A stretch of 64,000 nt of DNA from Sulfurimonas sp. RIFOXYD12_FULL_33_39. GTDB taxonomy: Bacteria > Campylobacterota > Campylobacteria > Campylobacterales > Sulfurimonadaceae. This document shows, piece by piece, positions 1 through 64,000 of the stretch. The DNA lies in assembly GCA_001829785.1 (NCBI GenBank), contig MICF01000007.1, forward strand, positions 124,001 through 188,000, given 5' to 3'. The notes beneath the pieces were generated by a model, which saw only the letters and a list, made by a program, of their open reading frames with translations, had not been told where the DNA came from and searched no databases. Made by a program: the position numbers and the translations under genes. The first letter of the stretch is position 1, and every line of letters starts with the position of its first letter.

Positions 1-962
1 GTATTGTTATAAACGTTGCTCTTCCTTATCAGGATTTGACAATTATGGATGCATGTATTGCTACAAAAACACCATATCTTGATACTGCAAATTATGAACA
101 TCCAGATGAAGCTAAATTTGAATATAAACTTCAATGGGCAAGAGATGCAAAATTTAAAGAAGCAGGGATTATGGGGCTTTTAGGAAGCGGATTTGACCCT
201 GGGGCTACAAATGTATTTTGTGCATATGCCCAAAAACACTACTTTGATGAAATACATACTATAGATATACTTGACTGTAATGCCGGTGATCACGGTTATG
301 CTTTTGCTACAAACTTTAATCCGGAAATTAACTTAAGAGAAGTATCTTCAAAGGGTCGTTATTGGGAAGAGGGCAGATGGATAGAGACTGAACCGATGGA
401 AATTATGCAAGTTTGGGACTATCCTGAAGTCGGTCCAAAAGATAGTTATTTGCTTTATCATGAAGAGATGGAATCACTTGTAAAGCACATAAAAGGACTA
501 AAGAGAATTAGATTTTTTATGACATTTGGACAGAGTTATCTTACTCATATGAAGTGCTTAGAAAATGTAGGTATGCTTGGAATTGAGCCTGTTGAACATA
601 AAGGGATGAAGATTGTTCCTATGGAATTTTTAAAAACACTTCTTCCAGATCCTGCGTCTCTTGGACCTCGTACAAAAGGAAAAACAAATATCGGTATTGT
701 AGCTGAAGGTATAAAAGACGGCAAAAAGAGAAAGATTTACATCTATCAAGTAAAAAATCATGAAGAGTGTTTCGCTGAGACAAACTCTCAAGGTGTTTCA
801 TATACGACAGGAGTTCCTGCTATGATTGGTGCAAAACTTATGTTAAAAGGTATTTGGAACGGTGTTGGAGTTTTCAACATGGAGCAGATGAATCCAGACC
901 CGTTTATGGATGAGATGAACACTAGTGGGCTTCCTTGGCAGATAAAAGAGTTAGAAGTATAG
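1..962 (+). CDS. Carboxynorspermidine/carboxyspermidine dehydrogenase (saccharopine dehydrogenase family), 5'-truncated
   Basis: The reading frame is already open at base 3 and runs into the first visible start-like codons without a stop, so the gene begins upstream of the window. What remains is the middle and C-terminal part of a saccharopine-dehydrogenase-like protein; the N-terminal nucleotide-binding glycine motif is missing. Segments such as GLLGSGFDPGATNVFCAYA and the end MNPDPFMDEMNTSGLPWQ are typical of the carboxynorspermidine dehydrogenase branch. In that pathway the enzyme joins aspartate semialdehyde to a diamine using NADPH. The nspC decarboxylase 880 bp downstream on the same strand supports this assignment over lysine-pathway saccharopine dehydrogenase. 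An HDOD gene follows after 9 bp. Confidence 0.85.
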   Translation, partial: IVINVALPYQDLTIMDACIATKTPYLDTANYEHPDEAKFEYKLQWARDAKFKEAGIMGLLGSGFDPGATNVFCAYAQKHYFDEIHTIDILDCNAGDHGYAFATNFNPEINLREVSSKGRYWEEGRWIETEPMEIMQVWDYPEVGPKDSYLLYHEEMESLVKHIKGLKRIRFFMTFGQSYLTHMKCLENVGMLGIEPVEHKGMKIVPMEFLKTLLPDPASLGPRTKGKTNIGIVAEGIKDGKKRKIYIYQVKNHEECFAETNSQGVSYTTGVPAMIGAKLMLKGIWNGVGVFNMEQMNPDPFMDEMNTSGLPWQIKELEV

Positions 963-971
963 AGTTTACAG

Positions 972-1826
972 ATGACTTTTAAGCATATAATATCAAATTT
1001 AGAGTCATTGCCTCCGTTGTCAAATACGGCATTTATGATACAAAAGCTCTATAGTCGCGGTGCTAAAAATATTGATATTATAAAACTTGTTAGAGTCATA
1101 GAAGGAGATGCCGTTTTAGCCGCAAATATTTTAAAAATGATAAATGCACCTATATACGGCTTTTCAAGAAAAATTATTTCAATTTCGCAAGCCGTAACAC
1201 TTTTTGGTACTGATGAAATATACGGCTTAGTCTTAAAATATGCCATACAAGAACAGTTAAAAGCAAAAACAAATATATATGGCGTTGATAATGAGAAATT
1301 TAATGATATTTGTCATCTTCAAAGCACTCTAATGATGCAGTGGTACTCTAAAATAGACCTTAGACATGCCCAGTTTTTATCTCCACTGGCTCTAATAATG
1401 GAGACTGGAAAGCTTATTTTGGCAAAAGAGGTTATGCAAAGTAATTTTTCAAAAGAGTTTACTTCAGGATATATAAAATCTAACAATAGTACTGAGTTTG
1501 AGTATCGTTTATTAGATACAACAACATACTATCTCACAGGATTGCTTTTTGAACATTGGAATTTAGAGCCACTCTATGTAGAGATATTAAAAGGACTAGA
1601 TTTTGAATCAGACAACTCTTCTAAGGTAGAATCATATATAAACTCTTTAGATATTGTGAGAACTGCAGTAAATTTAAAAAATGTTTTAACAGATACTTCC
1701 ATTAAAGATGCTTGCGAAATGGTAGAAGATATTGAGCTTGATGTTGAACATTTTAAGAGAGTTGCAAATAGAGTTAAAGAGCAATACGGTAAAATTTTAA
1801 AAGATAGAGTAAAAAATATTAGATAA
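972..1826 (+). CDS. HDOD domain protein
   Basis: A 284-residue soluble protein with an HDOD domain over about residues 8-200 (LPPLSNTAF near the start; VIEGDAVLAANILKMINAP; SISQAVTLFG). HDOD domains are relatives of HD phosphohydrolases that usually lack the metal ligands and act in signalling or regulation. I see no attached GGDEF, EAL or receiver domain, so the output is unknown. It lies 9 bp after the dehydrogenase and 13 bp before nspC, so the three are probably co-transcribed. Why a signalling domain sits inside a polyamine operon is not clear from the sequence. Confidence 0.8.
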   Translation: MTFKHIISNLESLPPLSNTAFMIQKLYSRGAKNIDIIKLVRVIEGDAVLAANILKMINAPIYGFSRKIISISQAVTLFGTDEIYGLVLKYAIQEQLKAKTNIYGVDNEKFNDICHLQSTLMMQWYSKIDLRHAQFLSPLALIMETGKLILAKEVMQSNFSKEFTSGYIKSNNSTEFEYRLLDTTTYYLTGLLFEHWNLEPLYVEILKGLDFESDNSSKVESYINSLDIVRTAVNLKNVLTDTSIKDACEMVEDIELDVEHFKRVANRVKEQYGKILKDRVKNIR

Positions 1827-1839
1827 GTGTAGATAAATT

Positions 1840-2979
1840 ATGAATCAATTAAAAACACCATACTATATGTGTGAAGAATCACTTTTAAGAAAAAATCTTG
1901 AATTGTTGGATTATGTACAAAGACAAAGCGGGGCGAAAATTATTTTAGCTCTAAAGGGTTTTGCAATGTGGAGTACATTTCCACTAGTAAAACAGTATTT
2001 AAAAGGGTGTACTTCAAGCGGATTGCATGAAGCATTGTTGGCTAGAGAAGAGTTTGCAAAAGATAATAAAAATCTTGAAGTTCATACTTACTCTCCTGCG
2101 TACAAAGACGAGGATATTGATGAGATAGCGCGCATATCCGATCATATTGTATTTAACTCCCCAAACCAGCTTTTTAAATATGCCACAAGAGTAAAAGAGA
2201 TAAATAGACATGTAAGTCTCTCTTTAAGAATAAATCCCGAGCAGTCATCATCTCCAAAAGATATATATAATCCGTGCGGACTTTATAGCCGATTGGGAAC
2301 AACTCTTGCAAATTTTGATGAGAGAGTGTTGGAGCATATAGACGGGCTTAATTTTCATGCACTTTGCGAACAAGATGTTGACGCATTAGAGGATGTTTTA
2401 GAGGTATTTGAAGCAAAGTTTTCAAAGTACTTTAAAAATATGAAGTATATAAATTTTGGCGGCGGACACCATATAACTAAAAAAGGTTATGATGTTGAGA
2501 AGCTTATCGGTGTAATTAAAGAGTTTAAAGCAAAATATAATGTTGATGTATATTTAGAACCCGGTGAAGCAGTTGGATGGCAAACCGGAACTTTGGTAAG
2601 CAGTGTATTGGATATTGTGCATAACGGCATGGATATAGCAATTTTAGACACTTCCGCGGAAGCGCATATGCCTGATACACTTGCAATGCCTTATCGTGCA
2701 ATGGTGCGAGGAAGCGGTGAAGCAGGAGAGAAGAGATATACATACCGTTTTGGCGGAAATACATGTCTAGCGGGAGATATAATGGGTGATTACTCTTTTG
2801 AAGAACCTTTACATGTGGGCGATAAAGTAATATTTGAAGATCAAATTCACTACACTTTTGTAAAAAACACGACGTTCAACGGTATAAAGTTACCCTCATT
2901 GGTTATACTAAGAGAGGATGAAACTGTTGATGTTATAAAAGAGTTTGGATATCAAGACTACAAAGGAAGACTTTCATGA
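1840..2979 (+). CDS. nspC: Carboxynorspermidine/carboxyspermidine decarboxylase
   Basis: A 379-residue PLP-dependent fold-III decarboxylase, close to the usual length of the family. The PLP lysine is in ALKGFAMWS near residue 39. Other landmarks are NFHALCEQ, the glycine-rich phosphate-binding stretch NFGGGHH, LEPGEAVGW, and the C-terminal GNTCLAGD. It removes CO2 from carboxy(nor)spermidine to give (nor)spermidine, the last step of the route begun by the dehydrogenase at the window start. With speA at 39977-41806 as a possible source of agmatine and then putrescine, this fits the aminopropyltransferase-independent spermidine pathway of Campylobacterota. Its stop overlaps the start of a 22-codon reading frame. 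Confidence 0.92.
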   Translation: MNQLKTPYYMCEESLLRKNLELLDYVQRQSGAKIILALKGFAMWSTFPLVKQYLKGCTSSGLHEALLAREEFAKDNKNLEVHTYSPAYKDEDIDEIARISDHIVFNSPNQLFKYATRVKEINRHVSLSLRINPEQSSSPKDIYNPCGLYSRLGTTLANFDERVLEHIDGLNFHALCEQDVDALEDVLEVFEAKFSKYFKNMKYINFGGGHHITKKGYDVEKLIGVIKEFKAKYNVDVYLEPGEAVGWQTGTLVSSVLDIVHNGMDIAILDTSAEAHMPDTLAMPYRAMVRGSGEAGEKRYTYRFGGNTCLAGDIMGDYSFEEPLHVGDKVIFEDQIHYTFVKNTTFNGIKLPSLVILREDETVDVIKEFGYQDYKGRLS

Positions 2980-3044
2980 AAATATTAGCTATATATCGTA
3001 TGAATATAATAAATAAACTTTGCTTACTTGTGGGAGAAGATTAA
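2976..3044 (+). CDS. Possible 22-codon linker ORF between nspC and the methyltransferase
   Basis: The frame begins with an ATGA overlap on the nspC stop, encodes 22 residues (MKILAIYRMNIINKLCLLVG, then ED) and ends in TAATG, overlapping the next gene's start. Overlap at both ends is the geometry of translational coupling. It may equally be a remnant of a deleted gene, or chance in AT-rich DNA. No domain can be recognised and no strong ribosome binding site precedes it. Confidence 0.2.
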   Translation: MKILAIYRMNIINKLCLLVGED

Positions 3045-3598
3045 TGATTGAAGATAAACAGAGATGGAATGAGAGGTATTTGGATAATCCAATGCCTCAG
3101 AGTGTTTCACCATTGGTTGAGAAATATATACAACATGTAAAAGTCGGTCATGCAATAGATATTGCCTGTGGAACAGGTAGAAATACGCACTATTTAGCTG
3201 ACTTGGGATTTATTGTCGATGCCGTTGATATATCAGATTATGCATTAAATAAAGTAAAAAAAAGTTCGACTATAAATAAGATAGACACTGATTTAGACAA
3301 ATATAACTTAACTCCAAATAAGTATGATTTAATAGTTAATGTAAACTATTTAAATCGCAGATTGGTATCTCAGATGAAAGATGCTCTAAAAAGTGGCGGT
3401 GTTATAATGTTTGAAACTTTTATAGTTGCTCATGGCGATTTTAAACTTCCGACTACAAATTTAGATTATCTTTTACGTAAAAATGAGCTTTTACACTCTT
3501 TTATCGGTCTTGATGTAATTTACTATGAAGAGAAGATAGACACAAATCTAAGAGGAGAGCGAATTAAAGTCGCTTCTTTAGTGGCTAAAAAAGTTTAA
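3044..3598 (+). CDS. Class I SAM-dependent methyltransferase (TehB/UbiE-like)
   Basis: A small Rossmann-fold methyltransferase of about 184 residues. The SAM-binding glycine motif is AIDIACGTGRNTHYLADLGF, followed by the acidic VDAVDIS and the NVNYLNRR segment. I place the start at ATG 3044 because GGGAG at 3032-3036 is well spaced from it; the frame is open further upstream to a TTG at 3020 that has no good binding site. The N-terminus WNERYL resembles small tellurite-resistance-type or generic methyltransferases, but the substrate cannot be inferred. The gene ends in a bidirectional hairpin shared with the converging chemotaxis receptor gene. Confidence 0.8.
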   Translation: MIEDKQRWNERYLDNPMPQSVSPLVEKYIQHVKVGHAIDIACGTGRNTHYLADLGFIVDAVDISDYALNKVKKSSTINKIDTDLDKYNLTPNKYDLIVNVNYLNRRLVSQMKDALKSGGVIMFETFIVAHGDFKLPTTNLDYLLRKNELLHSFIGLDVIYYEEKIDTNLRGERIKVASLVAKKV

Positions 3599-3610
3599 TA
3601 CTTTTTTAGC
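3584..3610. terminator. Bidirectional hairpin terminator between the methyltransferase and MCP genes
   Basis: A perfect 11-bp inverted repeat, GCTAAAAAAGT then ACTTTTTTAGC, separated by a 5-base loop containing the methyltransferase stop codon. The A and T runs give a U-tract in both directions, fitting a shared terminator for convergent genes. Confidence 0.75.
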
Positions 3611-5198
3611 TTTTAAATTCATTTATACTAGAATCAAGCGAGTTCGCAACTTCGAGCAGACTTTTAGAATCATTTTCTATACTAAGTACTCTCTCTTTGT
3701 TTGAAGTTGATAGATTGTTAATTTCCGAAATTTTGCTTATGATTTCATCAGTGTGTTTTACAATAGTCTCAGAATCATTGACAGACTGTATTGCCACTTC
3801 AATAGAGTGTCTCATTTCATACGATGTGTCGTTTATTTTTTCTTCAACATCTTTAGATATAGCCGTAAGTTTTTCCATTCCTTTTGCATTATTATTCATT
3901 TTATCGCTAACATCATTGATTGATTGAACAATAGTGCTTACACTAATCTCTATCTCTGAAAGCGATTTTTGCGTTCTCTCTGCAAGTTTACGTACTTCAT
4001 CTGCAACGACTGCAAAACCGCGACCGTGTTCTCCCGCACGAGCAGCTTCAATAGCGGCATTAAGAGCAAGAAGATTAGTCTGTTCTGCTATATCTTTAAT
4101 AACAAGTAAAACACTTTTTACCTGATCTGCATCTTGTTTTAAGTGAGACAGTTGACTTGAGAGATCGTTTTCTACCTCTATAAACGAGTCAACTTCGTTG
4201 ACCAGTTCATCAAGCGCTTTTTTTGATGACTCAAGATTTTCATTTGCCAGTGAAACTTTTTTCTGTGTTTCTCTAGCCATCTCTATAGATTTATCAAGAA
4301 TATCTTTTATAGATTTACTTTTATGTGTAGTGTCAGAGACAATTATACTTTCATTCTCTATGCTTTCATGAATAGAATAAGACGCTTTTGTAATTGTATT
4401 TGCAATTAAAACATTTCTACTTCCAAGAGATTTTACATCATTAATTGTATTTTGTATAGCAGCAACAAAGTCATTAACTGCGTATGCGGATTCTGCAAAC
4501 TCATTTTTTTGTACTATTTCAATTCGTCTAGTTAAATCTTTATCTCCGTCAACAAGTGCACGAATACGAGCACGAAGTTCATCTAAAGGTGCAAGAACCT
4601 CTTTTTTAAAAAACATACTAATTATAATTGCAAAAGCTACAAATACTATAATTAGAGTTATTAATAAAATCATTTTTGTATTATCAATCTCTTTGTCATT
4701 AGAATCAAGAGAGATAACAAGATTCATAACACCCAGTATATCGCCTACTTTCGCATTAGCATGACAGGATAAACATGTATTCTCGGCTACCATAGGATTA
4801 AGAAGTTGAATTGAGTGGTGCTCGGCATCTTTCTTTTCAATTGTTCTTGATTTTTTTGTAGCAAATATCTCTTTAATTAATGGGTCATTTGTAAAAGTTT
4901 CACCATCTTGTTTATATAGTTCTAATACAATTTCAGATTTATACACGTCAAGTAAATCAATTCCGTTGATATTTTTCGCCTTACTTAGTGTCTCTTCAAC
5001 AACTTTTGGGTCACCTGATAACATACTCTGAGTAACTGTTTGAAATATAGATTGGCTCAACATTTCCAGAGACTGCTTTGCTGTTTTATTTGAAAAATCA
5101 TTAAAAGTATAAGATATATAACTATACATAGAAACTATTGCGAGAGCGCCAAAAAATAGAATTGTAATTATAATGCGAGATTTTACAGTTGCTAACAT
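3606..5198 (-). CDS. Methyl-accepting chemotaxis protein with CxxCH (probable c-type haem) sensor domain
   Basis: A 530-residue transducer. A membrane segment lies at about residues 9-30, a periplasmic domain at about 31-175 and a second membrane segment at about 176-197. A HAMP region (about 200-255) and the cytoplasmic signalling domain follow; its hairpin tip includes [20 protein letters not shown]. The periplasmic domain carries C142-L-S-C145-H146, a c-type haem-attachment motif, in a context resembling the Tll0287-like/DUF3365 sensor family. A haem there could sense redox state or a gas ligand; this is inference. No C-terminal CheR/CheB pentapeptide is evident. The gene is transcribed alone, 147 bp downstream of recO. 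Confidence 0.9.
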
Positions 5199-5215
5199 GT
5201 GTTACCGTCCAAAAT

Positions 5216-5234
5216 TAAAATAATAGTTATTTTA
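5216..5234. promoter_or_regulatory. Palindrome upstream of the MCP gene
   Basis: TAAAATAA and TTATTTTA are perfect inverted arms around TAG, 18 bp upstream of the MCP start. Placement and symmetry suit an operator, but an AT-only palindrome is easy to obtain by chance here. Confidence 0.2.
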
Positions 5235-5345
5235 TCATAACAATGTCTCAAAATATGTTTTTTTTCTTATTTTTTAAGATTAAAGTGAGATTGTTGTTTT
5301 ATAGTATTTTCTATGGACAATTTAAGTTAAATAGTGTGTAAAATA

Positions 5346-5966
5346 TCACAGACCTTCCAATAAAATATACCAAAGTCTATCTACTTCTTCATTGCTTAAA
5401 AATAGGGTAGATTTATTTTTAAGCAATTCTCCTAATGCATCTTTTTTTATACTAAATGTATTTGAACACTGTTTGTGAACAGGTAAAAAAGCACGAAGAA
5501 GCGAAACGTCATCTTCAATTATTTTATTTGAACATAAAAAACACTCAAACTCATTATGTAATCTTCCTTCATGTTCTAATAATTTTATGTATGATTCAAC
5601 GGCTACTCTTTTTGGATTTTGCCTATTCCAGTTTATTGAAGCACTCTCTAAAAGTTCAAAGTAAAATGCATCTAATTCATCTGCATCTTTTAGATGTTTA
5701 TAAAATAGAGTAGTAAAATCCTGCCATACTCTTAGAAGTTTATAATCATTTATCCATTTAAAACCAATATGAATTACATCTTTTAATCTATATATAGTTG
5801 ATTTAGGCGAATTCTCCTTTTCATAATCAATTTTAAATCCAAGATTGATTACGCTATGCCTTGCTCCATAGAATCTGTAAAGAGTATCTAAGCTCTCTCT
5901 TGATACTATTGTGACTATCAAATCTTCATCTTTTACTCTGTTAAGATTTAGAATAAAACCTTGCAT
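5346..5966 (-). CDS. recO: RecO-like recombination mediator
   Basis: A 206-residue protein with the short Campylobacterota form of RecO. The N-terminus (MQGFILNLNRVKDEDLIV) matches the OB-fold entry of the family. A helical middle follows, then a Cys pair, FECFLCSNK, and a later H-x2-C (VHKQC), which together form the probable zinc site. RecO loads RecA onto SSB-coated DNA in the RecFOR pathway. It is smaller than the roughly 240-residue proteobacterial RecO, as is usual for this phylum. It diverges from gltB across a 177-bp spacer. Confidence 0.75.
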   Translation of the reverse strand: MQGFILNLNRVKDEDLIVTIVSRESLDTLYRFYGARHSVINLGFKIDYEKENSPKSTIYRLKDVIHIGFKWINDYKLLRVWQDFTTLFYKHLKDADELDAFYFELLESASINWNRQNPKRVAVESYIKLLEHEGRLHNEFECFLCSNKIIEDDVSLLRAFLPVHKQCSNTFSIKKDALGELLKNKSTLFLSNEEVDRLWYILLEGL

Positions 5967-6046
5967 GTCTAGCTTCTTTTATACTCATATTTTATTTTTT
6001 GTTAGAAAATCATCTGGATATTATAATTTTTTAAACCTTTAAACTG

Positions 6047-6052
6047 TATAAT
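6047..6052 (+). promoter_or_regulatory. Probable -10 element of the gltBD promoter
   Basis: TATAAT, preceded by TG two bases upstream (an extended -10), sits about 92 bp before gltB in the recO-gltB divergent spacer. The -35 region is T-rich with no clear TTGACA, as is common in Campylobacterota. Confidence 0.5.
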
Positions 6053-6100
6053 GCAACTCTTGTCTCTAAATAGGCTAAGTTTCTTTAAAAAGAGATTAAA

Positions 6101-6119
6101 TTTGTAATAAAATTACAAA
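6101..6119. promoter_or_regulatory. Operator-like palindrome in the gltB leader
   Basis: TTTGTAAT and ATTACAAA are perfect 8-bp inverted arms around AAA. The site lies between the probable -10 element and the GGAG ribosome binding site of gltB, where a bound repressor would block transcription. A nitrogen- or redox-responsive regulator is possible, but none can be named. Confidence 0.4.
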
Positions 6120-6143
6120 AAAATGTAAAATATAGGAGTTAAT

Positions 6144-9100
6144 ATGGTTGAATATCATGACTTATTGAGATCATTCAAAGATAATTGTGGTTTTGGTCTC
6201 GTAGCAAACATTAAAAATAGAGCGTCTCATAAAATTTTAAATGATGCTATAACTGCATTGGAAAGAATGATGCACCGCGGTGCAGTAGCGGCTGATGGCA
6301 AAACGGGAGACGGAAGCGGATTGCTTTTATCTTTTCCTGAAGAATTTTTACGCAAAGAAGCTACTAAAGAGGGCATTGAATTACCAAAACAATTTGCAAT
6401 AGCTTCTATTTTTACAAAAGATATCAAAAACTTAGATATAGTAGAGAATATCTGTGAAGCAAATGACTTGAAAATTGTATTTCGCAGAACGGTTCCTATT
6501 GATGTAAATGCACTAGGCGAACAAGCTCTTGCGTCACTGCCTAATATGGTTCAACTTTTTATTACTCCAAACTCAATAATGGCTACAAACAGATTTGATG
6601 CACTTTTATACCTTTCTCGTAAAGAGAGTGAGCATAAACTTGTAAATGATAGAGATTTTTATATTGCATCAATGAGTTCAAAAGTTCTTTCATATAAAGG
6701 ACTTGTTATGCCTACCCATATTAAAGAGTTTTATAAAGATTTGCAAGATGAGAGTTTTAAAATATCTTTTTCACTTTTTCATCAGAGATTTTCAACAAAC
6801 ACGCTTCCGGAATGGAGACTTGCACAGCCGTTTCGCTCAGTTGCTCACAACGGTGAAATAAACTCCGTAGAAGGAAATCGTTTTAATGTTGAAATAAAAT
6901 CAGAATCAATAAAAAGTGAAGTTTTTACTAACGAAGAGATACAAAGAATACTTCCTATTTTACAATTGAAATCATCAGACAGCGCAAGTGCCGATAACTT
7001 TTTTGAATTTCTTCTCGTAAACGGTATGGATTTCTTTAAAGCTGTTCGTGCAGTTATCCCGGCTGCTTGGCAAAATGCTCCACATATGGATCCTGAACTT
7101 CGTGCATTTTATGAGTTCCAATCAACGGTTTTTGAAGCTTGGGACGGTCCGGCGGCATTTTCCGTTACTGATGGCAGATATGTAGGATGTGTGTTAGATA
7201 GAAACGGTCTTCGTCCTTCAAAATATATAATTACAAAAGATGACACTCTTTTGATTGCAAGTGAATACGGTGTTACAGATATTCCTGAAGAGAATATTAA
7301 AGAAAGAGGTCGTCTTCAATCCGGAGAGATGTTAGGGCTTGACCTTAAATTTGGAAAAATATTTAAAAACAGTGAAATTAACGATTATTTAAAAAGTTCA
7401 AACCCATATATGAAGTGGTTAAATGAGCATATGATATATCTGCAAGAACATGTAAGCGAACAGTACATGTCAGATTCTGAGTATGATAAACAAGAGTTGA
7501 TAAACAGACAGAGATATTTTAACGTAACGCATGAAGTTATAGAGCAAGTTATCGAGCCTATGATTGTTGAAGGAAAAGAGGCAGTAGGCTCTATGGGTGA
7601 TGATACTCCGCTTGCCGCATTTTCAAACAAACAAAGAGCATTTAGTGATTTCTTTAAACAAAAATTTGCTCAAGTGACAAACCCGCCGATTGATCCGATT
7701 AGAGAGAAAGTCGTTATGAGTTTAAATACGGGCTTTGGAGAAGTTCACAACATACTTGATGAAGTTCCTTTTCATGCGCATCGTTTAAAATCAATTTCTC
7801 CAATAATAACAAGTGAAAAATTAAAAGTATTAAAATCTTTCGGAGATAAAAAATCTCCTAGTTATCAAGATTTTTACCGTAATAAAACATTTTCGACAGC
7901 TTATGAACAAGATTTGAAAAAAGCATTAGACTCCTTAGTTGAAAATGTTATTAATTCTGTTAAAAATGAAGGTACCAGAATTGTTATTTTAGATGATTAT
8001 GAGTTTAGTCAAAAAAATAGAGTTATGCCTATGGCTATGGCAATAGGACGTTTAAATATAGCACTTTTAAAAGCTAAAATTCGTCATCTTGTATCTATGG
8101 TTGCAGTTACATGTGAAGTGCATGATTCTCATAGCGCAGCTGTACTTATCGGTTATGGTGCAAATGCGATTCATCCTAAACTTTTGGCAGAAACGGTAAT
8201 AGAACATACGAAAAGGTCTAAAGCGATAACGCTTGACTGTAATGCAGCTTTAAAAGCTGTTCATTGCTCTTTAAATGCCGGAATTTTAAAAATAATGTCT
8301 AAAATGGGTATATCTACTATTGCATCGTATAGAAACGCGGGTCTGTTTGACGTTATGGGACTTAGTAATCAAATAGTAAGAGAGTGCTTTGAGATGTCAA
8401 ATTCTGCACTTGGCGGACTTGATTATAACGATATTGATGAGAGACTTAAAAAATATCATACGGAAGCGTTTAGCGAGAGTGGGTTTAATAAAATTTTCCC
8501 GCTAAATATCGGCGGATATTATAAGTTTTATAGCGATCAAGAGCATCATGATTTCGGTCCTGCAGTCATCCACGCTATACATGCTACGGCAGAAAGCGGA
8601 AGTAAGAAAGATTATGAAAAACTAAGAGATTTGGTAAATAAAAGAGGATTGAAATTTATTCGTGATTTCTTTGAATTAAAATCAGACAGAAAAGCTATTG
8701 ATATCTCCGAAGTTGAACCAAAAGAAGAGATATTTAAAAGATTTGCTTCTGCTGCAATGAGTCTTGGTTCAATCTCTCCGGAAGCTCATGAGACTATTGC
8801 TATGGCAATGAATAGAATCGGCGCTCAGTCAAACTCTGGAGAAGGTGGAGAAGACAGCGAGCGTTTCGGAACTGATAGAAACTCAAAGATAAAACAAGTG
8901 GCATCAGGAAGATTCGGTGTTACGCCTGCTTATTTGCGTTCGGCTGAAGAGATTCAGATTAAAGTTGCTCAAGGTGCAAAACCAGGTGAAGGCGGACAGC
9001 TTCCAGGACATAAAGTTTCAGCTCTTATCGGTAAACTTCGTTATACGATACCGGGTGTTACTCTGATTTCTCCTCCTCCTCATCATGATATCTACTCTAT

Positions 9101-10583
9101 TGAGGATTTGGCACAACTTATTTTTGACGTTAAGCAGGTAAATCCAAAAGCTAGAGTTGCAGTAAAACTTGTTTCTACAATCGGAGTTGGTACGATTGCA
9201 GCCGGTGTTGCAAAAGCGTATGCAGATAAAATTATTATTTCTGGTGGCGATGGCGGTACAGGTGCTGCACCTCTGACTTCTATCAAGTTTGCAGGAAATC
9301 CTTGGGAGCTTGGGCTTAGTGAAGCGCATAATGCGCTTAAAGCAAATAACTTAAGAGGGCTTGTAGAAGTTCAAGCAGACGGCGGTTTAAAAAGTGGACT
9401 TGATGTAGTTAAAGCGGCACTTTTAGGTGCTGAGAGTTATGCATTTGGAACAGGTGTTTTAACTATCGTAGGTTGTAAAATGCTTCGTATTTGTCATGTA
9501 AATAAATGTTCAGTAGGTATTGCAACTCAAAACGAAAAACTTCGTCAAGAGTTTTTTAAAGGACATGTAAACCAACTTATTAACTATTTTACTCTTTTGG
9601 CTGAAGATATTCGTTCTATTATGGCTGAACTCGGTTTTAAAACTATGGAAGAGATGATAGGAAGAAGCGATATATTAAAAGTTGTTGATGATAAGTTTGC
9701 TCAAAAATTTGATTTCTCATCTGTTCTTCATCAAGAGCAAGGTGTTAATACTCATCAGCAAAAATTTAATCATCCGTTTGATGATAATGCTTTTGAAAAA
9801 GATGTTTTAAGTGAGGTTATGAGTTCTATAAAACATCCTGAACATCCTGCTAGAATCAGTAGAGAAATAAGCAATATACATAGAAGTTTCGGAGCATTAA
9901 TAAGTGGTGAAATTGCTGAATACTACGGTAATAAAGGCTTAAGTGCAGATACAATTAGAATAAATTTAACAGGTATTTCAGGACAAGCTCTTGGTGCGTT
10001 TTTAATTCCGGGAGTATCAATTTATTTGAGCGGTGTTGCAAACGATTATATTGGAAAAGGTATGCACGGCGGTAAAATAATTATCACTTCAGTAAATGAG
10101 GGCGAAGAATTTGCTGCAGGAGGAAACACATGTCTTTATGGTGCAACAGGCGGTAAGCTTTATATTTCGGGAAGCGTGGGCGAGAGATTTGCGGTTCGTA
10201 ACTCTGGTGCATTAGCCGTTGTTGAGGGAACAGGAGACAACGCTTGCGAATATATGACAGGCGGTGTAGTAGTTATTTTAGGCAAAACGGGGATTAACTT
10301 CGGTGCAGGTATGACAGGTGGAATCAGCTTTGTTTATGATGAAGAACATAAATTTGTCGAAAATGCAAACCGTGAACTTGTAGAGTTAGTAAGAATTGAT
10401 ACGGATGAGACGGATGAAGCAAGACACTATCTAAAAAAACTTTTAAAAGATTATGTTGTTGAAACAGGAAGTAAAAAAGCAAAAGCACTGCTTGATAATT
10501 TTAGAGTAGAAGTTAGAAGTTTTTGGTTAGTAAAACCTAAAAACTTAACTAAACTGCCTATGAATTTAGAGATTGGAGATTAA
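6144..10583 (+). CDS. gltB: Glutamate synthase large subunit
   Basis: A 1479-residue protein of normal length for NADPH-GOGAT alpha. The N-terminal class-II amidotransferase begins after a short propeptide: DNCGFG places the nucleophile at Cys15, so about 14 residues should be removed on maturation. The central and FMN domains follow, then the [3Fe-4S] cysteines in GCKMLRICHVNKCSVG, and a C-terminal glycine-repeat (GXGXG) domain with GGNTCLYGATGG. It makes two glutamates from glutamine and 2-oxoglutarate, with electrons supplied by GltD. gltD starts two bases after the gltB stop, so they form one operon. A GGAG at 6134 sets the start. Confidence 0.97.
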   Translation: MVEYHDLLRSFKDNCGFGLVANIKNRASHKILNDAITALERMMHRGAVAADGKTGDGSGLLLSFPEEFLRKEATKEGIELPKQFAIASIFTKDIKNLDIVENICEANDLKIVFRRTVPIDVNALGEQALASLPNMVQLFITPNSIMATNRFDALLYLSRKESEHKLVNDRDFYIASMSSKVLSYKGLVMPTHIKEFYKDLQDESFKISFSLFHQRFSTNTLPEWRLAQPFRSVAHNGEINSVEGNRFNVEIKSESIKSEVFTNEEIQRILPILQLKSSDSASADNFFEFLLVNGMDFFKAVRAVIPAAWQNAPHMDPELRAFYEFQSTVFEAWDGPAAFSVTDGRYVGCVLDRNGLRPSKYIITKDDTLLIASEYGVTDIPEENIKERGRLQSGEMLGLDLKFGKIFKNSEINDYLKSSNPYMKWLNEHMIYLQEHVSEQYMSDSEYDKQELINRQRYFNVTHEVIEQVIEPMIVEGKEAVGSMGDDTPLAAFSNKQRAFSDFFKQKFAQVTNPPIDPIREKVVMSLNTGFGEVHNILDEVPFHAHRLKSISPIITSEKLKVLKSFGDKKSPSYQDFYRNKTFSTAYEQDLKKALDSLVENVINSVKNEGTRIVILDDYEFSQKNRVMPMAMAIGRLNIALLKAKIRHLVSMVAVTCEVHDSHSAAVLIGYGANAIHPKLLAETVIEHTKRSKAITLDCNAALKAVHCSLNAGILKIMSKMGISTIASYRNAGLFDVMGLSNQIVRECFEMSNSALGGLDYNDIDERLKKYHTEAFSESGFNKIFPLNIGGYYKFYSDQEHHDFGPAVIHAIHATAESGSKKDYEKLRDLVNKRGLKFIRDFFELKSDRKAIDISEVEPKEEIFKRFASAAMSLGSISPEAHETIAMAMNRIGAQSNSGEGGEDSERFGTDRNSKIKQVASGRFGVTPAYLRSAEEIQIKVAQGAKPGEGGQLPGHKVSALIGKLRYTIPGVTLISPPPHHDIYSIEDLAQLIFDVKQVNPKARVAVKLVSTIGVGTIAAGVAKAYADKIIISGGDGGTGAAPLTSIKFAGNPWELGLSEAHNALKANNLRGLVEVQADGGLKSGLDVVKAALLGAESYAFGTGVLTIVGCKMLRICHVNKCSVGIATQNEKLRQEFFKGHVNQLINYFTLLAEDIRSIMAELGFKTMEEMIGRSDILKVVDDKFAQKFDFSSVLHQEQGVNTHQQKFNHPFDDNAFEKDVLSEVMSSIKHPEHPARISREISNIHRSFGALISGEIAEYYGNKGLSADTIRINLTGISGQALGAFLIPGVSIYLSGVANDYIGKGMHGGKIIITSVNEGEEFAAGGNTCLYGATGGKLYISGSVGERFAVRNSGALAVVEGTGDNACEYMTGGVVVILGKTGINFGAGMTGGISFVYDEEHKFVENANRELVELVRIDTDETDEARHYLKKLLKDYVVETGSKKAKALLDNFRVEVRSFWLVKPKNLTKLPMNLEIGD

Positions 10584-10585
10584 TC

Positions 10586-11971
10586 ATGAGAGAGTATTTA
10601 ACAATAGATAGAATAGAAGCCAGAAAAAGATTAGTCGTCGAGAGAACAAAAGATTTTGGCGAAATTTATGAGGTTTTTGACCGCAATGAAGCAGCAACTC
10701 AAAGTGAGAGATGTATCCAATGCGGAGACCCGTTTTGTTTAAATAAATGCCCGCTTCATAATTATGTTCCGCAATGGTTAAAAGCTGTAGCTGAAAAAGA
10801 TTTGGAGTTTGCGTTTAAACTTTCAAACGAACCCTCTCCGTTTCCAGAAGTAATGGGTAGAGTTTGTCCTCATGACAGACTATGCGAAGGGGATTGTACC
10901 CTAAATGACGGACATGGAGCTATTACAATCGGCTCTGTTGAGACACATATTACAGAAGAGGGATTTAAAGCAGGTTTTAAACCTGAATTTCCCGGAATAA
11001 TTACTGATAAAAAAGTTGCTATTATAGGTAGCGGTCCTGCCGGACTCTCTGCTGCAACGTATCTTTTACGCTCAGGAATAGCTGTAACTATGTATGAGAG
11101 AAGTGATAGAGCAGGTGGGCTTTTAACTTATGGAATTCCAAATTTTAAATTAGATAAAAAGATAGTAGAACGTCGTGTAAAGTATCTTGTAGAAGCAGGT
11201 ATGAAACTTGTGCTTAACTGTGAAGTTGGCAAGGATATAAGTTTTGAAGAGATAGCTGATAAGCATGATGCTATATTTATAGGCGTCGGGGCTACAAAAG
11301 CTAAAAAAGCCTCTATTAACGGTGAAAGAGCTGCTAATGTTTATAATGCAATGGATTATTTAACTGCCATTCAGAAGAAAAATTTTAAAACTTCATACGA
11401 TAAAAAATTTGATTTTAAAGATAAAGAGGTAGTTGTAATCGGCGGTGGAGATACTGCCATGGACTGTTTAAGAACTGCTAAAAGAGAGGGCGCAAGAAGT
11501 GTAACATGTCTATATCGCCGTGATGCACATAATATGCCAGGGAGTCAAAAAGAGTATAAGAATGCTATGGAAGAGGGTGTCGATTTTACATTTTTTGTCT
11601 CTCCAAAAGAGATTATCTTAAATGATAAAGGCAATGCTATTGCAGTTGAAGTTATAAAAACTACTCTTGGTGCAAAAGATAATAACGGACGTCAAAAGAT
11701 GGAAGAGATAAAGGGTAGTGAATTTAGAGTTAATGCTGACGTAATTATCTTATCTTTAGGATTTGACCCTGAAATACCATCTTTTTTGGCAGAAAACGGT
11801 ATTGATACAAATAAGTGGGGTGGAATTATAATAAACGAAGATACCCATGAAACGACAACTTCTGGAATATATGCCGGCGGTGACTGTTATAGAGGTGCCG
11901 ATTTAGTAGTAAGTGCAGCATATGACGGTCGTGAAGCGGCAAAAAGTATAGCCAAATCTATACTAAAATAG
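10586..11971 (+). CDS. gltD: Glutamate synthase small subunit
   Basis: A 461-residue flavoprotein. N-terminal cysteines for Fe-S clusters appear in CIQCGDPFCLNKCP and VCPHDRLCEGDC. An FAD-binding motif (IIGSGPAGLSAA) lies near residue 150 and an NAD(P)H-binding motif (VVIGGGDTAMDC) near residue 290. The end has the AGGDCYRGADLVVSAA segment of the family. It oxidises NADPH and passes electrons to the GltB FMN. It follows gltB by two bases and ends just before a hairpin that probably terminates the operon. Confidence 0.96.
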   Translation: MREYLTIDRIEARKRLVVERTKDFGEIYEVFDRNEAATQSERCIQCGDPFCLNKCPLHNYVPQWLKAVAEKDLEFAFKLSNEPSPFPEVMGRVCPHDRLCEGDCTLNDGHGAITIGSVETHITEEGFKAGFKPEFPGIITDKKVAIIGSGPAGLSAATYLLRSGIAVTMYERSDRAGGLLTYGIPNFKLDKKIVERRVKYLVEAGMKLVLNCEVGKDISFEEIADKHDAIFIGVGATKAKKASINGERAANVYNAMDYLTAIQKKNFKTSYDKKFDFKDKEVVVIGGGDTAMDCLRTAKREGARSVTCLYRRDAHNMPGSQKEYKNAMEEGVDFTFFVSPKEIILNDKGNAIAVEVIKTTLGAKDNNGRQKMEEIKGSEFRVNADVIILSLGFDPEIPSFLAENGIDTNKWGGIIINEDTHETTTSGIYAGGDCYRGADLVVSAAYDGREAAKSIAKSILK

Positions 11972-11980
11972 TAAAACAAA

Positions 11981-12013
11981 CTTTTTACATGTAGCTAATT
12001 TACATGTAAAAAG
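11981..12013. terminator. Hairpin after gltD built from two TACATGTA palindromes
   Basis: A perfect 13-bp inverted repeat, CTTTTTACATGTA then TACATGTAAAAAG, with a 7-base loop and a T run at about 12020-12027. It probably terminates gltBD. Each arm itself contains the self-complementary octamer TACATGTA. The right part overlaps the 3' end of a decayed minus-strand coding remnant. Confidence 0.65.
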
Positions 12014-12137
12014 AAGTATCTTTTTTTGGATGCGTTATAACCTTACCCATAGCTTTTAATAAATCATACACTAAACAAAACAGTGCTGTTATGTTCTCTT
12101 TTATAAGAATCCCTCTGCTACGAGTCTTTCTTATGGA
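12000..12137 (-). pseudogene. C-terminal coding remnant, family not recognised
   Basis: On the minus strand a stop-free stretch of 45 codons ends in TAA at 12000-12002. The inferred peptide is lysine- and hydrophobic-rich and protein-like (for example ALFCLVYDLLKAMGKVITHP). It has no plausible start: an in-frame TAA lies immediately upstream at 12138-12140, and the only internal Met gives about 16 residues. I read it as the tail of a gene whose front has been lost. I do not recognise the family. It lies in the 629-bp gap between gltD and the signalling module. Confidence 0.35.
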
Positions 12138-12171
12138 TTAAGCCTTTTTGTTTAACTAGCAATTTGGGGTA

Positions 12172-12200
12172 TATAATTTTTTTATAAAATTGTAGAGGAG
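12172..12200 (+). promoter_or_regulatory. Orphaned promoter and ribosome binding site of the nitroreductase fragment
   Basis: TATAAT at 12172-12177, a candidate TTGTTT -35 element at 12148-12153, and GAGGAG at 12195-12200, six bases before the ATG at 12207. This looks like the original expression signal of the nitroreductase gene, now left in front of only its first 40 or so codons. Confidence 0.55.
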
Positions 12201-12206
12201 TATATT

Positions 12207-12341
12207 ATGCAAAAAACATTTAAAGAGGCGATGGATTTTAGACATGCATGTAAACTTTTTGATGAAAACAGAAAAATATCTAATGAAGATATAAGAGAGA
12301 TACTAGAAGCAGAGCGCAAATCCCCATCATTTTCAAAATGA
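12207..12341 (+). pseudogene. Truncated 5' copy of the nitroreductase gene
   Basis: ATG to TGA gives 44 codons. Bases 12213-12330 match 17629-17746 at 115 of 118 positions. The three differences are CTA/TTA and TCC/TCT (both silent) and GAG/GGG, which changes a Gly to Glu. After 12330 a one-base loss shifts the frame and similarity fades within about 10 bases, giving the early stop. The copy keeps a good promoter and ribosome binding site, so a 44-residue peptide could be made, but it lacks almost all of the FMN fold. The intact gene lies 5.4 kb downstream, beyond the FIST module. Confidence 0.85.
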
Positions 12342-12507
12342 TTCTTTTTATCTGTAGTTTTTACTATGAAATAACCGTCTTCTAAAACATAAGCGCTGTA
12401 TCAACTTCTTATAAGTTGTTCTGGTGTAGATGGTTTTTATGTATTATTTAAAAAAACGATTCGCGACCCTTACTAAACTCTTTTTTACTATTGCAATAAC
12501 ACAGCAT
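12342..12507 (-). pseudogene. Broken YchJ-like (UPF0225, SEC-C-type) gene, N-terminal half only
   Basis: Read on the minus strand from ATG at 12507, the remnant gives MLCYCNSKKEFSKGRESFF and a stop. After a frameshift in a T-rich run it continues as PSTPEQLIRS, stop, YSAYVLEDGYFIVKTT. From memory, E. coli YchJ has LCPCGSAVEYSLCC, then HLMRSRYCAFV and DYLIKTW. The remnant aligns along this order, and its TGA at 12401-12403 falls where the family has Arg (CGA to TGA). The C-terminal half is missing: similarity stops where the nitroreductase fragment begins. The lesions (frameshift plus stops) show it is dead. Confidence 0.6.
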
Positions 12508-12538
12508 AAAATCTTCTTTTTTAAAATATTATCACTAT

Positions 12539-12570
12539 TTGACAAAAAATTATTTAAAGTTATTTATGAT
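12539..12570 (+). promoter_or_regulatory. Probable promoter of the FIST signalling module
   Basis: TTGACA at 12539-12544 is followed by AT-rich -10 candidates, TATTTA at 12561 (16-bp spacer) or TATGAT at 12565 (20-bp spacer). AAGGA at about 12588 is the ribosome binding site for ATG 12601. A consensus -35 is rare in this window. Confidence 0.45.
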
Positions 12571-12600
12571 ATATTAAAAAATTAAATAAGGATAGAATAT

Positions 12601-13635
12601 ATGAACGGTTTAAAAGTAATCTCTGTCGATGATACTCTTATGAATCTGATTCTAATAGAAGAAATAGCAAAAGAGATGGGTATATATGTACAAAGCTTCC
12701 AAGATCCTATTGAAGCCTTAGAACATATAAAAAATAATCGGGTAGATATGATGTTTGCGGACTACATGATGCCTCAGATGGATGGATTGGAACTTATAAC
12801 ACAAGCACTTCGTATTCAAGATGAACTTATTCCTATTATGGTTACCGCAGTTGATGATGATCATGATTTAAAGATAGAAGCTCTAAGAGTAGGTGCGGCG
12901 GATTTTTTGACAAAACCGGTAGATATAGCGCAGCTTGAAGCAAAAATAAAGAATTTTACAAAAATAATCCAACTTAAGCTTCAGCTGAAAAATTTTAACG
13001 ACATACTTAAAGAAGAGGTTAAAAAAGCTACCGAAGACCTTATTGACAGAGAACATGAAGCACTTGAAATCATCTCAAGACTAGCAGAGTATAGAGATCC
13101 TGAGACAGGGAGTCATATTTCAAGAGTTGCACACTATTCAAAGCTACTTGCTAAAGAGTACGGTTTTAGTGAAAAAGAGCAGGATATAATATTTTTTGCT
13201 TCACCTCTGCACGATATAGGAAAAGTAGGTATAAGAGACAATATTCTATTAAAACCGGCAAAGTTAGAAGATGATGAATATGAGATAATGAAAACTCACT
13301 CCGTCATAGGGTATGAGATACTAAAGAATAGTAAAAATCCATATCTTCAAGCAGGTGCGCTAATAGCAAAAACACATCATGAAAAGTATGAAGGAAATGG
13401 TTATCCTGAAGGATTGAAAGGTAATGAAATCCATATATACGGGCGAATAACCGCTATTGCAGACGTATTTGATGCCTTGACTTCTCAAAGACCTTACAAA
13501 GATCCATGGAGCTTTGAAGATGCAAAAGATTTTTTAGTAAAAGAGTCTGGAAAACATTTTGATTCGGAGTTAGTAGAGTTGTTCGTTAAAAATATCGATA
13601 AGATAAAAGAGATATATTTAAAATTTGAAGAGTAG
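12601..13635 (+). CDS. Response regulator with HD-GYP cyclic-di-GMP phosphodiesterase domain
   Basis: A 344-residue RpfG-like protein. A receiver domain occupies residues 1-120, with the acidic pair D10/D11 and phospho-acceptor D54 (FADYMMPQMDG). A linker helix (about 125-155) leads to an HD-GYP domain with HDIGKVGI, HHEKYEGNGYPEGL and ADVFDALTS, so both the HD and GYP motifs are intact. It should hydrolyse cyclic-di-GMP when phosphorylated, probably by the hybrid kinase two genes downstream. It is first in a three-gene module, 9 bp before the FIST gene. Confidence 0.92.
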   Translation: MNGLKVISVDDTLMNLILIEEIAKEMGIYVQSFQDPIEALEHIKNNRVDMMFADYMMPQMDGLELITQALRIQDELIPIMVTAVDDDHDLKIEALRVGAADFLTKPVDIAQLEAKIKNFTKIIQLKLQLKNFNDILKEEVKKATEDLIDREHEALEIISRLAEYRDPETGSHISRVAHYSKLLAKEYGFSEKEQDIIFFASPLHDIGKVGIRDNILLKPAKLEDDEYEIMKTHSVIGYEILKNSKNPYLQAGALIAKTHHEKYEGNGYPEGLKGNEIHIYGRITAIADVFDALTSQRPYKDPWSFEDAKDFLVKESGKHFDSELVELFVKNIDKIKEIYLKFEE

Positions 13636-13644
13636 GAGAGAGTG

Positions 13645-14781
13645 ATGTTTATAGATAATTTGATACTTGATAAAAACGGTAATTGGAAATATGTTTCTGA
13701 TAACATAGAAAAAAAAGAGGATGCTGATATAGTATTTGTCTTTGGTGATACTGATATAATTAAAAATAAAGATACGTTTTATAAAATAAAAAGCAGTTAT
13801 CCAAATGCTCATATAGTGGGTTCTTCATCATCAGGCAATATACTGGGAAAAGAGATATCCAAAAATTCTCTTGTAATGACTGCCGTAGAATTTGAAAGCT
13901 CGAAAGTAGAGGTATGCAGTGTGGATTTTACAGATAGTACTACTTTGGAAGAGCTCTCATCTGAACTTGTTGATAAATTAAGTAAAGATGGGTTGAAGCA
14001 TGTATTTGTGCTCTCAGACGGTTTAAAAGTAAACGGTTCCGAACTGGTCAGAGGTATGAACGCTTCACTGCACGGTGTACATGTAACAGGCGGTTTAGCC
14101 GGTGACGGTGCAAGATTTCAAGAGACTTTCGTCTTAAGTGACGATGAGGCAAAAGAGGGGAGAATAGCAGCTGTAGGTTTTTATGGAAAAGATCTAAAAA
14201 TAAGCAGCGGCTGTTTCGGTGGTTGGAGTGAGTTTGGAACATACAGAACTATAACCAGATCTGAGGGTAACGTAGTGTACGAAATAGATGGTGAACCTGC
14301 ACTTGATCTATACAAAAGATATTTAGGACAATATGCGGATGATTTGCCAAACAGCGGTCTTCGTTTTCCTCTTAGTATAAAAAAAGAGAGTAACGATCCT
14401 GAAATCATAAGAACGCTTTTGGCGATTGATGAAGATAAAAAGTCTATAACGTTTGCAGGAGACGTACCTAATGGATATTCGGCAAGATTAATGAAGCCGG
14501 ATATTGATAAACTGATAGACGGGGCTGGAAAAGCAGCAAGCGAGATAACCATCGCTAACTCTAAACCGGCACTTGGTCTTGTAGTTAGCTGTGTTGGTCG
14601 TAAGATAGTGTTGGGTCAGTTAATAGACGAAGAGCTAGAAGAGGTGGGCAATATTTTAGGAGATAATATAAATCTTGTAGGTTTTTACTCCTACGGTGAA
14701 ATAGCACCGTTTAAAAAGGACAAAATGAGATGCGAACTGCATAATCAGACTATGACCCTAACGGCAATATACGAAGACTGA
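13645..14781 (+). CDS. FIST domain ligand-sensing protein
   Basis: A 378-residue cytoplasmic protein with FIST N and C domains throughout (GSSSSGNILG early; VTGGLAGDGARF; GCFGGWSEFG; PALDLYKRYLG; the C-terminal VGFYSYGEIAP). FIST domains are small-molecule sensors found next to or fused with signalling proteins; amino acids have been proposed as ligands. There is no membrane segment or output domain, so it must act through its neighbours. ATG 13645 is preferred over an adjacent GTG because AGGAG at 13634-13638 gives proper spacing. The kinase gene starts one base after its stop. Confidence 0.92.
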   Translation: MFIDNLILDKNGNWKYVSDNIEKKEDADIVFVFGDTDIIKNKDTFYKIKSSYPNAHIVGSSSSGNILGKEISKNSLVMTAVEFESSKVEVCSVDFTDSTTLEELSSELVDKLSKDGLKHVFVLSDGLKVNGSELVRGMNASLHGVHVTGGLAGDGARFQETFVLSDDEAKEGRIAAVGFYGKDLKISSGCFGGWSEFGTYRTITRSEGNVVYEIDGEPALDLYKRYLGQYADDLPNSGLRFPLSIKKESNDPEIIRTLLAIDEDKKSITFAGDVPNGYSARLMKPDIDKLIDGAGKAASEITIANSKPALGLVVSCVGRKIVLGQLIDEELEEVGNILGDNINLVGFYSYGEIAPFKKDKMRCELHNQTMTLTAIYED

Positions 14782-14782
14782 T

Positions 14783-17626
14783 ATGAATCGTTTATTAAAA
14801 AGACAATTAAAGAGATACTTTGGAGAAAGTTTCGATATCTCCTTGATGCCTGAAAATTTCTCCGAATTCATTGAGGATGTTTCTAGTAGTTATGATGATT
14901 TTTATGAGGAAAAAAAATTTTTAGAACATACCATAGATATAAATTCTCAAGATATTGAAAAAGCTAATATTAAGATAAAAGAGCAAAATATCCATCTTCA
15001 AAAACTTCTAGAAGAAACATCAGATGAAAACGAAGAGATGATCTACATGTTAAAGCAGTACAAAGAGGCTATAGATACTTCGCTCATAGTAAGCACTACC
15101 GATACGCACGGAATTATCAGGTATGTGAACGATAATTTTGTACAGATAAGCGGATACTCTCAAGAAGAGCTCATAGGACGCCCCCATAACATAGTAAGAC
15201 ATCCTGATACTCCTGAATTAATATTTGAAGATATGTGGAAGACAATCTTAGATAAAAAAGTATGGCAGGGTATCATACAAAATAAGAAAAAAAACGGATC
15301 GACATATTACGTAAATGCCGTGGTAGTTCCTCTTTTAAATAGAAACGGCGATATTGTTGAGTTTATGGCTTTAAGAGAAGATATAACCGCCGCCATAGAA
15401 TATCAAAACAAGCTTGAATCTCAAAAACAAAGAGTATCTGTTATATTGGATAATCAAGAGAGCATTATAGTCCTTTTTGATGAAAAAGACGGGGTAATAG
15501 AGGTAAATAGAAAGTTCTATGAAGTATTCGGATTTAACTCTTTTGCAGAGTTCAAAGAAAAACATAAATGTATATGTGAGCTTTTTGAAGAGAGAGAAAA
15601 CTTCTTAAAATCTAGCACAGATGAGAAACTTTGGGTTATCCCTATTTTAGAAGAATCCCAAAAAGTTCATCTTGCTATGATAAATAAAAGAGTTTACAGC
15701 GTAAAGGTAGCGATAATAGATATAGAGAATAAAAAAACATATCTTGCCACATTTACGGATATTACAGAAATAGAAGAAGCGAGAATAAAATCTCAAGAAG
15801 CAGAGAGAGAAAAAGCTAACTTTTTAGCTAATATGAGTCATGAGATAAGAACTCCGATGAACTCTATCTTGGGTTTTTCAGAGCTTTTGTCAAAGACACA
15901 GCTTGATCCAAAACAGAGTAAATACACAAAGCTGATAAAAAGCTCTACGGCAACCTTGATACAGATAATAAACGATATACTTGATTTTTCAAAACTTGAA
16001 AGCGGGCAGAGCGAGATTGAGATATCGAATGTAAATCCTTTTATGGAGTTTGAAGATACTCTTATGCTTTTAGCCGAAAAGGCCAGAGAAAAAAACCTGT
16101 CATATATAATAGACATCGATTCTGCTCTTCCTGAATGTATAGGAATAGATAGTTTCCACATAAAACAGATATTGATAAATCTGATAGGTAATGCTATAAA
16201 ATTCACTCATGAACATGGAACAATATATATAAAAATAGAAAGTATAGTCACTAAGGATGAAAAAAAAGTAAGGTTCATAGTTCAAGACAGCGGTATAGGT
16301 ATTCCTAAAGATCGCCAAGATAAGATATTCGAGCCGTTCTCACAGGCTGACAGTTCGACCACGAGAAAATTCGGCGGAACGGGTCTGGGTCTTAGCATAT
16401 CAAGCTCTTTGAGCAAGCTTATGGGAAGCCGGCTTCAATTAGAGAGTGAAGAAGGAAAGGGAAGCAAGTTCTATTTTGATATTTCTTATATAGATTGTGC
16501 GGCAAACAGTACATTAAAAGAGCATCTAAATGATTTTAAAGTATATGTTTATAACATGAACGAAACCTTGCTCAAGTATTTATCGACGCAGCTAAACTCT
16601 TACAAAGTTGATTATATCGTTATAGACGACTTTGATAAAAAATTAGATATTCCTAATTCAGTAATTATTTCAAAAGATGAAAAGTTTTCAAAAAAATTCA
16701 AAAAAGCCAGAATATTACTGCTTACAAAAGCAGATAAATGTGTGGAAAACTCAAGATGTCAGCATATTGAAATATTTGATGATTTTCCGTCTATATTATA
16801 TAACGAACTTATGCGTTTAAAATTAATAGATACAGACGTTCAAAAAAGCAAAGATTATAATAATATAAATTTAAAAATATTGATAGCCGAAGATTATGAA
16901 ATAAACAGGATTCTTGTATCTGAACTTTTAGGACAATTTGAAAATATAGAATATGCTTTTGCATTAAACGGGCAAGAAGCAGTAGATATGGCTATAAAAA
17001 ATAAGTATGATTTAATACTTATGGATATAAATATGCCAATTATGAACGGTATGGATGCAACTAGGATATTGGTTAATGAATTTAATATACAAACACCCAT
17101 AGTAGCTTTGACCGCCAATGCGCTTGAAGGAGACAAGGAGAAGTTTTTATCCGCAGGAATGGCAGATTATCTGACAAAACCTATAGATATAAAAGCATTT
17201 GAAACTATACTACTTAAATATAGCAATAAAATCTCAAAAGAAACGAAAGTAGCCTTAAAGATTGAAAGTAAAGAAGGTACTAAAGAAAACAATGAGATGC
17301 TTGATATAGGATTGTCTCTTAAGATGGCGGAAAAAAAGATGGGTTTAGCACAAAATATAATCGAAAAACTTTTTAAAAGTTATGCTTCTTCTTTAGAAAA
17401 AATAGTTACAAATTTAGAAAATGCAATCGATAAAAAAGATTTTGGCGTAATTCTTATAAATGCTCATAATTTAAAAAGTGGCGCAGCTTCTTTATGTTTT
17501 GAAAAAGTTATTACAATAGCACAAGAAATAGAATCAAATGCTAAGAACAAAAATGAGGATTTCGATTTTTTACAAAGATTAGAAAATCTAAAACCGTATC
17601 TTGAGACAATAAGAGAGTATAAATGA
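14783..17626 (+). CDS. Cytoplasmic PAS hybrid histidine kinase with receiver and Hpt domains
   Basis: A 947-residue protein with no membrane segment. In order: an N-terminal coiled coil (about 30-90); a PAS domain of the Campylobacterota Aer-like type (NIVRHPDTPELIFEDMW, about 100-210); a second PAS-like region (about 215-325); HisKA with His at about 353 (NMSHEIRTPMNS); HATPase (DSGIGIP, GGTGLGLSIS); and a degenerate receiver (about 585-680). An intact receiver follows (ILMDINMP, Asp near 747), then an Hpt domain (AHNLKSGA, His near 893). The chain supports a His-Asp-His phosphorelay to the HD-GYP regulator, presumably tuned by FIST. Its TGA overlaps the nitroreductase ATG. Confidence 0.93.
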   Translation: MNRLLKRQLKRYFGESFDISLMPENFSEFIEDVSSSYDDFYEEKKFLEHTIDINSQDIEKANIKIKEQNIHLQKLLEETSDENEEMIYMLKQYKEAIDTSLIVSTTDTHGIIRYVNDNFVQISGYSQEELIGRPHNIVRHPDTPELIFEDMWKTILDKKVWQGIIQNKKKNGSTYYVNAVVVPLLNRNGDIVEFMALREDITAAIEYQNKLESQKQRVSVILDNQESIIVLFDEKDGVIEVNRKFYEVFGFNSFAEFKEKHKCICELFEERENFLKSSTDEKLWVIPILEESQKVHLAMINKRVYSVKVAIIDIENKKTYLATFTDITEIEEARIKSQEAEREKANFLANMSHEIRTPMNSILGFSELLSKTQLDPKQSKYTKLIKSSTATLIQIINDILDFSKLESGQSEIEISNVNPFMEFEDTLMLLAEKAREKNLSYIIDIDSALPECIGIDSFHIKQILINLIGNAIKFTHEHGTIYIKIESIVTKDEKKVRFIVQDSGIGIPKDRQDKIFEPFSQADSSTTRKFGGTGLGLSISSSLSKLMGSRLQLESEEGKGSKFYFDISYIDCAANSTLKEHLNDFKVYVYNMNETLLKYLSTQLNSYKVDYIVIDDFDKKLDIPNSVIISKDEKFSKKFKKARILLLTKADKCVENSRCQHIEIFDDFPSILYNELMRLKLIDTDVQKSKDYNNINLKILIAEDYEINRILVSELLGQFENIEYAFALNGQEAVDMAIKNKYDLILMDINMPIMNGMDATRILVNEFNIQTPIVALTANALEGDKEKFLSAGMADYLTKPIDIKAFETILLKYSNKISKETKVALKIESKEGTKENNEMLDIGLSLKMAEKKMGLAQNIIEKLFKSYASSLEKIVTNLENAIDKKDFGVILINAHNLKSGAASLCFEKVITIAQEIESNAKNKNEDFDFLQRLENLKPYLETIREYK

Positions 17627-18252
17627 ATAAAACATTTAAAGAGGCGATGGATTTTAGACATGCATGTAAACTTTTTGATGAAAACAGAAAAATATCTAAT
17701 GAAGATATAAGAGAGATATTAGAAGCAGGGCGCAAATCTCCATCATCTTTTGGAATGGAGCCATGGAAGTTTTTAGTCATAACAAATGAAGAGCTAAAAG
17801 CTAAAATAAGACCTCACTGCTGGAATCAGCCTCAGATTACTACATGTTCTCATTTAGTAATTGTTCTTGCTGCGATTAAGAGTTTAAAAGTTGAGAGCGG
17901 AGTCGTAAAGCAGAGATTTTTAAGAAGAGAGATGCCTCAAGAGAAACTTGACTTTTACATGGATTTGTACGCAAAACATCTTAAAAAAACACTAAGCAGT
18001 GATGAAAATATACTCTGCTGGAGTGCAAGACAGACATATATAGCAGCGGCAAATATGATGACATGTGCGGCAACTTTAGGAATTGACAGTTGTCCTATAG
18101 AAGGTTTTGACAAAGAGGACGCAGAGAGAGTTTTAAACCTTGATACTAATAAATATCAACTATCTTTAGTGCTACCTTTTGGATATAGAGTAAATGAACA
18201 ATCAACGCAGTTAAGGCTTGATTTTAACGATGTTGTAGAGTTTATAGATTAG
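17623..18252 (+). CDS. Nitroreductase family FMN-dependent NAD(P)H oxidoreductase, intact copy
   Basis: A 209-residue NfsB-type protein with RHACKLFDEN at the phosphate-binding start, GRKSPSSFGMEPW, and a C-terminal LPFGYRV. It should carry FMN and reduce nitro-, quinone- or flavin-type acceptors; the true substrate is unknown. The start shares ATGA with the kinase stop, and only a weak GAGAG precedes it, so translation is probably coupled to the kinase. The first 118 bp after codon 2 are repeated at 12213-12330 behind what looks like the original promoter. The stop overlaps the converging endonuclease-family gene. Confidence 0.88.
   Translation: MNKTFKEAMDFRHACKLFDENRKISNEDIREILEAGRKSPSSFGMEPWKFLVITNEELKAKIRPHCWNQPQITTCSHLVIVLAAIKSLKVESGVVKQRFLRREMPQEKLDFYMDLYAKHLKKTLSSDENILCWSARQTYIAAANMMTCAATLGIDSCPIEGFDKEDAERVLNLDTNKYQLSLVLPFGYRVNEQSTQLRLDFNDVVEFID
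17629..17746 (+). repeat. 118-bp direct repeat, downstream copy (partner 12213-12330)
   Basis: The two copies are in the same orientation, 97 percent identical, and flank 5.3 kb containing the FIST module. Recombination between them would delete the module and put the intact nitroreductase back behind its own promoter and ribosome binding site. Confidence 0.9.
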
Positions 18253-18980
18253 TATCTGAATTTTGCGATAATTGGGTTATGGTCTGAAATATTTTTACTG
18301 TTAATGACTTCTGAGTATGTTAGTTCCAAGTCTCTGTAAAATATATAATCTATTGAGTTTGAAAAAATCTTTTTAAGATTTTTATCATCTTCAAACTCAA
18401 CTTTTTTAAGTGATAAAGCTTCTGTAAACTCTTTTAAAAATTGGACTCTCTTTAAATTCCATGTATTAAAATCACCTGCAACTATCATAGCTCCTTCATG
18501 GGATTTAATAGCTGTATATATATAATTTAACTCATTTCTAAAATCACTGTTATTTACAAAATTTATAGCATGTAGATTAACCATGAGAATAGTTTTATCG
18601 TTTGATACTTTATGATGTGTTATTAGCGATACTTTATGGGTTGCATACTTTAGCTCCTGCTTTTTTGTAAGCAGAGACAACTCACTTTCACATGATGTTT
18701 TAAAAGCACTTAAAACACCGAAAACATGTCTTTTTGTTTGGATATTAGGAGACAATATATATGAATAATTTGATAAATCAAACTCTATTGAAATGCTCTT
18801 TTTCACTTCCTGTAAAAGCAGTATATCAAAATCATAGTTTTTTATAAGCAAATCAATAAAATTTTTGTATGAACTCTTTAGTGTAAGTTTTGCTACATTC
18901 CAGCATAAAATGCTAAACTCGTTTTGGAGTTTTATATCTTGATGTTGTAGTGATTTTATTAGATTTTGCGGTTTAAACAT
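18249..18980 (-). CDS. Endonuclease/exonuclease/phosphatase family protein
   Basis: About 243 residues with the DNase I-like fold signature: ILCWNVAKL near the start, ILLLQEV, VAGDFNTW and a C-terminal SDHNPIIAKF. The catalytic Asn/Glu/Asp/His set is therefore present. ATG 18980 is the likely start, 16 bp after the cardiolipin synthase stop; the longer frame reaching 19070 would overlap that gene. No signal peptide is visible. Family members cut DNA or phospholipid head groups; the pairing with cardiolipin synthase recurs in other bacteria and hints at a phospholipid link, though this is inference. Confidence 0.8.
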   Translation of the reverse strand: MFKPQNLIKSLQHQDIKLQNEFSILCWNVAKLTLKSSYKNFIDLLIKNYDFDILLLQEVKKSISIEFDLSNYSYILSPNIQTKRHVFGVLSAFKTSCESELSLLTKKQELKYATHKVSLITHHKVSNDKTILMVNLHAINFVNNSDFRNELNYIYTAIKSHEGAMIVAGDFNTWNLKRVQFLKEFTEALSLKKVEFEDDKNLKKIFSNSIDYIFYRDLELTYSEVINSKNISDHNPIIAKFRY

Positions 18981-18996
18981 GAATCTTACTTTACCT

Positions 18997-20358
18997 TTAA
19001 AGCTGCGGTGCCAACACACGCATAAGATTTTCAAAAATTCTCTTAGGTGCAGAGACCTCTTTTGTGCCAAGGGATGAATTTTGTAGAAGTGTTTGAACCC
19101 ATAAATCTATCTCTTTTATAGTGTTTTTAGAATATACAAAAGTAGCAATTTCATAGTTTAGAAATAGGCTTCTATTGTCAAAATTTACACTTCCTAGCAT
19201 TACGCACTCTTCATCAAATAGCATCGCTTTTGCATGTAGCATTGAACCGTTGTAGAGATATATCTCAATACCGGACTCTTCAAGTTCTCTCATGTATGAG
19301 CTTCTGACTAAATTTACTATAGTGTGATTTGACTCTTTTGGTGTAACCAGTTTTATATCTACACCCCTATGATGTGCAATAATCAGGGCTTGAATAAGCG
19401 CATTGTTTGGTATAAAATATGGAGTAATAATATAAATCTTTTCTTTTGCTAAGTAGATGGCGGAAAGAAGCATCTCATAAAGAGTATCTCTATCTACATC
19501 CGGTCCTGAAGGAATAACTTGCAAAAATATTTCGCCTTGCTCCTCTTTATAATTATTGGTAAAGTCTAGTTTTTCTTTAGAAGCATAAAACCAGTCAGAT
19601 GCAAAGACATCAAAAAAATGCTCTACAGATGAGCCTTCTATTAAAAACATAATATCTTCCCATCGTTTTTTACTATATTTTTCTCCTAAATATTCATTGG
19701 ATAAATTTATTCCTCCGCTTAAAACTTTTTTATCGTCAAAAATATAAATTTTTCTATGGTTTCTTAAGTTTATATAGTTTCTAAAAGGCATCTCAAATAT
19801 AGGCATAAAAAACTCAATTCTGACACCTGCATCTCTTAGCTCTTTGAGTCTGTTTTGAAACAGATACAAGATAATTGAACCCAGTGAATCAATGAGTATT
19901 TTTACTTTAACGCCATCTTTTGCTTTTTTTGTTAGTGCTTTTATAATTTTTTTTGTAACTTCATCGTATCCAAAAATATATGTACTTATATAGATAGAAT
20001 TTTGACTCTCTTCAATACACTGCATAAAGGTTTCATAAACTTTTGTAGAGTCTGTGTACAAGATTAACTCTCTATTTTTTGTAGTATTAAAAATATTATA
20101 AACAAATTTACCGTTTTGCAGTTTCATACTCTCTTTTTTATATCTATTTTTTCTTTTTCTGGAACCGAAAATAAAATATAAAACGGCAGACACATACGGT
20201 AGAAGTATCATTGAAAGAAGCCAAGCTATTATGCTTGCAGGAGAACGTCTATTGTAGAGCATATGTACTAAAACAGATATTACCAAAAGCTCGCCGAAAA
20301 TGATTAGTCCATGGTATAAAAATATATCAGGTGTAATATTCTTTAGCTGTTCATTCAT
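18997..20358 (-). CDS. cls: Cardiolipin synthase (phospholipase D family)
   Basis: A 453-residue membrane protein. Two N-terminal membrane segments lie at about residues 14-35 and 43-65. Two HKD motifs follow: H201-x-K203-x4-D208 (NHRKIYIFDD) and H375-x-K377-x4-D382 (LHAKAMLFDE), each followed by the usual GS/GG-N segment. The protein condenses two phosphatidylglycerol molecules, or PG with another phospholipid, into cardiolipin. It is the first gene of a minus-strand pair with the endonuclease-family gene and diverges from ppaC over 97 bp. Confidence 0.92.
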   Translation of the reverse strand: MNEQLKNITPDIFLYHGLIIFGELLVISVLVHMLYNRRSPASIIAWLLSMILLPYVSAVLYFIFGSRKRKNRYKKESMKLQNGKFVYNIFNTTKNRELILYTDSTKVYETFMQCIEESQNSIYISTYIFGYDEVTKKIIKALTKKAKDGVKVKILIDSLGSIILYLFQNRLKELRDAGVRIEFFMPIFEMPFRNYINLRNHRKIYIFDDKKVLSGGINLSNEYLGEKYSKKRWEDIMFLIEGSSVEHFFDVFASDWFYASKEKLDFTNNYKEEQGEIFLQVIPSGPDVDRDTLYEMLLSAIYLAKEKIYIITPYFIPNNALIQALIIAHHRGVDIKLVTPKESNHTIVNLVRSSYMRELEESGIEIYLYNGSMLHAKAMLFDEECVMLGSVNFDNRSLFLNYEIATFVYSKNTIKEIDLWVQTLLQNSSLGTKEVSAPKRIFENLMRVLAPQL

Positions 20359-20422
20359 TTAAAAATTATATCATTATTGCAATAAATGATACTCCTAAGT
20401 TTTTTCATCTGAAAAAATTTAG

Positions 20423-20428
20423 TATAAT
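20423..20428 (+). promoter_or_regulatory. Probable -10 element of ppaC
   Basis: TATAAT about 28 bases before the ppaC ATG, with a T-rich -35 region and an AAAAGG ribosome binding site at about 20443-20448. Confidence 0.45.
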
Positions 20429-20455
20429 TGCAAAAAAAATTCAAAAGGTAACTCA

Positions 20456-21373
20456 ATGTCAACATATATTTTCGGTCATACAAATCCGGATTCTGATTCT
20501 ATAGTCGGAGCTATCTCTTTAGCATATCTTAAAAATCAATTAGGCGAAAATTGTATTGCAACACGTCAAGGTGATATATCTCCTGAGACTGAATTTATAT
20601 TAAACAAATTCGGGGCAACTGCTCCCGAACTTAAAACATCTTACGCAGGAGAGAGCGTTTATTTGGTTGATTTTTCTGACCTTGCTCAAGCGCCAAAAGA
20701 TATAAAAGAAGCAACAATCTTAGGTATTGTAGATCATCACAAGTTAGGAGATATTACGACTGATACTCCCTTAGAGTGCTGGATAAGACCGATTGGTTGT
20801 TCAAATACCGTTATAAAAGAGATGTATGATTATCATAAAGTTTCTATCCCAAAAGATATCGCGGGTATGATGATGTGTGCGATTTTGAGTGATACGGTAA
20901 TTTTTAAATCTCCTACATGTACTAAAAATGATACAAAAGCGGTTAAAGAGCTTTCCGTAATTTGCGGCATAGAAGATTATAAAGCTCTTGCAATGCAAAT
21001 GTTTATAGCTAAATCTGCAGTAGAAGGTGCAAGCGCTAGAAATCTCAATACGAGAGATTATAAAGCATTTGATATGAACGGCACTAAAGTAGGAGTCGGT
21101 CAATTGGAGATGGTTGATATTTCTGTACTAGAGAGCAGAATAAATGAACTTTTTGAAGATATGAAACTTATGAAACAAGAAGATGGTCTTCATACAATTA
21201 TAATTCTTTTAACGGATATTATGAAAGAAGGGTCACAACTTCTTTGCATTAGTGATGATATAACTAAAGTGGAGAATGCATTTAAAGTAAAAATTCAAAA
21301 TAACCAAGCATGGCTTGATGGAGTTTTGAGCCGTAAAAAGCAGGTTATACCTTTTCTTCAACCTCAGTTTTAA
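20456..21373 (+). CDS. ppaC: Manganese-dependent inorganic pyrophosphatase
   Basis: A 305-residue family-II (DHH) pyrophosphatase of normal length. Metal-binding motifs are FGHTNPDSDS at the N-terminus, VDFSD, and VDHHKLGD, followed by the DHHA2 C-terminal domain ending in SRKKQVIPFLQ. It hydrolyses pyrophosphate to two phosphates in the cytoplasm and pulls biosynthetic reactions forward. It is a single-gene unit ending at a short hairpin shared with the converging EAL gene. Confidence 0.95.
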   Translation: MSTYIFGHTNPDSDSIVGAISLAYLKNQLGENCIATRQGDISPETEFILNKFGATAPELKTSYAGESVYLVDFSDLAQAPKDIKEATILGIVDHHKLGDITTDTPLECWIRPIGCSNTVIKEMYDYHKVSIPKDIAGMMMCAILSDTVIFKSPTCTKNDTKAVKELSVICGIEDYKALAMQMFIAKSAVEGASARNLNTRDYKAFDMNGTKVGVGQLEMVDISVLESRINELFEDMKLMKQEDGLHTIIILLTDIMKEGSQLLCISDDITKVENAFKVKIQNNQAWLDGVLSRKKQVIPFLQPQF

Positions 21374-21379
21374 TAATGC

Positions 21380-21398
21380 ACGAGCTTTTATAGCTCGT
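21380..21398. terminator. Short hairpin between ppaC and the GGDEF/EAL gene
   Basis: ACGAGCT and AGCTCGT form a 7-bp stem with a 5-base loop, between and over the two convergent gene ends. There is no clear T run, so it may be a weak bidirectional terminator. Confidence 0.35.
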
Positions 21399-23964
21399 AT
21401 GCCATGCATGGTTTTGCAAAAAGATAGCCTTGAAAGTATTTACATCCAAGACTTTTGAGCATATCAAACTGCTCTTTTGTCTCAACCCCTTCTGCAATAA
21501 CTTCAAAACCAAACTCTTCACCCATTGCGATTATAGTTTTAATAATAGTTTTGTCGGAACTGTTTGTCTCAAGTCCAAAAACAAAAGATTGATCAATTTT
21601 TAGTTCATTTATCTTAAGGTGTTTTAAATATACAAGACTGGAGTACCCTGTTCCAAAATCATCTATTGAAACGGATATACCAAGTTTGCTCAGCTCTTTT
21701 ATCTTTTGCATAGCATCTTCTTGATTTTTTATTAGTACGCTCTCTGTTAATTCAACTCTTAATTTTGTCGGGTTCATAGAAGTTGAAGATATTAGATTTT
21801 TAATATTTGTTACAAAATCAATGTCTCTAAATTGTAGCGGACTTACATTTACGGAAATTCTCCACTCTTTTTTTATTTCGTTGTTTTTCCAAGCAATGAG
21901 TTGGTTTGCAGCTTCACGAAGTACATAAGCACCGAGTTCTTTTATGATACCGGACTCTTCTGCAAGCGGAATAAATTGTGCAGGAGAAATAAGCCCCATA
22001 ACAGGATGCTGCCATCTCAGTAGCGCTTCAACCCCTGTAACTTTTGAGTCTGAGTCAACCTGTTTTTGATAATTTACAAAAAACTGATTTTCCAAGAGAG
22101 CTTCTTTTAAATGCTGAAGCATTGAAGATCTTGATTTTGTCATATTTTGAAGAGACTCATTATAAAAACGTATGATATTTTTTCCATCGCTTTTTGCTGT
22201 TCTTAAAGCGTATTCGGCTTGATTTAAGAGTGTATCTATATTTACGTTATGGTCAAAAAATAGAACTATCCCGATACTACTTGTTAGATAAAAGAATTGC
22301 TCTTTTATGCTAAATGGCTCTTTTGTCAGTAGAAGTATCTCGTTCGCAAATTCCTCTGCAATAATTGCCGCTTCATCTTCTGAAGACGAGATGTTTTCTA
22401 AAAGAATTAAAAACTTATCACTTGCGTATCTGGAGATTATAGAGGCTTTATTTAAAGTTAGAATTAGCCTATCGGCAGTATTTGTTAAAATAAAATCACC
22501 TGCTTCTTTTCCCATCAGGTCGTTTACATTTTTAAAATTGTCAAAATCAAAAAATAAAACTGCCCCGTAATTTTTACTGTTATTGCTGTTTGTAAGTGCT
22601 TGTGTTAAATGTTTTTCAAACAGCTTCTGATTTGGCAGGTTTGTAAGCAGGTCATAAAATGAGAGGTGATTTATGGCATCTTTTTGATGAAATGAGTTTA
22701 TAGCAAAACCGACATCTCCTGCAAGTTCTTCTATCATTTCTCGCTCTTCTTCACTTAGTCCTTTTATTTCTGTTGTGCAAATAGAAATAACACCTATTGC
22801 CTCTTTTGCATAATGCTCTTTTCTAAGCGGTAGCGAATAAATTTCCGTAATATTATATTTTTTTACTTTTTCTCTGCACTCATCAGGTAATGTCTCATCA
22901 AAACTTTTTAAAAGTACGGCACGATTATTTTTAAAAACATCATATTCTAGCGGTGTAATATTAAAATCTTCATCTAGTCCTATTGAGCTTTTTACTGTCA
23001 ACTGATTGTTTTGAAAAAGTGAGATTTTAACGCTTGCAAAGGTTGTGTTAGAGTGCATAGAGTGCGCAGTATTATCAATAAGTTCATCAATATTTTTAGA
23101 AGTAATTAGAATTTGATTACAGTCTGCTACGGTTCTTAGTATTGAAAAAAGATGCTTTTGATTTATATTTGCAATTTCTAACTCATTTTTTTGGTACTCT
23201 AAATGAGCAGTTTTTTCTCTAACCTCTTGTTCTAAAACTATTTTTTGTTTAACATCTTTTAGAGTTAAATTTTTAATTGCAAAATATATCAGTATCAACA
23301 ATAAAAGTATGCTTGACCAAGATAAAAACGTGATTTCATAAAAACCGTCCATTGTTTCACTAGTTAAATTTTCAAGTGGAATCTTAATACTTGTAACCCC
23401 TCTGATATCGCCTATTTTATAGTCGTATCCCGCATCATACATTTTTACTATAGATGGAAAAACTTCCTCTTTGCTTCCATGACAACTTATGCAGTATTTA
23501 TCTATAATCAACGGTGAGGTGTAATTAATAATGTCTTTATTATTTTGTTTTATCTGTTTTATCAACACTTTTTTATCAGGATTTTGTTTAAAATACTCTA
23601 TCGCTTCTAATTCAAATTTATCGGCTTTATTTTTTGGATTTCTATATCTATCGGTAACATTTCTTATTGTTATTTTGTCTTTTGAAATTTCTGCAAATTT
23701 GTCGCTTATTAGTGTAGAAGCATGAGCAGGTAAAAATCCGACAGTAGTTTCGTTTATATCAAAACTGCTATTTAAAAACTGATGATGGTAAACATATCTC
23801 ATAGAAATAAAATAGTCTCTTAGAGAGTCTGCTCTTGAAGCCGCTCTTAATTTTACAAGGTTCTTATTCTGAGTGTACATGTAAAAAGTCAAAAGAGAAT
23901 TAGAAATAATAATAAGAGAGGCAACAATCCAAAAAAGTTTCTTATTCAAACTTATATTAAACAT
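21388..23964 (-). CDS. CxxCH sensor - GAF - degenerate GGDEF - EAL protein (cyclic-di-GMP phosphodiesterase)
   Basis: An 858-residue membrane protein. Membrane segments lie at about 11-30 and 210-231, enclosing a periplasmic domain with C158-I-S-C161-H162, a c-type haem-attachment motif in a Tll0287-like/DUF3365 context. A coiled coil (about 236-270) and a GAF-like domain (about 272-425) follow. The GGDEF domain has YASDKF (513-518) instead of the active-site motif, so it should not make cyclic-di-GMP. The EAL domain is intact (EALLRW at 646, DDFGTGYSSL, KIDQSF, AEGVET). It probably degrades cyclic-di-GMP in response to haem or redox state. Its sensor resembles that of the MCP at 3606-5198. 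Confidence 0.92.
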   Translation of the reverse strand: MFNISLNKKLFWIVASLIIISNSLLTFYMYTQNKNLVKLRAASRADSLRDYFISMRYVYHHQFLNSSFDINETTVGFLPAHASTLISDKFAEISKDKITIRNVTDRYRNPKNKADKFELEAIEYFKQNPDKKVLIKQIKQNNKDIINYTSPLIIDKYCISCHGSKEEVFPSIVKMYDAGYDYKIGDIRGVTSIKIPLENLTSETMDGFYEITFLSWSSILLLLILIYFAIKNLTLKDVKQKIVLEQEVREKTAHLEYQKNELEIANINQKHLFSILRTVADCNQILITSKNIDELIDNTAHSMHSNTTFASVKISLFQNNQLTVKSSIGLDEDFNITPLEYDVFKNNRAVLLKSFDETLPDECREKVKKYNITEIYSLPLRKEHYAKEAIGVISICTTEIKGLSEEEREMIEELAGDVGFAINSFHQKDAINHLSFYDLLTNLPNQKLFEKHLTQALTNSNNSKNYGAVLFFDFDNFKNVNDLMGKEAGDFILTNTADRLILTLNKASIISRYASDKFLILLENISSSEDEAAIIAEEFANEILLLTKEPFSIKEQFFYLTSSIGIVLFFDHNVNIDTLLNQAEYALRTAKSDGKNIIRFYNESLQNMTKSRSSMLQHLKEALLENQFFVNYQKQVDSDSKVTGVEALLRWQHPVMGLISPAQFIPLAEESGIIKELGAYVLREAANQLIAWKNNEIKKEWRISVNVSPLQFRDIDFVTNIKNLISSTSMNPTKLRVELTESVLIKNQEDAMQKIKELSKLGISVSIDDFGTGYSSLVYLKHLKINELKIDQSFVFGLETNSSDKTIIKTIIAMGEEFGFEVIAEGVETKEQFDMLKSLGCKYFQGYLFAKPCMAYEL

Positions 23965-24084
23965 GTTTAAACCTTAAAAAAATTTATATAGTATAACACA
24001 AATTTATAACCTCTAATTTTAAATTCATTTAGTATTATTATAGATACAGAATATAAAAATATAGTTTCATTAAAAGGTTGAATT

Positions 24085-25860
24085 TTGAGTAGAAGAAGTA
24101 AGGCGCAAGTACCAAAAAAAGATACGGTTTCATTTACGGCAAAAGACTTTCTTCCTACTACAAAAGAGGAGATGGATGCTAGGGGATGGGATAGGTGCGA
24201 TGTTATTTTAGTTAGCGGAGATGCATACATAGATTCCCCTTTTATAGGCGTTGCCATGGTCGGACGGATGCTTGAGCGAATGGGTTATCGAGTGGGTATG
24301 ATAGGTCAACCTGACATTAACAGCGATATAGACATTACAAGACTAGGCGAACCGCGTTTATATTGGGGAGTAAGCGGCGGAAGTGTTGATAGTATGGTTT
24401 CAAACTATACCGCGACAAAAAGATTTAGAAATACGGATGATTATACTCCGGGCGGTAAAAATGATAAAAGACCCGACCGTGCACTTAGTGTTTACTGTAA
24501 TCTAATTAGAAGATATTTCAAGGGTACCGTTCCGCTTGTTTTAGGCGGTATTGAAGCAAGTCTTAGAAGAGTAACTCATTATGACTATTGGGTAGATAAG
24601 CTTAAAAAACCGATACTTTTTGATGCAAAAGCAGACATCCTTATTTACGGAATGGGCGAAATAGCACTAGAACAAGTTACCCGCGCGTTGGATGAGGGAA
24701 GAGACTATACCGATATAAGAGGCGTGGCATACATATCAAAAGAGCCAAAGTATGAGTATATACAGCTTCCTTCACATCAAGAGTGTTTAGAAAACAAAGA
24801 GAAGTATATAGACCTATTTGATGATTTTTACGATAATAACGACCCGATTACCGCAAAAGGACTTTGCCAAGCGGTAGATAGTAGATTTTTAATCCAAAAC
24901 CCACCATGTGACTATCTTGATGAGAGTGAAATGGATGCAAACTCAAATCTTCCTTTTACAAGAGAACTTCATCCGTATTATGCGCAGTTTGGAAAGGTAA
25001 AATGTTTAGAGACTATAAAGTTTTCCATAATGACACATCACGGATGCTGGGGAGAGTGTAACTTTTGTGCCATTGGAGTTCATCAAGGCAGAACTATCAG
25101 AACTCGCACAGAGGGCAATATTTTACAAGAGGCAAAAGAGTTTAACAAATACAGAGATTATAAAGGAATCATCTCGGATGTCGGCGGACCGACTGCCAAC
25201 ATGTACGGTTATGAGTGCGGAAAAAAACTTAAAAAAGGTACATGTGACGATATAAGATGCGTAGATGCAGATAGACTTTGCAAAGTTATGCATGTAGATC
25301 ACGGCAGAAACCTAAATCTTCTTAGAAAGATAAGAGAGGTTGAAGGTGTAAGAAAAGCCTTTATCGCTTCAGGGGTAAGATACGACTTGATAACGGCGGA
25401 TAAAAAACATGGTTACTCTTATCTAAAAGAGATGGTAAAGCACCATATATCGGGACAGCTAAAAGTTGCTCCCGAACACACGCAACAACATGTACTATCA
25501 CTTATGGGAAAACCGGGCAAAGAGACTTTGGTTGACTTTAAAAAGATGTATGATCAGTTAAACAAAGAAGAGGGTAAAAATCAGTTTTTGACATATTATC
25601 TAATTGCCGCACATCCGGGATGTGAAGAAAAAGATATGCATGAGCTAAAACGCTTTACGACAGAAGAGTTAAAGATGAATCCGGAACAAGCTCAAGTCTT
25701 TACTCCGACACCCGGAACTTACTCGGCAGTTATGTACTATACGGAACTAGACCCAAAAACAAGAAAGAAAATCTTTGTCGAAAAAGACACAAAAAGAAAA
25801 GAGAAGCAAAAAAGAATAGTAGTCGAAAAAGATTGTTTCAAAAGTGGGTTTGCTTCATAA
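24085..25860 (+). CDS. YgiQ family radical SAM protein
   Basis: A 591-residue protein of the UPF0313/YgiQ group. A B12-binding-like N-terminal region is followed by the radical SAM cluster motif C-x3-C-x2-C in HHGCWGECNFCAIG (about residues 320-330). A conserved glycine-rich segment (SDVGGPTANMYG) and the C-terminal QVFTPTPGTYSAVMYYT follow. The start is a TTG with AAAGG about 8 bases upstream. The reaction catalysed by this widespread family is not established. The last 30 residues are Lys-rich. It diverges from the EAL gene over 120 bp. Confidence 0.88.
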   Translation: MSRRSKAQVPKKDTVSFTAKDFLPTTKEEMDARGWDRCDVILVSGDAYIDSPFIGVAMVGRMLERMGYRVGMIGQPDINSDIDITRLGEPRLYWGVSGGSVDSMVSNYTATKRFRNTDDYTPGGKNDKRPDRALSVYCNLIRRYFKGTVPLVLGGIEASLRRVTHYDYWVDKLKKPILFDAKADILIYGMGEIALEQVTRALDEGRDYTDIRGVAYISKEPKYEYIQLPSHQECLENKEKYIDLFDDFYDNNDPITAKGLCQAVDSRFLIQNPPCDYLDESEMDANSNLPFTRELHPYYAQFGKVKCLETIKFSIMTHHGCWGECNFCAIGVHQGRTIRTRTEGNILQEAKEFNKYRDYKGIISDVGGPTANMYGYECGKKLKKGTCDDIRCVDADRLCKVMHVDHGRNLNLLRKIREVEGVRKAFIASGVRYDLITADKKHGYSYLKEMVKHHISGQLKVAPEHTQQHVLSLMGKPGKETLVDFKKMYDQLNKEEGKNQFLTYYLIAAHPGCEEKDMHELKRFTTEELKMNPEQAQVFTPTPGTYSAVMYYTELDPKTRKKIFVEKDTKRKEKQKRIVVEKDCFKSGFAS

Positions 25861-25949
25861 TAAAAAACAATGCAAAAATTGTTCCAATTCTTACATTCTT
25901 TTCAGTTTCAATACTCTACAATATAAAAAATATTATATTGTAGGCATTT

Positions 25950-26198
25950 ATGAGAATAGATAAATTTTTAAATTCGGTAAATATTACGAAAAGACGCTCA
26001 ATATCTCAAGATATGATAGAAAGCGGGGTAGTGTTAATAAACGGTGTAGTTGCAAAAGCCAGTAAAAATATTGCAATAGGTGACGTAATAACTATAAACT
26101 ATTTAAACTCTACAAAAAAGTATCAAATTTTGCAGATTCCTCAAACAAAATCAACACCAAAAAGTCTCCAAAATGAGTATATAAAGGAGATTTCATGA
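25950..26198 (+). CDS. Small S4-domain RNA-binding protein
   Basis: An 82-residue protein consisting almost entirely of an S4 domain (MRIDKFLNSVNITKRRS; VLINGVVAKAS; GDVITINY). S4 domains bind structured RNA, as in Hsp15 and ribosomal protein S4. It begins a tightly packed run: its stop overlaps the trpD start by ATGA. A role in ribosome rescue or rRNA binding is possible from the family, but nothing here fixes it. Confidence 0.85.
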   Translation: MRIDKFLNSVNITKRRSISQDMIESGVVLINGVVAKASKNIAIGDVITINYLNSTKKYQILQIPQTKSTPKSLQNEYIKEIS

Positions 26199-27181
26199 GT
26201 TATGAAGAGGCGAAAAAATTATTTACCTCACTCTTTAACCATGAGATGAGCGATGAGCAAATGAGAGAATTTTTGCTTAGTCTAAAGCTTGATGAGAGTA
26301 CTAAAATTGAAGTAATTGCCGCTGCCGCAGAGGTTATGCGCTCATTCGCAATTCCTCTGCCTATATCCGATGATTTACGTCATAGAGTAGTTGATATAGT
26401 AGGTACGGGCGGAGATAAGATAGGAAGTTTTAATATCTCTTCTACGGTTGCAATACTTGTCGCATCATGTGGAAGTATGGTTGCAAAACATGGTAGCCGC
26501 TCGGTTACATCAAAGTCAGGCAGCGCAGATATGTTTGAAGAACTTGGAGTCAGACTTGATTTAAGCATCCAAAACAGTGCAAAACTGCTCGAAGAGACAG
26601 GTTTTACTTTTATGTTTGCCGCAAATCATCATCCTGCCATGAAATTTATAATGCCTGTTAGAAAAACAATACCTGATAAGACCATCTTTAATATATTGGG
26701 ACCGCTTACAAATCCCGCAGGTGCAAAAAAATCTCTTCTTGGCGTATTTAATAAATCATTTGTTCCTAAGATGGCGAAAGCTCTTCAGATAAACGGTGCG
26801 ACTTCGGCTATGGTTGTAAGTTCGTCTGAAGGAATGGATGAAATCAGTCTAAGCGATATTACTTATGCGTCACAGTTAAAAGGCGGAGTGGTTAATGGGT
26901 TTATAATTGATCCTCAAATGTACGGTATAAAAAAAGCTCCTCTATCTGCAATAATCGGAGGAGACGCAAAAGCTAATGCAAAAATTTTATACAATATTTT
27001 TGATGAAAAATCAACAGATGCTCAAAGAGATATTGTACTTATAAATACGGCTTGTGCTTTAATGGTTGATGGATTGGCTCGTGATATCCAAGATGGGCTT
27101 GAAATGGCACGAGAAGCCATAAAAATTAGAAAAGCCAAAGAAAAACTAGAAAATATTATTGAAATATCGAATAAATTATGA
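26195..27181 (+). CDS. trpD: Anthranilate phosphoribosyltransferase
   Basis: A 328-residue enzyme of normal length without a fused TrpG domain. Landmarks are the PRPP-binding GTGGDKIGSFNISS, AKHGSRSVTSKSGSAD, FMFAANHHPAMK, and NILGPLTNPAG. It transfers phosphoribose from PRPP to anthranilate in tryptophan synthesis. It lies away from any trp operon in this window, overlapping the S4 gene upstream and tsaE downstream (ATGA at 27178), so expression is tied to translation-related genes. Confidence 0.95.
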   Translation: MSYEEAKKLFTSLFNHEMSDEQMREFLLSLKLDESTKIEVIAAAAEVMRSFAIPLPISDDLRHRVVDIVGTGGDKIGSFNISSTVAILVASCGSMVAKHGSRSVTSKSGSADMFEELGVRLDLSIQNSAKLLEETGFTFMFAANHHPAMKFIMPVRKTIPDKTIFNILGPLTNPAGAKKSLLGVFNKSFVPKMAKALQINGATSAMVVSSSEGMDEISLSDITYASQLKGGVVNGFIIDPQMYGIKKAPLSAIIGGDAKANAKILYNIFDEKSTDAQRDIVLINTACALMVDGLARDIQDGLEMAREAIKIRKAKEKLENIIEISNKL

Positions 27182-27591
27182 AAAAATATCTACTTAAATT
27201 AGATGAAATCGATACTATTGTTGAATATATTACACAAAATTTTACAAATGGAGTGATAATTTTACGTGGAGATTTGGCAGCAGGAAAAACTACTTTTGTA
27301 AAAAGAATGGTTAAATACTTAGGTATTGAAGATGAAGTGACTTCGCCGACTTTTTCACTTCAGCAGTGCTATGGGGATAAAATATTTCATTATGACATGT
27401 ACAATCACGGGCTTGAGCATTTTATCTCTCTTGGTATGTTAGAAGAGCTAGAGAGAGACGGACTTCATTTTGTGGAGTGGGGAAATGATGAACTCGTTAA
27501 AATATTAAATTCTGCAGATATAAAGACAATGACGATAGATATAGAAAAAATTTCCGATGATAAAAGAGAGTACAAAATATGCATATATTAA
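27178..27591 (+). CDS. tsaE: tRNA threonylcarbamoyladenosine biosynthesis ATPase
   Basis: A 137-residue P-loop protein with Walker [16 protein letters not shown], the [10 protein letters not shown] segment and HFVEWGND near the C-terminus, all typical of TsaE. It works with TsaB and TsaD in making t6A at position 37 of ANN-decoding tRNAs. It overlaps trpD by four bases and lptB by 13. The tsaE-lptB-rpoN order is also found in Campylobacter as I recall it. Confidence 0.93.
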
Positions 27592-28301
27592 AAGCGGTAG
27601 ATTTAAAGAAAAAAATAAAAGATTTAGAGATAGTAAAAGGTATGAGTCTTGAGGTAAGAAGCGGCGAGGTTGTAGGGCTCCTTGGACCAAACGGAGCCGG
27701 TAAGACCACTACGTTTTACATGATATGCGGACTTGTTGAGTCAAGTAGCGGAGAGGTGTTTTTTGATGATAAAAATCTCTCAGGAATGCCTCTTCATCAG
27801 AGAGCTTTAAAAGGTATAGGCTATCTTCCTCAGGAAGCCTCTATTTTTAAGGATTTAAGCGTAGAAGAGAATCTTTTAATTGCCGCAGAAGTAAAGATAA
27901 AAGATAAAAAAGCTCAAGAAGAGAGAATTTTAGAGCTTCTTGACATGTTTAATATCGAGCCGATTCGTTATCGTAAAGGAATAAGTCTTAGCGGCGGAGA
28001 GAGACGCCGTGTCGAAATTGCCCGTGCACTTGTAAATAAGCCGAAATTTCTGCTTCTTGACGAACCGTTTGCAGGGGTTGACCCGATTGCCGTCATGGAT
28101 ATTCAAACAGTCATAAAACAACTTGTTTCATACGGGATAGGAGTTCTAATAACAGACCATAACGTGCGTGAAACTTTAGATGTATGCGATAGGGCTTACG
28201 TTATAAAAGCAGGCTCACTTCTAGCAAGCGGTACAAGCGAAGAAATCGGTAAAAATCCTGATGTACGTACCCACTATCTAGGCGAGGAGTTTAAGCTTTA
28301 G
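27579..28301 (+). CDS. lptB: LPS export ABC transporter ATP-binding protein
   Basis: A 240-residue ABC ATPase with Walker [16 protein letters not shown], the signature [15 protein letters not shown], Walker [13 protein letters not shown] and the H-loop TDHNVRETL. The GVDPIAV and final HYLGEEF segments are diagnostic of LptB rather than of a general importer. It powers extraction of lipopolysaccharide from the inner membrane with LptFG. It sits between tsaE and rpoN. Confidence 0.95.
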
Positions 28302-28314
28302 GAAGCTTAAAAAA

Positions 28315-29583
28315 ATGGCAGCACTTAAACAGACGCAAAGCGTAGAAAATAAGCATAAACTCTCAAATACTCTGCGTAATTGGCTGCCGATATTACACTC
28401 TAGTTTAAGTGATTTGGGCGAGGCAATGTCTCCTTTTGTCGAAGCTAACCCCGTGATAGAAGTAGTCTCCGGGTATGAAGAGAGTTTTGAGAGTAAAATA
28501 CCAAAAAAAATTATAAGCAGCTCGGTAAGCAATACAAGAACAGAGCAAATAGAAGCACTGACAATAGCAAATCGCTCTTTATACGATGTACTTGACGAAC
28601 AGATAGAAGCGCCTTTGTTTCCTACACCGCTCTCACAAAAAATAGCCTCTTTTGTTGTTGCTAATCTTGATGAAAACGGATACTATGAAGGCAACAGCGA
28701 AGCGTTTTGCAAAGATAATAATATTAATGAATATGAATTTGAAAAAGTCCGAAAAAGATTTGCACATGTAGAACCTGTCGGAATTGCCGCAAAGAATCTA
28801 GCCGAGTCGTTTATATTTCAGTTGGATTACTCTGATATAAGTGATGAGGCATACTCTCTGGCCGTTAAAGTTATAGAAGATATAGAGAATATCTATGCTT
28901 ACTCAAATGAAAAAAATTTTCAAGAAGTTATGCGTGTTTTAGGAACGTTTAAAAATCCTCCCGCAATCGAGTATCTTGAAGAGTCGTCACAAATTATTCC
29001 TGATTTGATGATATATTTTAATGATGATAATTCAATAGAGGTAAAATTAAATGACGCCTATTATCCTACAATAAATATTGATATGAATTATGGGGTTGAG
29101 CATGAGTTTGTATCACAAAAGATAAAAGAGGCAAAAAGTTTGGTTGATGCGCTTGATATGAGAAAAGCTACTCTCTATAAAGTCGGGCTTATGATAGTCG
29201 AGTATCAGTATGAATTTTTTACGGGCGGCGCAATAATGCCGCTTACTCTAAAGACATTAGCAGATGAGTTTGGACATAATCCATCTACCATTTCAAGAGC
29301 AATAGCCAATAAGTATATAGCCTGCAACAGAGGTATATATGCAATGAAAGAATTTTTTACTACGGCAATAGATGAAGATGTTTCAAATGCGGCTATAAAA
29401 GAGTTTTTAGTCGGTGTCATTAAGCAGGAAAATAGAAAAAAACCATTAAGCGATATGAAACTTTTGGAACTTATTCAAGAAAAATTTAAAGTCCAAATGG
29501 TTAGAAGAACAATTGCAAAATACCGAAAACAATTAAATATAGCAGGTTCAAGTGAGCGAAAAAAACTCTATCATTTACATTAA
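28315..29583 (+). CDS. rpoN: RNA polymerase sigma-54 factor
   Basis: A 422-residue protein. The N-terminal activator-interacting region is short and not notably Gln-rich. A core-binding domain and a helix-turn-helix (LADEFGHNPSTISRAI) follow, and the RpoN box (RRTIAKYRKQLNI) is near the C-terminus. It directs transcription from GG-N10-GC promoters; in Campylobacterota these include many flagellar rod, hook and hook-associated genes. One such site lies before flgL in this window. It starts 13 bp after lptB and overlaps the TIGR02757 gene by 32 bp. Confidence 0.95.
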   Translation: MAALKQTQSVENKHKLSNTLRNWLPILHSSLSDLGEAMSPFVEANPVIEVVSGYEESFESKIPKKIISSSVSNTRTEQIEALTIANRSLYDVLDEQIEAPLFPTPLSQKIASFVVANLDENGYYEGNSEAFCKDNNINEYEFEKVRKRFAHVEPVGIAAKNLAESFIFQLDYSDISDEAYSLAVKVIEDIENIYAYSNEKNFQEVMRVLGTFKNPPAIEYLEESSQIIPDLMIYFNDDNSIEVKLNDAYYPTINIDMNYGVEHEFVSQKIKEAKSLVDALDMRKATLYKVGLMIVEYQYEFFTGGAIMPLTLKTLADEFGHNPSTISRAIANKYIACNRGIYAMKEFFTTAIDEDVSNAAIKEFLVGVIKQENRKKPLSDMKLLELIQEKFKVQMVRRTIAKYRKQLNIAGSSERKKLYHLH

Positions 29584-30319
29584 AGATAAACTAGACGCAG
29601 AGGTTGCTAAACGCAACTGTGAAGGTGAAGTTTGCGAAGAGCGTTTAGACCCTATTATGGTTGCGCATCGCTATAAAGATGAGACTGTCTCGCTGATTTG
29701 CGCTTTTTTTGCTTATGGAAACGTAAAACAGATTGTAAAATTTTTAAACTCTCTTGATTTTTCACTTCTTAAAAAAAGTGACGATGAGATACAAGAAGGT
29801 TTGAAAAATCACTACTACAGATTTCAAAAAAGCGAAGATGTTATAGCTCTTTTTATAGCACTAAAACGCTTAGGCGAAAAAACAACTATAGAGGAAGTTT
29901 TTAAAAAGGGGTATCTTAAAAATGCAAATGTAATTGAGGGGATTAATGAGCTGATAAAAACGCTACATGTACTCAATCCATACTCAAGTATGGGGTATAA
30001 CTTTTTAATCTCTCAAATCACTACAAAAACAAAGGGAGCAGGGGCGTTAAAGAGGTGGATGATGTATCTGCGTTGGATGGTAAGAGAGGACAACATAGAC
30101 ATGGGTTTGTGGAGCGGAGTCGATAAAGCGGATTTGATAATTCCTCTTGATACTCACACTTTCAATGTTTCAAAAAAACTGGGGCTTTTAAACAGAAAGA
30201 GCTATGATTTAGAAGCGGCTATAGAGCTTACATCTAAACTCAAAGAGTTTGATAAAAATGACCCTTTGAAATATGATTTTGCACTTTATCGTATAGGGCA
30301 GGAGAAACTTGCACTTTAA
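29552..30319 (+). CDS. TIGR02757 family protein
   Basis: A 255-residue protein matching the conserved TIGR02757/DUF2400 family as I recall it (HRYKDETVSLICAFFAYG; LKRWMMYLRWMVREDN; IIPLDTHTFNVS; DPLKYDFALYRIGQ). The DTHTFNVSKKLGL segment resembles helix-hairpin DNA glycosylases, but no function is established. The GTG start lies inside the rpoN 3' end, and its stop overlaps the converging dgkA gene by four bases. Confidence 0.82.
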   Translation: MSEKNSIIYIKDKLDAEVAKRNCEGEVCEERLDPIMVAHRYKDETVSLICAFFAYGNVKQIVKFLNSLDFSLLKKSDDEIQEGLKNHYYRFQKSEDVIALFIALKRLGEKTTIEEVFKKGYLKNANVIEGINELIKTLHVLNPYSSMGYNFLISQITTKTKGAGALKRWMMYLRWMVREDNIDMGLWSGVDKADLIIPLDTHTFNVSKKLGLLNRKSYDLEAAIELTSKLKEFDKNDPLKYDFALYRIGQEKLAL

Positions 30320-30684
30320 TTTTTACTAAAAATATCTAGTAAAATTACTGCCCATGTTATAACAAACACAAAAATACTCAAAAAGACTACAGTACTTCCT
30401 ACATCCTTTGCACGACCTGCCATATGATGATGCTCCAGCGTAACCAAATCAACCACTCTCTCTATAGCGCTGTTAATAGCTTCTGCTATTAGCATCCCCA
30501 TCAATGATATAAACATTAAAACTTTATAAACAATTGTTGCATCAATAACTAAAATAACAGGTAGTAACACAATCGCTATAATTAATTCAATCTTAAAAGA
30601 TGTCTCATTTTGAATTAAATCTATCAATCCTTTCAATGCATAACTTGTATTTTTAAAAAAATTATATTTAGGCTGATTTCTCAA
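30316..30684 (-). CDS. dgkA: Diacylglycerol kinase (undecaprenol kinase family)
   Basis: A 122-residue integral membrane protein with three hydrophobic segments (about 30-48, 50-68, 95-117). The family signature is EAINSAIERVVD, followed by HHHMAGRAKDVGS. It phosphorylates diacylglycerol left over from periplasmic glucan or lipid A modification, or undecaprenol in some relatives. It is a single gene, diverging from the CoA-binding protein across 123 bp. Confidence 0.93.
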   Translation of the reverse strand: MRNQPKYNFFKNTSYALKGLIDLIQNETSFKIELIIAIVLLPVILVIDATIVYKVLMFISLMGMLIAEAINSAIERVVDLVTLEHHHMAGRAKDVGSTVVFLSIFVFVITWAVILLDIFSKN

Positions 30685-30807
30685 TTTGTTTTCTCTTCTT
30701 TATCTAAATTCTGTGATTGTAACTATACAACAATTTTACATATATTTTTTAATTCATAGATAAGTTGGATATAATTACTAAATTTAATAAAAAAACAAGG
30801 GATTTTT

Positions 30808-31236
30808 ATGGAATGTGAGTTTCCTGCGATTAATTCTAATGAACAAGAGATAAAAGAGATTTTTGATAGTGTAAAAACAATAGCTGTTATAGGGCTTTCT
30901 CCGGATGATAGCAAAGCTAGTCACAGAGTGGCAGCGTATCTGCAACAGCAGGGTTTTAAAATAGTTCCTATCTATCCCAAAGAGGATACAATCCTTGGAG
31001 AAAAAGTTTATCGCTCACTTTTAGAAGTCCCTTTTGAAGTTGATATGGTAGATATTTTTAGAAAACCAAAAGAGCTTAATAATGTTGCCGATGATTGTAT
31101 AAAACGCGGCGATGTAAAAGTTTTTTGGGCACAAAAAGAGATTGTAAATAATGAAGCCGCGGCAAAAGCCAAAGAACATGGAATGAGAGTTGTTCAAAAT
31201 AAGTGTACGATGGTAGAACATCGCACTTTACGCTAG
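30808..31236 (+). CDS. CoA-binding domain protein (YccU type)
   Basis: A 142-residue Rossmann-like protein: IAVIGLSPDDSKASHRVAAY near the start, then PIYPKEDTILGEKVYRSL, VDIFRKP, and the C-terminal VVQNKCTMVEHR. The family binds CoA; its biological role is unclear. It is 9 bp upstream of ilvA, an order also found in Campylobacter from memory. A TATAAT at about 30770 may be its -10 element. Confidence 0.85.
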   Translation: MECEFPAINSNEQEIKEIFDSVKTIAVIGLSPDDSKASHRVAAYLQQQGFKIVPIYPKEDTILGEKVYRSLLEVPFEVDMVDIFRKPKELNNVADDCIKRGDVKVFWAQKEIVNNEAAAKAKEHGMRVVQNKCTMVEHRTLR

Positions 31237-31245
31237 GAGTTTTAT

Positions 31246-32448
31246 TTGTTTGATGTAAAAAAAATTTATGAGGCAAAAGAGCGAATAAAAGATGTAGTAG
31301 TAGATACGCCCCTCTCTTATGCACCGCATTTAAGTGAAAGTTCCGGATGTGAGGTCTATCTTAAAAAAGAGAATCTTCAGGTTACAGGTGCATTTAAAAT
31401 TAGAGGTGCGTATAACAAAATAGCTCTGCTAAGCGATGAACAAAAAACATGCGGAGTCGTGGCAGCAAGTGCAGGAAATCACGCGCAGGGCGTTGCTCTT
31501 TCAGCTTCAAAATTCGGTATAAAGGCAGTTATAGTTATGCCTGAATCAACACCTCTGACAAAAGTAAACGGCGTAAAAAAATATGGTGCAGAGGTTATTT
31601 TACATGGAACAAATTACGATGAAGCTTATGCTTACGCTATAAAGCATGGCGAAAAAAACTCACTAACATTTGTACACCCTTTTGAAGATGCCGATGTTAT
31701 AGCAGGACAAGGTACTCTGGCTTTAGATATCTTAGATAGATGTGATAATTTTGATGCTGTTATTATTCCAGTTGGCGGGGGTGGACTTATATCAGGCATG
31801 GCGGCAGCATTTAAGAGCATAAACTCTAAAATAGAAGTTATTGGAGTTAGTGCTAAAGGTGCTCCTGCGCTTAAAAATTCATTTGAGCTTAAAACGGCAG
31901 TCGATAGTTTAAGCGTAAGAACAATTGCAGATGGGATAGCAGTTCGCGATACATCTACTATAACATTAAACTACATGTTAGAGAGTGTTGACAGATTTAT
32001 AAGCGTGGACGACGAAGAGATAGCCAGTGCTATATTGTTTTTACTAGAGAAACAAAAACTTGTTGTTGAAGGTGCCGGAGCAGTCGGTGTCGCTGCACTT
32101 TTGCACAATAAACTTGAGCATTTAAAAGGTAAAAAAGTAGCAGTTGTTTTAAGCGGCGGAAATATGGATGTGACGCTTCTTTCTGTTATCATAGAAAAAG
32201 GTTTGTTAAAATCAGGCAGAAAAATGAAACTAACGGTTACACTTATTGATAAGCCCGGTTCACTTATGCGATTTACGCAGATACTTCAAGAGTTAAATGC
32301 AAATATTGTACATATTGCCTATGACAGAACATCTATATCGCTTGACTACGGCGATGCTAATGTAACTGTACATGTGGAGACAAAGGGCGAAGAGCATCAA
32401 CAGATGATTTACAAAGTGTTGAAAGAAGAAAATTACATAAGAGATTAG
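31246..32448 (+). CDS. ilvA: Threonine ammonia-lyase
   Basis: A 400-residue PLP enzyme. The PLP lysine is in GAFKIRGAYN, SAGNHAQGVA and the PVGGGGLISG phosphate loop follow, and a C-terminal ACT-like domain occupies about residues 325-400 (TLIDKPGSLMRFTQIL). It makes 2-oxobutyrate from threonine, the first step to isoleucine. The short single ACT region is that of the TIGR01127-type enzyme. The TTG start at 31246 follows AGGAG at 31235-31239. The branched-chain genes ilvBN lie 2.2 kb downstream. Confidence 0.94.
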   Translation: MFDVKKIYEAKERIKDVVVDTPLSYAPHLSESSGCEVYLKKENLQVTGAFKIRGAYNKIALLSDEQKTCGVVAASAGNHAQGVALSASKFGIKAVIVMPESTPLTKVNGVKKYGAEVILHGTNYDEAYAYAIKHGEKNSLTFVHPFEDADVIAGQGTLALDILDRCDNFDAVIIPVGGGGLISGMAAAFKSINSKIEVIGVSAKGAPALKNSFELKTAVDSLSVRTIADGIAVRDTSTITLNYMLESVDRFISVDDEEIASAILFLLEKQKLVVEGAGAVGVAALLHNKLEHLKGKKVAVVLSGGNMDVTLLSVIIEKGLLKSGRKMKLTVTLIDKPGSLMRFTQILQELNANIVHIAYDRTSISLDYGDANVTVHVETKGEEHQQMIYKVLKEENYIRD

Positions 32449-32451
32449 AAA

Positions 32452-34578
32452 ATGGATTATATAAAAAATAGTAAGTTTGAAAAAGCAGTAATAGATATAA
32501 AAATATTAGGCGATAATTACCTGCTAGTAAGTGATTCTGCTACAACCATAAGGTATTTGGACTATGAAACACTTGAAATAAAAAATCAATTAAAAGCTAA
32601 TGCCGTTCATGAAAGATATGTTAACAATGTAGTATATCTCAGTCCGGATGCAGATTATCTTGCTCTTATAAGTACGGGAGCAAGAGAGTCTAAACTATAT
32701 GATACAAAGACAAAAAAATTAATCGGTATGGTAAATAGACATCAAGGCGAAGTTTCATGTGTCGCTATTGACCCAAAAACAAAGTACATGTTCTCCGGTG
32801 GAGACGACGGGATTACGTTTGGAGTAGATATTAAAAGTGGGCAGTTGGCTTTTACGCTTCCTAGACATATAGATACTATAAACGATATAGCTTTTAGTAA
32901 AAGCGGACAGTGGGTTGCAACTGCTAGTTATGATAAAAACATAGCTATTTTCAATTTAATAACTATGACACCAAAAGATAGGCTAAAGGCTCACTCTGCA
33001 CCTGTCGTAAAATTACAATTTTTAAGCAAAAATAGATTAATAAGTATAGATAAAAAGAGCAGTGCAATAGTTTGGGATATTATTAGCTCAAAAATAGTAG
33101 CAAGATTAAACGGCATACATGATGATGTTACGGCAATAGCGGTGGGATGTGATGAATCATTTTTATTTTTAGGAACAAAACTCGGTTATATTTTAGTTTA
33201 TGATTTGAAAACATATGAGCAAATTTCAATGAAATATATAAAATTAGAGAGTACCGTTACAGCTCTTAATTTTGATGAAGCAAAAAACCATTTGTTGATA
33301 GGTACTGAAAATGGGGATCTTCTTATCTATGATATATTTGAAGATGAAAAAGCCATGTATGAGATGATTAGTTATAAAAAATATCATTTATTACAGGGAT
33401 ATATAGATAAAAATCCTCTTTTGGTTTATACAAAAGCATATTTGTCTTTTGACGAATTATGGGTAAGTACACTGCAAAAAGCTAAAGAGCTTATTGAAAG
33501 CGGGAACAAACAAGGTACCACAAAACTCTTTGAAGGCTTTATGGAGATTCCATCGAAAAAACAGCAGATTCAAAAATTATTGGCGCAGTATGCAGAATTT
33601 GATAAATTTTTACTTTTAGTTACTCAAAATAGATATGCTCTTGCATATCCGCTAGCAAACGTTAATCCTATTTTTAAAGAGACAAAAGCATATAAAACTA
33701 TGGAAATGCAGTGGAAAAAAAGTATTTCAATAGCTCAAAAATATATGTTAAATTCCAATAATCATGAAAAAATAAAAGAGATTTTTGCTCCATATAGAGG
33801 TGTTGCCGAGAAAACTGCTATTATTCAAGATTTGATGGTCAATTCAGCACTGTTTAATAGATTTAAATCTGCATTAGTTCAAAAAAGTTTTAAATTGGCA
33901 TTTGAACTTGCAAAAAAACATCCGTTTTTAAAAGAGACTGCGGAGTACAATGCGCTAATTAATTACTCGGATACTATCTATATGAAAGCAAAAAACTTTG
34001 AAAAATCAGGAGACACGCACGCTGCCGTAAAAATATATCGTATTTTAGTTGATTTTGAAGACTTCAAGGATGAAGCTAAAGAACTTATAGACGATATGGA
34101 ACATCAGCATAAGTTTTACGCCGCTTTGGCAGAGAAGGATATTGCTACGGCATATAATATTTTAGATGATTCAGACACTCTGCAATATTCTCAAGAGGGT
34201 ATGAAACTTGAAGAAGCGTGGGAAAATGATTATCTTACTGCAAGCAGATTTGCCGCAAAAGCCAGTGTTGATGGTGTAAAAAATACTCTTTTAAAATATA
34301 TGAACATAAAATCAAAATTTATGGCTATTGCTACGGCTGTATCTTGGTGTTATATTACACAGTTAAATATTGCTCTAAAAAATAAAACAGAACAAAAAAT
34401 TATAGAAAACGGAATAAAAAATTATATACTTTACTATGGTTTGAGCGATCAGATAACAACTTTTTTTACTGCATTTGTAAAAGAGTATCCAAATACAAAG
34501 TTAGTTTTAGAATCTCAGGTTCAAGGCTCTATTGAGGTTTGGAAACCATCCATGATAGTTAATTCAATATTAGATTAA
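32452..34578 (+). CDS. WD40 repeat protein with alpha-helical C-terminal half
   Basis: A 708-residue soluble protein. Residues 1 to about 300 contain WD40-like blades (SCVAIDPKTKYMFSGGDDG; DIAFSKSGQWVATASYDKNI; KSSAIVWDI), enough for one propeller. Residues about 330-700 are helical and repeat a motif ending in AYPLANVNPIFKETKAY or AFELAKKHPFLKETAEY, resembling TPR-like units. There is no signal peptide or enzyme motif. It is probably a protein-protein scaffold. It starts three bases after ilvA and precedes ilvB by 79 bp, but nothing links it to amino-acid synthesis. I do not know a characterised homologue. Confidence 0.75.
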   Translation: MDYIKNSKFEKAVIDIKILGDNYLLVSDSATTIRYLDYETLEIKNQLKANAVHERYVNNVVYLSPDADYLALISTGARESKLYDTKTKKLIGMVNRHQGEVSCVAIDPKTKYMFSGGDDGITFGVDIKSGQLAFTLPRHIDTINDIAFSKSGQWVATASYDKNIAIFNLITMTPKDRLKAHSAPVVKLQFLSKNRLISIDKKSSAIVWDIISSKIVARLNGIHDDVTAIAVGCDESFLFLGTKLGYILVYDLKTYEQISMKYIKLESTVTALNFDEAKNHLLIGTENGDLLIYDIFEDEKAMYEMISYKKYHLLQGYIDKNPLLVYTKAYLSFDELWVSTLQKAKELIESGNKQGTTKLFEGFMEIPSKKQQIQKLLAQYAEFDKFLLLVTQNRYALAYPLANVNPIFKETKAYKTMEMQWKKSISIAQKYMLNSNNHEKIKEIFAPYRGVAEKTAIIQDLMVNSALFNRFKSALVQKSFKLAFELAKKHPFLKETAEYNALINYSDTIYMKAKNFEKSGDTHAAVKIYRILVDFEDFKDEAKELIDDMEHQHKFYAALAEKDIATAYNILDDSDTLQYSQEGMKLEEAWENDYLTASRFAAKASVDGVKNTLLKYMNIKSKFMAIATAVSWCYITQLNIALKNKTEQKIIENGIKNYILYYGLSDQITTFFTAFVKEYPNTKLVLESQVQGSIEVWKPSMIVNSILD

Positions 34579-34657
34579 AAAGTTGTATTCACTTTTAACT
34601 TATAATATAGTTCAATTTATATATAATTGGCGAATTTTTTAAAATAGGAGACTTTTC

Positions 34658-36352
34658 ATGCAGATAAGTGGCGCGCAGATGGTCATTGAAGCTTTAATTG
34701 CAGAGGGTGTTGACACAGTGTTTGGCTACCCCGGCGGAGCAATTATGAATGTCTATGATGAAATTTATAAGCAAACTAATTTTAAACATATACTTACTAG
34801 ACATGAACAAGCTGCCGTGCATGCTGCCGAGGGTTATTCAAAAGTAAGCGGAAAAGTCGGCGTTGCAATGATAACAAGCGGTCCGGGCTTTACAAATGCC
34901 GTAACAGGACTTGCAGATGCATATATGGATTCAATACCGTTAGTTGTTATAAGCGGGCAGGTTCCTATGAGCCTAATCGGCACAGATGCGTTTCAAGAGA
35001 TTGATGCAGTCGGAATTAGTCGTTCATGCACAAAACACAACTATCTTGTTACGGACGCAAGTGATTTGCCAAGAGTTCTTAAAGAGGCTTTTTATATAGC
35101 AGCAAGTGGAAGACCGGGACCGGTACATGTTGATATTCCAAAGGATGTAACTGCACAAATAGCAGAGTTTGATTACTCTATAGAGTTAAATCTTGAGACA
35201 TATAAACCACATGTAAAAGGTAATCCTCGTCAAATCAAAAAAGCGATGGAAGCGATATCAAAAGCAAAAAGACCAATCTTTTATTTAGGTGGCGGTATTA
35301 TAAACTCGAATGCAGCTTATGAAGTAAGAGAGTTAGTCCATGCAACAGGTATTCCTGCCGTTGAGACATTTATGGCTAGAGGAACACTCTCGCATGATGA
35401 TGAGTTGTTAATATCTATGCTTGGTATGCATGGAAGTTATGCTGCGAATATGGCTATGAGTGAGACTGATTTAGTTATCGGTCTTGGTGCTAGATTTGAT
35501 GATAGGGTAACAGGCAAATTAGCTGAATTTGCTAAAAATGCTGGAGTTATACATGTAGATATAGACCCAGCAAGTATATCTAAGCTTGTAAATGCGGATT
35601 ATCCGATAGTTGGCGATGTCAAAAATGTTGTTAAAGAGATGATTGAACTCTTATCCATGATTAATCCTACCAAATATAAGGCTTGGAGAGAGACGATAAG
35701 AAATTTTGATGAACTTCATCCTTTGACATATCACGAAGACAGTGAGAGATTAAAACCTCAATGGGTTATACAAAGAGTAGGCGAACTTTTGGGTGATAGT
35801 GCAAATATATCAACCGATGTCGGACAGCATCAGATGTGGACAGCTCAATTTTATCCGTTTACGCGTCCTCGTCAGTTTATAAGCTCTGGCGGACTCGGAA
35901 CAATGGGGTTTGGTTTTCCTGCAGCTATGGGTGTAAAAGCGGCATGCCCTGAAAAAATTAGCATAAACTTTACGGGAGACGGCTCAATTTTGATGAATTG
36001 TCAAGAGTTGATGACGGCAGTTGAGAAAAAACTTCCTGTAATCAATATTATTTTGAATAATAATTTTTTAGGTATGGTTAGACAGTGGCAAACTCTTTTT
36101 TATAACAAAAGACATAGCGAAACAGACTTGAGCGTTCAGCCTGATTTTGTAAAACTTTCAGAAGCTTTTGGCGGTCTTGGCTATAGAGTAAACACAAAAG
36201 ATGAGTTTGATGCGGCATTAAAAGATGCAGTTGAGAAAAATGTTGTTACTTTTATAGAGGTTATTGTTGAGAGACTTGAAAACGTTATGCCTATGGTACC
36301 TGCCGGCGGTTCACTGTTTAATATGATGTTATTAGAGAAGAAGGAGAAGTAA
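34658..36352 (+). CDS. ilvB: Acetolactate synthase large subunit
   Basis: A 564-residue ThDP enzyme. The catalytic Glu is in LTRHEQAAVHAAEGY, with GPGFTN, the FAD-contact region GARFDDRVTGK, and the ThDP/metal motif GDGSILMN followed by NNNFLGMVRQW. It condenses pyruvate with pyruvate or 2-oxobutyrate for valine, leucine and isoleucine. AGGAG lies before ATG 34658. The stop overlaps the ilvN start (TAATG). Confidence 0.96.
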   Translation: MQISGAQMVIEALIAEGVDTVFGYPGGAIMNVYDEIYKQTNFKHILTRHEQAAVHAAEGYSKVSGKVGVAMITSGPGFTNAVTGLADAYMDSIPLVVISGQVPMSLIGTDAFQEIDAVGISRSCTKHNYLVTDASDLPRVLKEAFYIAASGRPGPVHVDIPKDVTAQIAEFDYSIELNLETYKPHVKGNPRQIKKAMEAISKAKRPIFYLGGGIINSNAAYEVRELVHATGIPAVETFMARGTLSHDDELLISMLGMHGSYAANMAMSETDLVIGLGARFDDRVTGKLAEFAKNAGVIHVDIDPASISKLVNADYPIVGDVKNVVKEMIELLSMINPTKYKAWRETIRNFDELHPLTYHEDSERLKPQWVIQRVGELLGDSANISTDVGQHQMWTAQFYPFTRPRQFISSGGLGTMGFGFPAAMGVKAACPEKISINFTGDGSILMNCQELMTAVEKKLPVINIILNNNFLGMVRQWQTLFYNKRHSETDLSVQPDFVKLSEAFGGLGYRVNTKDEFDAALKDAVEKNVVTFIEVIVERLENVMPMVPAGGSLFNMMLLEKKEK

Positions 36353-36825
36353 TGGAAGCTAGCGAAAGAAGAGTTATCTCCGTTATTGTAGTAAATGAAG
36401 CGAGCGTATTGTCACGTATAACTGACCTTTTTTCGGGTCGTGGATATAACATTACGTCGCTTACGGTTGCTCCGATTCCTGATAGCAAATACTCAAGACT
36501 AACAATCGTAACATCAGGCTCTATTAGAGTTATAGAGCAGATAACAAAACAGCTTCATAAGCTTATACCTGTTTTAAGAGTTTATGAACATGCTGATTTA
36601 GTTGAAAAAGAGATGGCGTTGATTAAATTTCCTATCTCTGAAAATATTAGTGATATTGCCGCTTTATGTGCTGCGTACAATGGCAAAATCGTTAATGTAG
36701 GAGATAATGTATTTATTGCTATGGTTGCCGATGAGCCAAAAAGAGTTGATAACTTTTTAAAAATTATAAATAAATATAACCCAAAAGAGATAGTACGAAG
36801 CGGTGCGGTAGCCCTAGAGAGATAG
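36352..36825 (+). CDS. ilvN: Acetolactate synthase regulatory subunit
   Basis: A 157-residue ACT-domain protein (VVNEASVLSRITDLFSGRGYNI near the start; a second half ending VRSGAVALER). It binds branched-chain amino acids, usually valine, and activates and feedback-controls the large subunit. It overlaps ilvB by one base, and lpxD follows after 15 bp. The same ilv-lpxD order occurs in Campylobacter from memory. Alternative symbol: ilvH. Confidence 0.95.
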   Translation: MEASERRVISVIVVNEASVLSRITDLFSGRGYNITSLTVAPIPDSKYSRLTIVTSGSIRVIEQITKQLHKLIPVLRVYEHADLVEKEMALIKFPISENISDIAALCAAYNGKIVNVGDNVFIAMVADEPKRVDNFLKIINKYNPKEIVRSGAVALER

Positions 36826-36840
36826 CATAGGAGTTTGAAA

Positions 36841-37791
36841 GTGGATTTAAAAGAGATAGCAAAAATAATAGGTTGTGAATTTAGCCGAGATAGTTTTGAA
36901 GTAAATAGATTAAATACTTTAAAGGATGCTAAGCACGATGAGATCTCTTTTGTTGCGAGTTCTAAATATGTAAAAGATATTCAAAGCTCAAAAGCAGGTG
37001 CAATAATAGTCGATAAATCTACAAAAGAGTATGTTCCTAATGGGTCTATAGCATTAGTTGTGGATAACCCTTATTGGGCAATGGCTACAATTTCTAAATA
37101 TTTTGCTCCGCCGATTGAAGATAATACTTTAGTTGAAGCGCAAATGGGAGAGGGAAGTGTTGTATCTCTAAAAGCTGAGATAGCGAAGGGCGCTACGATA
37201 GGCAAAAACTGTACAATTATGGCACATGTATATATAGGTACGAATGCCGTTGTCGGAGATAATACTGTTTTATATCCAAGCGTAACAGTTTATAGGGATT
37301 GTAAAATTGGAAATAACTGTATCATACATGCAAATACTACTATAGGAAGTGACGGTTTTGGTTTTGCAACAAACAAGCTTGGAGAACATAGAAAAATTTA
37401 TCAAAACGGTAATGTTGAGATAGAGGATAATGTTGAAATCGGTAGTTCAACTACAATTGATAGAGCTGCATTTGGAACTACTCTTATAAAACATGGCGTT
37501 AGAATTGACAACCTTGTTCAAGTAGGTCATAACTGTGTGATAGGCGAACACTCCGTTTTGGTTGCACAAGCCGGAATTTCAGGCTCTACAACGATGGGAA
37601 GAAATGTTGTAATGGGTGGTCAAAGTGCTACTGCAGGACATCTAAGTATTGCTCCGTTTACTACAATGGCGGCAAGAAGCGGCGTTACAAAGAGCATCAC
37701 TCAAAGCGGATTAACATTTGCAGGATTTCCTTTAATGGAACACAAAATATGGCTTAAACTTCAGGCTAAAATTGCTAGACTTATCAAATAA
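36841..37791 (+). CDS. lpxD: UDP-3-O-(3-hydroxyacyl)glucosamine N-acyltransferase
   Basis: About 316 residues. The N-terminal uridine-binding domain is followed by a left-handed beta helix of hexapeptide repeats (GKNCTIMAHVYIG; GSDGFGFA; VGHNCVIGEHSVL). The catalytic His is in QVGHNC. It adds the second 3-hydroxyacyl chain in lipid A synthesis. I prefer GTG 36841: GGAG at 36830-36833 is seven bases before it but only one base before the upstream TTG at 36835. The protein ends at a short C-terminal helix. Confidence 0.93.
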   Translation: MDLKEIAKIIGCEFSRDSFEVNRLNTLKDAKHDEISFVASSKYVKDIQSSKAGAIIVDKSTKEYVPNGSIALVVDNPYWAMATISKYFAPPIEDNTLVEAQMGEGSVVSLKAEIAKGATIGKNCTIMAHVYIGTNAVVGDNTVLYPSVTVYRDCKIGNNCIIHANTTIGSDGFGFATNKLGEHRKIYQNGNVEIEDNVEIGSSTTIDRAAFGTTLIKHGVRIDNLVQVGHNCVIGEHSVLVAQAGISGSTTMGRNVVMGGQSATAGHLSIAPFTTMAARSGVTKSITQSGLTFAGFPLMEHKIWLKLQAKIARLIK

Positions 37792-37810
37792 ATAATACAT
37801 AAGGATTTAC

Positions 37811-38014
37811 ATGTCAAAAATTATTTCATTAAATGGAACAAAAAAAGGTGTTATATCTATAGCTAAAATAGATGAACCGTATGGTAAAGGTACTCATAGT
37901 GTAGCTAGTATCGGGATATCTTTAGTAGGAAATGAGAGTGAACCGGAGTGGAAAGTTCATATTCCGCTTGAAAATATTGATGAAGTTATTCAAGCTTTAA
38001 ATGAATTAAAGTAA
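37811..38014 (+). CDS. Small conserved-looking protein of unknown function
   Basis: A 67-residue protein with a clear AAGGA ribosome binding site at 37800-37804, seven bases before ATG. The sequence has balanced composition (IGISLVGNESEPEWKVHIP) and ends in a short helix (ENIDEVIQALNELK). No domain is recognised and there is no membrane segment. It follows lpxD by 19 bp and ends in a strong bidirectional terminator, so it is probably the last gene of the ilvB-ilvN-lpxD unit. Confidence 0.65.
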   Translation: MSKIISLNGTKKGVISIAKIDEPYGKGTHSVASIGISLVGNESEPEWKVHIPLENIDEVIQALNELK

Positions 38015-38031
38015 GGTTGTCCTTACTTTAA
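38006..38031. terminator. Bidirectional hairpin between the small protein and aspB
   Basis: A perfect 11-bp stem, TTAAAGTAAGG and CCTTACTTTAA, around a TTGT loop between two convergent genes. The arms overlap the 3' ends of both. Confidence 0.75.
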
Positions 38032-39189
38032 CTCTTGTACGAACTCTTCTATTCTTTTAATGCCCGTGCGGATACTCTCTATATCTGTCGCAAAGCTAAA
38101 TCTAAAGTATCCTTCGCTTCCAAAACCTACACCTGGAACTACTGCAACGCCTTTTTTCTCTAAAAGCTGTTTACAAAATTCCATTGAGTCGTTGCTTATT
38201 TTTTTAATATTTACAAAAAGATAAAAAGCGCCGTCAGGTTTATAAACGCTAAGACCATCAATAGCATTAATAAGCTTTACAGCCTCATCACGGCGTTCTT
38301 TAAATGCAACTCTCATCATCTCTATATCAGTATCTGCCTCGCCGTTTAAACCGACTATCGCAGCTTTTTGAGTTATAGAGTTAATGTTTGAAGTGCTTTG
38401 ACTTTGAAGTTTTTTGGTTGCTTGAATAATCTCAGTATTATGAGCAGCCATATAGCCGAATCTCCAACCGGTCATAGCAACAGATTTGCTAAGTCCATTT
38501 ATGGTTATTGTTCTTTTATACATGTCATCGCTAACGGCAGCAGCAGAGGTAAACTTACCGTCATAAATAAGCTTTTCATACATCTCGTCACTTGCGACTA
38601 TAACGTCAGTTCCCTCTAAAACTTTTCCCAATGCACTTAGTTCATCTTTTGTATAAACTGAACCGGTAGGGTTTGAAGGAGAAGTTAAAACTATCATTTT
38701 TGTTTTTGAAGTAAGTGCATTTTTTAATTGCTCAGGAGTAATTTTAAATGAATTCTCGTCATTAGTCTCTATTTCTACAACTGTTCCGCCAAAATATAGA
38801 ACTAGCTCTGGGTACGTAACCCAGTAAGGAGCTGGGATAATTACTTCATCGCCTTTTTGGATTGTCGCTGCAAATAGGTTAAACAAAGAGTGTTTAGCAC
38901 CATTGTTTGTTATGATTTGATTTGGAGCATAAGTTAAGCCGTTGTCTCTTTTTAATTTATTAGCTATAGCAACTTTCAGAGCAGGAATACCATCAACTGC
39001 AGTGTATTTTGTAAAGCCTTCGTTTATAGCTGCTATTGCAGCATCTTTGATTACTTGTGGTGTATCAAAGTCAGGTTCACCTGCAGAGAAGCTAAGAATA
39101 TCTTTACCTTGTGCTTTTAACTCTCCGGCAAGTGTCGAAATAGCAATTGTAATTGATTCAGATAGTGTATTTACGCGATCTGTAAGCAT
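38023..39189 (-). CDS. aspB: Aspartate aminotransferase (class I, subgroup Igamma)
   Basis: A 388-residue PLP aminotransferase. SFSAGEPDFDTP is near the start, then NNGAKHSLFN, LTSPSNPTGSVY, the PLP-lysine motif NGLSKSVAMTGWRFGY, and GVGFGSEGYFRFSFA at the end. It interconverts aspartate and oxaloacetate with glutamate/2-oxoglutarate. Related enzymes accept prephenate, which sequence alone cannot exclude. It is last in the minus-strand run hisS ... speA-cysE-aspB, 76 bp after cysE. Confidence 0.93.
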   Translation of the reverse strand: MLTDRVNTLSESITIAISTLAGELKAQGKDILSFSAGEPDFDTPQVIKDAAIAAINEGFTKYTAVDGIPALKVAIANKLKRDNGLTYAPNQIITNNGAKHSLFNLFAATIQKGDEVIIPAPYWVTYPELVLYFGGTVVEIETNDENSFKITPEQLKNALTSKTKMIVLTSPSNPTGSVYTKDELSALGKVLEGTDVIVASDEMYEKLIYDGKFTSAAAVSDDMYKRTITINGLSKSVAMTGWRFGYMAAHNTEIIQATKKLQSQSTSNINSITQKAAIVGLNGEADTDIEMMRVAFKERRDEAVKLINAIDGLSVYKPDGAFYLFVNIKKISNDSMEFCKQLLEKKGVAVVPGVGFGSEGYFRFSFATDIESIRTGIKRIEEFVQELK

Positions 39190-39265
39190 AATTAACCCTT
39201 TTTAAAAATATAGGGCGAATTATACTAAAATAATTCTGTTTAATGTAATTTTTTGTATAAAAATT

Positions 39266-39967
39266 TTAGTTTTTCATCGCTTTAATAAATGATTCATAAA
39301 TTTTTTCAAGCTCCAAATCTTGTTCAAGTAGCTGTTTATTATCTTCAACCAAGATGTGTTCAAGTACTGCGACACGCTTGAGCATATATTCAAACATCTC
39401 TTTATTTATATCAGGAAGCATATTGTGCATAAGAGGGTCTTTACATCTCCCTTTCTCAATAACATGTGCAGGAATACCGATAGCAGTAGCATTGTTTGGA
39501 ACAGCTTTTACAACAACGGAATTTGCACCTATTTTTGCATACTCACCAATAGTAATATTTCCTAGAACTTTTGCTCCTGCACCTAAAACGGCACCTTTTT
39601 TTACGGTAGGATGTCTTTTACCTTGAGTTAATGAAACTCCGCCAAGGGTAACACCTTGATATATTAAAACATCATCCTCTATAATTGCAGTCTGCCCTAT
39701 AACAACACCTGTGCCATGGTCTATAAATACTCTTTTACCGATTTTTGCACCAGGGTGTATATCAATGTTCGTAAGTATTTGAGTTAAACCCATTACTATT
39801 CTTGCGAGACTTTTAAAATTGGAGATATATAGTTTATGTGCAACTCTATACCAAGCAACAGCCCAAACTCCCGGATAATTAAATAAAAAATCAAGTTTAG
39901 AGTTTAGTGCCGGATCATTTTTATAAGCGTTTGAAAAATCTTCTTTGATTTCAGCATAAAGTCCCAC
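39266..39967 (-). CDS. cysE: Serine O-acetyltransferase
   Basis: A 233-residue protein. The N-terminal helical part includes FLFNYPGVWAVAWYRVAHKL, and hexapeptide repeats follow (DIHPGAKIGKRVFIDHGTG; GVTLGGVSL; RHPTVKKGAVLGAGAKVLG). The catalytic His is in IDHGTG. It acetylates serine with acetyl-CoA for cysteine synthesis. The C-terminal tail, which in other species binds cysteine synthase, is long and acidic here. It lies 9 bp after speA on the same strand. Confidence 0.94.
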   Translation of the reverse strand: MGLYAEIKEDFSNAYKNDPALNSKLDFLFNYPGVWAVAWYRVAHKLYISNFKSLARIVMGLTQILTNIDIHPGAKIGKRVFIDHGTGVVIGQTAIIEDDVLIYQGVTLGGVSLTQGKRHPTVKKGAVLGAGAKVLGNITIGEYAKIGANSVVVKAVPNNATAIGIPAHVIEKGRCKDPLMHNMLPDINKEMFEYMLKRVAVLEHILVEDNKQLLEQDLELEKIYESFIKAMKN

Positions 39968-39976
39968 TGCTAACTC

Positions 39977-41806
39977 CTAATTTGTAGTTCTTAAATAGCC
40001 GTTTTGTTGTAAAAACAGCTCTAATTTTGCAAGTGTATCATTTTTTTCTTGTTCTGTAATAAAGTCAGAATTTGACAAATCATTTTTAAGTTTATTTGAT
40101 AGTACGCTAACGTTATATCCGAGTGAATCCAATATATCTAAGATGCTTTTTGATTCAACCGCATTTTTAATCTCGTACGAATACTCATCAATGGTAATTG
40201 TATATTCGCTAGGATGCGTAAATAGATTGTGATTCATACCTAAAGTTTCTTGATAAGCACCGACATTAAAAAATCCTAAGAAATAGTCCTCTTCATCCAA
40301 ATTAACATCATGTAAATATAAAGGTTTGTCAGGATTAAAACCTATCTCTCCGTCGCTATCACATGTAATATCCCAAAGTGATGCTGCTCGTAGAGGTGTC
40401 GTATTTAGGTGATGAAGCGGCATAACCGGAAAGTGTTGATTTAATCCCCAATAATCAGGTAAGCTTTGAAATATAGAAGCGTTGATAAGGTAACGCTCTT
40501 GAAGTTTTACCTGCAATTGTGCTAACTCATCTGTCGGATTTGATGATTTTAAATAAAGTGCTCTTTTTATAATGCTGTGAACTAAAATTTCAGCATTTGA
40601 GCGGTCTTGCAAATCAATATAACCTAAGTCAAATAACGTAAGTACAGACTCCATATGATCAAGAGCATCGTGAAGATACTCTATACAGTTTGTATTGTTT
40701 AAAAGTTTATTTAACTCAATAAGCTCCTCTATTAGAGGCGGATTTGTTTTTTTGAAATTAAGCAATTTTTCTTGAAAGTCTTGCGTAAAAAGCTCTAAAA
40801 CAGGAGTTATGAGTACAGCATGCGAAGCTACAATAAATCTTCCTGATTCAGTAAAAATATCTGGATGCGTAACATTTTTGGCATTCATAATTTCGCCAAG
40901 CAAGAAAACAACACTGCTTGAAAACTCATCTATTGAATAGTTGCGAGAATTTGATAGTGTATGTTGGTCATACTCTACTGCCAAACCGCCTCCGATATTT
41001 ATACTGTTTAACTTTGATGCACCCATTTTTTTAAGTTCTGCATATATATTTCCGGCTTCACGAAGAGCTTTTTTAAGAGGTGCTATATCGGACATTTGTG
41101 AACCGATATGAAAATGAATCATGCTTAGATAATCTAACAGATTCGCTTCTCTAAGAAGAGTAATTGCTTCAATAATCTCTGTTGATGTTAAACCAAACTT
41201 TGCGTCCATACCGCCGCTTTTCGCCCATATACCGCTTCCTGTACTATGTAGTCTTACTCTAATACCGATATTTGGAACTTTTAGACTACATTCGTTTGCA
41301 ACTTCTATGATAGTCTCAAGTTCGCCCAGACCCTCTATGGTAATCGTAATGTTATGTCCGCTTTGAGCGGCAATAAAACCAAGGGTAATCATCTCCTTGT
41401 CTTTAAAGCCGTTTACCGTTATGCTTGCTCCTGTGGGAGTTTTGCTCATAGCTAAAATCAATTCTGCTTTTGAACCTGCTTCCAGACCGTAGTTAAATTG
41501 TGCGCCCTGTGAAGTAATAGCTTCAACGGCATGTGGAAACTGGTTTACTTTTAGAGGAAAAACAGCGTTAAAACTCCCTTTATAGTTGTTTTGTTGTATA
41601 GCTTTGTCAAAGTATGAATAAAGAGTTCTTATTTGACTCTTTATTAGATGAGGAAACCTAAGTAAAATAGGTCCTCTTACATCGTTTGAACGAATCTCTT
41701 CTACTATTTGCAATAGAGAAGGCATACATTTGTAATTTAATTTTATTTGACCGTCTTCAATTATAAAATTTTTATTAGACCAAATATCTAGACCGAAATT
41801 ATCCAT
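39977..41806 (-). CDS. speA: Biosynthetic arginine decarboxylase
   Basis: A 609-residue fold-III PLP enzyme. The PLP lysine is in FPLKVNQFPHAVE near residue 87, with NIGGGLAVEYD at the phosphate site and FTESGRFIVASH following. The C-terminal half matches the SpeA family, with FNVGAYQETLGMNHNLF. The product is agmatine, from which putrescine is made. This could feed the carboxyspermidine pathway at the window start. It starts 9 bp after the glutamate-synthase-like gene. Confidence 0.94.
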   Translation of the reverse strand: MDNFGLDIWSNKNFIIEDGQIKLNYKCMPSLLQIVEEIRSNDVRGPILLRFPHLIKSQIRTLYSYFDKAIQQNNYKGSFNAVFPLKVNQFPHAVEAITSQGAQFNYGLEAGSKAELILAMSKTPTGASITVNGFKDKEMITLGFIAAQSGHNITITIEGLGELETIIEVANECSLKVPNIGIRVRLHSTGSGIWAKSGGMDAKFGLTSTEIIEAITLLREANLLDYLSMIHFHIGSQMSDIAPLKKALREAGNIYAELKKMGASKLNSINIGGGLAVEYDQHTLSNSRNYSIDEFSSSVVFLLGEIMNAKNVTHPDIFTESGRFIVASHAVLITPVLELFTQDFQEKLLNFKKTNPPLIEELIELNKLLNNTNCIEYLHDALDHMESVLTLFDLGYIDLQDRSNAEILVHSIIKRALYLKSSNPTDELAQLQVKLQERYLINASIFQSLPDYWGLNQHFPVMPLHHLNTTPLRAASLWDITCDSDGEIGFNPDKPLYLHDVNLDEEDYFLGFFNVGAYQETLGMNHNLFTHPSEYTITIDEYSYEIKNAVESKSILDILDSLGYNVSVLSNKLKNDLSNSDFITEQEKNDTLAKLELFLQQNGYLRTTN

Positions 41807-41815
41807 ACTATTATC

Positions 41816-43543
41816 CTATACATGTAATTTGTGATGAAAATATTTATCAATGTCAAAATATATTTCACCGCTTCTATTTTTAAAAGTAAGATTTGATTTA
41901 CTAAGCTTGCTTATATGATTTACGCCCATAACTGCTAAAACCACCTTCATTCCTTTGATTAGATTGATATGGTAGTTACCTATCTCTTTACCCTCTTTTA
42001 TTACAAGGTAAGAAGCTCTCTTCTTCTCATCTTGCGTTGCCATTCCGACTGGGCATACATGTGAACCGAAACCTGAACACATTCTAGCTCGAATACATCC
42101 GCCGCTCATCATAAAACCTCTGGCAATACCTACTGCGTCAGCTCCCATACACATCGTTATGATTATATCATCCGGAGTTAGTATTTTTCCACTTGCTATA
42201 ATTTTTATATCTTGTCTGATATTATGTTTTTTAAGAATAGTGTCTAAAATGTATAAAGCATTGTTAGTTGTCAGTCCCACAGACTCCATAAGTTCAAGAG
42301 GCGCCGTAGCACTTCCTCCTTCTCCGCTGTCGATAGTTATAAAATCAGGTATATTTCTTCCTAAAAGCTTTCTTGATGCAATTTCGCATACCAGCTCTTC
42401 AACAGCATTTGCATCTGATATTACAATTTTAAAACCAACTGGCTTTAAAGAAAGTTTTTGCAATCTCTCGACAAAATCAAGAAGATGAGAAGTAGTATCT
42501 GCATAGGGAAATCTGTTTGGCGAAAAAACATCTTTACCCTCAGGTACGCCTCTATAATAAGCTATATCTGCGCTAACTTTAGCACCTGCTAGTTTGCCGC
42601 CGGTCTGTTTTGCACCTTGAGCGATTTTTATCTCAGTCATACGACAAAACTTCATTATTTTTTGGTATTTCATTTCATCAAATTTTCCATCTGTGTCACG
42701 TACGCCGTATAATCCTGAACCCATTTGAAATATTATATTTGGTATATCGGAAGGCACCTCTTTTGGAAAAGATTCTAAAGAAGCACTCCAGTTAATGCGA
42801 AAAAGTACATGAGATATTGTGTCGTATATATAAGTGTTTTGGGTTTTTTTATTTAATAAAATAGTTCTATACAGCTTTAGAGCAAGGGCTCTGTTAAATA
42901 GTCTGTTTACTGTCTTAAAAGCTAACTCTGAAATTGGAGAACTTTTGACAATCTCAAGGTAGTCACAGTTTTTCAAATCAGGCTTATGTGTAAAAAGATG
43001 ATTTGAAGTAAGAGAACCTTCCCCTGTATTGATAGTTAAATCTGTTTTTGCACCTGCAATAGAAAAAGCACGTATTGCTTCAGGACTTAGCGCGCCGTCG
43101 CTCATAGCTGAACGTATAACAGGCGTATGAGACACAAACGGTATCTCTCTATCTTTGCCAAATACTACGCTAGTATCTTCGCTTACTTCATTTTCATTTA
43201 ATACATTATTTGAATGTTTTATAATAAATCTGGAGCCTGAGAACGGTTGTGAAACTGAAAATGATTTATAGTTTGGAACATTTTTGGCAGCTTTATAAAC
43301 CCAATCAACTTTATCTTTTGAGTCATAAAATGTCTCATCTGCAAAATATTGGCGAAGAGGTTCTCTTAATGCTTCAAAAAAGTATCTAAATCTTCCAATT
43401 ACCGGATAGTTTATAAGCAAGGCATGTTTGCGTTGAACATATTTGTCATAAATATACAAAAAAACTACGCCTATAAAACCGATTAAAATAAAAAATTCTA
43501 TAAATTCAACAAATATACTCCACAAATAATGCATTGCTTCCAA
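41816..43543 (-). CDS. Membrane-anchored FMN-binding glutamate-synthase-like protein
   Basis: About 575 residues. An N-terminal membrane segment (FFILIGFIGVVFLYIYDKY) precedes a soluble domain matching the FMN and Fe-S part of glutamate synthase: SAPISEL-type start, KIAQGAKQTGGKLAG, TIDSGEGGSATAPLELM, and cysteines in CIRARMCSGFGSHVCPVGMA for a [3Fe-4S] cluster. The amidotransferase and glycine-repeat domains are absent. It is distinct from gltB at 6144. A stand-alone synthase fed by another electron donor is possible; the reaction is unproven. TTG 43543 is preferred: GAGGA is nine bases upstream. ATG 43534 is an alternative. It starts two bases after hisS. Confidence 0.82.
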   Translation of the reverse strand: MEAMHYLWSIFVEFIEFFILIGFIGVVFLYIYDKYVQRKHALLINYPVIGRFRYFFEALREPLRQYFADETFYDSKDKVDWVYKAAKNVPNYKSFSVSQPFSGSRFIIKHSNNVLNENEVSEDTSVVFGKDREIPFVSHTPVIRSAMSDGALSPEAIRAFSIAGAKTDLTINTGEGSLTSNHLFTHKPDLKNCDYLEIVKSSPISELAFKTVNRLFNRALALKLYRTILLNKKTQNTYIYDTISHVLFRINWSASLESFPKEVPSDIPNIIFQMGSGLYGVRDTDGKFDEMKYQKIMKFCRMTEIKIAQGAKQTGGKLAGAKVSADIAYYRGVPEGKDVFSPNRFPYADTTSHLLDFVERLQKLSLKPVGFKIVISDANAVEELVCEIASRKLLGRNIPDFITIDSGEGGSATAPLELMESVGLTTNNALYILDTILKKHNIRQDIKIIASGKILTPDDIIITMCMGADAVGIARGFMMSGGCIRARMCSGFGSHVCPVGMATQDEKKRASYLVIKEGKEIGNYHINLIKGMKVVLAVMGVNHISKLSKSNLTFKNRSGEIYFDIDKYFHHKLHV

Positions 43544-43545
43544 AA

Positions 43546-44757
43546 TTAGAAATCCTCGATTAAAACAGTTTGTTCTGTTTGATTTTCCAAATTTTTTACC
43601 CAAATATTACTATTTTTTAATTCATCGGAACCTATAATGGCGCAGTATTTTGCGTTTGCTTTGTCTGCGGCTTTTAGATGATTTTTTAAATTTTTAGCTT
43701 TATAGTCAATTGTTACTTTATAGTCTGCTCTTTTTTTATGCGCAAGTTTTACTATAAAATCTATCGCCTCACTCTCCATTGCACCGATATAATAACCCTC
43801 TCTTTTTGACTCAGGCATAACGATAAGCTCCATAAGTCTCTCAATACCCATCGCAAAACCAACGGCAGGAGTAGCTCTACCGTCTAAAAATTCCACAAGT
43901 CTGTCATATCTTCCTCCACCTGCTATTGCACTCTGACTACCGATATTATCACTTACAAATTCAAATGCGGTTTTAGAGTAATAATCCAATCCGCGAACAA
44001 GATTTGTATCAATCTCGTATGCAATACTATTCTCTTGAAGTATTTTTTTAAGAGTTCCGAAATCATCACTACATGTAGAACATAAATGCTGTATAAGCTT
44101 CGGTGCACCGACGTATAATTCTTGACACTTTTCATTTTTGCAATCTAATACTCTAATAGGATTTGTGTCTAGTCTTCTTATACAATCTTCACAAATACCG
44201 TCTTTGCACTCTTGCACAAAACCTACCAATTTAGTTCTATAATCAGGCATACAGTTATTGTCGCCAAGAGAGTTTAATTTAAGTCTGTATCCTATTCCTA
44301 ATTTTTTTAAAATATCACCGACCATCATAATCATTGTTGCATCTTCATAAACGCTTGCTTCGCCAAAACTCTCTACTCCGAATTGATGAAACTGCCTAAG
44401 TCGTCCTTTTTGCGGTCGCTCATATCTAAACATTGCCCCATGATAAAAAAAGCGGTGTATGCCGCCCGCGCGGTCTAGTTTTTTTTGAACAAATGCACGT
44501 ACAACACCAGCTGTTCCCTCAGGGCGAAGACATACGTCATTTTCGCCTTTATCTATAAACTGGTACATCTCTTTACCGACAATATCGCTAGATTCGCCTA
44601 CTGAACGCTTAAAAAGAGCCGTCTCTTCGAGTAGAGGAGTCTGTATAAAATGAAAACCGTATTTTTGAGCTATCCCTGTAGCAGTATTTATGAAGTATGT
44701 AAACCTCTCATAATCTTCACTCAAAATATCGTTCATTCCTCTTAATGAATTAATCAT
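43546..44757 (-). CDS. hisS: Histidyl-tRNA synthetase
   Basis: A 403-residue class-II synthetase. Motif 1 lies near the start (LRGMNDILSEDYERF), motif 2 has LRPEGTAGVVRAF and FRYERPQKGRLRQFHQFG, and the histidine-specific sequences are LVRGLDYYSKTAFEF and AIAGGGRYDRLV. The C-terminal anticodon-binding domain is short. It charges tRNA-His. It is first in a minus-strand run with the glutamate-synthase-like gene and speA-cysE-aspB, diverging from sodB over 186 bp. Confidence 0.96.
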   Translation of the reverse strand: MINSLRGMNDILSEDYERFTYFINTATGIAQKYGFHFIQTPLLEETALFKRSVGESSDIVGKEMYQFIDKGENDVCLRPEGTAGVVRAFVQKKLDRAGGIHRFFYHGAMFRYERPQKGRLRQFHQFGVESFGEASVYEDATMIMMVGDILKKLGIGYRLKLNSLGDNNCMPDYRTKLVGFVQECKDGICEDCIRRLDTNPIRVLDCKNEKCQELYVGAPKLIQHLCSTCSDDFGTLKKILQENSIAYEIDTNLVRGLDYYSKTAFEFVSDNIGSQSAIAGGGRYDRLVEFLDGRATPAVGFAMGIERLMELIVMPESKREGYYIGAMESEAIDFIVKLAHKKRADYKVTIDYKAKNLKNHLKAADKANAKYCAIIGSDELKNSNIWVKNLENQTEQTVLIEDF

Positions 44758-44943
44758 CTCTTTCCTTAATTTATTAATCTAAATTTACAGTTTATCTATT
44801 GTGAAAGGATACCATTTTTTGCTTATAGTTGATTTACTAAGGTTATGTATTTGAAAAAAAATATAAATTTTATTTAAATTAAATTTAATTATAAAACCTT
44901 ATACTACTAGCATACTATTAAGTTTAAACAAAAAGGATATACG

Positions 44944-45621
44944 ATGATTGAATTACCAAAACTACCATTTGCAAAAGATGCACTTGAGCCTTTTATTTCG
45001 GCTGAGACTATAGAGTATCATTACGGTAAACATCACACGGCTTATGTAAATAAGCTAAATGAGTTAATAAAAGATACTGAATATGAGGATATGTCTTTAT
45101 CATCTATTATTCGCTCTTCTGATGGAGCTATTTTTAATAATTCTGCTCAGGTTTTTAACCATACTTTTTATTGGAAAAGTCTAAGTGCGTCAAAGTCTGC
45201 TCCAAGTGGAAAACTTTTAGCTAAAATTAATAATGATTTTGGGTCTCTTGAAGTCTTAAAAGAGGAGTTTATAAAAGCAGGAACTACACTCTTTGGTTCA
45301 GGCTGGGTATGGCTGGTGAGGGAACCAAAAGGACAGTTGGCAGTTAAGAAGACAGAAAATGCGCATAATCCGCTAGGCTCTCATCAGATACCTCTATTTG
45401 TATGCGATGTTTGGGAACATGCATATTATATTGATTATAGAAATCTGCGTCCAAAATATTTAGAAGAGTTTTGGAACCACATAAATTGGGATTTTGCAAC
45501 AAAAGCGTTTGATAAAACAGATAATGATATTTTTATTGGAACTGAACCTTGTAATGATATCCATGACCCTTTTTGTCAGGTATTGGATGAGCTTCAAAAT
45601 CAAGACAGAGTTACTAGCTAA
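44944..45621 (+). CDS. sodB: Superoxide dismutase (Fe type likely)
   Basis: A 225-residue protein. Metal ligands are visible in EYHYGKHHTAYVNKL (first His), FNHTFYWKSL (second His), and DVWEHAYYIDYRNLRPKYL (Asp and third His). It detoxifies superoxide in the cytoplasm. It is about 30 residues longer at the C-terminus than typical SodB. Fe rather than Mn use is inferred from the Campylobacterota norm. AAGGA at about 44932 is the ribosome binding site. The AT-rich upstream spacer has TATACT and TACTAT as -10 candidates. The HPP gene converges two bases away. Confidence 0.94.
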   Translation: MIELPKLPFAKDALEPFISAETIEYHYGKHHTAYVNKLNELIKDTEYEDMSLSSIIRSSDGAIFNNSAQVFNHTFYWKSLSASKSAPSGKLLAKINNDFGSLEVLKEEFIKAGTTLFGSGWVWLVREPKGQLAVKKTENAHNPLGSHQIPLFVCDVWEHAYYIDYRNLRPKYLEEFWNHINWDFATKAFDKTDNDIFIGTEPCNDIHDPFCQVLDELQNQDRVTS

Positions 45622-45622
45622 A

Positions 45623-46180
45623 TCAGTACCAATACATAGGGTAGTGTCTTTTACTGTTACTTGACATGTTGTTTACAAGGAGCGCTATTGAAAGCATCAT
45701 CGCAGTTCCAAGAGCTATAGGCGTTAATGGGTATAGCCAGCCTAGTGATTGGATTTTATCGCTGCCTATAACGTATATCAGAGCTGTAGCTCCTCCAGGA
45801 GGATGAATCGTTAGAGTTAGATGCATTGCCAAAACGGAGAGGGCAACACTAAAAGCACAAAGTAGCTCTAAGCTTAACATGTTGCTGAAATTTTTTACTA
45901 AAAATACAGAGATAAAAGCAGATATAACATGTCCTCCAATTAGATTTCTAGGCTGTGAAAACGGCACTTCCGGCGCTCCGTAGATGAGTACAGCTGATGC
46001 GCCAAAAGAGCCGAGGAGAAAAAAACCGTCTTTAGCAGAAAAAGAGTTGCTAAAAATCGACATAACATAGATACCGATAAATGCGCCGATTACAGACCAG
46101 ATTATTTTACTTGCAGGTTTTCTCGATGGTCTAATACTCTTTGACTTCATTCTAGCAAAATATCTGCTTATCAACAACAC
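45623..46180 (-). CDS. HPP family membrane protein
   Basis: A 185-residue protein with about four hydrophobic segments and the family motif IHPPGGATALIYV. FLLGSFGASAVLIYGAP and QPRNLIGGHVISA are also typical. Some HPP proteins in cyanobacteria and plants move nitrite across membranes; for this one transport is only inferred. The start is uncertain: GTG 46180 is one base after AAAGG, while in-frame TTG codons at 46177 and 46174 are better spaced. It lies alone between sodB and tmk. Confidence 0.82.
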   Translation of the reverse strand: MLLISRYFARMKSKSIRPSRKPASKIIWSVIGAFIGIYVMSIFSNSFSAKDGFFLLGSFGASAVLIYGAPEVPFSQPRNLIGGHVISAFISVFLVKNFSNMLSLELLCAFSVALSVLAMHLTLTIHPPGGATALIYVIGSDKIQSLGWLYPLTPIALGTAMMLSIALLVNNMSSNSKRHYPMYWY

Positions 46181-46276
46181 ACCTTTTAACTATAAAATAT
46201 GCGAAATGATAAGCCTTTTTTATATAATATTTGTTGATATATATCAACAATTCTAAGAAGTAAAATTTTAACTGAT

Positions 46277-46852
46277 TTACTGTTTTATATTATTTAGTAT
46301 TTCGTTATATATTTCTTCAATACTTTTTGTGGCATCTATTATAATAAGCTCTAAATTTAGGAGCTTTGCAGCCTCTATAATTGCATTTTGTATGTTTAAA
46401 AGGTACTCTACGCCTCTTAACTCAATTCCATCTAATTTTTTTTGTGAGAGTCTAAATTCAAGCTCTTCTTTTGTTAGCTTAAGTAGAAAAATTTTTTGTG
46501 GATATATGCCACCAGTTGCAAATCTATTTAAGTGGAGTATGGCAGTTTGGCTAATTTCACTTTGAACAAGAGCATAAGCTACCCCGCTTACAACACTTCT
46601 GTCTGAAATTATAAGTTTACCTATATTTGGCTCTATAATCTCTTTTACATGTTCGGCGCGATCTGCTAAAAATAGTAAAAATTCAGCCTTTTTGCTCTTT
46701 GCTTTTGTGCTTAAGACTATCTCTCTAATCTCTTTTCCGACTTCGGTACCGCCAGGCTCTTTTGTGATAATAGCATCTTCAAAATGCTTTTGAAGTTTTT
46801 CAATCTGAGTGCTTTTCCCTGCAGTATCAATTCCCTCTATTGCAATGTACAT
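46277..46852 (-). CDS. tmk: Thymidylate kinase
   Basis: A 191-residue P-loop kinase with EGIDTAGKSTQIEKL near the start, ITKEPGGTEVGKEIREI, LLFLADRAEHV, and ISDRSVVSGVAYA. It phosphorylates dTMP to dTDP. The P-loop has T where many homologues have G (IDTAGKST), a form common in this phylum. It overlaps coaD by 16 bp. The tmk-coaD-ubiX-flgA order matches Campylobacter from memory. Confidence 0.95.
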   Translation of the reverse strand: MYIAIEGIDTAGKSTQIEKLQKHFEDAIITKEPGGTEVGKEIREIVLSTKAKSKKAEFLLFLADRAEHVKEIIEPNIGKLIISDRSVVSGVAYALVQSEISQTAILHLNRFATGGIYPQKIFLLKLTKEELEFRLSQKKLDGIELRGVEYLLNIQNAIIEAAKLLNLELIIIDATKSIEEIYNEILNNIKQ

Positions 46853-47331
46853 GATTTCATTTCCGTAATAATCTCTTGAACCTCTTTTGGAACTAGATGC
46901 TCAGTTTTTGCATTGAATTTTAAAAGATTTCTGACAATTGATGAGCTTATAAACGCATGTTGAAGTTTTGGCATAAGATATACTGTTTCAATCTTGTCAT
47001 CAAGCGAATTATTTAAGTATCCAAGTTGCAGTTCATACTCAAAATCACTTACCGCTCTAAGCCCACGGATTAAGACGGTAGCATTATGCGTACGTGCAAG
47101 TTCAACGGTAAGGTTGTCAAAACCTAGAACTTTTACATTTTTTAGATTTTTAACTGCTTCTTTGGTCATATTTATTCTCTCTTGAAGCGTGAACATAGGT
47201 TTTTTGTCCGTTGAAATCGCAACTGCTACTATAACTTCGTCAAAGAGTTTTAAAGCTCTTTCTATTATGTCGTAATGACCGTTTGTAATTGGGTCAAATG
47301 TTCCGGGGTATAGTGCTATTTTTTTCATCAT
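46837..47331 (-). CDS. coaD: Phosphopantetheine adenylyltransferase
   Basis: About 164 residues with the nucleotidyltransferase motifs LYPGTFDPITNGHYDII and the later ISSSIVR, plus RGLRAVSDFEYE. It adenylates 4'-phosphopantetheine in coenzyme A synthesis. The frame opens at 47337, but ATG 47331 or 47328 fits better: ATGATG overlaps the ubiX stop (TGA at 47330-47328), and the protein then begins MMKKIALYPG or MKKIALYPG. Confidence 0.94.
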   Translation of the reverse strand: MMKKIALYPGTFDPITNGHYDIIERALKLFDEVIVAVAISTDKKPMFTLQERINMTKEAVKNLKNVKVLGFDNLTVELARTHNATVLIRGLRAVSDFEYELQLGYLNNSLDDKIETVYLMPKLQHAFISSSIVRNLLKFNAKTEHLVPKEVQEIITEMKSCTLQ

Positions 47332-47855
47332 TCCCATCTTTTATAAAGGTTATTTTCAATGCCAAGCAAATCAAACCATTTGCCGATTATAAAGTTTTCC
47401 ATCTCGTCTAAAGTTTGTTGTTCTGAATAGTATGCCATGACAGGAGGTGCAATTATTACGCCCAAAGTTGCTAATTTATGCATATTTTCTAACGCTATGG
47501 CAGAAAACGGCATCTCTCTTGGAGCTAAAATCAATTTTTTATGCTCTTTTATCATAACGCTTGCGCATCTTGTAACTAGGTTGTCGGAAATCCCACATGC
47601 TATTTTTGCTAATGTATTCATACTGCAAGGTGCTATTATCATAGCATCAACTCCAAAAGAGCCTGAGGAAATACTCGCTGCAATATTCTGATCTTCATGC
47701 AGTGTTATATTCATCTCTTTGTCTAAGACAATTTGTGAGTTTTTTGTCATAATAAAATGTTTATCTATCTCTTTTGGAAGAAGTTTAAGAGTTTTTAACC
47801 CTAAGTTTACTCCACTTGCACCGCTTGAGGCTACTACTATTTTTCTATTTTTCAC
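47328..47855 (-). CDS. ubiX: Flavin prenyltransferase
   Basis: A 175-residue flavoprotein-fold enzyme with VASSGASGVNLGLK near the start, IIAPCSMNTLAKIACG, LILAPREMPFSAIALENM, and APPVMAYY. UbiX makes prenylated FMN, the cofactor of UbiD-type decarboxylases, here probably for the quinone pathway. Its start overlaps the flgA stop by four bases and its stop overlaps coaD. Confidence 0.94.
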   Translation of the reverse strand: MKNRKIVVASSGASGVNLGLKTLKLLPKEIDKHFIMTKNSQIVLDKEMNITLHEDQNIAASISSGSFGVDAMIIAPCSMNTLAKIACGISDNLVTRCASVMIKEHKKLILAPREMPFSAIALENMHKLATLGVIIAPPVMAYYSEQQTLDEMENFIIGKWFDLLGIENNLYKRWE

Positions 47856-48721
47856 TCTATCTCCGCCGTATTCTTGCCTGTAACTCTTGCTTTTAAAATT
47901 TTTTGGTTACTGTTTTGAACTTTTATTATATCATTTACTTTAGCATCTTGAAGTGCTTTTGCGCTAAATGTAATGCCCATGCCATCTTTAAATAGACTGA
48001 CATTGATTATGGAATCTTTTTTAACCACATCTAGCGATTCTACGTCTCTTATGGTTAAAATCATATCTTTTGGTATATGACGTTTTGACTGAAGTAGATT
48101 TGCTTCTATGTTTTGCAGCGGTTTTGCTCTAAATCTATCTAAAACAACATTTTGTCTCATAACATTTAATAGTGAAATTTGGGTATCTTTTTTGATTATA
48201 CTTCTGCTTGTATAAACTGCAACACTAGCCTCTATATCATAATCAAAAAAAATCTTTTTATTTTGAGAAGTTTTAATGCTTATAATCCCGCTTCTTGATA
48301 AATAATCTCTGCTGTCTATATCAAAAATATAATCTTTTGGCAAACTTGTTATATATCCTCTTGGATGTACCGATATATTTTTTATCTCAATGTTGTCATA
48401 TTTTTTTCTGTAGTACTCTTTTACATGTTGCTCAAGGGCAGAGGTGTTTACGGGGCTTTTAATTATAAAATTGATATAACTGCTTTTAGAAGTGTAATTT
48501 TTATACCCCTTTTTATCAAGCAGTTTTATCAAATCTTTTGCTTTAACTCTTTTTGAGTATCTGTTTGCCTCAATCGTGTATAACTCAAAATCATTTTTTA
48601 TTTCCGGAATAACGGTGCTTATGTTAATTGTGCTTGTTTTTACATAATACACGCTCTCAAGAGAGTTGTTAGCGTATATACTAACCGAGAAAAGAATCAA
48701 TATAAAAAATTTTACAAACAT
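47852..48721 (-). CDS. flgA: Flagellar basal body P-ring formation chaperone
   Basis: A 289-residue secreted protein. A signal peptide occupies about residues 1-18 (FFILILFSVSIYANN). The C-terminal SAF/ChapFlgA region includes LLQSKRHIPKDMILTIRDVE and KDGMGITFSAKALQDAKVND. FlgA helps FlgI assemble into the periplasmic P ring. The N-terminal 130 residues are an extension compared with enteric FlgA, as in other Campylobacterota. An inverted repeat lies just upstream. Confidence 0.88.
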   Translation of the reverse strand: MFVKFFILILFSVSIYANNSLESVYYVKTSTINISTVIPEIKNDFELYTIEANRYSKRVKAKDLIKLLDKKGYKNYTSKSSYINFIIKSPVNTSALEQHVKEYYRKKYDNIEIKNISVHPRGYITSLPKDYIFDIDSRDYLSRSGIISIKTSQNKKIFFDYDIEASVAVYTSRSIIKKDTQISLLNVMRQNVVLDRFRAKPLQNIEANLLQSKRHIPKDMILTIRDVESLDVVKKDSIINVSLFKDGMGITFSAKALQDAKVNDIIKVQNSNQKILKARVTGKNTAEIE

Positions 48722-48731
48722 TGCTACACCG

Positions 48732-48765
48732 TACTCTATATTTTTTATAATTTTAACATAGAGTA
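48732..48765. other. Inverted repeat between tonB and flgA
   Basis: TACTCTAT (48732-48739) and ATAGAGTA (48758-48765) are perfect 8-bp arms around an 18-base AT-rich loop. It lies after the tonB stop and 11 bp before the flgA start on the minus strand, so it may be a tonB terminator or an operator for flgA. Confidence 0.35.
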
Positions 48766-48788
48766 GATAATATGGTCATTTTTGGATA

Positions 48789-49508
48789 TTACTTTAGTAT
48801 ATATGCGATTTTAACCTTAAATTTTTTAGGAAAATCAAATAGCGTTTTTTCAATTTCAATTGGAAAACTGTTCTCTATTGCCTCTGTAGCTGATTTTTCA
48901 AAAATATTTTTGCCTGAGACCATTTTTATATAATCTACATTTCCATCTGCTAGTATAATAAACTCTACTTCAATAGTATCTTGAATAGACCTTCTTCTAG
49001 CAGTATGAGGATATGATTTATTCTCATTTATTCGTTTGATTAAATTTTGGATAAATATCTCTCTATCTCTCTCTTTTGTATCATTTTGCACTACTTTATC
49101 TACATGTGGAATAGGTTTTTTATCTTCTATATGCTTTTTTTGTATCGGTTCTTCTTGAGTTTTTTGAACATGTTTTGGCTCGGCTTGCTCTACAACAGGC
49201 TCTTTTTTAAGTGGTGTCGGAGTAGGTTTTTTTTCAATCGGTTTTGAAATTTGTTTTTTCTCGGTAGGTTTAGTAAGAGGCTCTTTTTTAATAGGTTTTA
49301 AAATCTCCTCTTTTTTTATCTCTGTTGCTTGTGAAATTATAGAAAAATTAATTTTTTGAATTTTTTCGACTTTGTGATTTTTGTCATTATCATCTTTTTT
49401 TATTATAAAAAAGTAAAAGAGAGACGCTCCTACAAATGTGTAAAATATAGTGCTGATAATAAATGAGGAGAGATATCTGTTCATATTAAACTTTATTCTC
49501 ATATTCAT
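48789..49508 (-). CDS. tonB: TonB energy transducer
   Basis: A 239-residue protein. A single N-terminal membrane segment (about 12-34, STIFYTFVGASLFYFFII) is followed by a Lys/Pro/Glu-rich periplasmic spacer (about 60-145, repeats like KPIEKKPTPTPLKKEP) and a C-terminal TonB domain (about 160-239, EVEFIILADGNVDYIKMVSG). It carries ExbBD energy to the outer membrane receptor. Starts at 49508 and at 49484 (MNRYLSSF, one base after the activator stop) are both possible; neither has a strong binding site. It is last in the receptor-to-TonB run, so probably dedicated to it. Confidence 0.88.
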   Translation of the reverse strand: MNMRIKFNMNRYLSSFIISTIFYTFVGASLFYFFIIKKDDNDKNHKVEKIQKINFSIISQATEIKKEEILKPIKKEPLTKPTEKKQISKPIEKKPTPTPLKKEPVVEQAEPKHVQKTQEEPIQKKHIEDKKPIPHVDKVVQNDTKERDREIFIQNLIKRINENKSYPHTARRRSIQDTIEVEFIILADGNVDYIKMVSGKNIFEKSATEAIENSFPIEIEKTLFDFPKKFKVKIAYILK

Positions 49509-50292
49509 AAGACTCTAACGCCAATATTGCCGCTCCGTATGAGGTTGTGATTTGCGGAAACTCCGGGATAAATATCTTTTTACCGAGTTCATTCTCAATA
49601 GCATGAACTAAACCGTTATTTAGAGCCGGTCCTCCATCAAAGTAGATGCCTTCGTTTATACCTACTCTTTTTACTAGTTTTATAATTCTTTTTGCAATTG
49701 AGTAGTGAACTCCTGCGACGATATCTTCAATACTGTGGTCATTTCCTAGTAGTCCTATTATCTCTGACTCTGCAAATACGGCACATGTACTATTTATTGC
49801 AAGCGGCGTACCTTGTGATTTGAAGTGATATTCGCCTAACTCATCAACCTCTATCTCTAAATTCATGGCAACAACATCCAAAAACTTTCCAGTTCCTGCC
49901 GCACATCTGTCATTCATAGCAAAATTTACTACATTTCCCTCATCGTCCAACGAGATGGCTTTAGAGTCCTGACCGCCTATATTTATGATAGTTTTGATAT
50001 TGCATTTACCCTCAGCCGCAGCTATTGCACCCATTGCATTTGCGGTGATTTCGCTTATATTTTCGTCTGCTTCTTTAAAAAGTTTTCTTCCATAACCGGT
50101 TGCAACCGTATAGAGTAAATCTTTTTCATCAATATTTAGCTCATCGAGCATCTCTTTGAGTGCCTGTTTTGCATATTTGTAAAACATACTTCCACTCGCA
50201 CTGATTTTATGACCTGCTAATTTTTTACTCTCATCAACAATAGCAATTTTAATTGCCGTTGAACCTATATCTATTCCTGCAAAATAGCGCAT
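49486..50292 (-). CDS. ATP-dependent activator of a 2-hydroxyacyl-CoA dehydratase/double-cubane-type protein
   Basis: A 268-residue ASKHA ATPase of the BadF/BadG/HgdC family. The phosphate loop is GIDIGSTAIKIAI, with IINIGGQDSKAI and FDGGPALNNG following. Two cysteines (C130 in NDRCAAGTGK, C170 in NSTCAVFAE) would hold the [4Fe-4S] cluster at the dimer interface. These proteins use ATP to drive electrons to very low potential in their partner, here the gene directly upstream, whose stop it overlaps by one base. Confidence 0.9.
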   Translation of the reverse strand: MRYFAGIDIGSTAIKIAIVDESKKLAGHKISASGSMFYKYAKQALKEMLDELNIDEKDLLYTVATGYGRKLFKEADENISEITANAMGAIAAAEGKCNIKTIINIGGQDSKAISLDDEGNVVNFAMNDRCAAGTGKFLDVVAMNLEIEVDELGEYHFKSQGTPLAINSTCAVFAESEIIGLLGNDHSIEDIVAGVHYSIAKRIIKLVKRVGINEGIYFDGGPALNNGLVHAIENELGKKIFIPEFPQITTSYGAAILALESYEYENKV

Positions 50293-51557
50293 TATCCTCT
50301 CCTTTTTCTATTTTTAAGCGACTCTACAAATGCTTCAATTCTAGTTGTTAGTTGCCCAGACTGGCTTGGAGAGTAGTCGCTCTCAAGATAGAGTATAGGT
50401 ATCTGAGCCTTTTGCATTGCTTCTAAAACAGAGCGTTGTTCCATCTCATACACCTGACAACCTGCAAACGCCTGATATATTACGCCATCAGCCTTATAAT
50501 CTCTAACTAAGTCTATTATTCTTCTTTTTCTATCACTGTTTTTAGTAAAGATAGGGCAGGTGCAACCTTTGAGGTATCTATCTGCGATAGAATCAATCAT
50601 ATCGTTTACAAACCACTCATCAACGCTTATCATGTCGTTAAACATTCTATTTGACGAACATGTCTCATCGGCTACGATTATGGCGTCAGATTGCTCTATT
50701 AAAAGGGGTATTTTTAGATTTGGAAATATCGGCGGCGAACCGGTATAGACAATTCTAGGGCTCATTTTTGATGCCGCATTTACCTGAGTTTCTACTCTTT
50801 GCTCACACTCCTGCACAAGATTTTCCATGGCATCTATCCAGTTGTCTATCTTGTCAAAAAAGAATGCGTTAGTAACTAAAAACATATCTTTACCTAAGAT
50901 AGGGGAGGCGGTATTTTTTCGCAAAATATTCAGCTTATGGTATAAATGTTGGGCATAACCAACTTTTTTAATTGACTCTTTAAGACTCTTTTTTGTCAGC
51001 TTTTTATTAAGGTCTATCGATAAATCTTTTGTAAATTTTCTAACACTTCTTCTCCAATACTCTCTACTCTCATGGCTCTCTTTGGTACGCGGAAACTCCA
51101 TGTCATAAACACTAAATCCCATGCCTTCTATAATCGCACCAGACTTTGCTTTTTGATCACATGTAGTAGGAGATATGATAACATCGGGCTTGTCAGAGAA
51201 GTTATTTGATGCAAACTGCCCAACGGTTGCTTTTACCAAAGGGCATGATTTTGATGGGAGCAGGTCGCTTCCTATCTCATCGTCCGTATAAAAACCATTG
51301 CATAGTCTAAGCGGAACAGCGTCAAGCGCATAGATTATCTCTGATGGAACTTGAATACACATCGTTCCCACTTTTGCTTTGTCCACATGTAAAGACTCAT
51401 GTTTGCAGTTTACTCTCTCATAAAGATCATAAAAGTAGCTCATTGCGCGAGGAGGCTCTTTAAAGTTGTGCTTTATTTTTTCTAGTACACTTGCTGCTTC
51501 CATCGCTTTATGGCGGTTTTGTCTCTCTCTTGATGTTTCTATTTTATGTTCAGTCAT
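50292..51557 (-). CDS. 2-hydroxyacyl-CoA dehydratase D-component/double-cubane cluster protein
   Basis: About 421 residues of the HgdB/YjiM family. Cysteines fit the cluster ligands: C67 (GTMCIQVPSE), C86 (VPLRLCNG), C105 (SKSCPLVKA), C133 (TTCDQ), with later ADETCSSNR and FAGCQVYEME. A single polypeptide plus activator, without a second dehydratase subunit, is the arrangement of double-cubane [8Fe-9S] reductases, so true dehydratase activity is less likely. ATG 51557 has GGAG about seven bases upstream and overlaps the polyferredoxin stop. The substrate is unknown. Confidence 0.85.
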   Translation of the reverse strand: MTEHKIETSRERQNRHKAMEAASVLEKIKHNFKEPPRAMSYFYDLYERVNCKHESLHVDKAKVGTMCIQVPSEIIYALDAVPLRLCNGFYTDDEIGSDLLPSKSCPLVKATVGQFASNNFSDKPDVIISPTTCDQKAKSGAIIEGMGFSVYDMEFPRTKESHESREYWRRSVRKFTKDLSIDLNKKLTKKSLKESIKKVGYAQHLYHKLNILRKNTASPILGKDMFLVTNAFFFDKIDNWIDAMENLVQECEQRVETQVNAASKMSPRIVYTGSPPIFPNLKIPLLIEQSDAIIVADETCSSNRMFNDMISVDEWFVNDMIDSIADRYLKGCTCPIFTKNSDRKRRIIDLVRDYKADGVIYQAFAGCQVYEMEQRSVLEAMQKAQIPILYLESDYSPSQSGQLTTRIEAFVESLKNRKRRG

Positions 51558-52530
51558 CTTTTTTCTCCAGCTTATCCATCTGCATTCTTTTTGCAAAACC
51601 GCCTTTTGTCGAGCTAAATAGTTTCATATTTAAAATATCTACATGTAGAGCATCATCCTCGGGACATGCCGCCACACACTTCATACAAAGGATGCAGTCG
51701 TCTCTTAATATATTTGTACTTTTTACATCATCGGCTATATCTTTTATCTGCATATCGCATACATTGTAACAATCGCCGCATTTTGTACATTTGTCACCAT
51801 CTTTTTTAAGTTTTAAAAGTGCAGCGTCGCTAAATATATAGTGCATTGCACTCATTGGGCAAAAAAAACAGAAAAATCTTTTTTTAACAAACGAGCCGAT
51901 AACAAATAACCCTGTAAAAATCAGACCCAAAGTAGTTAAAATCATTGCTGTTTTTGTAGAAAAATCAAGACTCCACTGAGAAACATCTCCCACAAAAAGA
52001 GGTGTTATCATCCTACCTGGGCAAATTTCACAAAATGCCGTTCTCCACTCGCCGCCGAGGATTCCCATACCAACACCCATAGGTGCTAAAATTACTAAAG
52101 CGAGCATTATGTACTTTATTTTTTTGAGCTTATCAAACTGTGGTTGTGTATATGTGCTGTAGCGGATGCCCATTTTTTTACGCAAACCTGTTAGCCAATC
52201 CTGCATAGTACCAAGCGGACAAGCATAACCGCACCACGCTTTGTTAAATACAACAAACCACAATAAAAAAGTTATAAAACCGATAAGAACAGATATACTT
52301 GCCGCACTAAAAAGCACATCCAAGGGGCGTGCCAGCTGATGTTGAAGCGGCAAGAAATAGCACATTCCGCCTACTTGTCTATCGTATCCGCATGAAAATA
52401 CAGGTATGCTGTTTCCTAGATTAATAGCAAAATATCCGCCGTATATAAAAAGTACAAAGAAGAAGAGTTGAAGCCAAAAGCGAAATCTTCTAATGTCGGC
52501 TCTGTTTATAAAATCTCTAATTCTCTTCAT
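51550..52530 (-). CDS. NapH/CcoG-like membrane polyferredoxin
   Basis: A 326-residue membrane protein. About four hydrophobic segments (near 18-38, 75-95, 140-160, 195-213) carry CxxxCP-type motifs: C100GYAC104P, C167EIC170P, C221FFC224P. Two [4Fe-4S] ferredoxin motifs follow: C248TKCGDC253YNVC258 and C279ILCMKC285VAAC289P. NapH relatives pass electrons from menaquinol toward periplasmic partners, and CcoG reduces copper. ATG 52530 is the start, with AAGGAGG about eight bases upstream. It overlaps the genes on both sides, showing a tight operon. Confidence 0.88.
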   Translation of the reverse strand: MKRIRDFINRADIRRFRFWLQLFFFVLFIYGGYFAINLGNSIPVFSCGYDRQVGGMCYFLPLQHQLARPLDVLFSAASISVLIGFITFLLWFVVFNKAWCGYACPLGTMQDWLTGLRKKMGIRYSTYTQPQFDKLKKIKYIMLALVILAPMGVGMGILGGEWRTAFCEICPGRMITPLFVGDVSQWSLDFSTKTAMILTTLGLIFTGLFVIGSFVKKRFFCFFCPMSAMHYIFSDAALLKLKKDGDKCTKCGDCYNVCDMQIKDIADDVKSTNILRDDCILCMKCVAACPEDDALHVDILNMKLFSSTKGGFAKRMQMDKLEKKDD

Positions 52531-54886
52531 CAAAACGTACCTCCTTAAAAGGTTTTTCCCGTCTTGTTCTGTACATGTAAATAACAAATCCGCTAATTAT
52601 CATAATCAGTACAGCCGCGGATAAGCCATACGCATAAGATTTATATCCGCGTTCATTTGGGTAATAATAAGAGGGGTAGGTTGCACTATAATTTATTTTT
52701 TGATATTGGCGCTCATTATCTACCCCTGATACATCTTTTACATAAGATGCACTAAGTAAAAATTCATTTTTATATCTTTTGTTAAATTCATTCCAGTTTG
52801 GAAAATAGTCTTCTATAAGCGTAAAAGTTGCAACTCCGTTTTTGTCCGTTTTTAGAGTTTTAGACCAGAGAGTTTTTGTAGATAGTGTTACGTCTGCACC
52901 CTCAATTGCCTCCTCTTCAAGTACTACTTTAACTCTTAACTTTTTGCCTGAGTATAGAGCGTGAAAAAAAGTTTCATCATCCTCTCTTACTCTTAAGATA
53001 TCAAAAGGAGCCTCTTTTATCGTGTGTGCATCCATCTTCTTTTTGTCATAGATAGCATAGTTGCTATGGTTAAATCTCAAAAACTCATATTTTGCCGTCG
53101 TTATATAGAGTGTGTTATCTTTAACATCTTTATTGACGTAAAAAAGATTGTAGTATCCGTTGTCAGGCATCTCAAAAGTTACCGATTTGCATCCTGCATC
53201 TTTTGATACCGTTGCCTCTTTGGTATTTAAGTTTGCATCAAGCAGATAAAGCTTTGCTTCTAGGGCACCTAAACAATTTTTTTTGCCCTCTGCATCTTCA
53301 AAAACAGGCCATACCTCTTTTGTAGCGACTCTGCCTCTTGCTCCGCCGTGACTGTGTCCGCCGCCGTAAGATTTTTTTTCTGCAGTAGGATTTATTTCAG
53401 AAAAATAGATAGTGTCACTGAATTCAGGCTTTATAAAAGTGGGTAAATCTTGTTTCTCTGATTTTTTGTTAACTCTCTCAACACCTCCATGACTTGCGTG
53501 TCCGTTTGATGCCTTGCCGTAAGTTTTAAAGATATAGCCGACGTACATGTTAACTGCTAGAAAAAAGATAATCAAAGATGCGGCAAACGGAAAAGCGGCT
53601 ATTTTTCTTAATCTGCTAACATCAAGAAGTTTTACTCTTTTATATAAAATAATTAAAGCCCAGATTATAGCAACCCATTTTAGCAAATCAAATACATGTA
53701 ACCAGCCATCGCCTCTGTTTGCTAAAGGAGCGACGTCAAGCGTAAATCCAAAACCGTAAGCAAACCCTTCTGCAATATGCTCGTAGCCTTTGAGAAAAAA
53801 CATCTCAAACGAATGAGCGATTGAGCCGAGTATAAACAGAGGTGCATAAGAGTATCCTAAGTCGTAAAATACGGTATTAAAATCTTTTTTTAATATTTTT
53901 GCCGCTATAAACATACCGATAACCGCCGCTAAAATAGTAAAAATCAGCGCATATACAAATGCAAACAGACCTATAGGGTCAATAGCGCCAAAGTCTATAT
54001 AATGTTTTAAAAATTCGGCTGTTTTTGACCATATCATGTCGCCTGCCGCATTACTTCTTCCTATGCCGTGATGAAAAGACATAGTTATTGAAATTGATGC
54101 CAATATAAGTATAAATGCCCAAACTTCTGCTTTTAGGACTTGAAACTTTGAAAATAGAGAAAACGAGGGGTTTTTATACTTAAAACTAACAGCTTCACAT
54201 GCGCTGCTGCAGTCCATACACAGAGTACAGTCAGTCATAGAATTTCTGTTATCAAACGTAAAAGGTTTTAGGTTATATGGACATGCCGTCGCACACTCAA
54301 AGGTTCTACAATCATTGCAAGCACTTTTATATGTTCCGAGCCATGTAAAAGAGAGTTTAGAATAAGCGCGTGTAAGTGTTCCGATAGGGCAGATATATTT
54401 GCAATAGCTCATATCTTTATAGAGAAAGTAAACTATAAAAGCGATGAGTGTCATTACCGCAAATAAAATTGCAGTTCCAAGTGGAGTTCTAAAAAGGTTC
54501 GGGAACATGTAATATACTCCCCACCATCCAAACACAAGCAAAAATACGCCTATATATCTGTTTTGAAGCCATTTTGGCATAGTTTTTTTAAGTCCGTATT
54601 TTGTTATATATTTTCCCATAAATCCGTGAGGACAGATGCCGCAAAATATTCGTCCAAATGTAGGAAGAGTCAGAACCATAAACAAAGACCAAAATATTCC
54701 CCAAAATACGGCGGTTGTAAAAGTATTTTCTTTACCTGTATGTGTAAATCCGAAATATAGAGCATATAAAAAAAGCATAGAGATTGCTATTTTTAATATT
54801 GTTAAAAATTTTTGATTTTTAAACAAAACCCCCAGTAGAGGTTTTGCATATATATCATCTTTATCACGTTTTATAAAATTTACCAT
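52517..54886 (-). CDS. Large membrane polyferredoxin with His-rich loop and DUF4198-like periplasmic domain
   Basis: A 789-residue protein. The N-terminal part is NapH/CcoG-like: membrane segments near 30-48, 55-75, 112-130 and 137-156 with C82GIC85P and C162KYIC166P, then cluster motifs at C190/C193/C198/C202 and C220/C223/C226/C230. More membrane segments lie between about 255 and 455. A His-rich stretch follows (NGHASHGG at 461-468, GGGHSHGG at 508-515). Then comes a beta-rich domain (about 520-745, GADVTLSTKTLWSKTLKTD) resembling DUF4198-type metal-uptake domains, and a final membrane anchor. Metal handling is an inference from these motifs. Confidence 0.8.
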   Translation of the reverse strand: MVNFIKRDKDDIYAKPLLGVLFKNQKFLTILKIAISMLFLYALYFGFTHTGKENTFTTAVFWGIFWSLFMVLTLPTFGRIFCGICPHGFMGKYITKYGLKKTMPKWLQNRYIGVFLLVFGWWGVYYMFPNLFRTPLGTAILFAVMTLIAFIVYFLYKDMSYCKYICPIGTLTRAYSKLSFTWLGTYKSACNDCRTFECATACPYNLKPFTFDNRNSMTDCTLCMDCSSACEAVSFKYKNPSFSLFSKFQVLKAEVWAFILILASISITMSFHHGIGRSNAAGDMIWSKTAEFLKHYIDFGAIDPIGLFAFVYALIFTILAAVIGMFIAAKILKKDFNTVFYDLGYSYAPLFILGSIAHSFEMFFLKGYEHIAEGFAYGFGFTLDVAPLANRGDGWLHVFDLLKWVAIIWALIILYKRVKLLDVSRLRKIAAFPFAASLIIFFLAVNMYVGYIFKTYGKASNGHASHGGVERVNKKSEKQDLPTFIKPEFSDTIYFSEINPTAEKKSYGGGHSHGGARGRVATKEVWPVFEDAEGKKNCLGALEAKLYLLDANLNTKEATVSKDAGCKSVTFEMPDNGYYNLFYVNKDVKDNTLYITTAKYEFLRFNHSNYAIYDKKKMDAHTIKEAPFDILRVREDDETFFHALYSGKKLRVKVVLEEEAIEGADVTLSTKTLWSKTLKTDKNGVATFTLIEDYFPNWNEFNKRYKNEFLLSASYVKDVSGVDNERQYQKINYSATYPSYYYPNERGYKSYAYGLSAAVLIMIISGFVIYMYRTRREKPFKEVRFDEEN

Positions 54887-54899
54887 TACTTTCCTTTTT

Positions 54900-55559
54900 T
54901 TAAAGTTTTAAAATACCGTTAAACACAAGCAAACCTACCGCTATAAGCAGTAGTGCCGCAACTCGTTCTATGTGAAGTTTGTAGGATGAGAACTGAATCA
55001 TCATCCCTTTAATAAATTTAGATACTATAAATCCGTAAAACAGAATTGAAAACATTACGGCTCCTAGACCAAAAAACAGACCGAGTCCTATAGTGTTATA
55101 GATATTGCTGCTGTTTGCGGCAACTCCCAAAAGTGCCATTATCGGAGCACAAGGGTTTATTGACATTGTTGCACCGATAGTAAAGAAGCCAAACTTATTT
55201 AACTTAGGTTTCTTTATTATGGGTGTAGCGTGCCCACATGAGTATGTAGGTTTAAAACTTTTATATAGTAAAAAAAGACCCATTCCTACAGTGCTTGTCC
55301 CAAGAATTAAGCCAAATAGAGAGTTGTCATCGAGTATCTGCTTTACCCAAGAAGAGCTAAGATACGCGACAACTGCTAAAAATGTATAACTAACAATTCT
55401 TCCAAGACTAAAGGGCAAAATAACATGTAAAGCCTCTTTTGTACCGTTTGAATTGTTAACAAGCAACGGTGTTAAAAATGGCATACATGAGAACATACAT
55501 GCAGTAGCTCCGTAAGAGAGACCTATTATAAAAATAGATAAAAAAGCGGCATTTTCCAT
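54900..55559 (-). CDS. TauE/SafE-type (DsbD-like) membrane protein
   Basis: A 219-residue protein with about six hydrophobic segments. Cysteines are placed in membrane segments (ATACMFSCMPFLTP near residue 20, INPCAPIMALLG near 136), like the DsbD/CcdA-related sulfite exporter TauE/SafE group. Relatives next to cytochrome oxidase assembly genes handle copper or thiol reduction. The histidine-cysteine segment YSCGHATPI is in a loop near 107-115. It lies 13 bp upstream of the large polyferredoxin and 10 bp after exbD. Confidence 0.75.
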   Translation of the reverse strand: MENAAFLSIFIIGLSYGATACMFSCMPFLTPLLVNNSNGTKEALHVILPFSLGRIVSYTFLAVVAYLSSSWVKQILDDNSLFGLILGTSTVGMGLFLLYKSFKPTYSCGHATPIIKKPKLNKFGFFTIGATMSINPCAPIMALLGVAANSSNIYNTIGLGLFFGLGAVMFSILFYGFIVSKFIKGMMIQFSSYKLHIERVAALLLIAVGLLVFNGILKL

Positions 55560-55569
55560 AATCGCTCTC

Positions 55570-55947
55570 TTAATCTTTTTTTGTGATTATTCCAAGGTTT
55601 GTAAAGTTCTTCTCTTTTAGAGTATCAAGAAGGATTACAAAAAAATCAAACTTCGCATCTTTATCACAATTTATATAAATTGGCATATCCGTTTTGTATT
55701 TGCATAGTTCTGCTTCAATATCTTTTACAAAAATGAGCGTTTTATCAAATAAAATATCACCGTTTTGTTTTATTGTAATAGTTAGATTTTTTTTATCATC
55801 TTTTGTCGCACTTTTTGAGCTAGGAAGGTCAACAGGAATAAGCCCCTTTGCCACAAAAGTTGCTGTTGTTAGAACAATCACAAGAAGAACAAGCATAATA
55901 TCGATAAACGGTACTACGTTGATGGAATCAAATTTTTTAATTTGCAA
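55570..55947 (-). CDS. exbD: ExbD biopolymer transport protein
   Basis: About 125 residues. One N-terminal membrane segment carries the essential Asp in NVVPFIDIMLVLLVIVL, followed by a periplasmic domain (TIKQNGDILFD). It forms the proton-driven motor with ExbB and TonB. I prefer TTG 55947 because AAGGAAAAA lies just upstream and the protein then starts at the normal family length. The frame is open to 55986, but that would extend 50 bp into exbB. The TTG start overlaps the exbB stop. Confidence 0.88.
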   Translation of the reverse strand: MQIKKFDSINVVPFIDIMLVLLVIVLTTATFVAKGLIPVDLPSSKSATKDDKKNLTITIKQNGDILFDKTLIFVKDIEAELCKYKTDMPIYINCDKDAKFDFFVILLDTLKEKNFTNLGIITKKD

Positions 55948-56380
55948 GTTTTTCCTTTTGATGTATATCCCAATAAGCCAAAACAACCTCGATTTTTCTA
56001 GCTAAATGGTTATAAAACACGGTTGCAGGAATAGCTACCAAAAGACCCATTGCAGTAGCTTTTAGTGCAAGAGCCAAAGACGTCATAATCATTTTAGCAT
56101 CCAAGGTATCACTCTGACCCATTGCATAAAAGGTAATAATTATCCCAAATACCGTTCCTAAAAGACCGATATATGGAGCATTAGAACCAAATGTCGAGAT
56201 TATGTTAATATTATTCGTAAGAGCAATTTCAAGCTCCTCTTTTGTCTTAAAATTGCGCACGTCTATTGCTTTGTAAAATAGAAGTCGCTCAATCCAAAAC
56301 CAAAAAGCCATAAAACTCATAACTCCCAAAAGTCCTATAATCCCATAATCAACAATATCTTTAAGTAGTTCTATATTCAT
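55937..56380 (-). CDS. exbB: ExbB biopolymer transport protein
   Basis: A 147-residue protein with three membrane segments (about 12-32, 65-86, 105-126) and family sequences APYIGLLGTVFGIIITF and LALALKATAMGLLVAIPA. It is the short ExbB form common in Campylobacterota. With ExbD it harvests proton-motive force for TonB. It starts 20 bp after the receptor gene on the minus strand. Confidence 0.93.
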   Translation of the reverse strand: MNIELLKDIVDYGIIGLLGVMSFMAFWFWIERLLFYKAIDVRNFKTKEELEIALTNNINIISTFGSNAPYIGLLGTVFGIIITFYAMGQSDTLDAKMIMTSLALALKATAMGLLVAIPATVFYNHLARKIEVVLAYWDIHQKEKLAN

Positions 56381-56400
56381 ATATCTGCCTAATATTTATA

Positions 56401-58596
56401 TTAAAATTTAACCGACAATCCTGCTGTATATACTCTTCCGGCATTAACCGTAATAGACAAATCTTCGGCATTGAAAACACCGTCTTCATTTCTATCGCCG
56501 CTTGATCTTGCAGTGCTGTAATAACTTTTGTCAAAAACATTGTCAATTCTTGCAAAGAGGTTATACTCATAATCGCCTATTTTGTTACCGTAATTTGCAA
56601 GTAGATTTAGAGTTGCTTGTCCGGGGATTTTAATCTGATTTAAATCATCTGCATAATATTCTGATTTTGCATTAATTTCAGTTGATAATTTTAGATTTTT
56701 CATCGGCAAATAGTCTAAAATAAGGTTTACTTGATGTTTTGAAGTTCTAGGAATTTGATTGCTTGTTACATTATAAAACGTAAGATTTGATAAATAAGCG
56801 CTACCGTCTAAATCAATACCGAAATTGTCATATTTTGTATAATACGCATCAAGGTAAGTATATGCAAGGTTAAACGATAATTTATCCGCTGCTTTTCCCT
56901 CTGCTGAAAGTTCTAAACCTCTATGTCTAGCACCTCCTACATTATCCCACATGTCGGTATTTGTATTGTTAGCAGAACCGTAATTTCCTGATGTTTTCAT
57001 GATAAAGTCATCTCTATCAATTTGAAAAATTGCAGCTTCATAATTAACTTCGTTAAATCTAGTTCTGACTCCTATCTCATAGTTATAAGATTTTTCAGGA
57101 TCTAAATCAGGGTTGTTTTGAGTATATCCCCAACTACTCGTACTTCCTGCATATAATTGAGCAACGGTCGGTGCTCTAAAACCTGTTGAGTAATTTGCAA
57201 AAATATCAAAATTATCAACTATTTTATAGTTAGCACCTATTCTATATGAGTAAATTTTGAAATCCTCTTTGTAGCTGTTATTGCGATAATCTTCATAATC
57301 AAGTTTGATTAAATCATATCTAAGATTTGCGGTAGCACTTAGATTTTGCGTAAGTTGTTGTTTGTACTCACCGTAAATTGCATAAACATTTTCGTTCGTT
57401 GTATCATCACTCTTTTTATCTCCTGCTAGATAATAATCAGGTGTTACCGTTCTAATACCGCGCGGATATGAAACTAATGCTTGATTTACTCTATATGTAG
57501 ATTTATTTTCATATGTGTTATCTCTTAAATCTAAACCTAAAAGTGCTGCAGATTGATTTGAAGAAGTACGATATTCACTCTTTATACCTCTTTGTATCTG
57601 TGCATAATCGTTATCGTAAGTATAATCGCTATCATCTAAAGACGGATCTGAAATCCCGCTGCTGTTTTGTGTTTGAGGTGATGACATGTACATAGTGTCA
57701 TCAGTGTAAACATATCCGTTTACAAGTAAGTTTGAACTACTGTCAAAATCTTTTGAGTAGGTAAGAAATAGTTTTAAAAGATTAACATCATAATCTCTTG
57801 TATAATCCCTACTTTTTTGATCTCCGTCATAAATTGATTTAGGATTTGTTTTTGCAGCACTCTCGCCGCCTACCGTTCCGTGCGTATCTTTTGTTCTATC
57901 TGAATACTCAAATCCAAACGTAACATCCGACGTATCGTCTATGTAGTACTGCAACTTACCGTTTAGATATTTTGCCACACTTCCTGAATCTTCCCAGTAT
58001 CCGTCAGTCTCTTTTTTGCTGGCTTGCAAATGAAAACTCAAATCGTCATTCGCATAACCGCTTCTAGCTAATAGCTTTTGATAACCGAAACTTCCAAATT
58101 CAACTGCACCGAAATTGTTGTTATATTTTGCACCTTTTTTCGTCGTAATGATTACTGCACCTGATAGCGCATCATCCCCAAACAGATAGGAAGCACCACC
58201 CTTTACAACTTTAATGCTCTCGATATTGTCAAGGTCAATATTTACACTTCCGGTTCTCTCAAAAACAGGTACACCGTCAATTACAATTGCAACACCAGGT
58301 TTTTCACCCATGTACATCTGATTTTCAACGCCGCGAAGATGAATTTTTACACTATCGCCTGATTTTACCTCTGTTGTTACACCTGGGATTGATTGTAAAA
58401 TCTGTTGTATATTTTCAGTGTGTGCCATATCGACACTCTCACCGCTTATAGTTGTAGTTGTTGACACCTCTGTTTTTTTTGTATCAAACTTACTGTCAAT
58501 GGTTGATGATTCAACCTTTATGGTTCCTAAATCAGATGCCGCAACATTGCTAATTGCCAATGCGCATATCACGGATAAATAGATTTTCTTATTCAT
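56401..58596 (-). CDS. TonB-dependent outer membrane receptor
   Basis: A 731-residue protein. A signal peptide spans about residues 1-20 (SVICALAISNVAAS). The plug domain follows (IQQILQSIPGVTTEVKSG; IVIDGVPVFERTG; IESIKVVKGGASYLFGDDA), then a beta barrel with SYNYEIGVRTRF and ending in aromatic GLSVKF, a normal barrel C-terminus. No signalling extension or cobalamin or siderophore hallmark is evident, so the ligand is unknown. It heads the run that ends with tonB. A promoter with 11-bp direct repeats lies upstream. Confidence 0.93.
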   Translation of the reverse strand: MNKKIYLSVICALAISNVAASDLGTIKVESSTIDSKFDTKKTEVSTTTTISGESVDMAHTENIQQILQSIPGVTTEVKSGDSVKIHLRGVENQMYMGEKPGVAIVIDGVPVFERTGSVNIDLDNIESIKVVKGGASYLFGDDALSGAVIITTKKGAKYNNNFGAVEFGSFGYQKLLARSGYANDDLSFHLQASKKETDGYWEDSGSVAKYLNGKLQYYIDDTSDVTFGFEYSDRTKDTHGTVGGESAAKTNPKSIYDGDQKSRDYTRDYDVNLLKLFLTYSKDFDSSSNLLVNGYVYTDDTMYMSSPQTQNSSGISDPSLDDSDYTYDNDYAQIQRGIKSEYRTSSNQSAALLGLDLRDNTYENKSTYRVNQALVSYPRGIRTVTPDYYLAGDKKSDDTTNENVYAIYGEYKQQLTQNLSATANLRYDLIKLDYEDYRNNSYKEDFKIYSYRIGANYKIVDNFDIFANYSTGFRAPTVAQLYAGSTSSWGYTQNNPDLDPEKSYNYEIGVRTRFNEVNYEAAIFQIDRDDFIMKTSGNYGSANNTNTDMWDNVGGARHRGLELSAEGKAADKLSFNLAYTYLDAYYTKYDNFGIDLDGSAYLSNLTFYNVTSNQIPRTSKHQVNLILDYLPMKNLKLSTEINAKSEYYADDLNQIKIPGQATLNLLANYGNKIGDYEYNLFARIDNVFDKSYYSTARSSGDRNEDGVFNAEDLSITVNAGRVYTAGLSVKF

Positions 58597-58628
58597 TCTT
58601 TAACCTTTGCTTTAAAAATCGAGAATGA

Positions 58629-58661
58629 AGTATAATAACTAAGTGTTAATTTTGTGTTAAT
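58629..58661 (-). promoter_or_regulatory. Receptor promoter with two 11-bp-spaced direct repeats
   Basis: On the minus strand TATACT (complement of 58629-58634) is a good -10 element. In plus-strand reading GTGTTAAT occurs at 58643-58650 and again at 58654-58661, exactly 11 bp apart, covering the -35 region. Such tandem same-phase repeats are typical of response-regulator or activator sites. No Fur-like palindrome is present. Confidence 0.5.
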
Positions 58662-58788
58662 TTCTATTTATAAGTAATATTTAAGATAGGTGTACATGTT
58701 ATGTATGATTAGTATAGTAAAAAATTTGCTTAAAATTCTGTATTTTGAAGGATTTTGTGTGTGTATGTAAGTTTATGATTTTGCATTA

Positions 58789-58872
58789 TGGTACCTGCGG
58801 GCGGACTCGAACCGCCACAACTTGCGTTAGCGGATTTTGAATCCGCCGTGTCTACCATTTCACCACGCAGGC
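58789..58872 (-). tRNA. tRNA-Leu(CAA)
   Basis: On the minus strand an 84-nt cloverleaf including encoded CCA. The acceptor stem is GCCTGCG with CGCAGGT (first pair G-U), the anticodon stem-loop is GCGGA-TTCAAAA-TCCGC with anticodon CAA, and the variable arm is extended (AAC-GCAA-GTT), as in class II tRNAs. The T arm is GGCGG-TTCGAGT-CCGCC. It reads UUG. Confidence 0.96.
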
Positions 58873-58954
58873 TTGAAGAGTGCAATGATATAAAGTTATA
58901 ACTTAAAATATCGTGAAAATAAAAAATAAATAATATTTGTCGATATATCGGAAG

Positions 58955-58970
58955 TGGAACTTATGTTGCT
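58955..58970 (+). promoter_or_regulatory. Sigma-54 promoter of flgL
   Basis: TGGAAC-TTATG-TTGCT keeps GG and GC ten bases apart, as RpoN requires, 55 bp before the flgL start. It differs from the TGGCAC consensus at one position. Flagellar hook-associated genes are usual RpoN targets in this phylum. Confidence 0.65.
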
Positions 58971-59024
58971 TAATATTATAAATATTGGGTAGAATCTATA
59001 ATTAGTCGGCGTTGGAGGTGTATT

Positions 59025-61106
59025 GTGAGAATTACAAGCGGTATGTACTATAAAAATATATATAGTGATAATAATTCGCAGTTGACGAATAGTCTTTTTA
59101 ATGTAAATAAGCAAATAGCATCTGGATTAAAGATTCAATATGCAAAAGATGATGTAAGAATTTTTACCGAAACTATGAGGCTAGATAATGAGATAGCAAC
59201 GCTTGGACAGATAAAAAGTAGTACTAAAAATGCTATAAAGATGTCGGATCAGTCAGATATTGTTTTAAATGAGTTTGAAACTACGATGAACCGTGCAAGA
59301 ACGCTTTTTTTAACTGCTGCAAATGAAACAAATAGTGCAACATCGCTTGATGCGATAGCAAAAGAGTTAAGAGGAATTGAATCTAATTTTAAAAACTTGG
59401 CAAATACATCTATAAATGGACAATATATATTTTCAGGTTCAGCGCTTAGCACAAAGCCTATTTCTAGCAGCGGTGAATATATGGGAAATGATGCCGTATT
59501 AAAAGCATTTACAGGCTCAAAAACTTCACAACAATACAATATAAGCGGTAAAGAGCTTTTCTTTGGAGAACAAAAGTTAGTAAACAGAGAAGTTACTACA
59601 AATGTTGTTCAAAGCAGTTTAAGCGCTAGATATCCAGACTTTACCGATTCGACTGTTACCGGAGGAAACTCTACTATAATGCCAAGCGATACTATTCGTG
59701 ATTTAATGGGTGATGCAGACAATGTCGTTGATGCTGTAAATTTTAAACACTATTTTTATGTAAGAGGTACAAATAGCAGCGGGGATTCATTTTCGCAAAA
59801 AATCAGTATGCGAGATGATGACAATGTTGATGATCTTTTGACTCAAATTGGCAATCTTTACGGAAATACACCAAATTTAAAAGTTGTTGATGTCGGTATG
59901 AATTCAAATGGACAGATTGTAATAACAGACAAGATTAAAGGTTCAAGTAAGCTTGATTTTCATATGGTCGGTGCAACGGATTTAAGCGGCGGTGCTGCTG
60001 CTAATGTAACGAATATAGATGATTTGGGAGTTGGAGAAACAGATTTTAGTAAAATTATGTTAGGAACTTCTACGGCAACAAACACTTCGCTACATGTAAA
60101 AGAGTTTATAAAATCTTCACTAACATCTGCAGATAGCGTTGCTGCAACAAATATTATAGACGGTACTATTTATGATAGAGTAGAGTTTGCCCAAAACGGT
60201 GCAAGATTATCCTCGAGTACTCCACAAATAGTAAAAGGTACAAATGCGTTTGCAACGCCTTCTACAAAGATTTCTGATGTAGCTACTTCCGGCACGCTAA
60301 ACGGCACATCATTTACACTAGAAGGGACAGATGTAAACGGAGCGGCTTATAGTGCTCAAATTGATTTTGCTACTGCAGGTTCAACATTTACGGTCGGTGC
60401 TAATACATATGATATTTTTAATATGGAATCTCCAAGAGCGGCTGTTGATGCAGATGAGATGACATATGCTCAGTTAATGGATGTTATGAATATGGTTGTA
60501 ACCGGCAACCTTCCTGCAGCAGCTCCCGGTTCATCGGCTCAGTATGACACGGCTATTGCGACATCCGATTTAAGAGGAAAAACATTTTTAAGTTATGACG
60601 GAAAAATAGGTTTTGAAGAGATTGGTACCGGAAATACTACAGCAAAAATAGCATTGTATGACTCAAACAGCGGTGATTTTTCTGCAGCATCGTCTGTCAT
60701 GACATTTAATACTAACAATGCTATAACAGTAAGAGATCCTAAAACAGATTTTTTTAAAACTTTCAATGAGATGATTACTGCCGTAGAGAATAATAAAAAT
60801 TATCCAGATAGCAGTTCCGGTGATATAAGAAATGTAGGTGTAGAAAATGCGATTGCTATGATGGATGACCTTCAAGACAGTATCTTTAGAGCACACTCTA
60901 AAATAGGATCACAAACAAATGCTCTAAATATGTCTATAGAGAGAACTGAAATATTAGAAATTGGTTCAATCAGCCTTAGGTCATCAGTCGTAGATACTGA
61001 TTTGGCAGAAGCTGCATTGACGCTAGCGCAATTAGATACAAATTATAAAGCAATGCTCTCAAGTGTTAGTAAAATTTCACAATTAAGCTTAGTGAACTAT
61101 CTATAA
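59025..61106 (+). CDS. flgL: Flagellar hook-filament junction protein FlgL
   Basis: A 693-residue flagellin-family protein. The N-terminal helical domain (MRITSGMYYKNIYSDNN; VNKQIASGLKIQYAKDD) and C-terminal helical domain (ALTLAQLDTNYKAMLSSVSK) are conserved. The roughly 450-residue middle is variable and surface exposed, making the protein much longer than enteric FlgL (about 317). The GTG start follows GGAGG about seven bases upstream. It is a single gene, read from a sigma-54 promoter and ending in a strong hairpin. Confidence 0.92.
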   Translation: MRITSGMYYKNIYSDNNSQLTNSLFNVNKQIASGLKIQYAKDDVRIFTETMRLDNEIATLGQIKSSTKNAIKMSDQSDIVLNEFETTMNRARTLFLTAANETNSATSLDAIAKELRGIESNFKNLANTSINGQYIFSGSALSTKPISSSGEYMGNDAVLKAFTGSKTSQQYNISGKELFFGEQKLVNREVTTNVVQSSLSARYPDFTDSTVTGGNSTIMPSDTIRDLMGDADNVVDAVNFKHYFYVRGTNSSGDSFSQKISMRDDDNVDDLLTQIGNLYGNTPNLKVVDVGMNSNGQIVITDKIKGSSKLDFHMVGATDLSGGAAANVTNIDDLGVGETDFSKIMLGTSTATNTSLHVKEFIKSSLTSADSVAATNIIDGTIYDRVEFAQNGARLSSSTPQIVKGTNAFATPSTKISDVATSGTLNGTSFTLEGTDVNGAAYSAQIDFATAGSTFTVGANTYDIFNMESPRAAVDADEMTYAQLMDVMNMVVTGNLPAAAPGSSAQYDTAIATSDLRGKTFLSYDGKIGFEEIGTGNTTAKIALYDSNSGDFSAASSVMTFNTNNAITVRDPKTDFFKTFNEMITAVENNKNYPDSSSGDIRNVGVENAIAMMDDLQDSIFRAHSKIGSQTNALNMSIERTEILEIGSISLRSSVVDTDLAEAALTLAQLDTNYKAMLSSVSKISQLSLVNYL

Positions 61107-61130
61107 AAGTGTTCTTTATGGAACACTTTT
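61105..61130 (+). terminator. Terminator after flgL
   Basis: A perfect 10-bp stem, AAAAGTGTTC and GAACACTTTT, with a 6-base loop, beginning within the flgL stop codon. A T-rich stretch lies at about 61140-61147. Confidence 0.75.
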
Positions 61131-61175
61131 AGCTATACTTCTTTTTTACTAACTTAGAAAAAGGAAACTCATAGT

Positions 61176-63365
61176 TTGAAAGATACTTTGTTTATAATAA
61201 GCTTTGGTTTACTAACCTATTTTGGATTTGCAACGATTTTCGGTGATACTGCCTTGATGGGTCGTTATGGTGCTATCTTTGCTAAGTATAATCATCAATA
61301 TTTTGGTTACATTTCGTATGCATATATATTTCTCTCTTTAATTCCACTCTATATTTTTTATAAAAATAGTGCTTTAAATACAAGAAAATTTGAGTTAGCT
61401 ATAACATCTTTTTTGATTTTGTTCTCTTTATTATTAGCTCAAGCTTTAGTGGTAAATGACAAACTAAGAGGAGAAATAGGCGGAAGTTTTGTAGATTTTT
61501 TATCCCCATACATCGGTTCATTCGGGCTTTGGATATTTTGGTTGATTATAACGCTGGTTTCAATAGTTATAATTATTGATAAGAGTGCCCATGAAGTGCT
61601 TGATATATTTTTTGGAAATTTAAAAAAAAATTTATTAAAAAATAAAAACTCTTCAAAAGAAAGTTCAAAAATATTTACAAAAAATAGAAATGTTAAATAT
61701 ACACAAAATCAGAAACAGATAAAAGAAGAGTATTTAGAACCAATTACAGAACCGCTATTAGAAGAGTTTGAAAGTGAAATAGACAAACCTGCTTTTTTAA
61801 GAAAAGAGAATATAAGCGAAATAGTAGAATCTCAGCCGGAAGTTAAACATAATATTTTAAACCTTGTTTCAGATATAAAAGAGCAAAAAAACGCAATAGT
61901 AGTTGACGAACTTGAGGAGAATGCAAAACTGCTTGCTTCAATAGAAAAGGGAGAAGTTGAAAAACCTAAAAACTTTAAACTGCCATCAGTAGAATTTTTA
62001 CAAAAACCAAACAATAAAGCGCATAGTGTAGATGAAAGTGAGTTGGATGACAAGATAAAATTTCTAATAGAAAAACTTGCACACTTTAAAATCGAGGGTG
62101 ATGTTGTAAGAACTTATGCTGGACCAGTTGTTTCGACTTTTGAATTTAAACCTGCCGCAAATGTAAAAGTTTCAAGAATTTTAAATCTTCAAGATGACTT
62201 AGCAATGGCTCTAAGTGCTGAGACTATCCGTATCCAAGCGCCTATTCCCGGAAAAGATGTTGTAGGAATTGAGATACCAAATGAAAAAATTGATACTATT
62301 TATCTAAGAGAACTGCTTGATAGCAAGATTTTTAAAGAGTCATCTTCTCCGCTTACAATAGTTTTAGGTAAAGATATAGTCGGAAAACCGTTTATAACAG
62401 ATCTTAAAAAACTTCCTCACCTTTTAATAGCAGGAACGACAGGAAGCGGTAAAAGTGTCGGCATAAATGCTATGATACTCTCTCTTTTATATAAAAACTC
62501 ACCTGATCAGCTTAGACTTCTTATGATAGACCCAAAGATGTTAGAATTTTCAATATACAATGACATCCCTCATCTTTTAACTCCGGTAATTACAAAAGCA
62601 AAACAGGCTATTGTAGCACTAAATAACATGGTATATGAGATGGAGAGACGCTACTCATTGATGAGCGAGAATAGAACAAAAAATATAGAGAGCTACAACG
62701 AAAAAGTTAAACGTGAAGGTGGTGAGCATCTCCCATATATAGTAGTTATAATAGATGAGTTAGCAGACTTAATGATGACAAGCGGAAAAGATGTAGAGTA
62801 CTCTATTGCTAGACTTGCACAGATGGCTAGAGCTTCAGGAATTCATCTTGTCGTAGCGACTCAAAGACCTTCTGTTGATGTTGTAACGGGACTAATTAAA
62901 GCAAATCTTCCGTCTCGTATATCATACAGAGTAGGGCAGAAAGTTGATAGCAAAATTATTCTTGACCAACAAGGAGCAGAGTCGTTATTAGGCAAAGGCG
63001 ACATGTTGTTTACACCTCCGGGTTCAACCGGACTTGTTCGTCTTCATGCACCGTGGAGTACTGAAGAAGAGATAGAAAAAATCGTTGATTTTATAAAATT
63101 ACAAAGAATGCCAAACTATGATAAACGGTTTTTGATAGAAGATAGCGAAAATAATTCTGCATCATCAAGCGAAAGTTATGAAGAGCTTGACCCTCTTTTT
63201 GATGAAGCAAAAAATGTTATCTTAAGCGATAGAAAGACTTCAATATCTTATCTTCAAAGAAAACTTCAAATTGGCTATAACAAATCTGCAAGATTGATTG
63301 AACAGTTAGAGGGAGAGGGCATCTTATCTGCACCAAACTCTAAGGGAATTCGTGAAATTTTATAA
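61176..63365 (+). CDS. ftsK: DNA translocase FtsK
   Basis: A 729-residue protein. Four hydrophobic N-terminal segments (about 5-25, 45-63, 70-90, 110-135) precede a Lys/Glu-rich linker (about 150-290). The motor follows, with Walker A AGTTGSGKSVGINA near residue 423, MIDPKMLEFSIYNDIPHL, VVIIDELADLMM, and ATQRPSVDVVTGLIKANLPSR. A C-terminal winged-helix gamma domain (about 665-729, TSISYLQRKLQIGYNKSARLIE) should read polar DNA motifs. It segregates chromosome termini at the septum. The linker is short compared with E. coli. The TTG start follows AAGGAAA. It overlaps the next gene by one base. Confidence 0.95.
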   Translation: MKDTLFIISFGLLTYFGFATIFGDTALMGRYGAIFAKYNHQYFGYISYAYIFLSLIPLYIFYKNSALNTRKFELAITSFLILFSLLLAQALVVNDKLRGEIGGSFVDFLSPYIGSFGLWIFWLIITLVSIVIIIDKSAHEVLDIFFGNLKKNLLKNKNSSKESSKIFTKNRNVKYTQNQKQIKEEYLEPITEPLLEEFESEIDKPAFLRKENISEIVESQPEVKHNILNLVSDIKEQKNAIVVDELEENAKLLASIEKGEVEKPKNFKLPSVEFLQKPNNKAHSVDESELDDKIKFLIEKLAHFKIEGDVVRTYAGPVVSTFEFKPAANVKVSRILNLQDDLAMALSAETIRIQAPIPGKDVVGIEIPNEKIDTIYLRELLDSKIFKESSSPLTIVLGKDIVGKPFITDLKKLPHLLIAGTTGSGKSVGINAMILSLLYKNSPDQLRLLMIDPKMLEFSIYNDIPHLLTPVITKAKQAIVALNNMVYEMERRYSLMSENRTKNIESYNEKVKREGGEHLPYIVVIIDELADLMMTSGKDVEYSIARLAQMARASGIHLVVATQRPSVDVVTGLIKANLPSRISYRVGQKVDSKIILDQQGAESLLGKGDMLFTPPGSTGLVRLHAPWSTEEEIEKIVDFIKLQRMPNYDKRFLIEDSENNSASSSESYEELDPLFDEAKNVILSDRKTSISYLQRKLQIGYNKSARLIEQLEGEGILSAPNSKGIREIL

Positions 63366-63757
63366 TGAGTAAACCTAATCTCATCTTTACAAAATATAAA
63401 AACTCATTTAGTGTATATGTGAAAAATTTGGAGTTATTGTCAGTTGAGCAGATACAGATTATAGAATCTTTTGTAAGTACGCGAAAAGGAGTTTTTGATT
63501 TTAACTCATACACGTTTGTTATTCAAAAAAGATTAGAATTTAATGAATTCGTCGCACTGATAGAAAAAAGTTCAATTGATGCTAAATGTGAAGAGAATAT
63601 TCCAAAAATTGAGCAAAAATCAAAAGTAGAGTTTGGAAAATATAAAGGAATGTACTATTGTGACATTCCGGACTCATATCTTTTGTGGTTAAAAAGTAAC
63701 TATTTAGGAAAAGATAGAGATATTATAGACTTAGAATTAAATTTTAGAGCCTTGTAG
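63365..63757 (+). CDS. Unknown protein with C-terminal DUF3820-like domain
   Basis: A 130-residue protein. The C-terminal 40 residues (FGKYKGMYYCDIPDSYLLWL) resemble the DUF3820 family also found at the end of some exonucleases. The N-terminal 85 residues are not recognised. It starts at TAATG on the ftsK stop, so it is translationally coupled to ftsK. A DNA-related role is suggested by domain and position only. Confidence 0.7.
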   Translation: MSKPNLIFTKYKNSFSVYVKNLELLSVEQIQIIESFVSTRKGVFDFNSYTFVIQKRLEFNEFVALIEKSSIDAKCEENIPKIEQKSKVEFGKYKGMYYCDIPDSYLLWLKSNYLGKDRDIIDLELNFRAL

Positions 63758-63830
63758 TGTTACTAAAATAAACATATTTTAAATAAAATCACTTGCCAAT
63801 GTTTACTTTGGTAACACATAGCTTTTACTG

Positions 63831-63859
63831 TTTACATATTTAGTTATAATCCCTATACT
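63831..63859 (+). promoter_or_regulatory. Promoter of acnB
   Basis: TTTACA (63831-63836) and TATACT (63854-63859) are separated by exactly 17 bp, 23 bases before the ATG. A second TATAAT at 63845-63850 could be an alternative -10 element. AGGAA at 63872-63876 is the ribosome binding site. Confidence 0.6.
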
Positions 63860-63881
63860 AAATTTATAAACAGGAATGACA

Positions 63882-64000
63882 ATGGCATTTTTAGAAGAGT
63901 ATAAAAAGCATATTTCAGAGAGAGAGGCACTCGGCGTACCGCCGCTTCCGCTTTCGGCTGAACAAACTGCGCAGGTAATTGAATTGATTAAAAGCGATTG
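63882..64000 (+). CDS. acnB: Aconitate hydratase B, 3'-truncated by window end
   Basis: The first 39 or so codons are visible. They begin MAFLEEYKKHISEREALGV and continue with PPLPLSAEQTAQVIELI, closely matching the AcnB N-terminus (E. coli: LEEYRKHVAERAAEGI, from memory). AcnB interconverts citrate and isocitrate; Campylobacterota run a reductive or oxidative TCA cycle with it. The Fe-S and catalytic parts lie beyond the window. Confidence 0.85.
   Translation, partial: MAFLEEYKKHISEREALGVPPLPLSAEQTAQVIELIKSD

Follow-up and report, generated by a model that had tools for sequence, protein, structure and literature searches.

How a TonB-dependent uptake system, two membrane polyferredoxins and an ATP-driven double-cubane protein could serve one function is the question raised by nine adjacent genes in the DNA analyzed here, a stretch of 64,000 nucleotides from Sulfurimonas sp. 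RIFOXYD12_FULL_33_39 (the window). In a preliminary description, it was proposed that something is imported and then reduced. This is still the best-supported reading, in which we infer the metal and the electron path. We put at somewhat below one half (about 0.48) the probability that the operon is an acquisition and utilization system of low-oxygen bacteria for a metal, most likely copper, in which polyferredoxins would carry out the reduction with electrons from the double-cubane protein.

Organization of the operon

The nine reading frames lie on the minus strand in the order given below and either overlap or are spaced by 10-20 bp, bearing out the same-strand arrangement with short gaps reported before. 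The methods supporting each assignment are given in brackets.

58641..58660, minus strand: operator-like box TTAACACAAAATTAACACTT, in front of the receptor gene
56401..58596, minus strand: TonB-dependent outer-membrane receptor, 731 aa (Pfam, NCBIfam, structure search)
55937..56380, minus strand: exbB, 147 aa, above the cut-off of the NCBIfam exbB2 model (Pfam, NCBIfam)
55570..55986, minus strand: exbD, 138 aa from the called TTG start, the true start probably lying later (Pfam, NCBIfam)
54900..55559, minus strand: DsbD_2-family membrane protein, 219 aa (Pfam, homolog alignment)
52517..54886, minus strand: fused NapH/NosR-type polyferredoxin and DUF4198-fold domain, 789 aa (Pfam, alignment, structure match)
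51550..52587, minus strand: NapH-type polyferredoxin, 345 aa from the called TTG start (Pfam, NCBIfam, alignment)
50292..51596, minus strand: HgdB/DCCP-type protein, 434 aa from TTG, the true start possibly being an ATG 13 codons in (Pfam, NCBIfam, alignment, tree)
49486..50292, minus strand: BadF/BadG-type ATPase activator, 268 aa (Pfam, NCBIfam, alignment)
48789..49508, minus strand: tonB, 239 aa (Pfam, NCBIfam)

Profile matches agree with the earlier family calls for the receptor, exbB, exbD, polyferredoxins, HgdB, activator and tonB, whereas the protein formerly assigned to TauE/SafE is a DsbD_2 protein (PF13386). The DUF4198-fold domain, the conserved cysteines of the DsbD_2 protein and the direct-repeat box are additions to that description. 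Downstream of tonB, flgA and other genes continue on the same strand, and the 67-bp tonB-flgA gap has no terminator-like site among those listed. Four weak terminator-like sites lie within the operon on its own strand, a frequency similar to that in shuffled DNA.

Conservation of the gene set

We compared 71 loci carrying the set with 20 control loci from the same phylum harboring ordinary double-cubane genes; we chose the latter out of 44 listed places, taking leading entries as well as some further down, and denominators below are the loci with enough flanking sequence. In 56/56 testable loci, a NapH-type polyferredoxin gene lies at most 500 bp and the DUF4198 part at most 2.8 kb upstream of the double-cubane gene, whereas each was seen in 0/20 controls; the loci counted are not independent, since several of L180-L250 duplicate other sampled genomes and near relatives are over-represented. 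A DsbD_2 gene was located nearby in 36/40 loci (controls 0/19), and a TonB-dependent receptor (TBDR) gene within 6 kb on either strand, also in 36/40 (controls 1/19), with exbBD and tonB beside it in part of the loci. The activator gene follows the double-cubane gene in 66/69 loci and in all 20 ordinary-DCCP controls. The synteny spans Campylobacterota, gamma- and betaproteobacteria, Acidobacteriota and Bacteroidota. One locus labeled Petrimonas (L206) falls within Campylobacterota in the tree, perhaps because of a binning error, and was kept in the counts. In some relatives, an RND pump is encoded inside the operon.

The preliminary description had named rare adjacency of the pieces as evidence against a common function, and co-occurrence of the HgdB/activator pair with the 789-residue protein and a TonB receptor as the pattern to look for; the former was contradicted by the constant NapH and DUF4198 neighbors, and as to the latter, the DUF4198 part was found beside the HgdB gene in 56/56 loci and a receptor in 36/40. 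The grouping is not due to chance. Because the gene neighborhood of one double-cubane clade is constant across several phyla, its involvement in metal acquisition can be tested directly.

The double-cubane protein and its activator

The HgdB-type protein matches PF06050 with 316 bits and the NCBIfam double_cubane model NF040772 with 338.4 bits; since the latter score is under the curated cut-off of 350, we refer to the protein as a member of a DCCP-type sister clade and not as that equivalog. In the tree, this clade is separated from ordinary DCCPs with a support of 100/100. The [8Fe-9S] ligands of BzdN given in the cited part of PMC11971306 (C36/73/100/263/293/327) align with C80, C118, C146, C313, C347 and C380 of the window protein, and these six ligand positions are invariant across 15 homologs, while conservation is also strong over the protein body as a whole (mean column identity 74%). 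The activator matches PF01869 (194 bits) and TIGR00241 (233.5 bits), and its C130 and C170 are invariant among the 11 aligned rows. Judged from these sequences, the pair appears to comprise a putative [8Fe-9S] double-cubane protein and its ATP-driven activator. In the cited part of a 2025 paper (PMC11971306), double-cubane proteins are stated to have no known biological function. Two NapH modules (L124, L138) are devoid of hgdB, which therefore looks like an add-on to the NapH module.

Polyferredoxins and the DUF4198-fold domain

Residues 1-470 of the 789-residue protein form a NapH/NosR-type membrane polyferredoxin with 12 invariant cysteines, and residues 481-789 a separate DUF4198-fold domain followed by a transmembrane-like C-terminal helix. 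The Pfam match of the latter is weak (E = 0.002), its PF10670 score of 18.8 lying below the gathering score of 34, as do those of homologs (29.6 in L038 and 32.5 in L068), and for this reason we use the term DUF4198-fold rather than claim Pfam membership. Structure matches spanning 186-203 residues were obtained with Zcp entries containing Zn, Cu or Co (Z 17.0-17.6) and with a Ni-bound DUF4198 protein (Z 15.5). No histidine, cysteine or methionine of this domain is conserved at 90% in the homolog alignment, which counts against copper as the metal. No PDB entry was matched at E<=0.001 by the model of the 474-residue polyferredoxin part (pLDDT 81.6), nor was any matched by phmmer at E<=0.1 with the whole protein; neither result implies a new fold.

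The 345-residue NapH-type protein possesses two four-cysteine motifs in its C-terminal part, together with CxxxCP/CxxCP motifs and the pair C66/C76, which is conserved. Scores of 24-27 bits on the NosR model, with a cut-off of 1000, fall far short of a full-length NosR match, and no FMN-binding Pfam match was found in the window proteins. The NCBIfam models matched were those of NapH and NosR, with no CcoG among them (for the 345-residue protein, among the best 25 of 27 families); a CcoG model is presumably contained in that library.

The TonB system and the DsbD_2 protein

The TonB system is complete, with receptor barrel (PF00593, 170 bits) and plug (PF07715, 66 bits), ExbB (102 bits), ExbD (87 bits) and the TonB C-terminus (PF03544, 44 bits) all above Pfam cut-offs. 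Among the matches listed, the solved structures nearest to the receptor are YncD/PqqU, and its plug residues H86 and M96 are kept in 53-54/56 homologs. Its best NCBIfam model is the generic siderophore receptor TIGR01783 (206 bits, below the cut-off of 223.5). In the DsbD_2 protein (PF13386, 69 bits), C21, C25, C108 and C137 are conserved in 60-61/65 homologs, a set which may include wrong, EF-hand-like sequences such as a gene of L229; we take these cysteines to be positioned as in CcdA. The preliminary description had noted the lack of an ABC permease and of a periplasmic binding protein and assigned the inner-membrane step to the Fe-S or SafE proteins. Pfam likewise identified no inner-membrane permease among the nine proteins, but a metal used in the periplasm, as by cbb3 or NosZ, would probably require none.

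The upstream box

The box consists of two TTAACA units 11 bp apart and overlaps the first hexamer of a promoter-like site whose second hexamer is TATTAT, such sites being no more frequent in this stretch than in shuffled sequences. With up to 2 mismatches, a similar box was found in 30/36 regions upstream of TBDR genes and in none of the reversed regions; it is present in 75/151 genomes, the reversed control in 1. It also precedes DsbD_2-ccoN operons (L109, L111, L123) and NosL operons (L126, L127, L129, L131). The matches in L119, L121 and L144, which have no sensible downstream gene, count against the copper reading, as does the fact that cbb3 promoters may respond to oxygen and not to copper. 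In the window genome, 6 matches with up to 3 mismatches were found, one of them exact (that of the operon), compared with 10 for the reversed control, and no other target there was convincing. Regulator genes lie beside the cluster in L061, L044 and L186. Fur regulation was rejected for the window using two Fur consensus strings, matched there at 12/19 and 10/15 positions; over 36 upstream regions, the best matches were 11-13/19 and 10-12/15, which we estimate to be near chance in AT-rich DNA.

Which metal may be involved

The preliminary description left the substrate as a metal, a metal chelate or a hard-to-reduce small molecule. We found no pointer in the gene context to azide, acetylene or hydrazine as a natural substrate, and the metal is most likely copper, as suggested by NosL domains, the box common to cbb3 and NosL operons, and a copy of the set inside a nosZ cluster. 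According to blastp labels, 14/71 loci encode a NosL domain within the fused protein (in L038, Pfam 55 bits with a cut-off of 24), and NosL genes lie upstream of the receptor on the opposite strand in L186, L191, L193 and L203 (by Pfam for L191 and L203). SCO1 is found near the set in L235. In L247 (Bacteroidota), the whole set resides on one strand inside a nosZ cluster, flanked by nosZ (672 bits, over the cut-off) and NosD on one side and by NapG/NapH-ABC-NosL-like-ABC2 on the other, which slightly raises copper acquisition and copper-enzyme maturation and slightly lowers iron.

Several of the following observations count against copper. The reduction of Cu(II) alone needs no ATP-driven potential. 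The set in L234 is followed by a FUR-family gene and an ABC ATPase. A tie to N2O reductase alone was rejected for the home family, in which nosZ occurs in 13/29 genomes with hgdB and in 44/122 others and is thus not associated with the set. DUF4198 proteins have been reported with nickel and in iron clusters (cited parts of PMC12537917, PMC12004947 and PMC8238504). The set is present in all 5 home-family genomes that have nosZ in two full copies. Among 10 distant hosts, counted on their own, nosZ was matched in 6 (4 over the cut-off), and NosL was scored in only 5; it was missing from the three methanotrophs, from a Bryobacterales genome and from that of L247, where a NosL-like gene falls short of the cut-off. 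A methanotroph copper link as a general rule is weakened by the rarity of the set in methanotrophs (5/201 genomes). A 782-residue gene following cbb3 genes, considered as a copper ATPase, encodes a PD-(D/E)XK nuclease.

Proposed mechanism and alternatives

We propose that a chelated metal would cross the outer membrane through the TonB-dependent receptor, driven by the operon's own TonB-ExbB-ExbD, and meet the DUF4198 domain, plus NosL where present, in the periplasm. There, the two membrane polyferredoxins would reduce the metal or its chelate with cytoplasmic electrons, freeing the metal for periplasmic copper enzymes. Once charged by the ATP-splitting activator, the double-cubane protein may supply low-potential electrons to the NapH-type polyferredoxin of the adjacent gene; the DsbD_2 protein may move thiol reducing power or metal across the inner membrane, and the RND pump of some relatives could return the emptied chelator. 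Only tentatively do we suggest that the double-cubane protein acts as an ATP-driven electron pump for the periplasm, sending electrons of very low potential through the membrane polyferredoxin, which would strip tightly bound metal, probably copper in a chelate or sulfide, from the material imported by TonB. If true, a double-cubane protein would for the first time have a physiological role, and metal uptake would include a reductive step powered by ATP. A role in metal acquisition may also account for the way in which bacteria of sulfidic, low-oxygen places supply cbb3 oxidase and N2O reductase with copper when it is bound up as sulfide or chelate.

The same architecture could instead serve iron: very stable ferric chelates of very low potential would undergo reduction in the periplasm, and ATP-driven electrons would be needed for this reason; some ferric siderophores do have very low potentials. 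The siderophore model matched best by the receptor fits this, as does the iron reduction proposed for DUF4198 proteins in PepSY/TonB clusters (cited parts of PMC8238504 and PMC12004947), but iron is rather improbable in view of the NosL fusions, the nosZ cluster in L247, the cbb3 and NosL operons among the box partners, and the lack of a Fur-like box upstream by the two consensus strings. Somewhat less improbable, though still unlikely, is that electrons and metal-binding domains serve the assembly of periplasmic copper enzymes (cbb3, NosZ), the receptor only topping up the supply. The nosZ-NosD surroundings in L247, the NosL, SCO1 and ccoN links, and the argument that Bordetella CrpH acts in copper use rather than acquisition (cited part of PMC13038864) speak for such maturation; against it stand the TBDR within 6 kb in 36/40 loci, partly with exbBD and tonB adjoining, and a nosZ that does not track the set in the home family.

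The strong conservation of the HgdB-type protein body would also suit a cytoplasmic enzyme that attacks the organic moiety of an imported metallophore, such as an N-O, N-N or isonitrile group, and frees the metal by destroying the chelator, with the polyferredoxins serving a separate step. We regard this too as improbable, because no inner-membrane chelate importer was identified by Pfam in the operon and the constant link to a membrane polyferredoxin (56/56) would be left unexplained. That unrelated genes merely share an operon is scarcely credible: a common strand proves little, since flgA and others follow on it, but multi-phylum synteny with controls at or near zero contradicts this explanation.

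Comparison with known systems

Import through TonB, periplasmic reduction and chelator recycling, as proposed here, are also found in FpvG-type release of iron from pyoverdine, whose reductase and pump components are unrelated to those of the window. Ordinary DCCPs and their activators (PDB 6eno, 7yyl) share with the window pair the fold family by sequence, the six cluster cysteines and the adjoining activator gene; the window clade differs in being separate within the phylum, in lying beside NapH/DUF4198 genes and in its score (338 vs 350 bits). The cupric reductase CcoG, as presented in the cited part of PMC8267372, is similarly a membrane iron-sulfur protein with ferredoxin-like motifs that serves the delivery of copper to cbb3, but it is a single protein with no tie to a TonB receptor, and the window proteins match NapH models. 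PepSY-like flavinylated clusters (cited part of PMC8238504) combine a secreted DUF4198 protein with a transmembrane electron carrier, some with TonB genes, and have been proposed, as the window set is here, to function in metal reduction and assimilation; they differ in the carrier family, in iron regulation and in having no double-cubane protein in that text.

The earlier statement that no system of this composition has been described is not contradicted among the matches listed in openly licensed papers, although related designs are in print. One is the copper acquisition system CrtA-CrpH, which is linked to heme-copper oxidases and has no Fur site; a TonB receptor and a putative membrane reductase share an operon that sometimes also contains exbBD-tonB and copper chaperones (cited parts of PMC12914433 and PMC13038864). 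Its reductase is a PepSY_TM protein, and neither a polyferredoxin nor a DsbD_2 or double-cubane protein is mentioned in the cited text; conversely, Pfam revealed no PepSY match up to E 0.1 in the nine window proteins. On our best reading, the window system would work like CrtA-CrpH of Bordetella pertussis, with different parts.

Results

Organization of the operon and its surroundings

The nine-gene operon noted in the preliminary description of the window, which is part of a 2.34-Mb genome, was confirmed: all genes lie on the minus strand, running from the receptor gene (TBDR; 58596) through exbB, exbD, DsbD_2, a gene encoding a 789-residue fused protein, and the genes for NapH, HgdB and its activator to tonB (48789). 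The gene families assigned earlier were supported by Pfam and NCBIfam, with refinement of two proteins: the 789-residue protein, and the supposed SafE protein, which belongs to the DsbD_2 family instead (Pfam/NCBIfam). The features of the region are:

58789-58872 (-), tRNA-Leu (CAA), with the operon promoter region on one side and a flagellar-type gene (59025) on the other
58641-58660 (-), direct-repeat box before the receptor gene
58596-48789 (-), nine-gene operon
48721-46277 (-), genes downstream of tonB on the same strand: flgA (Pfam), then flavoprotein-, coaD- and tmk-like genes (by eye)

Among the matches listed, there was no terminator-like site in the 67-bp tonB-flgA gap.

Conservation of the gene grouping

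The operon's genes were found again together in 40 loci, with and without hgdB, hand-picked around homologs of the 789-residue protein from matches in 151 genomes of the home family. One common order is TBDR-exbB-exbD-DsbD_2-fusion-NapH-HgdB-activator-RND-tonB; exbBD has its own box and is located at the far end in L040, L041, L042 and L045. Scanning public genomes with an HgdB alignment yielded 71 loci, mainly from Campylobacterota, but also from three methanotroph contigs, other gammaproteobacteria, one member each of Rhodocyclaceae and Bryobacterales, and Bacteroidota. Neighbors were counted by tblastn, only in loci with enough flank. NapH, the partner never found missing beside the double-cubane gene of this clade, lies upstream of hgdB in 56 of 56 testable loci, always within 500 bp; a DUF4198 part is likewise upstream in 56/56 and a nosN polyferredoxin in 34/56, while the activator follows in 66/69. 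DsbD_2 is present in 36/40 loci, and within 6 kb of hgdB are found a TBDR on either strand (36/40), exbB (11/40), exbD (11/40), tonB (10/40) and RND (11/40). In 20 control loci chosen from 44 places with ordinary double-cubane proteins (DCCPs), the activator was present in 20/20, but NapH in 0/20, the DUF4198 part in 0/20, DsbD_2 in 0/19 and a TBDR in 1/19.

In a Methylococcaceae copy, an ECF sigma factor gene (L229:4443-5024) lies two genes ahead of the receptor, and the copy runs on into OEP, HlyD and RND genes. The HgdB of a contig labeled Petrimonas (L206) is nested within Campylobacterota in the tree, probably through a binning error.

The double-cubane protein and the fused protein

The closest named relatives of the window HgdB are on Campylobacterota contigs, the nearest (88% identity) being labeled Sulfurimonas. 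Its profile matched the DCCP structures 7yyl and 6eno (E ~1e-77), and C80, C118, C146, C313, C347 and C380, invariant across 15 homologs, align with the six [8Fe-9S] ligands described for BzdN (PMC11971306). The protein is termed a member of a DCCP-type sister clade because it scored 338 bits against the NCBIfam double_cubane model, below the cut-off of 350. When 66 sequences of the clade and 20 ordinary ones were placed in a tree, the two groups separated with support of 100/100, with long branches on both sides calling for caution. HgdB matches occurred in 30/151 home-family genomes, 29 assigned to the clade (including a contig-end fragment in G015, assigned by the DUF4198 part on the same contig) and one ordinary (G082, E 1.9e-74).

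In the 789-residue protein, residues 1-470 form a membrane polyferredoxin of NapH/NosR type, and the C-terminal domain that follows has a weak DUF4198 match (Pfam/NCBIfam). The AlphaFold model of this domain (mean pLDDT 89.3, 43 homologous rows) matched Zcp entries with bound Zn, Cu or Co (Z 17.0-17.6, ~200 residues) and Ni-bound DUF4198 (Z 15.5), and these structure matches identify the C-terminal part as a DUF4198-fold domain that ends in a helix and probably faces the periplasm.

The box and candidate regulators

The box, TTAACAYAAAATTAACACTT, was found with up to two mismatches in 30/36 TBDR upstream regions and in 0/36 when these were reversed; the exact degenerate pattern occurred in 75/151 genomes (reversed control, 1). 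Partners were read from 40 regions taken from these matches. In three (L109, L111, L123), the gene behind the box encodes DsbD_2, and ccoN and more cbb3-type genes come next (Pfam for L111, otherwise by eye and gene length). In four (L126, L127, L129, L131), the box is followed by a NosL gene and then by genes for an FtsX-type permease and an ATPase-like protein (Pfam for NosL in L126, L127 and L131, and for FtsX in L127). Other boxes lie ahead of a receptor gene standing alone or of a bd-like gene pair, and a few ahead of no sensible gene. This pair, ~200-320 bp behind the box in L113, L118, L120, L128 and L145-L147, resembles a cytochrome bd-type subunit that carries a cytochrome c domain at its C terminus; in L128 the bd match falls under the Pfam cut-off.

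OmpR-type regulator- and kinase-like genes adjoin the receptor in L061 and L044 (by eye, blastp). A histidine kinase was confirmed in L186, where the adjacent 227-residue gene is a likely candidate regulator.

Evidence concerning the metal

NosL fusions, box partners, a nosZ cluster, SCO1 and nearby NosL genes point to copper. A NosL domain lies within the fused protein in 14/71 loci (blastp labels), scoring 55 bits in L038 (Pfam cut-off 24), and a shorter relative without hgdB (L060) is also NosL-fused (52 bits, Pfam). Tandem nosZ-type genes head the Bacteroidota cluster carrying the hgdB set (L290, G504:C29:56000-75500). In order, the same-strand run on the L247 contig comprises a nosZ-like gene (464 bits, below the cut-off of 625), nosZ (672 bits, above it), a small gene resembling cytochrome c, another gene, NosD (115 bits), a further gene, two TBDRs, the DUF4198 part, NapH, HgdB, activator, NapG-like and NapH-like genes, an ABC ATPase, a NosL-like gene (21.6 bits, below the cut-off of 24) and a gene for an ABC2 membrane protein. 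In L235 the next gene of note after the set is SCO1/SenC (143 bits), and NosL genes lie upstream of the receptor on the opposite strand in L186 (four genes intervening), L191, L193 and L203 (Pfam for L191 and L203). Against copper, nosZ does not track the hgdB set in the home family, the set is rare in methanotrophs, NosL scored in only 5/10 distant hosts, and published work links DUF4198 proteins to nickel and iron.

Two full nosZ copies occur in five of the sampled home-family genomes (G064, G071, G073, G093, G007), and each of the five has the hgdB set. Behind the set of a gammaproteobacterium lie genes for a FUR-family regulator and an ABC ATPase (L234:14113-15415); as a guess, these are possibly a zinc uptake operon.

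Discussion

Related modules occur without hgdB. Clusters L124, L138 and L195 combine the box, TBDR, a DUF4198-like protein (~272 aa), NapH (333 aa) and tonB, with DsbD_2 also present in L124 and L195; the residues next to the first cluster motif, on its C-terminal side, are CP in their NapH but CD in NapH proteins linked to hgdB. In L048-L051, L055, L056, L059 and L061, a nosN protein (475-610 aa) accompanies a TBDR and mostly tonB, some with an RND pump (~1027 aa), giving nosN-RND-TBDR modules in L048-L051; in L059 and L060 nosN is followed by a NosL-like domain (Pfam for L060). Both kinds of module lead us to read the HgdB-activator pair as an add-on, which may supply electrons to a NapH-type periplasmic metal reductase at a potential lower than that of quinol-derived electrons. 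C-terminal cluster motifs of NapH proteins face the cytoplasm, and by analogy those of the operon NapH would lie on that side. The earlier interpretation, import followed by reduction, is supported in part, with the metal narrowed toward copper, and the gene setting of the clade gives an orphan double-cubane enzyme class a testable physiological context.

Among the open-licence literature matches listed, none joined a double-cubane protein to a TonB or copper system; one of them, on CO-dependent transcription in Calderihabitans, mentions DCCP (PMC7306483). Published work describes copper handling by TonB import and an inner-membrane reductase for CrtA-CrpH (PMC12914433, PMC13038864), proposes a role in iron for PepSY-DUF4198 clusters, some with TonB genes (PMC8238504), and presents CcoG as a cupric reductase that has ferredoxin-like motifs (PMC8267372). 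The window operon is alike in logic to CrtA-CrpH, the PepSY-DUF4198 clusters and CcoG, but it has no PepSY match and no NosR flavin domain. Among the NCBIfam matches listed for its proteins there is no CcoG model.
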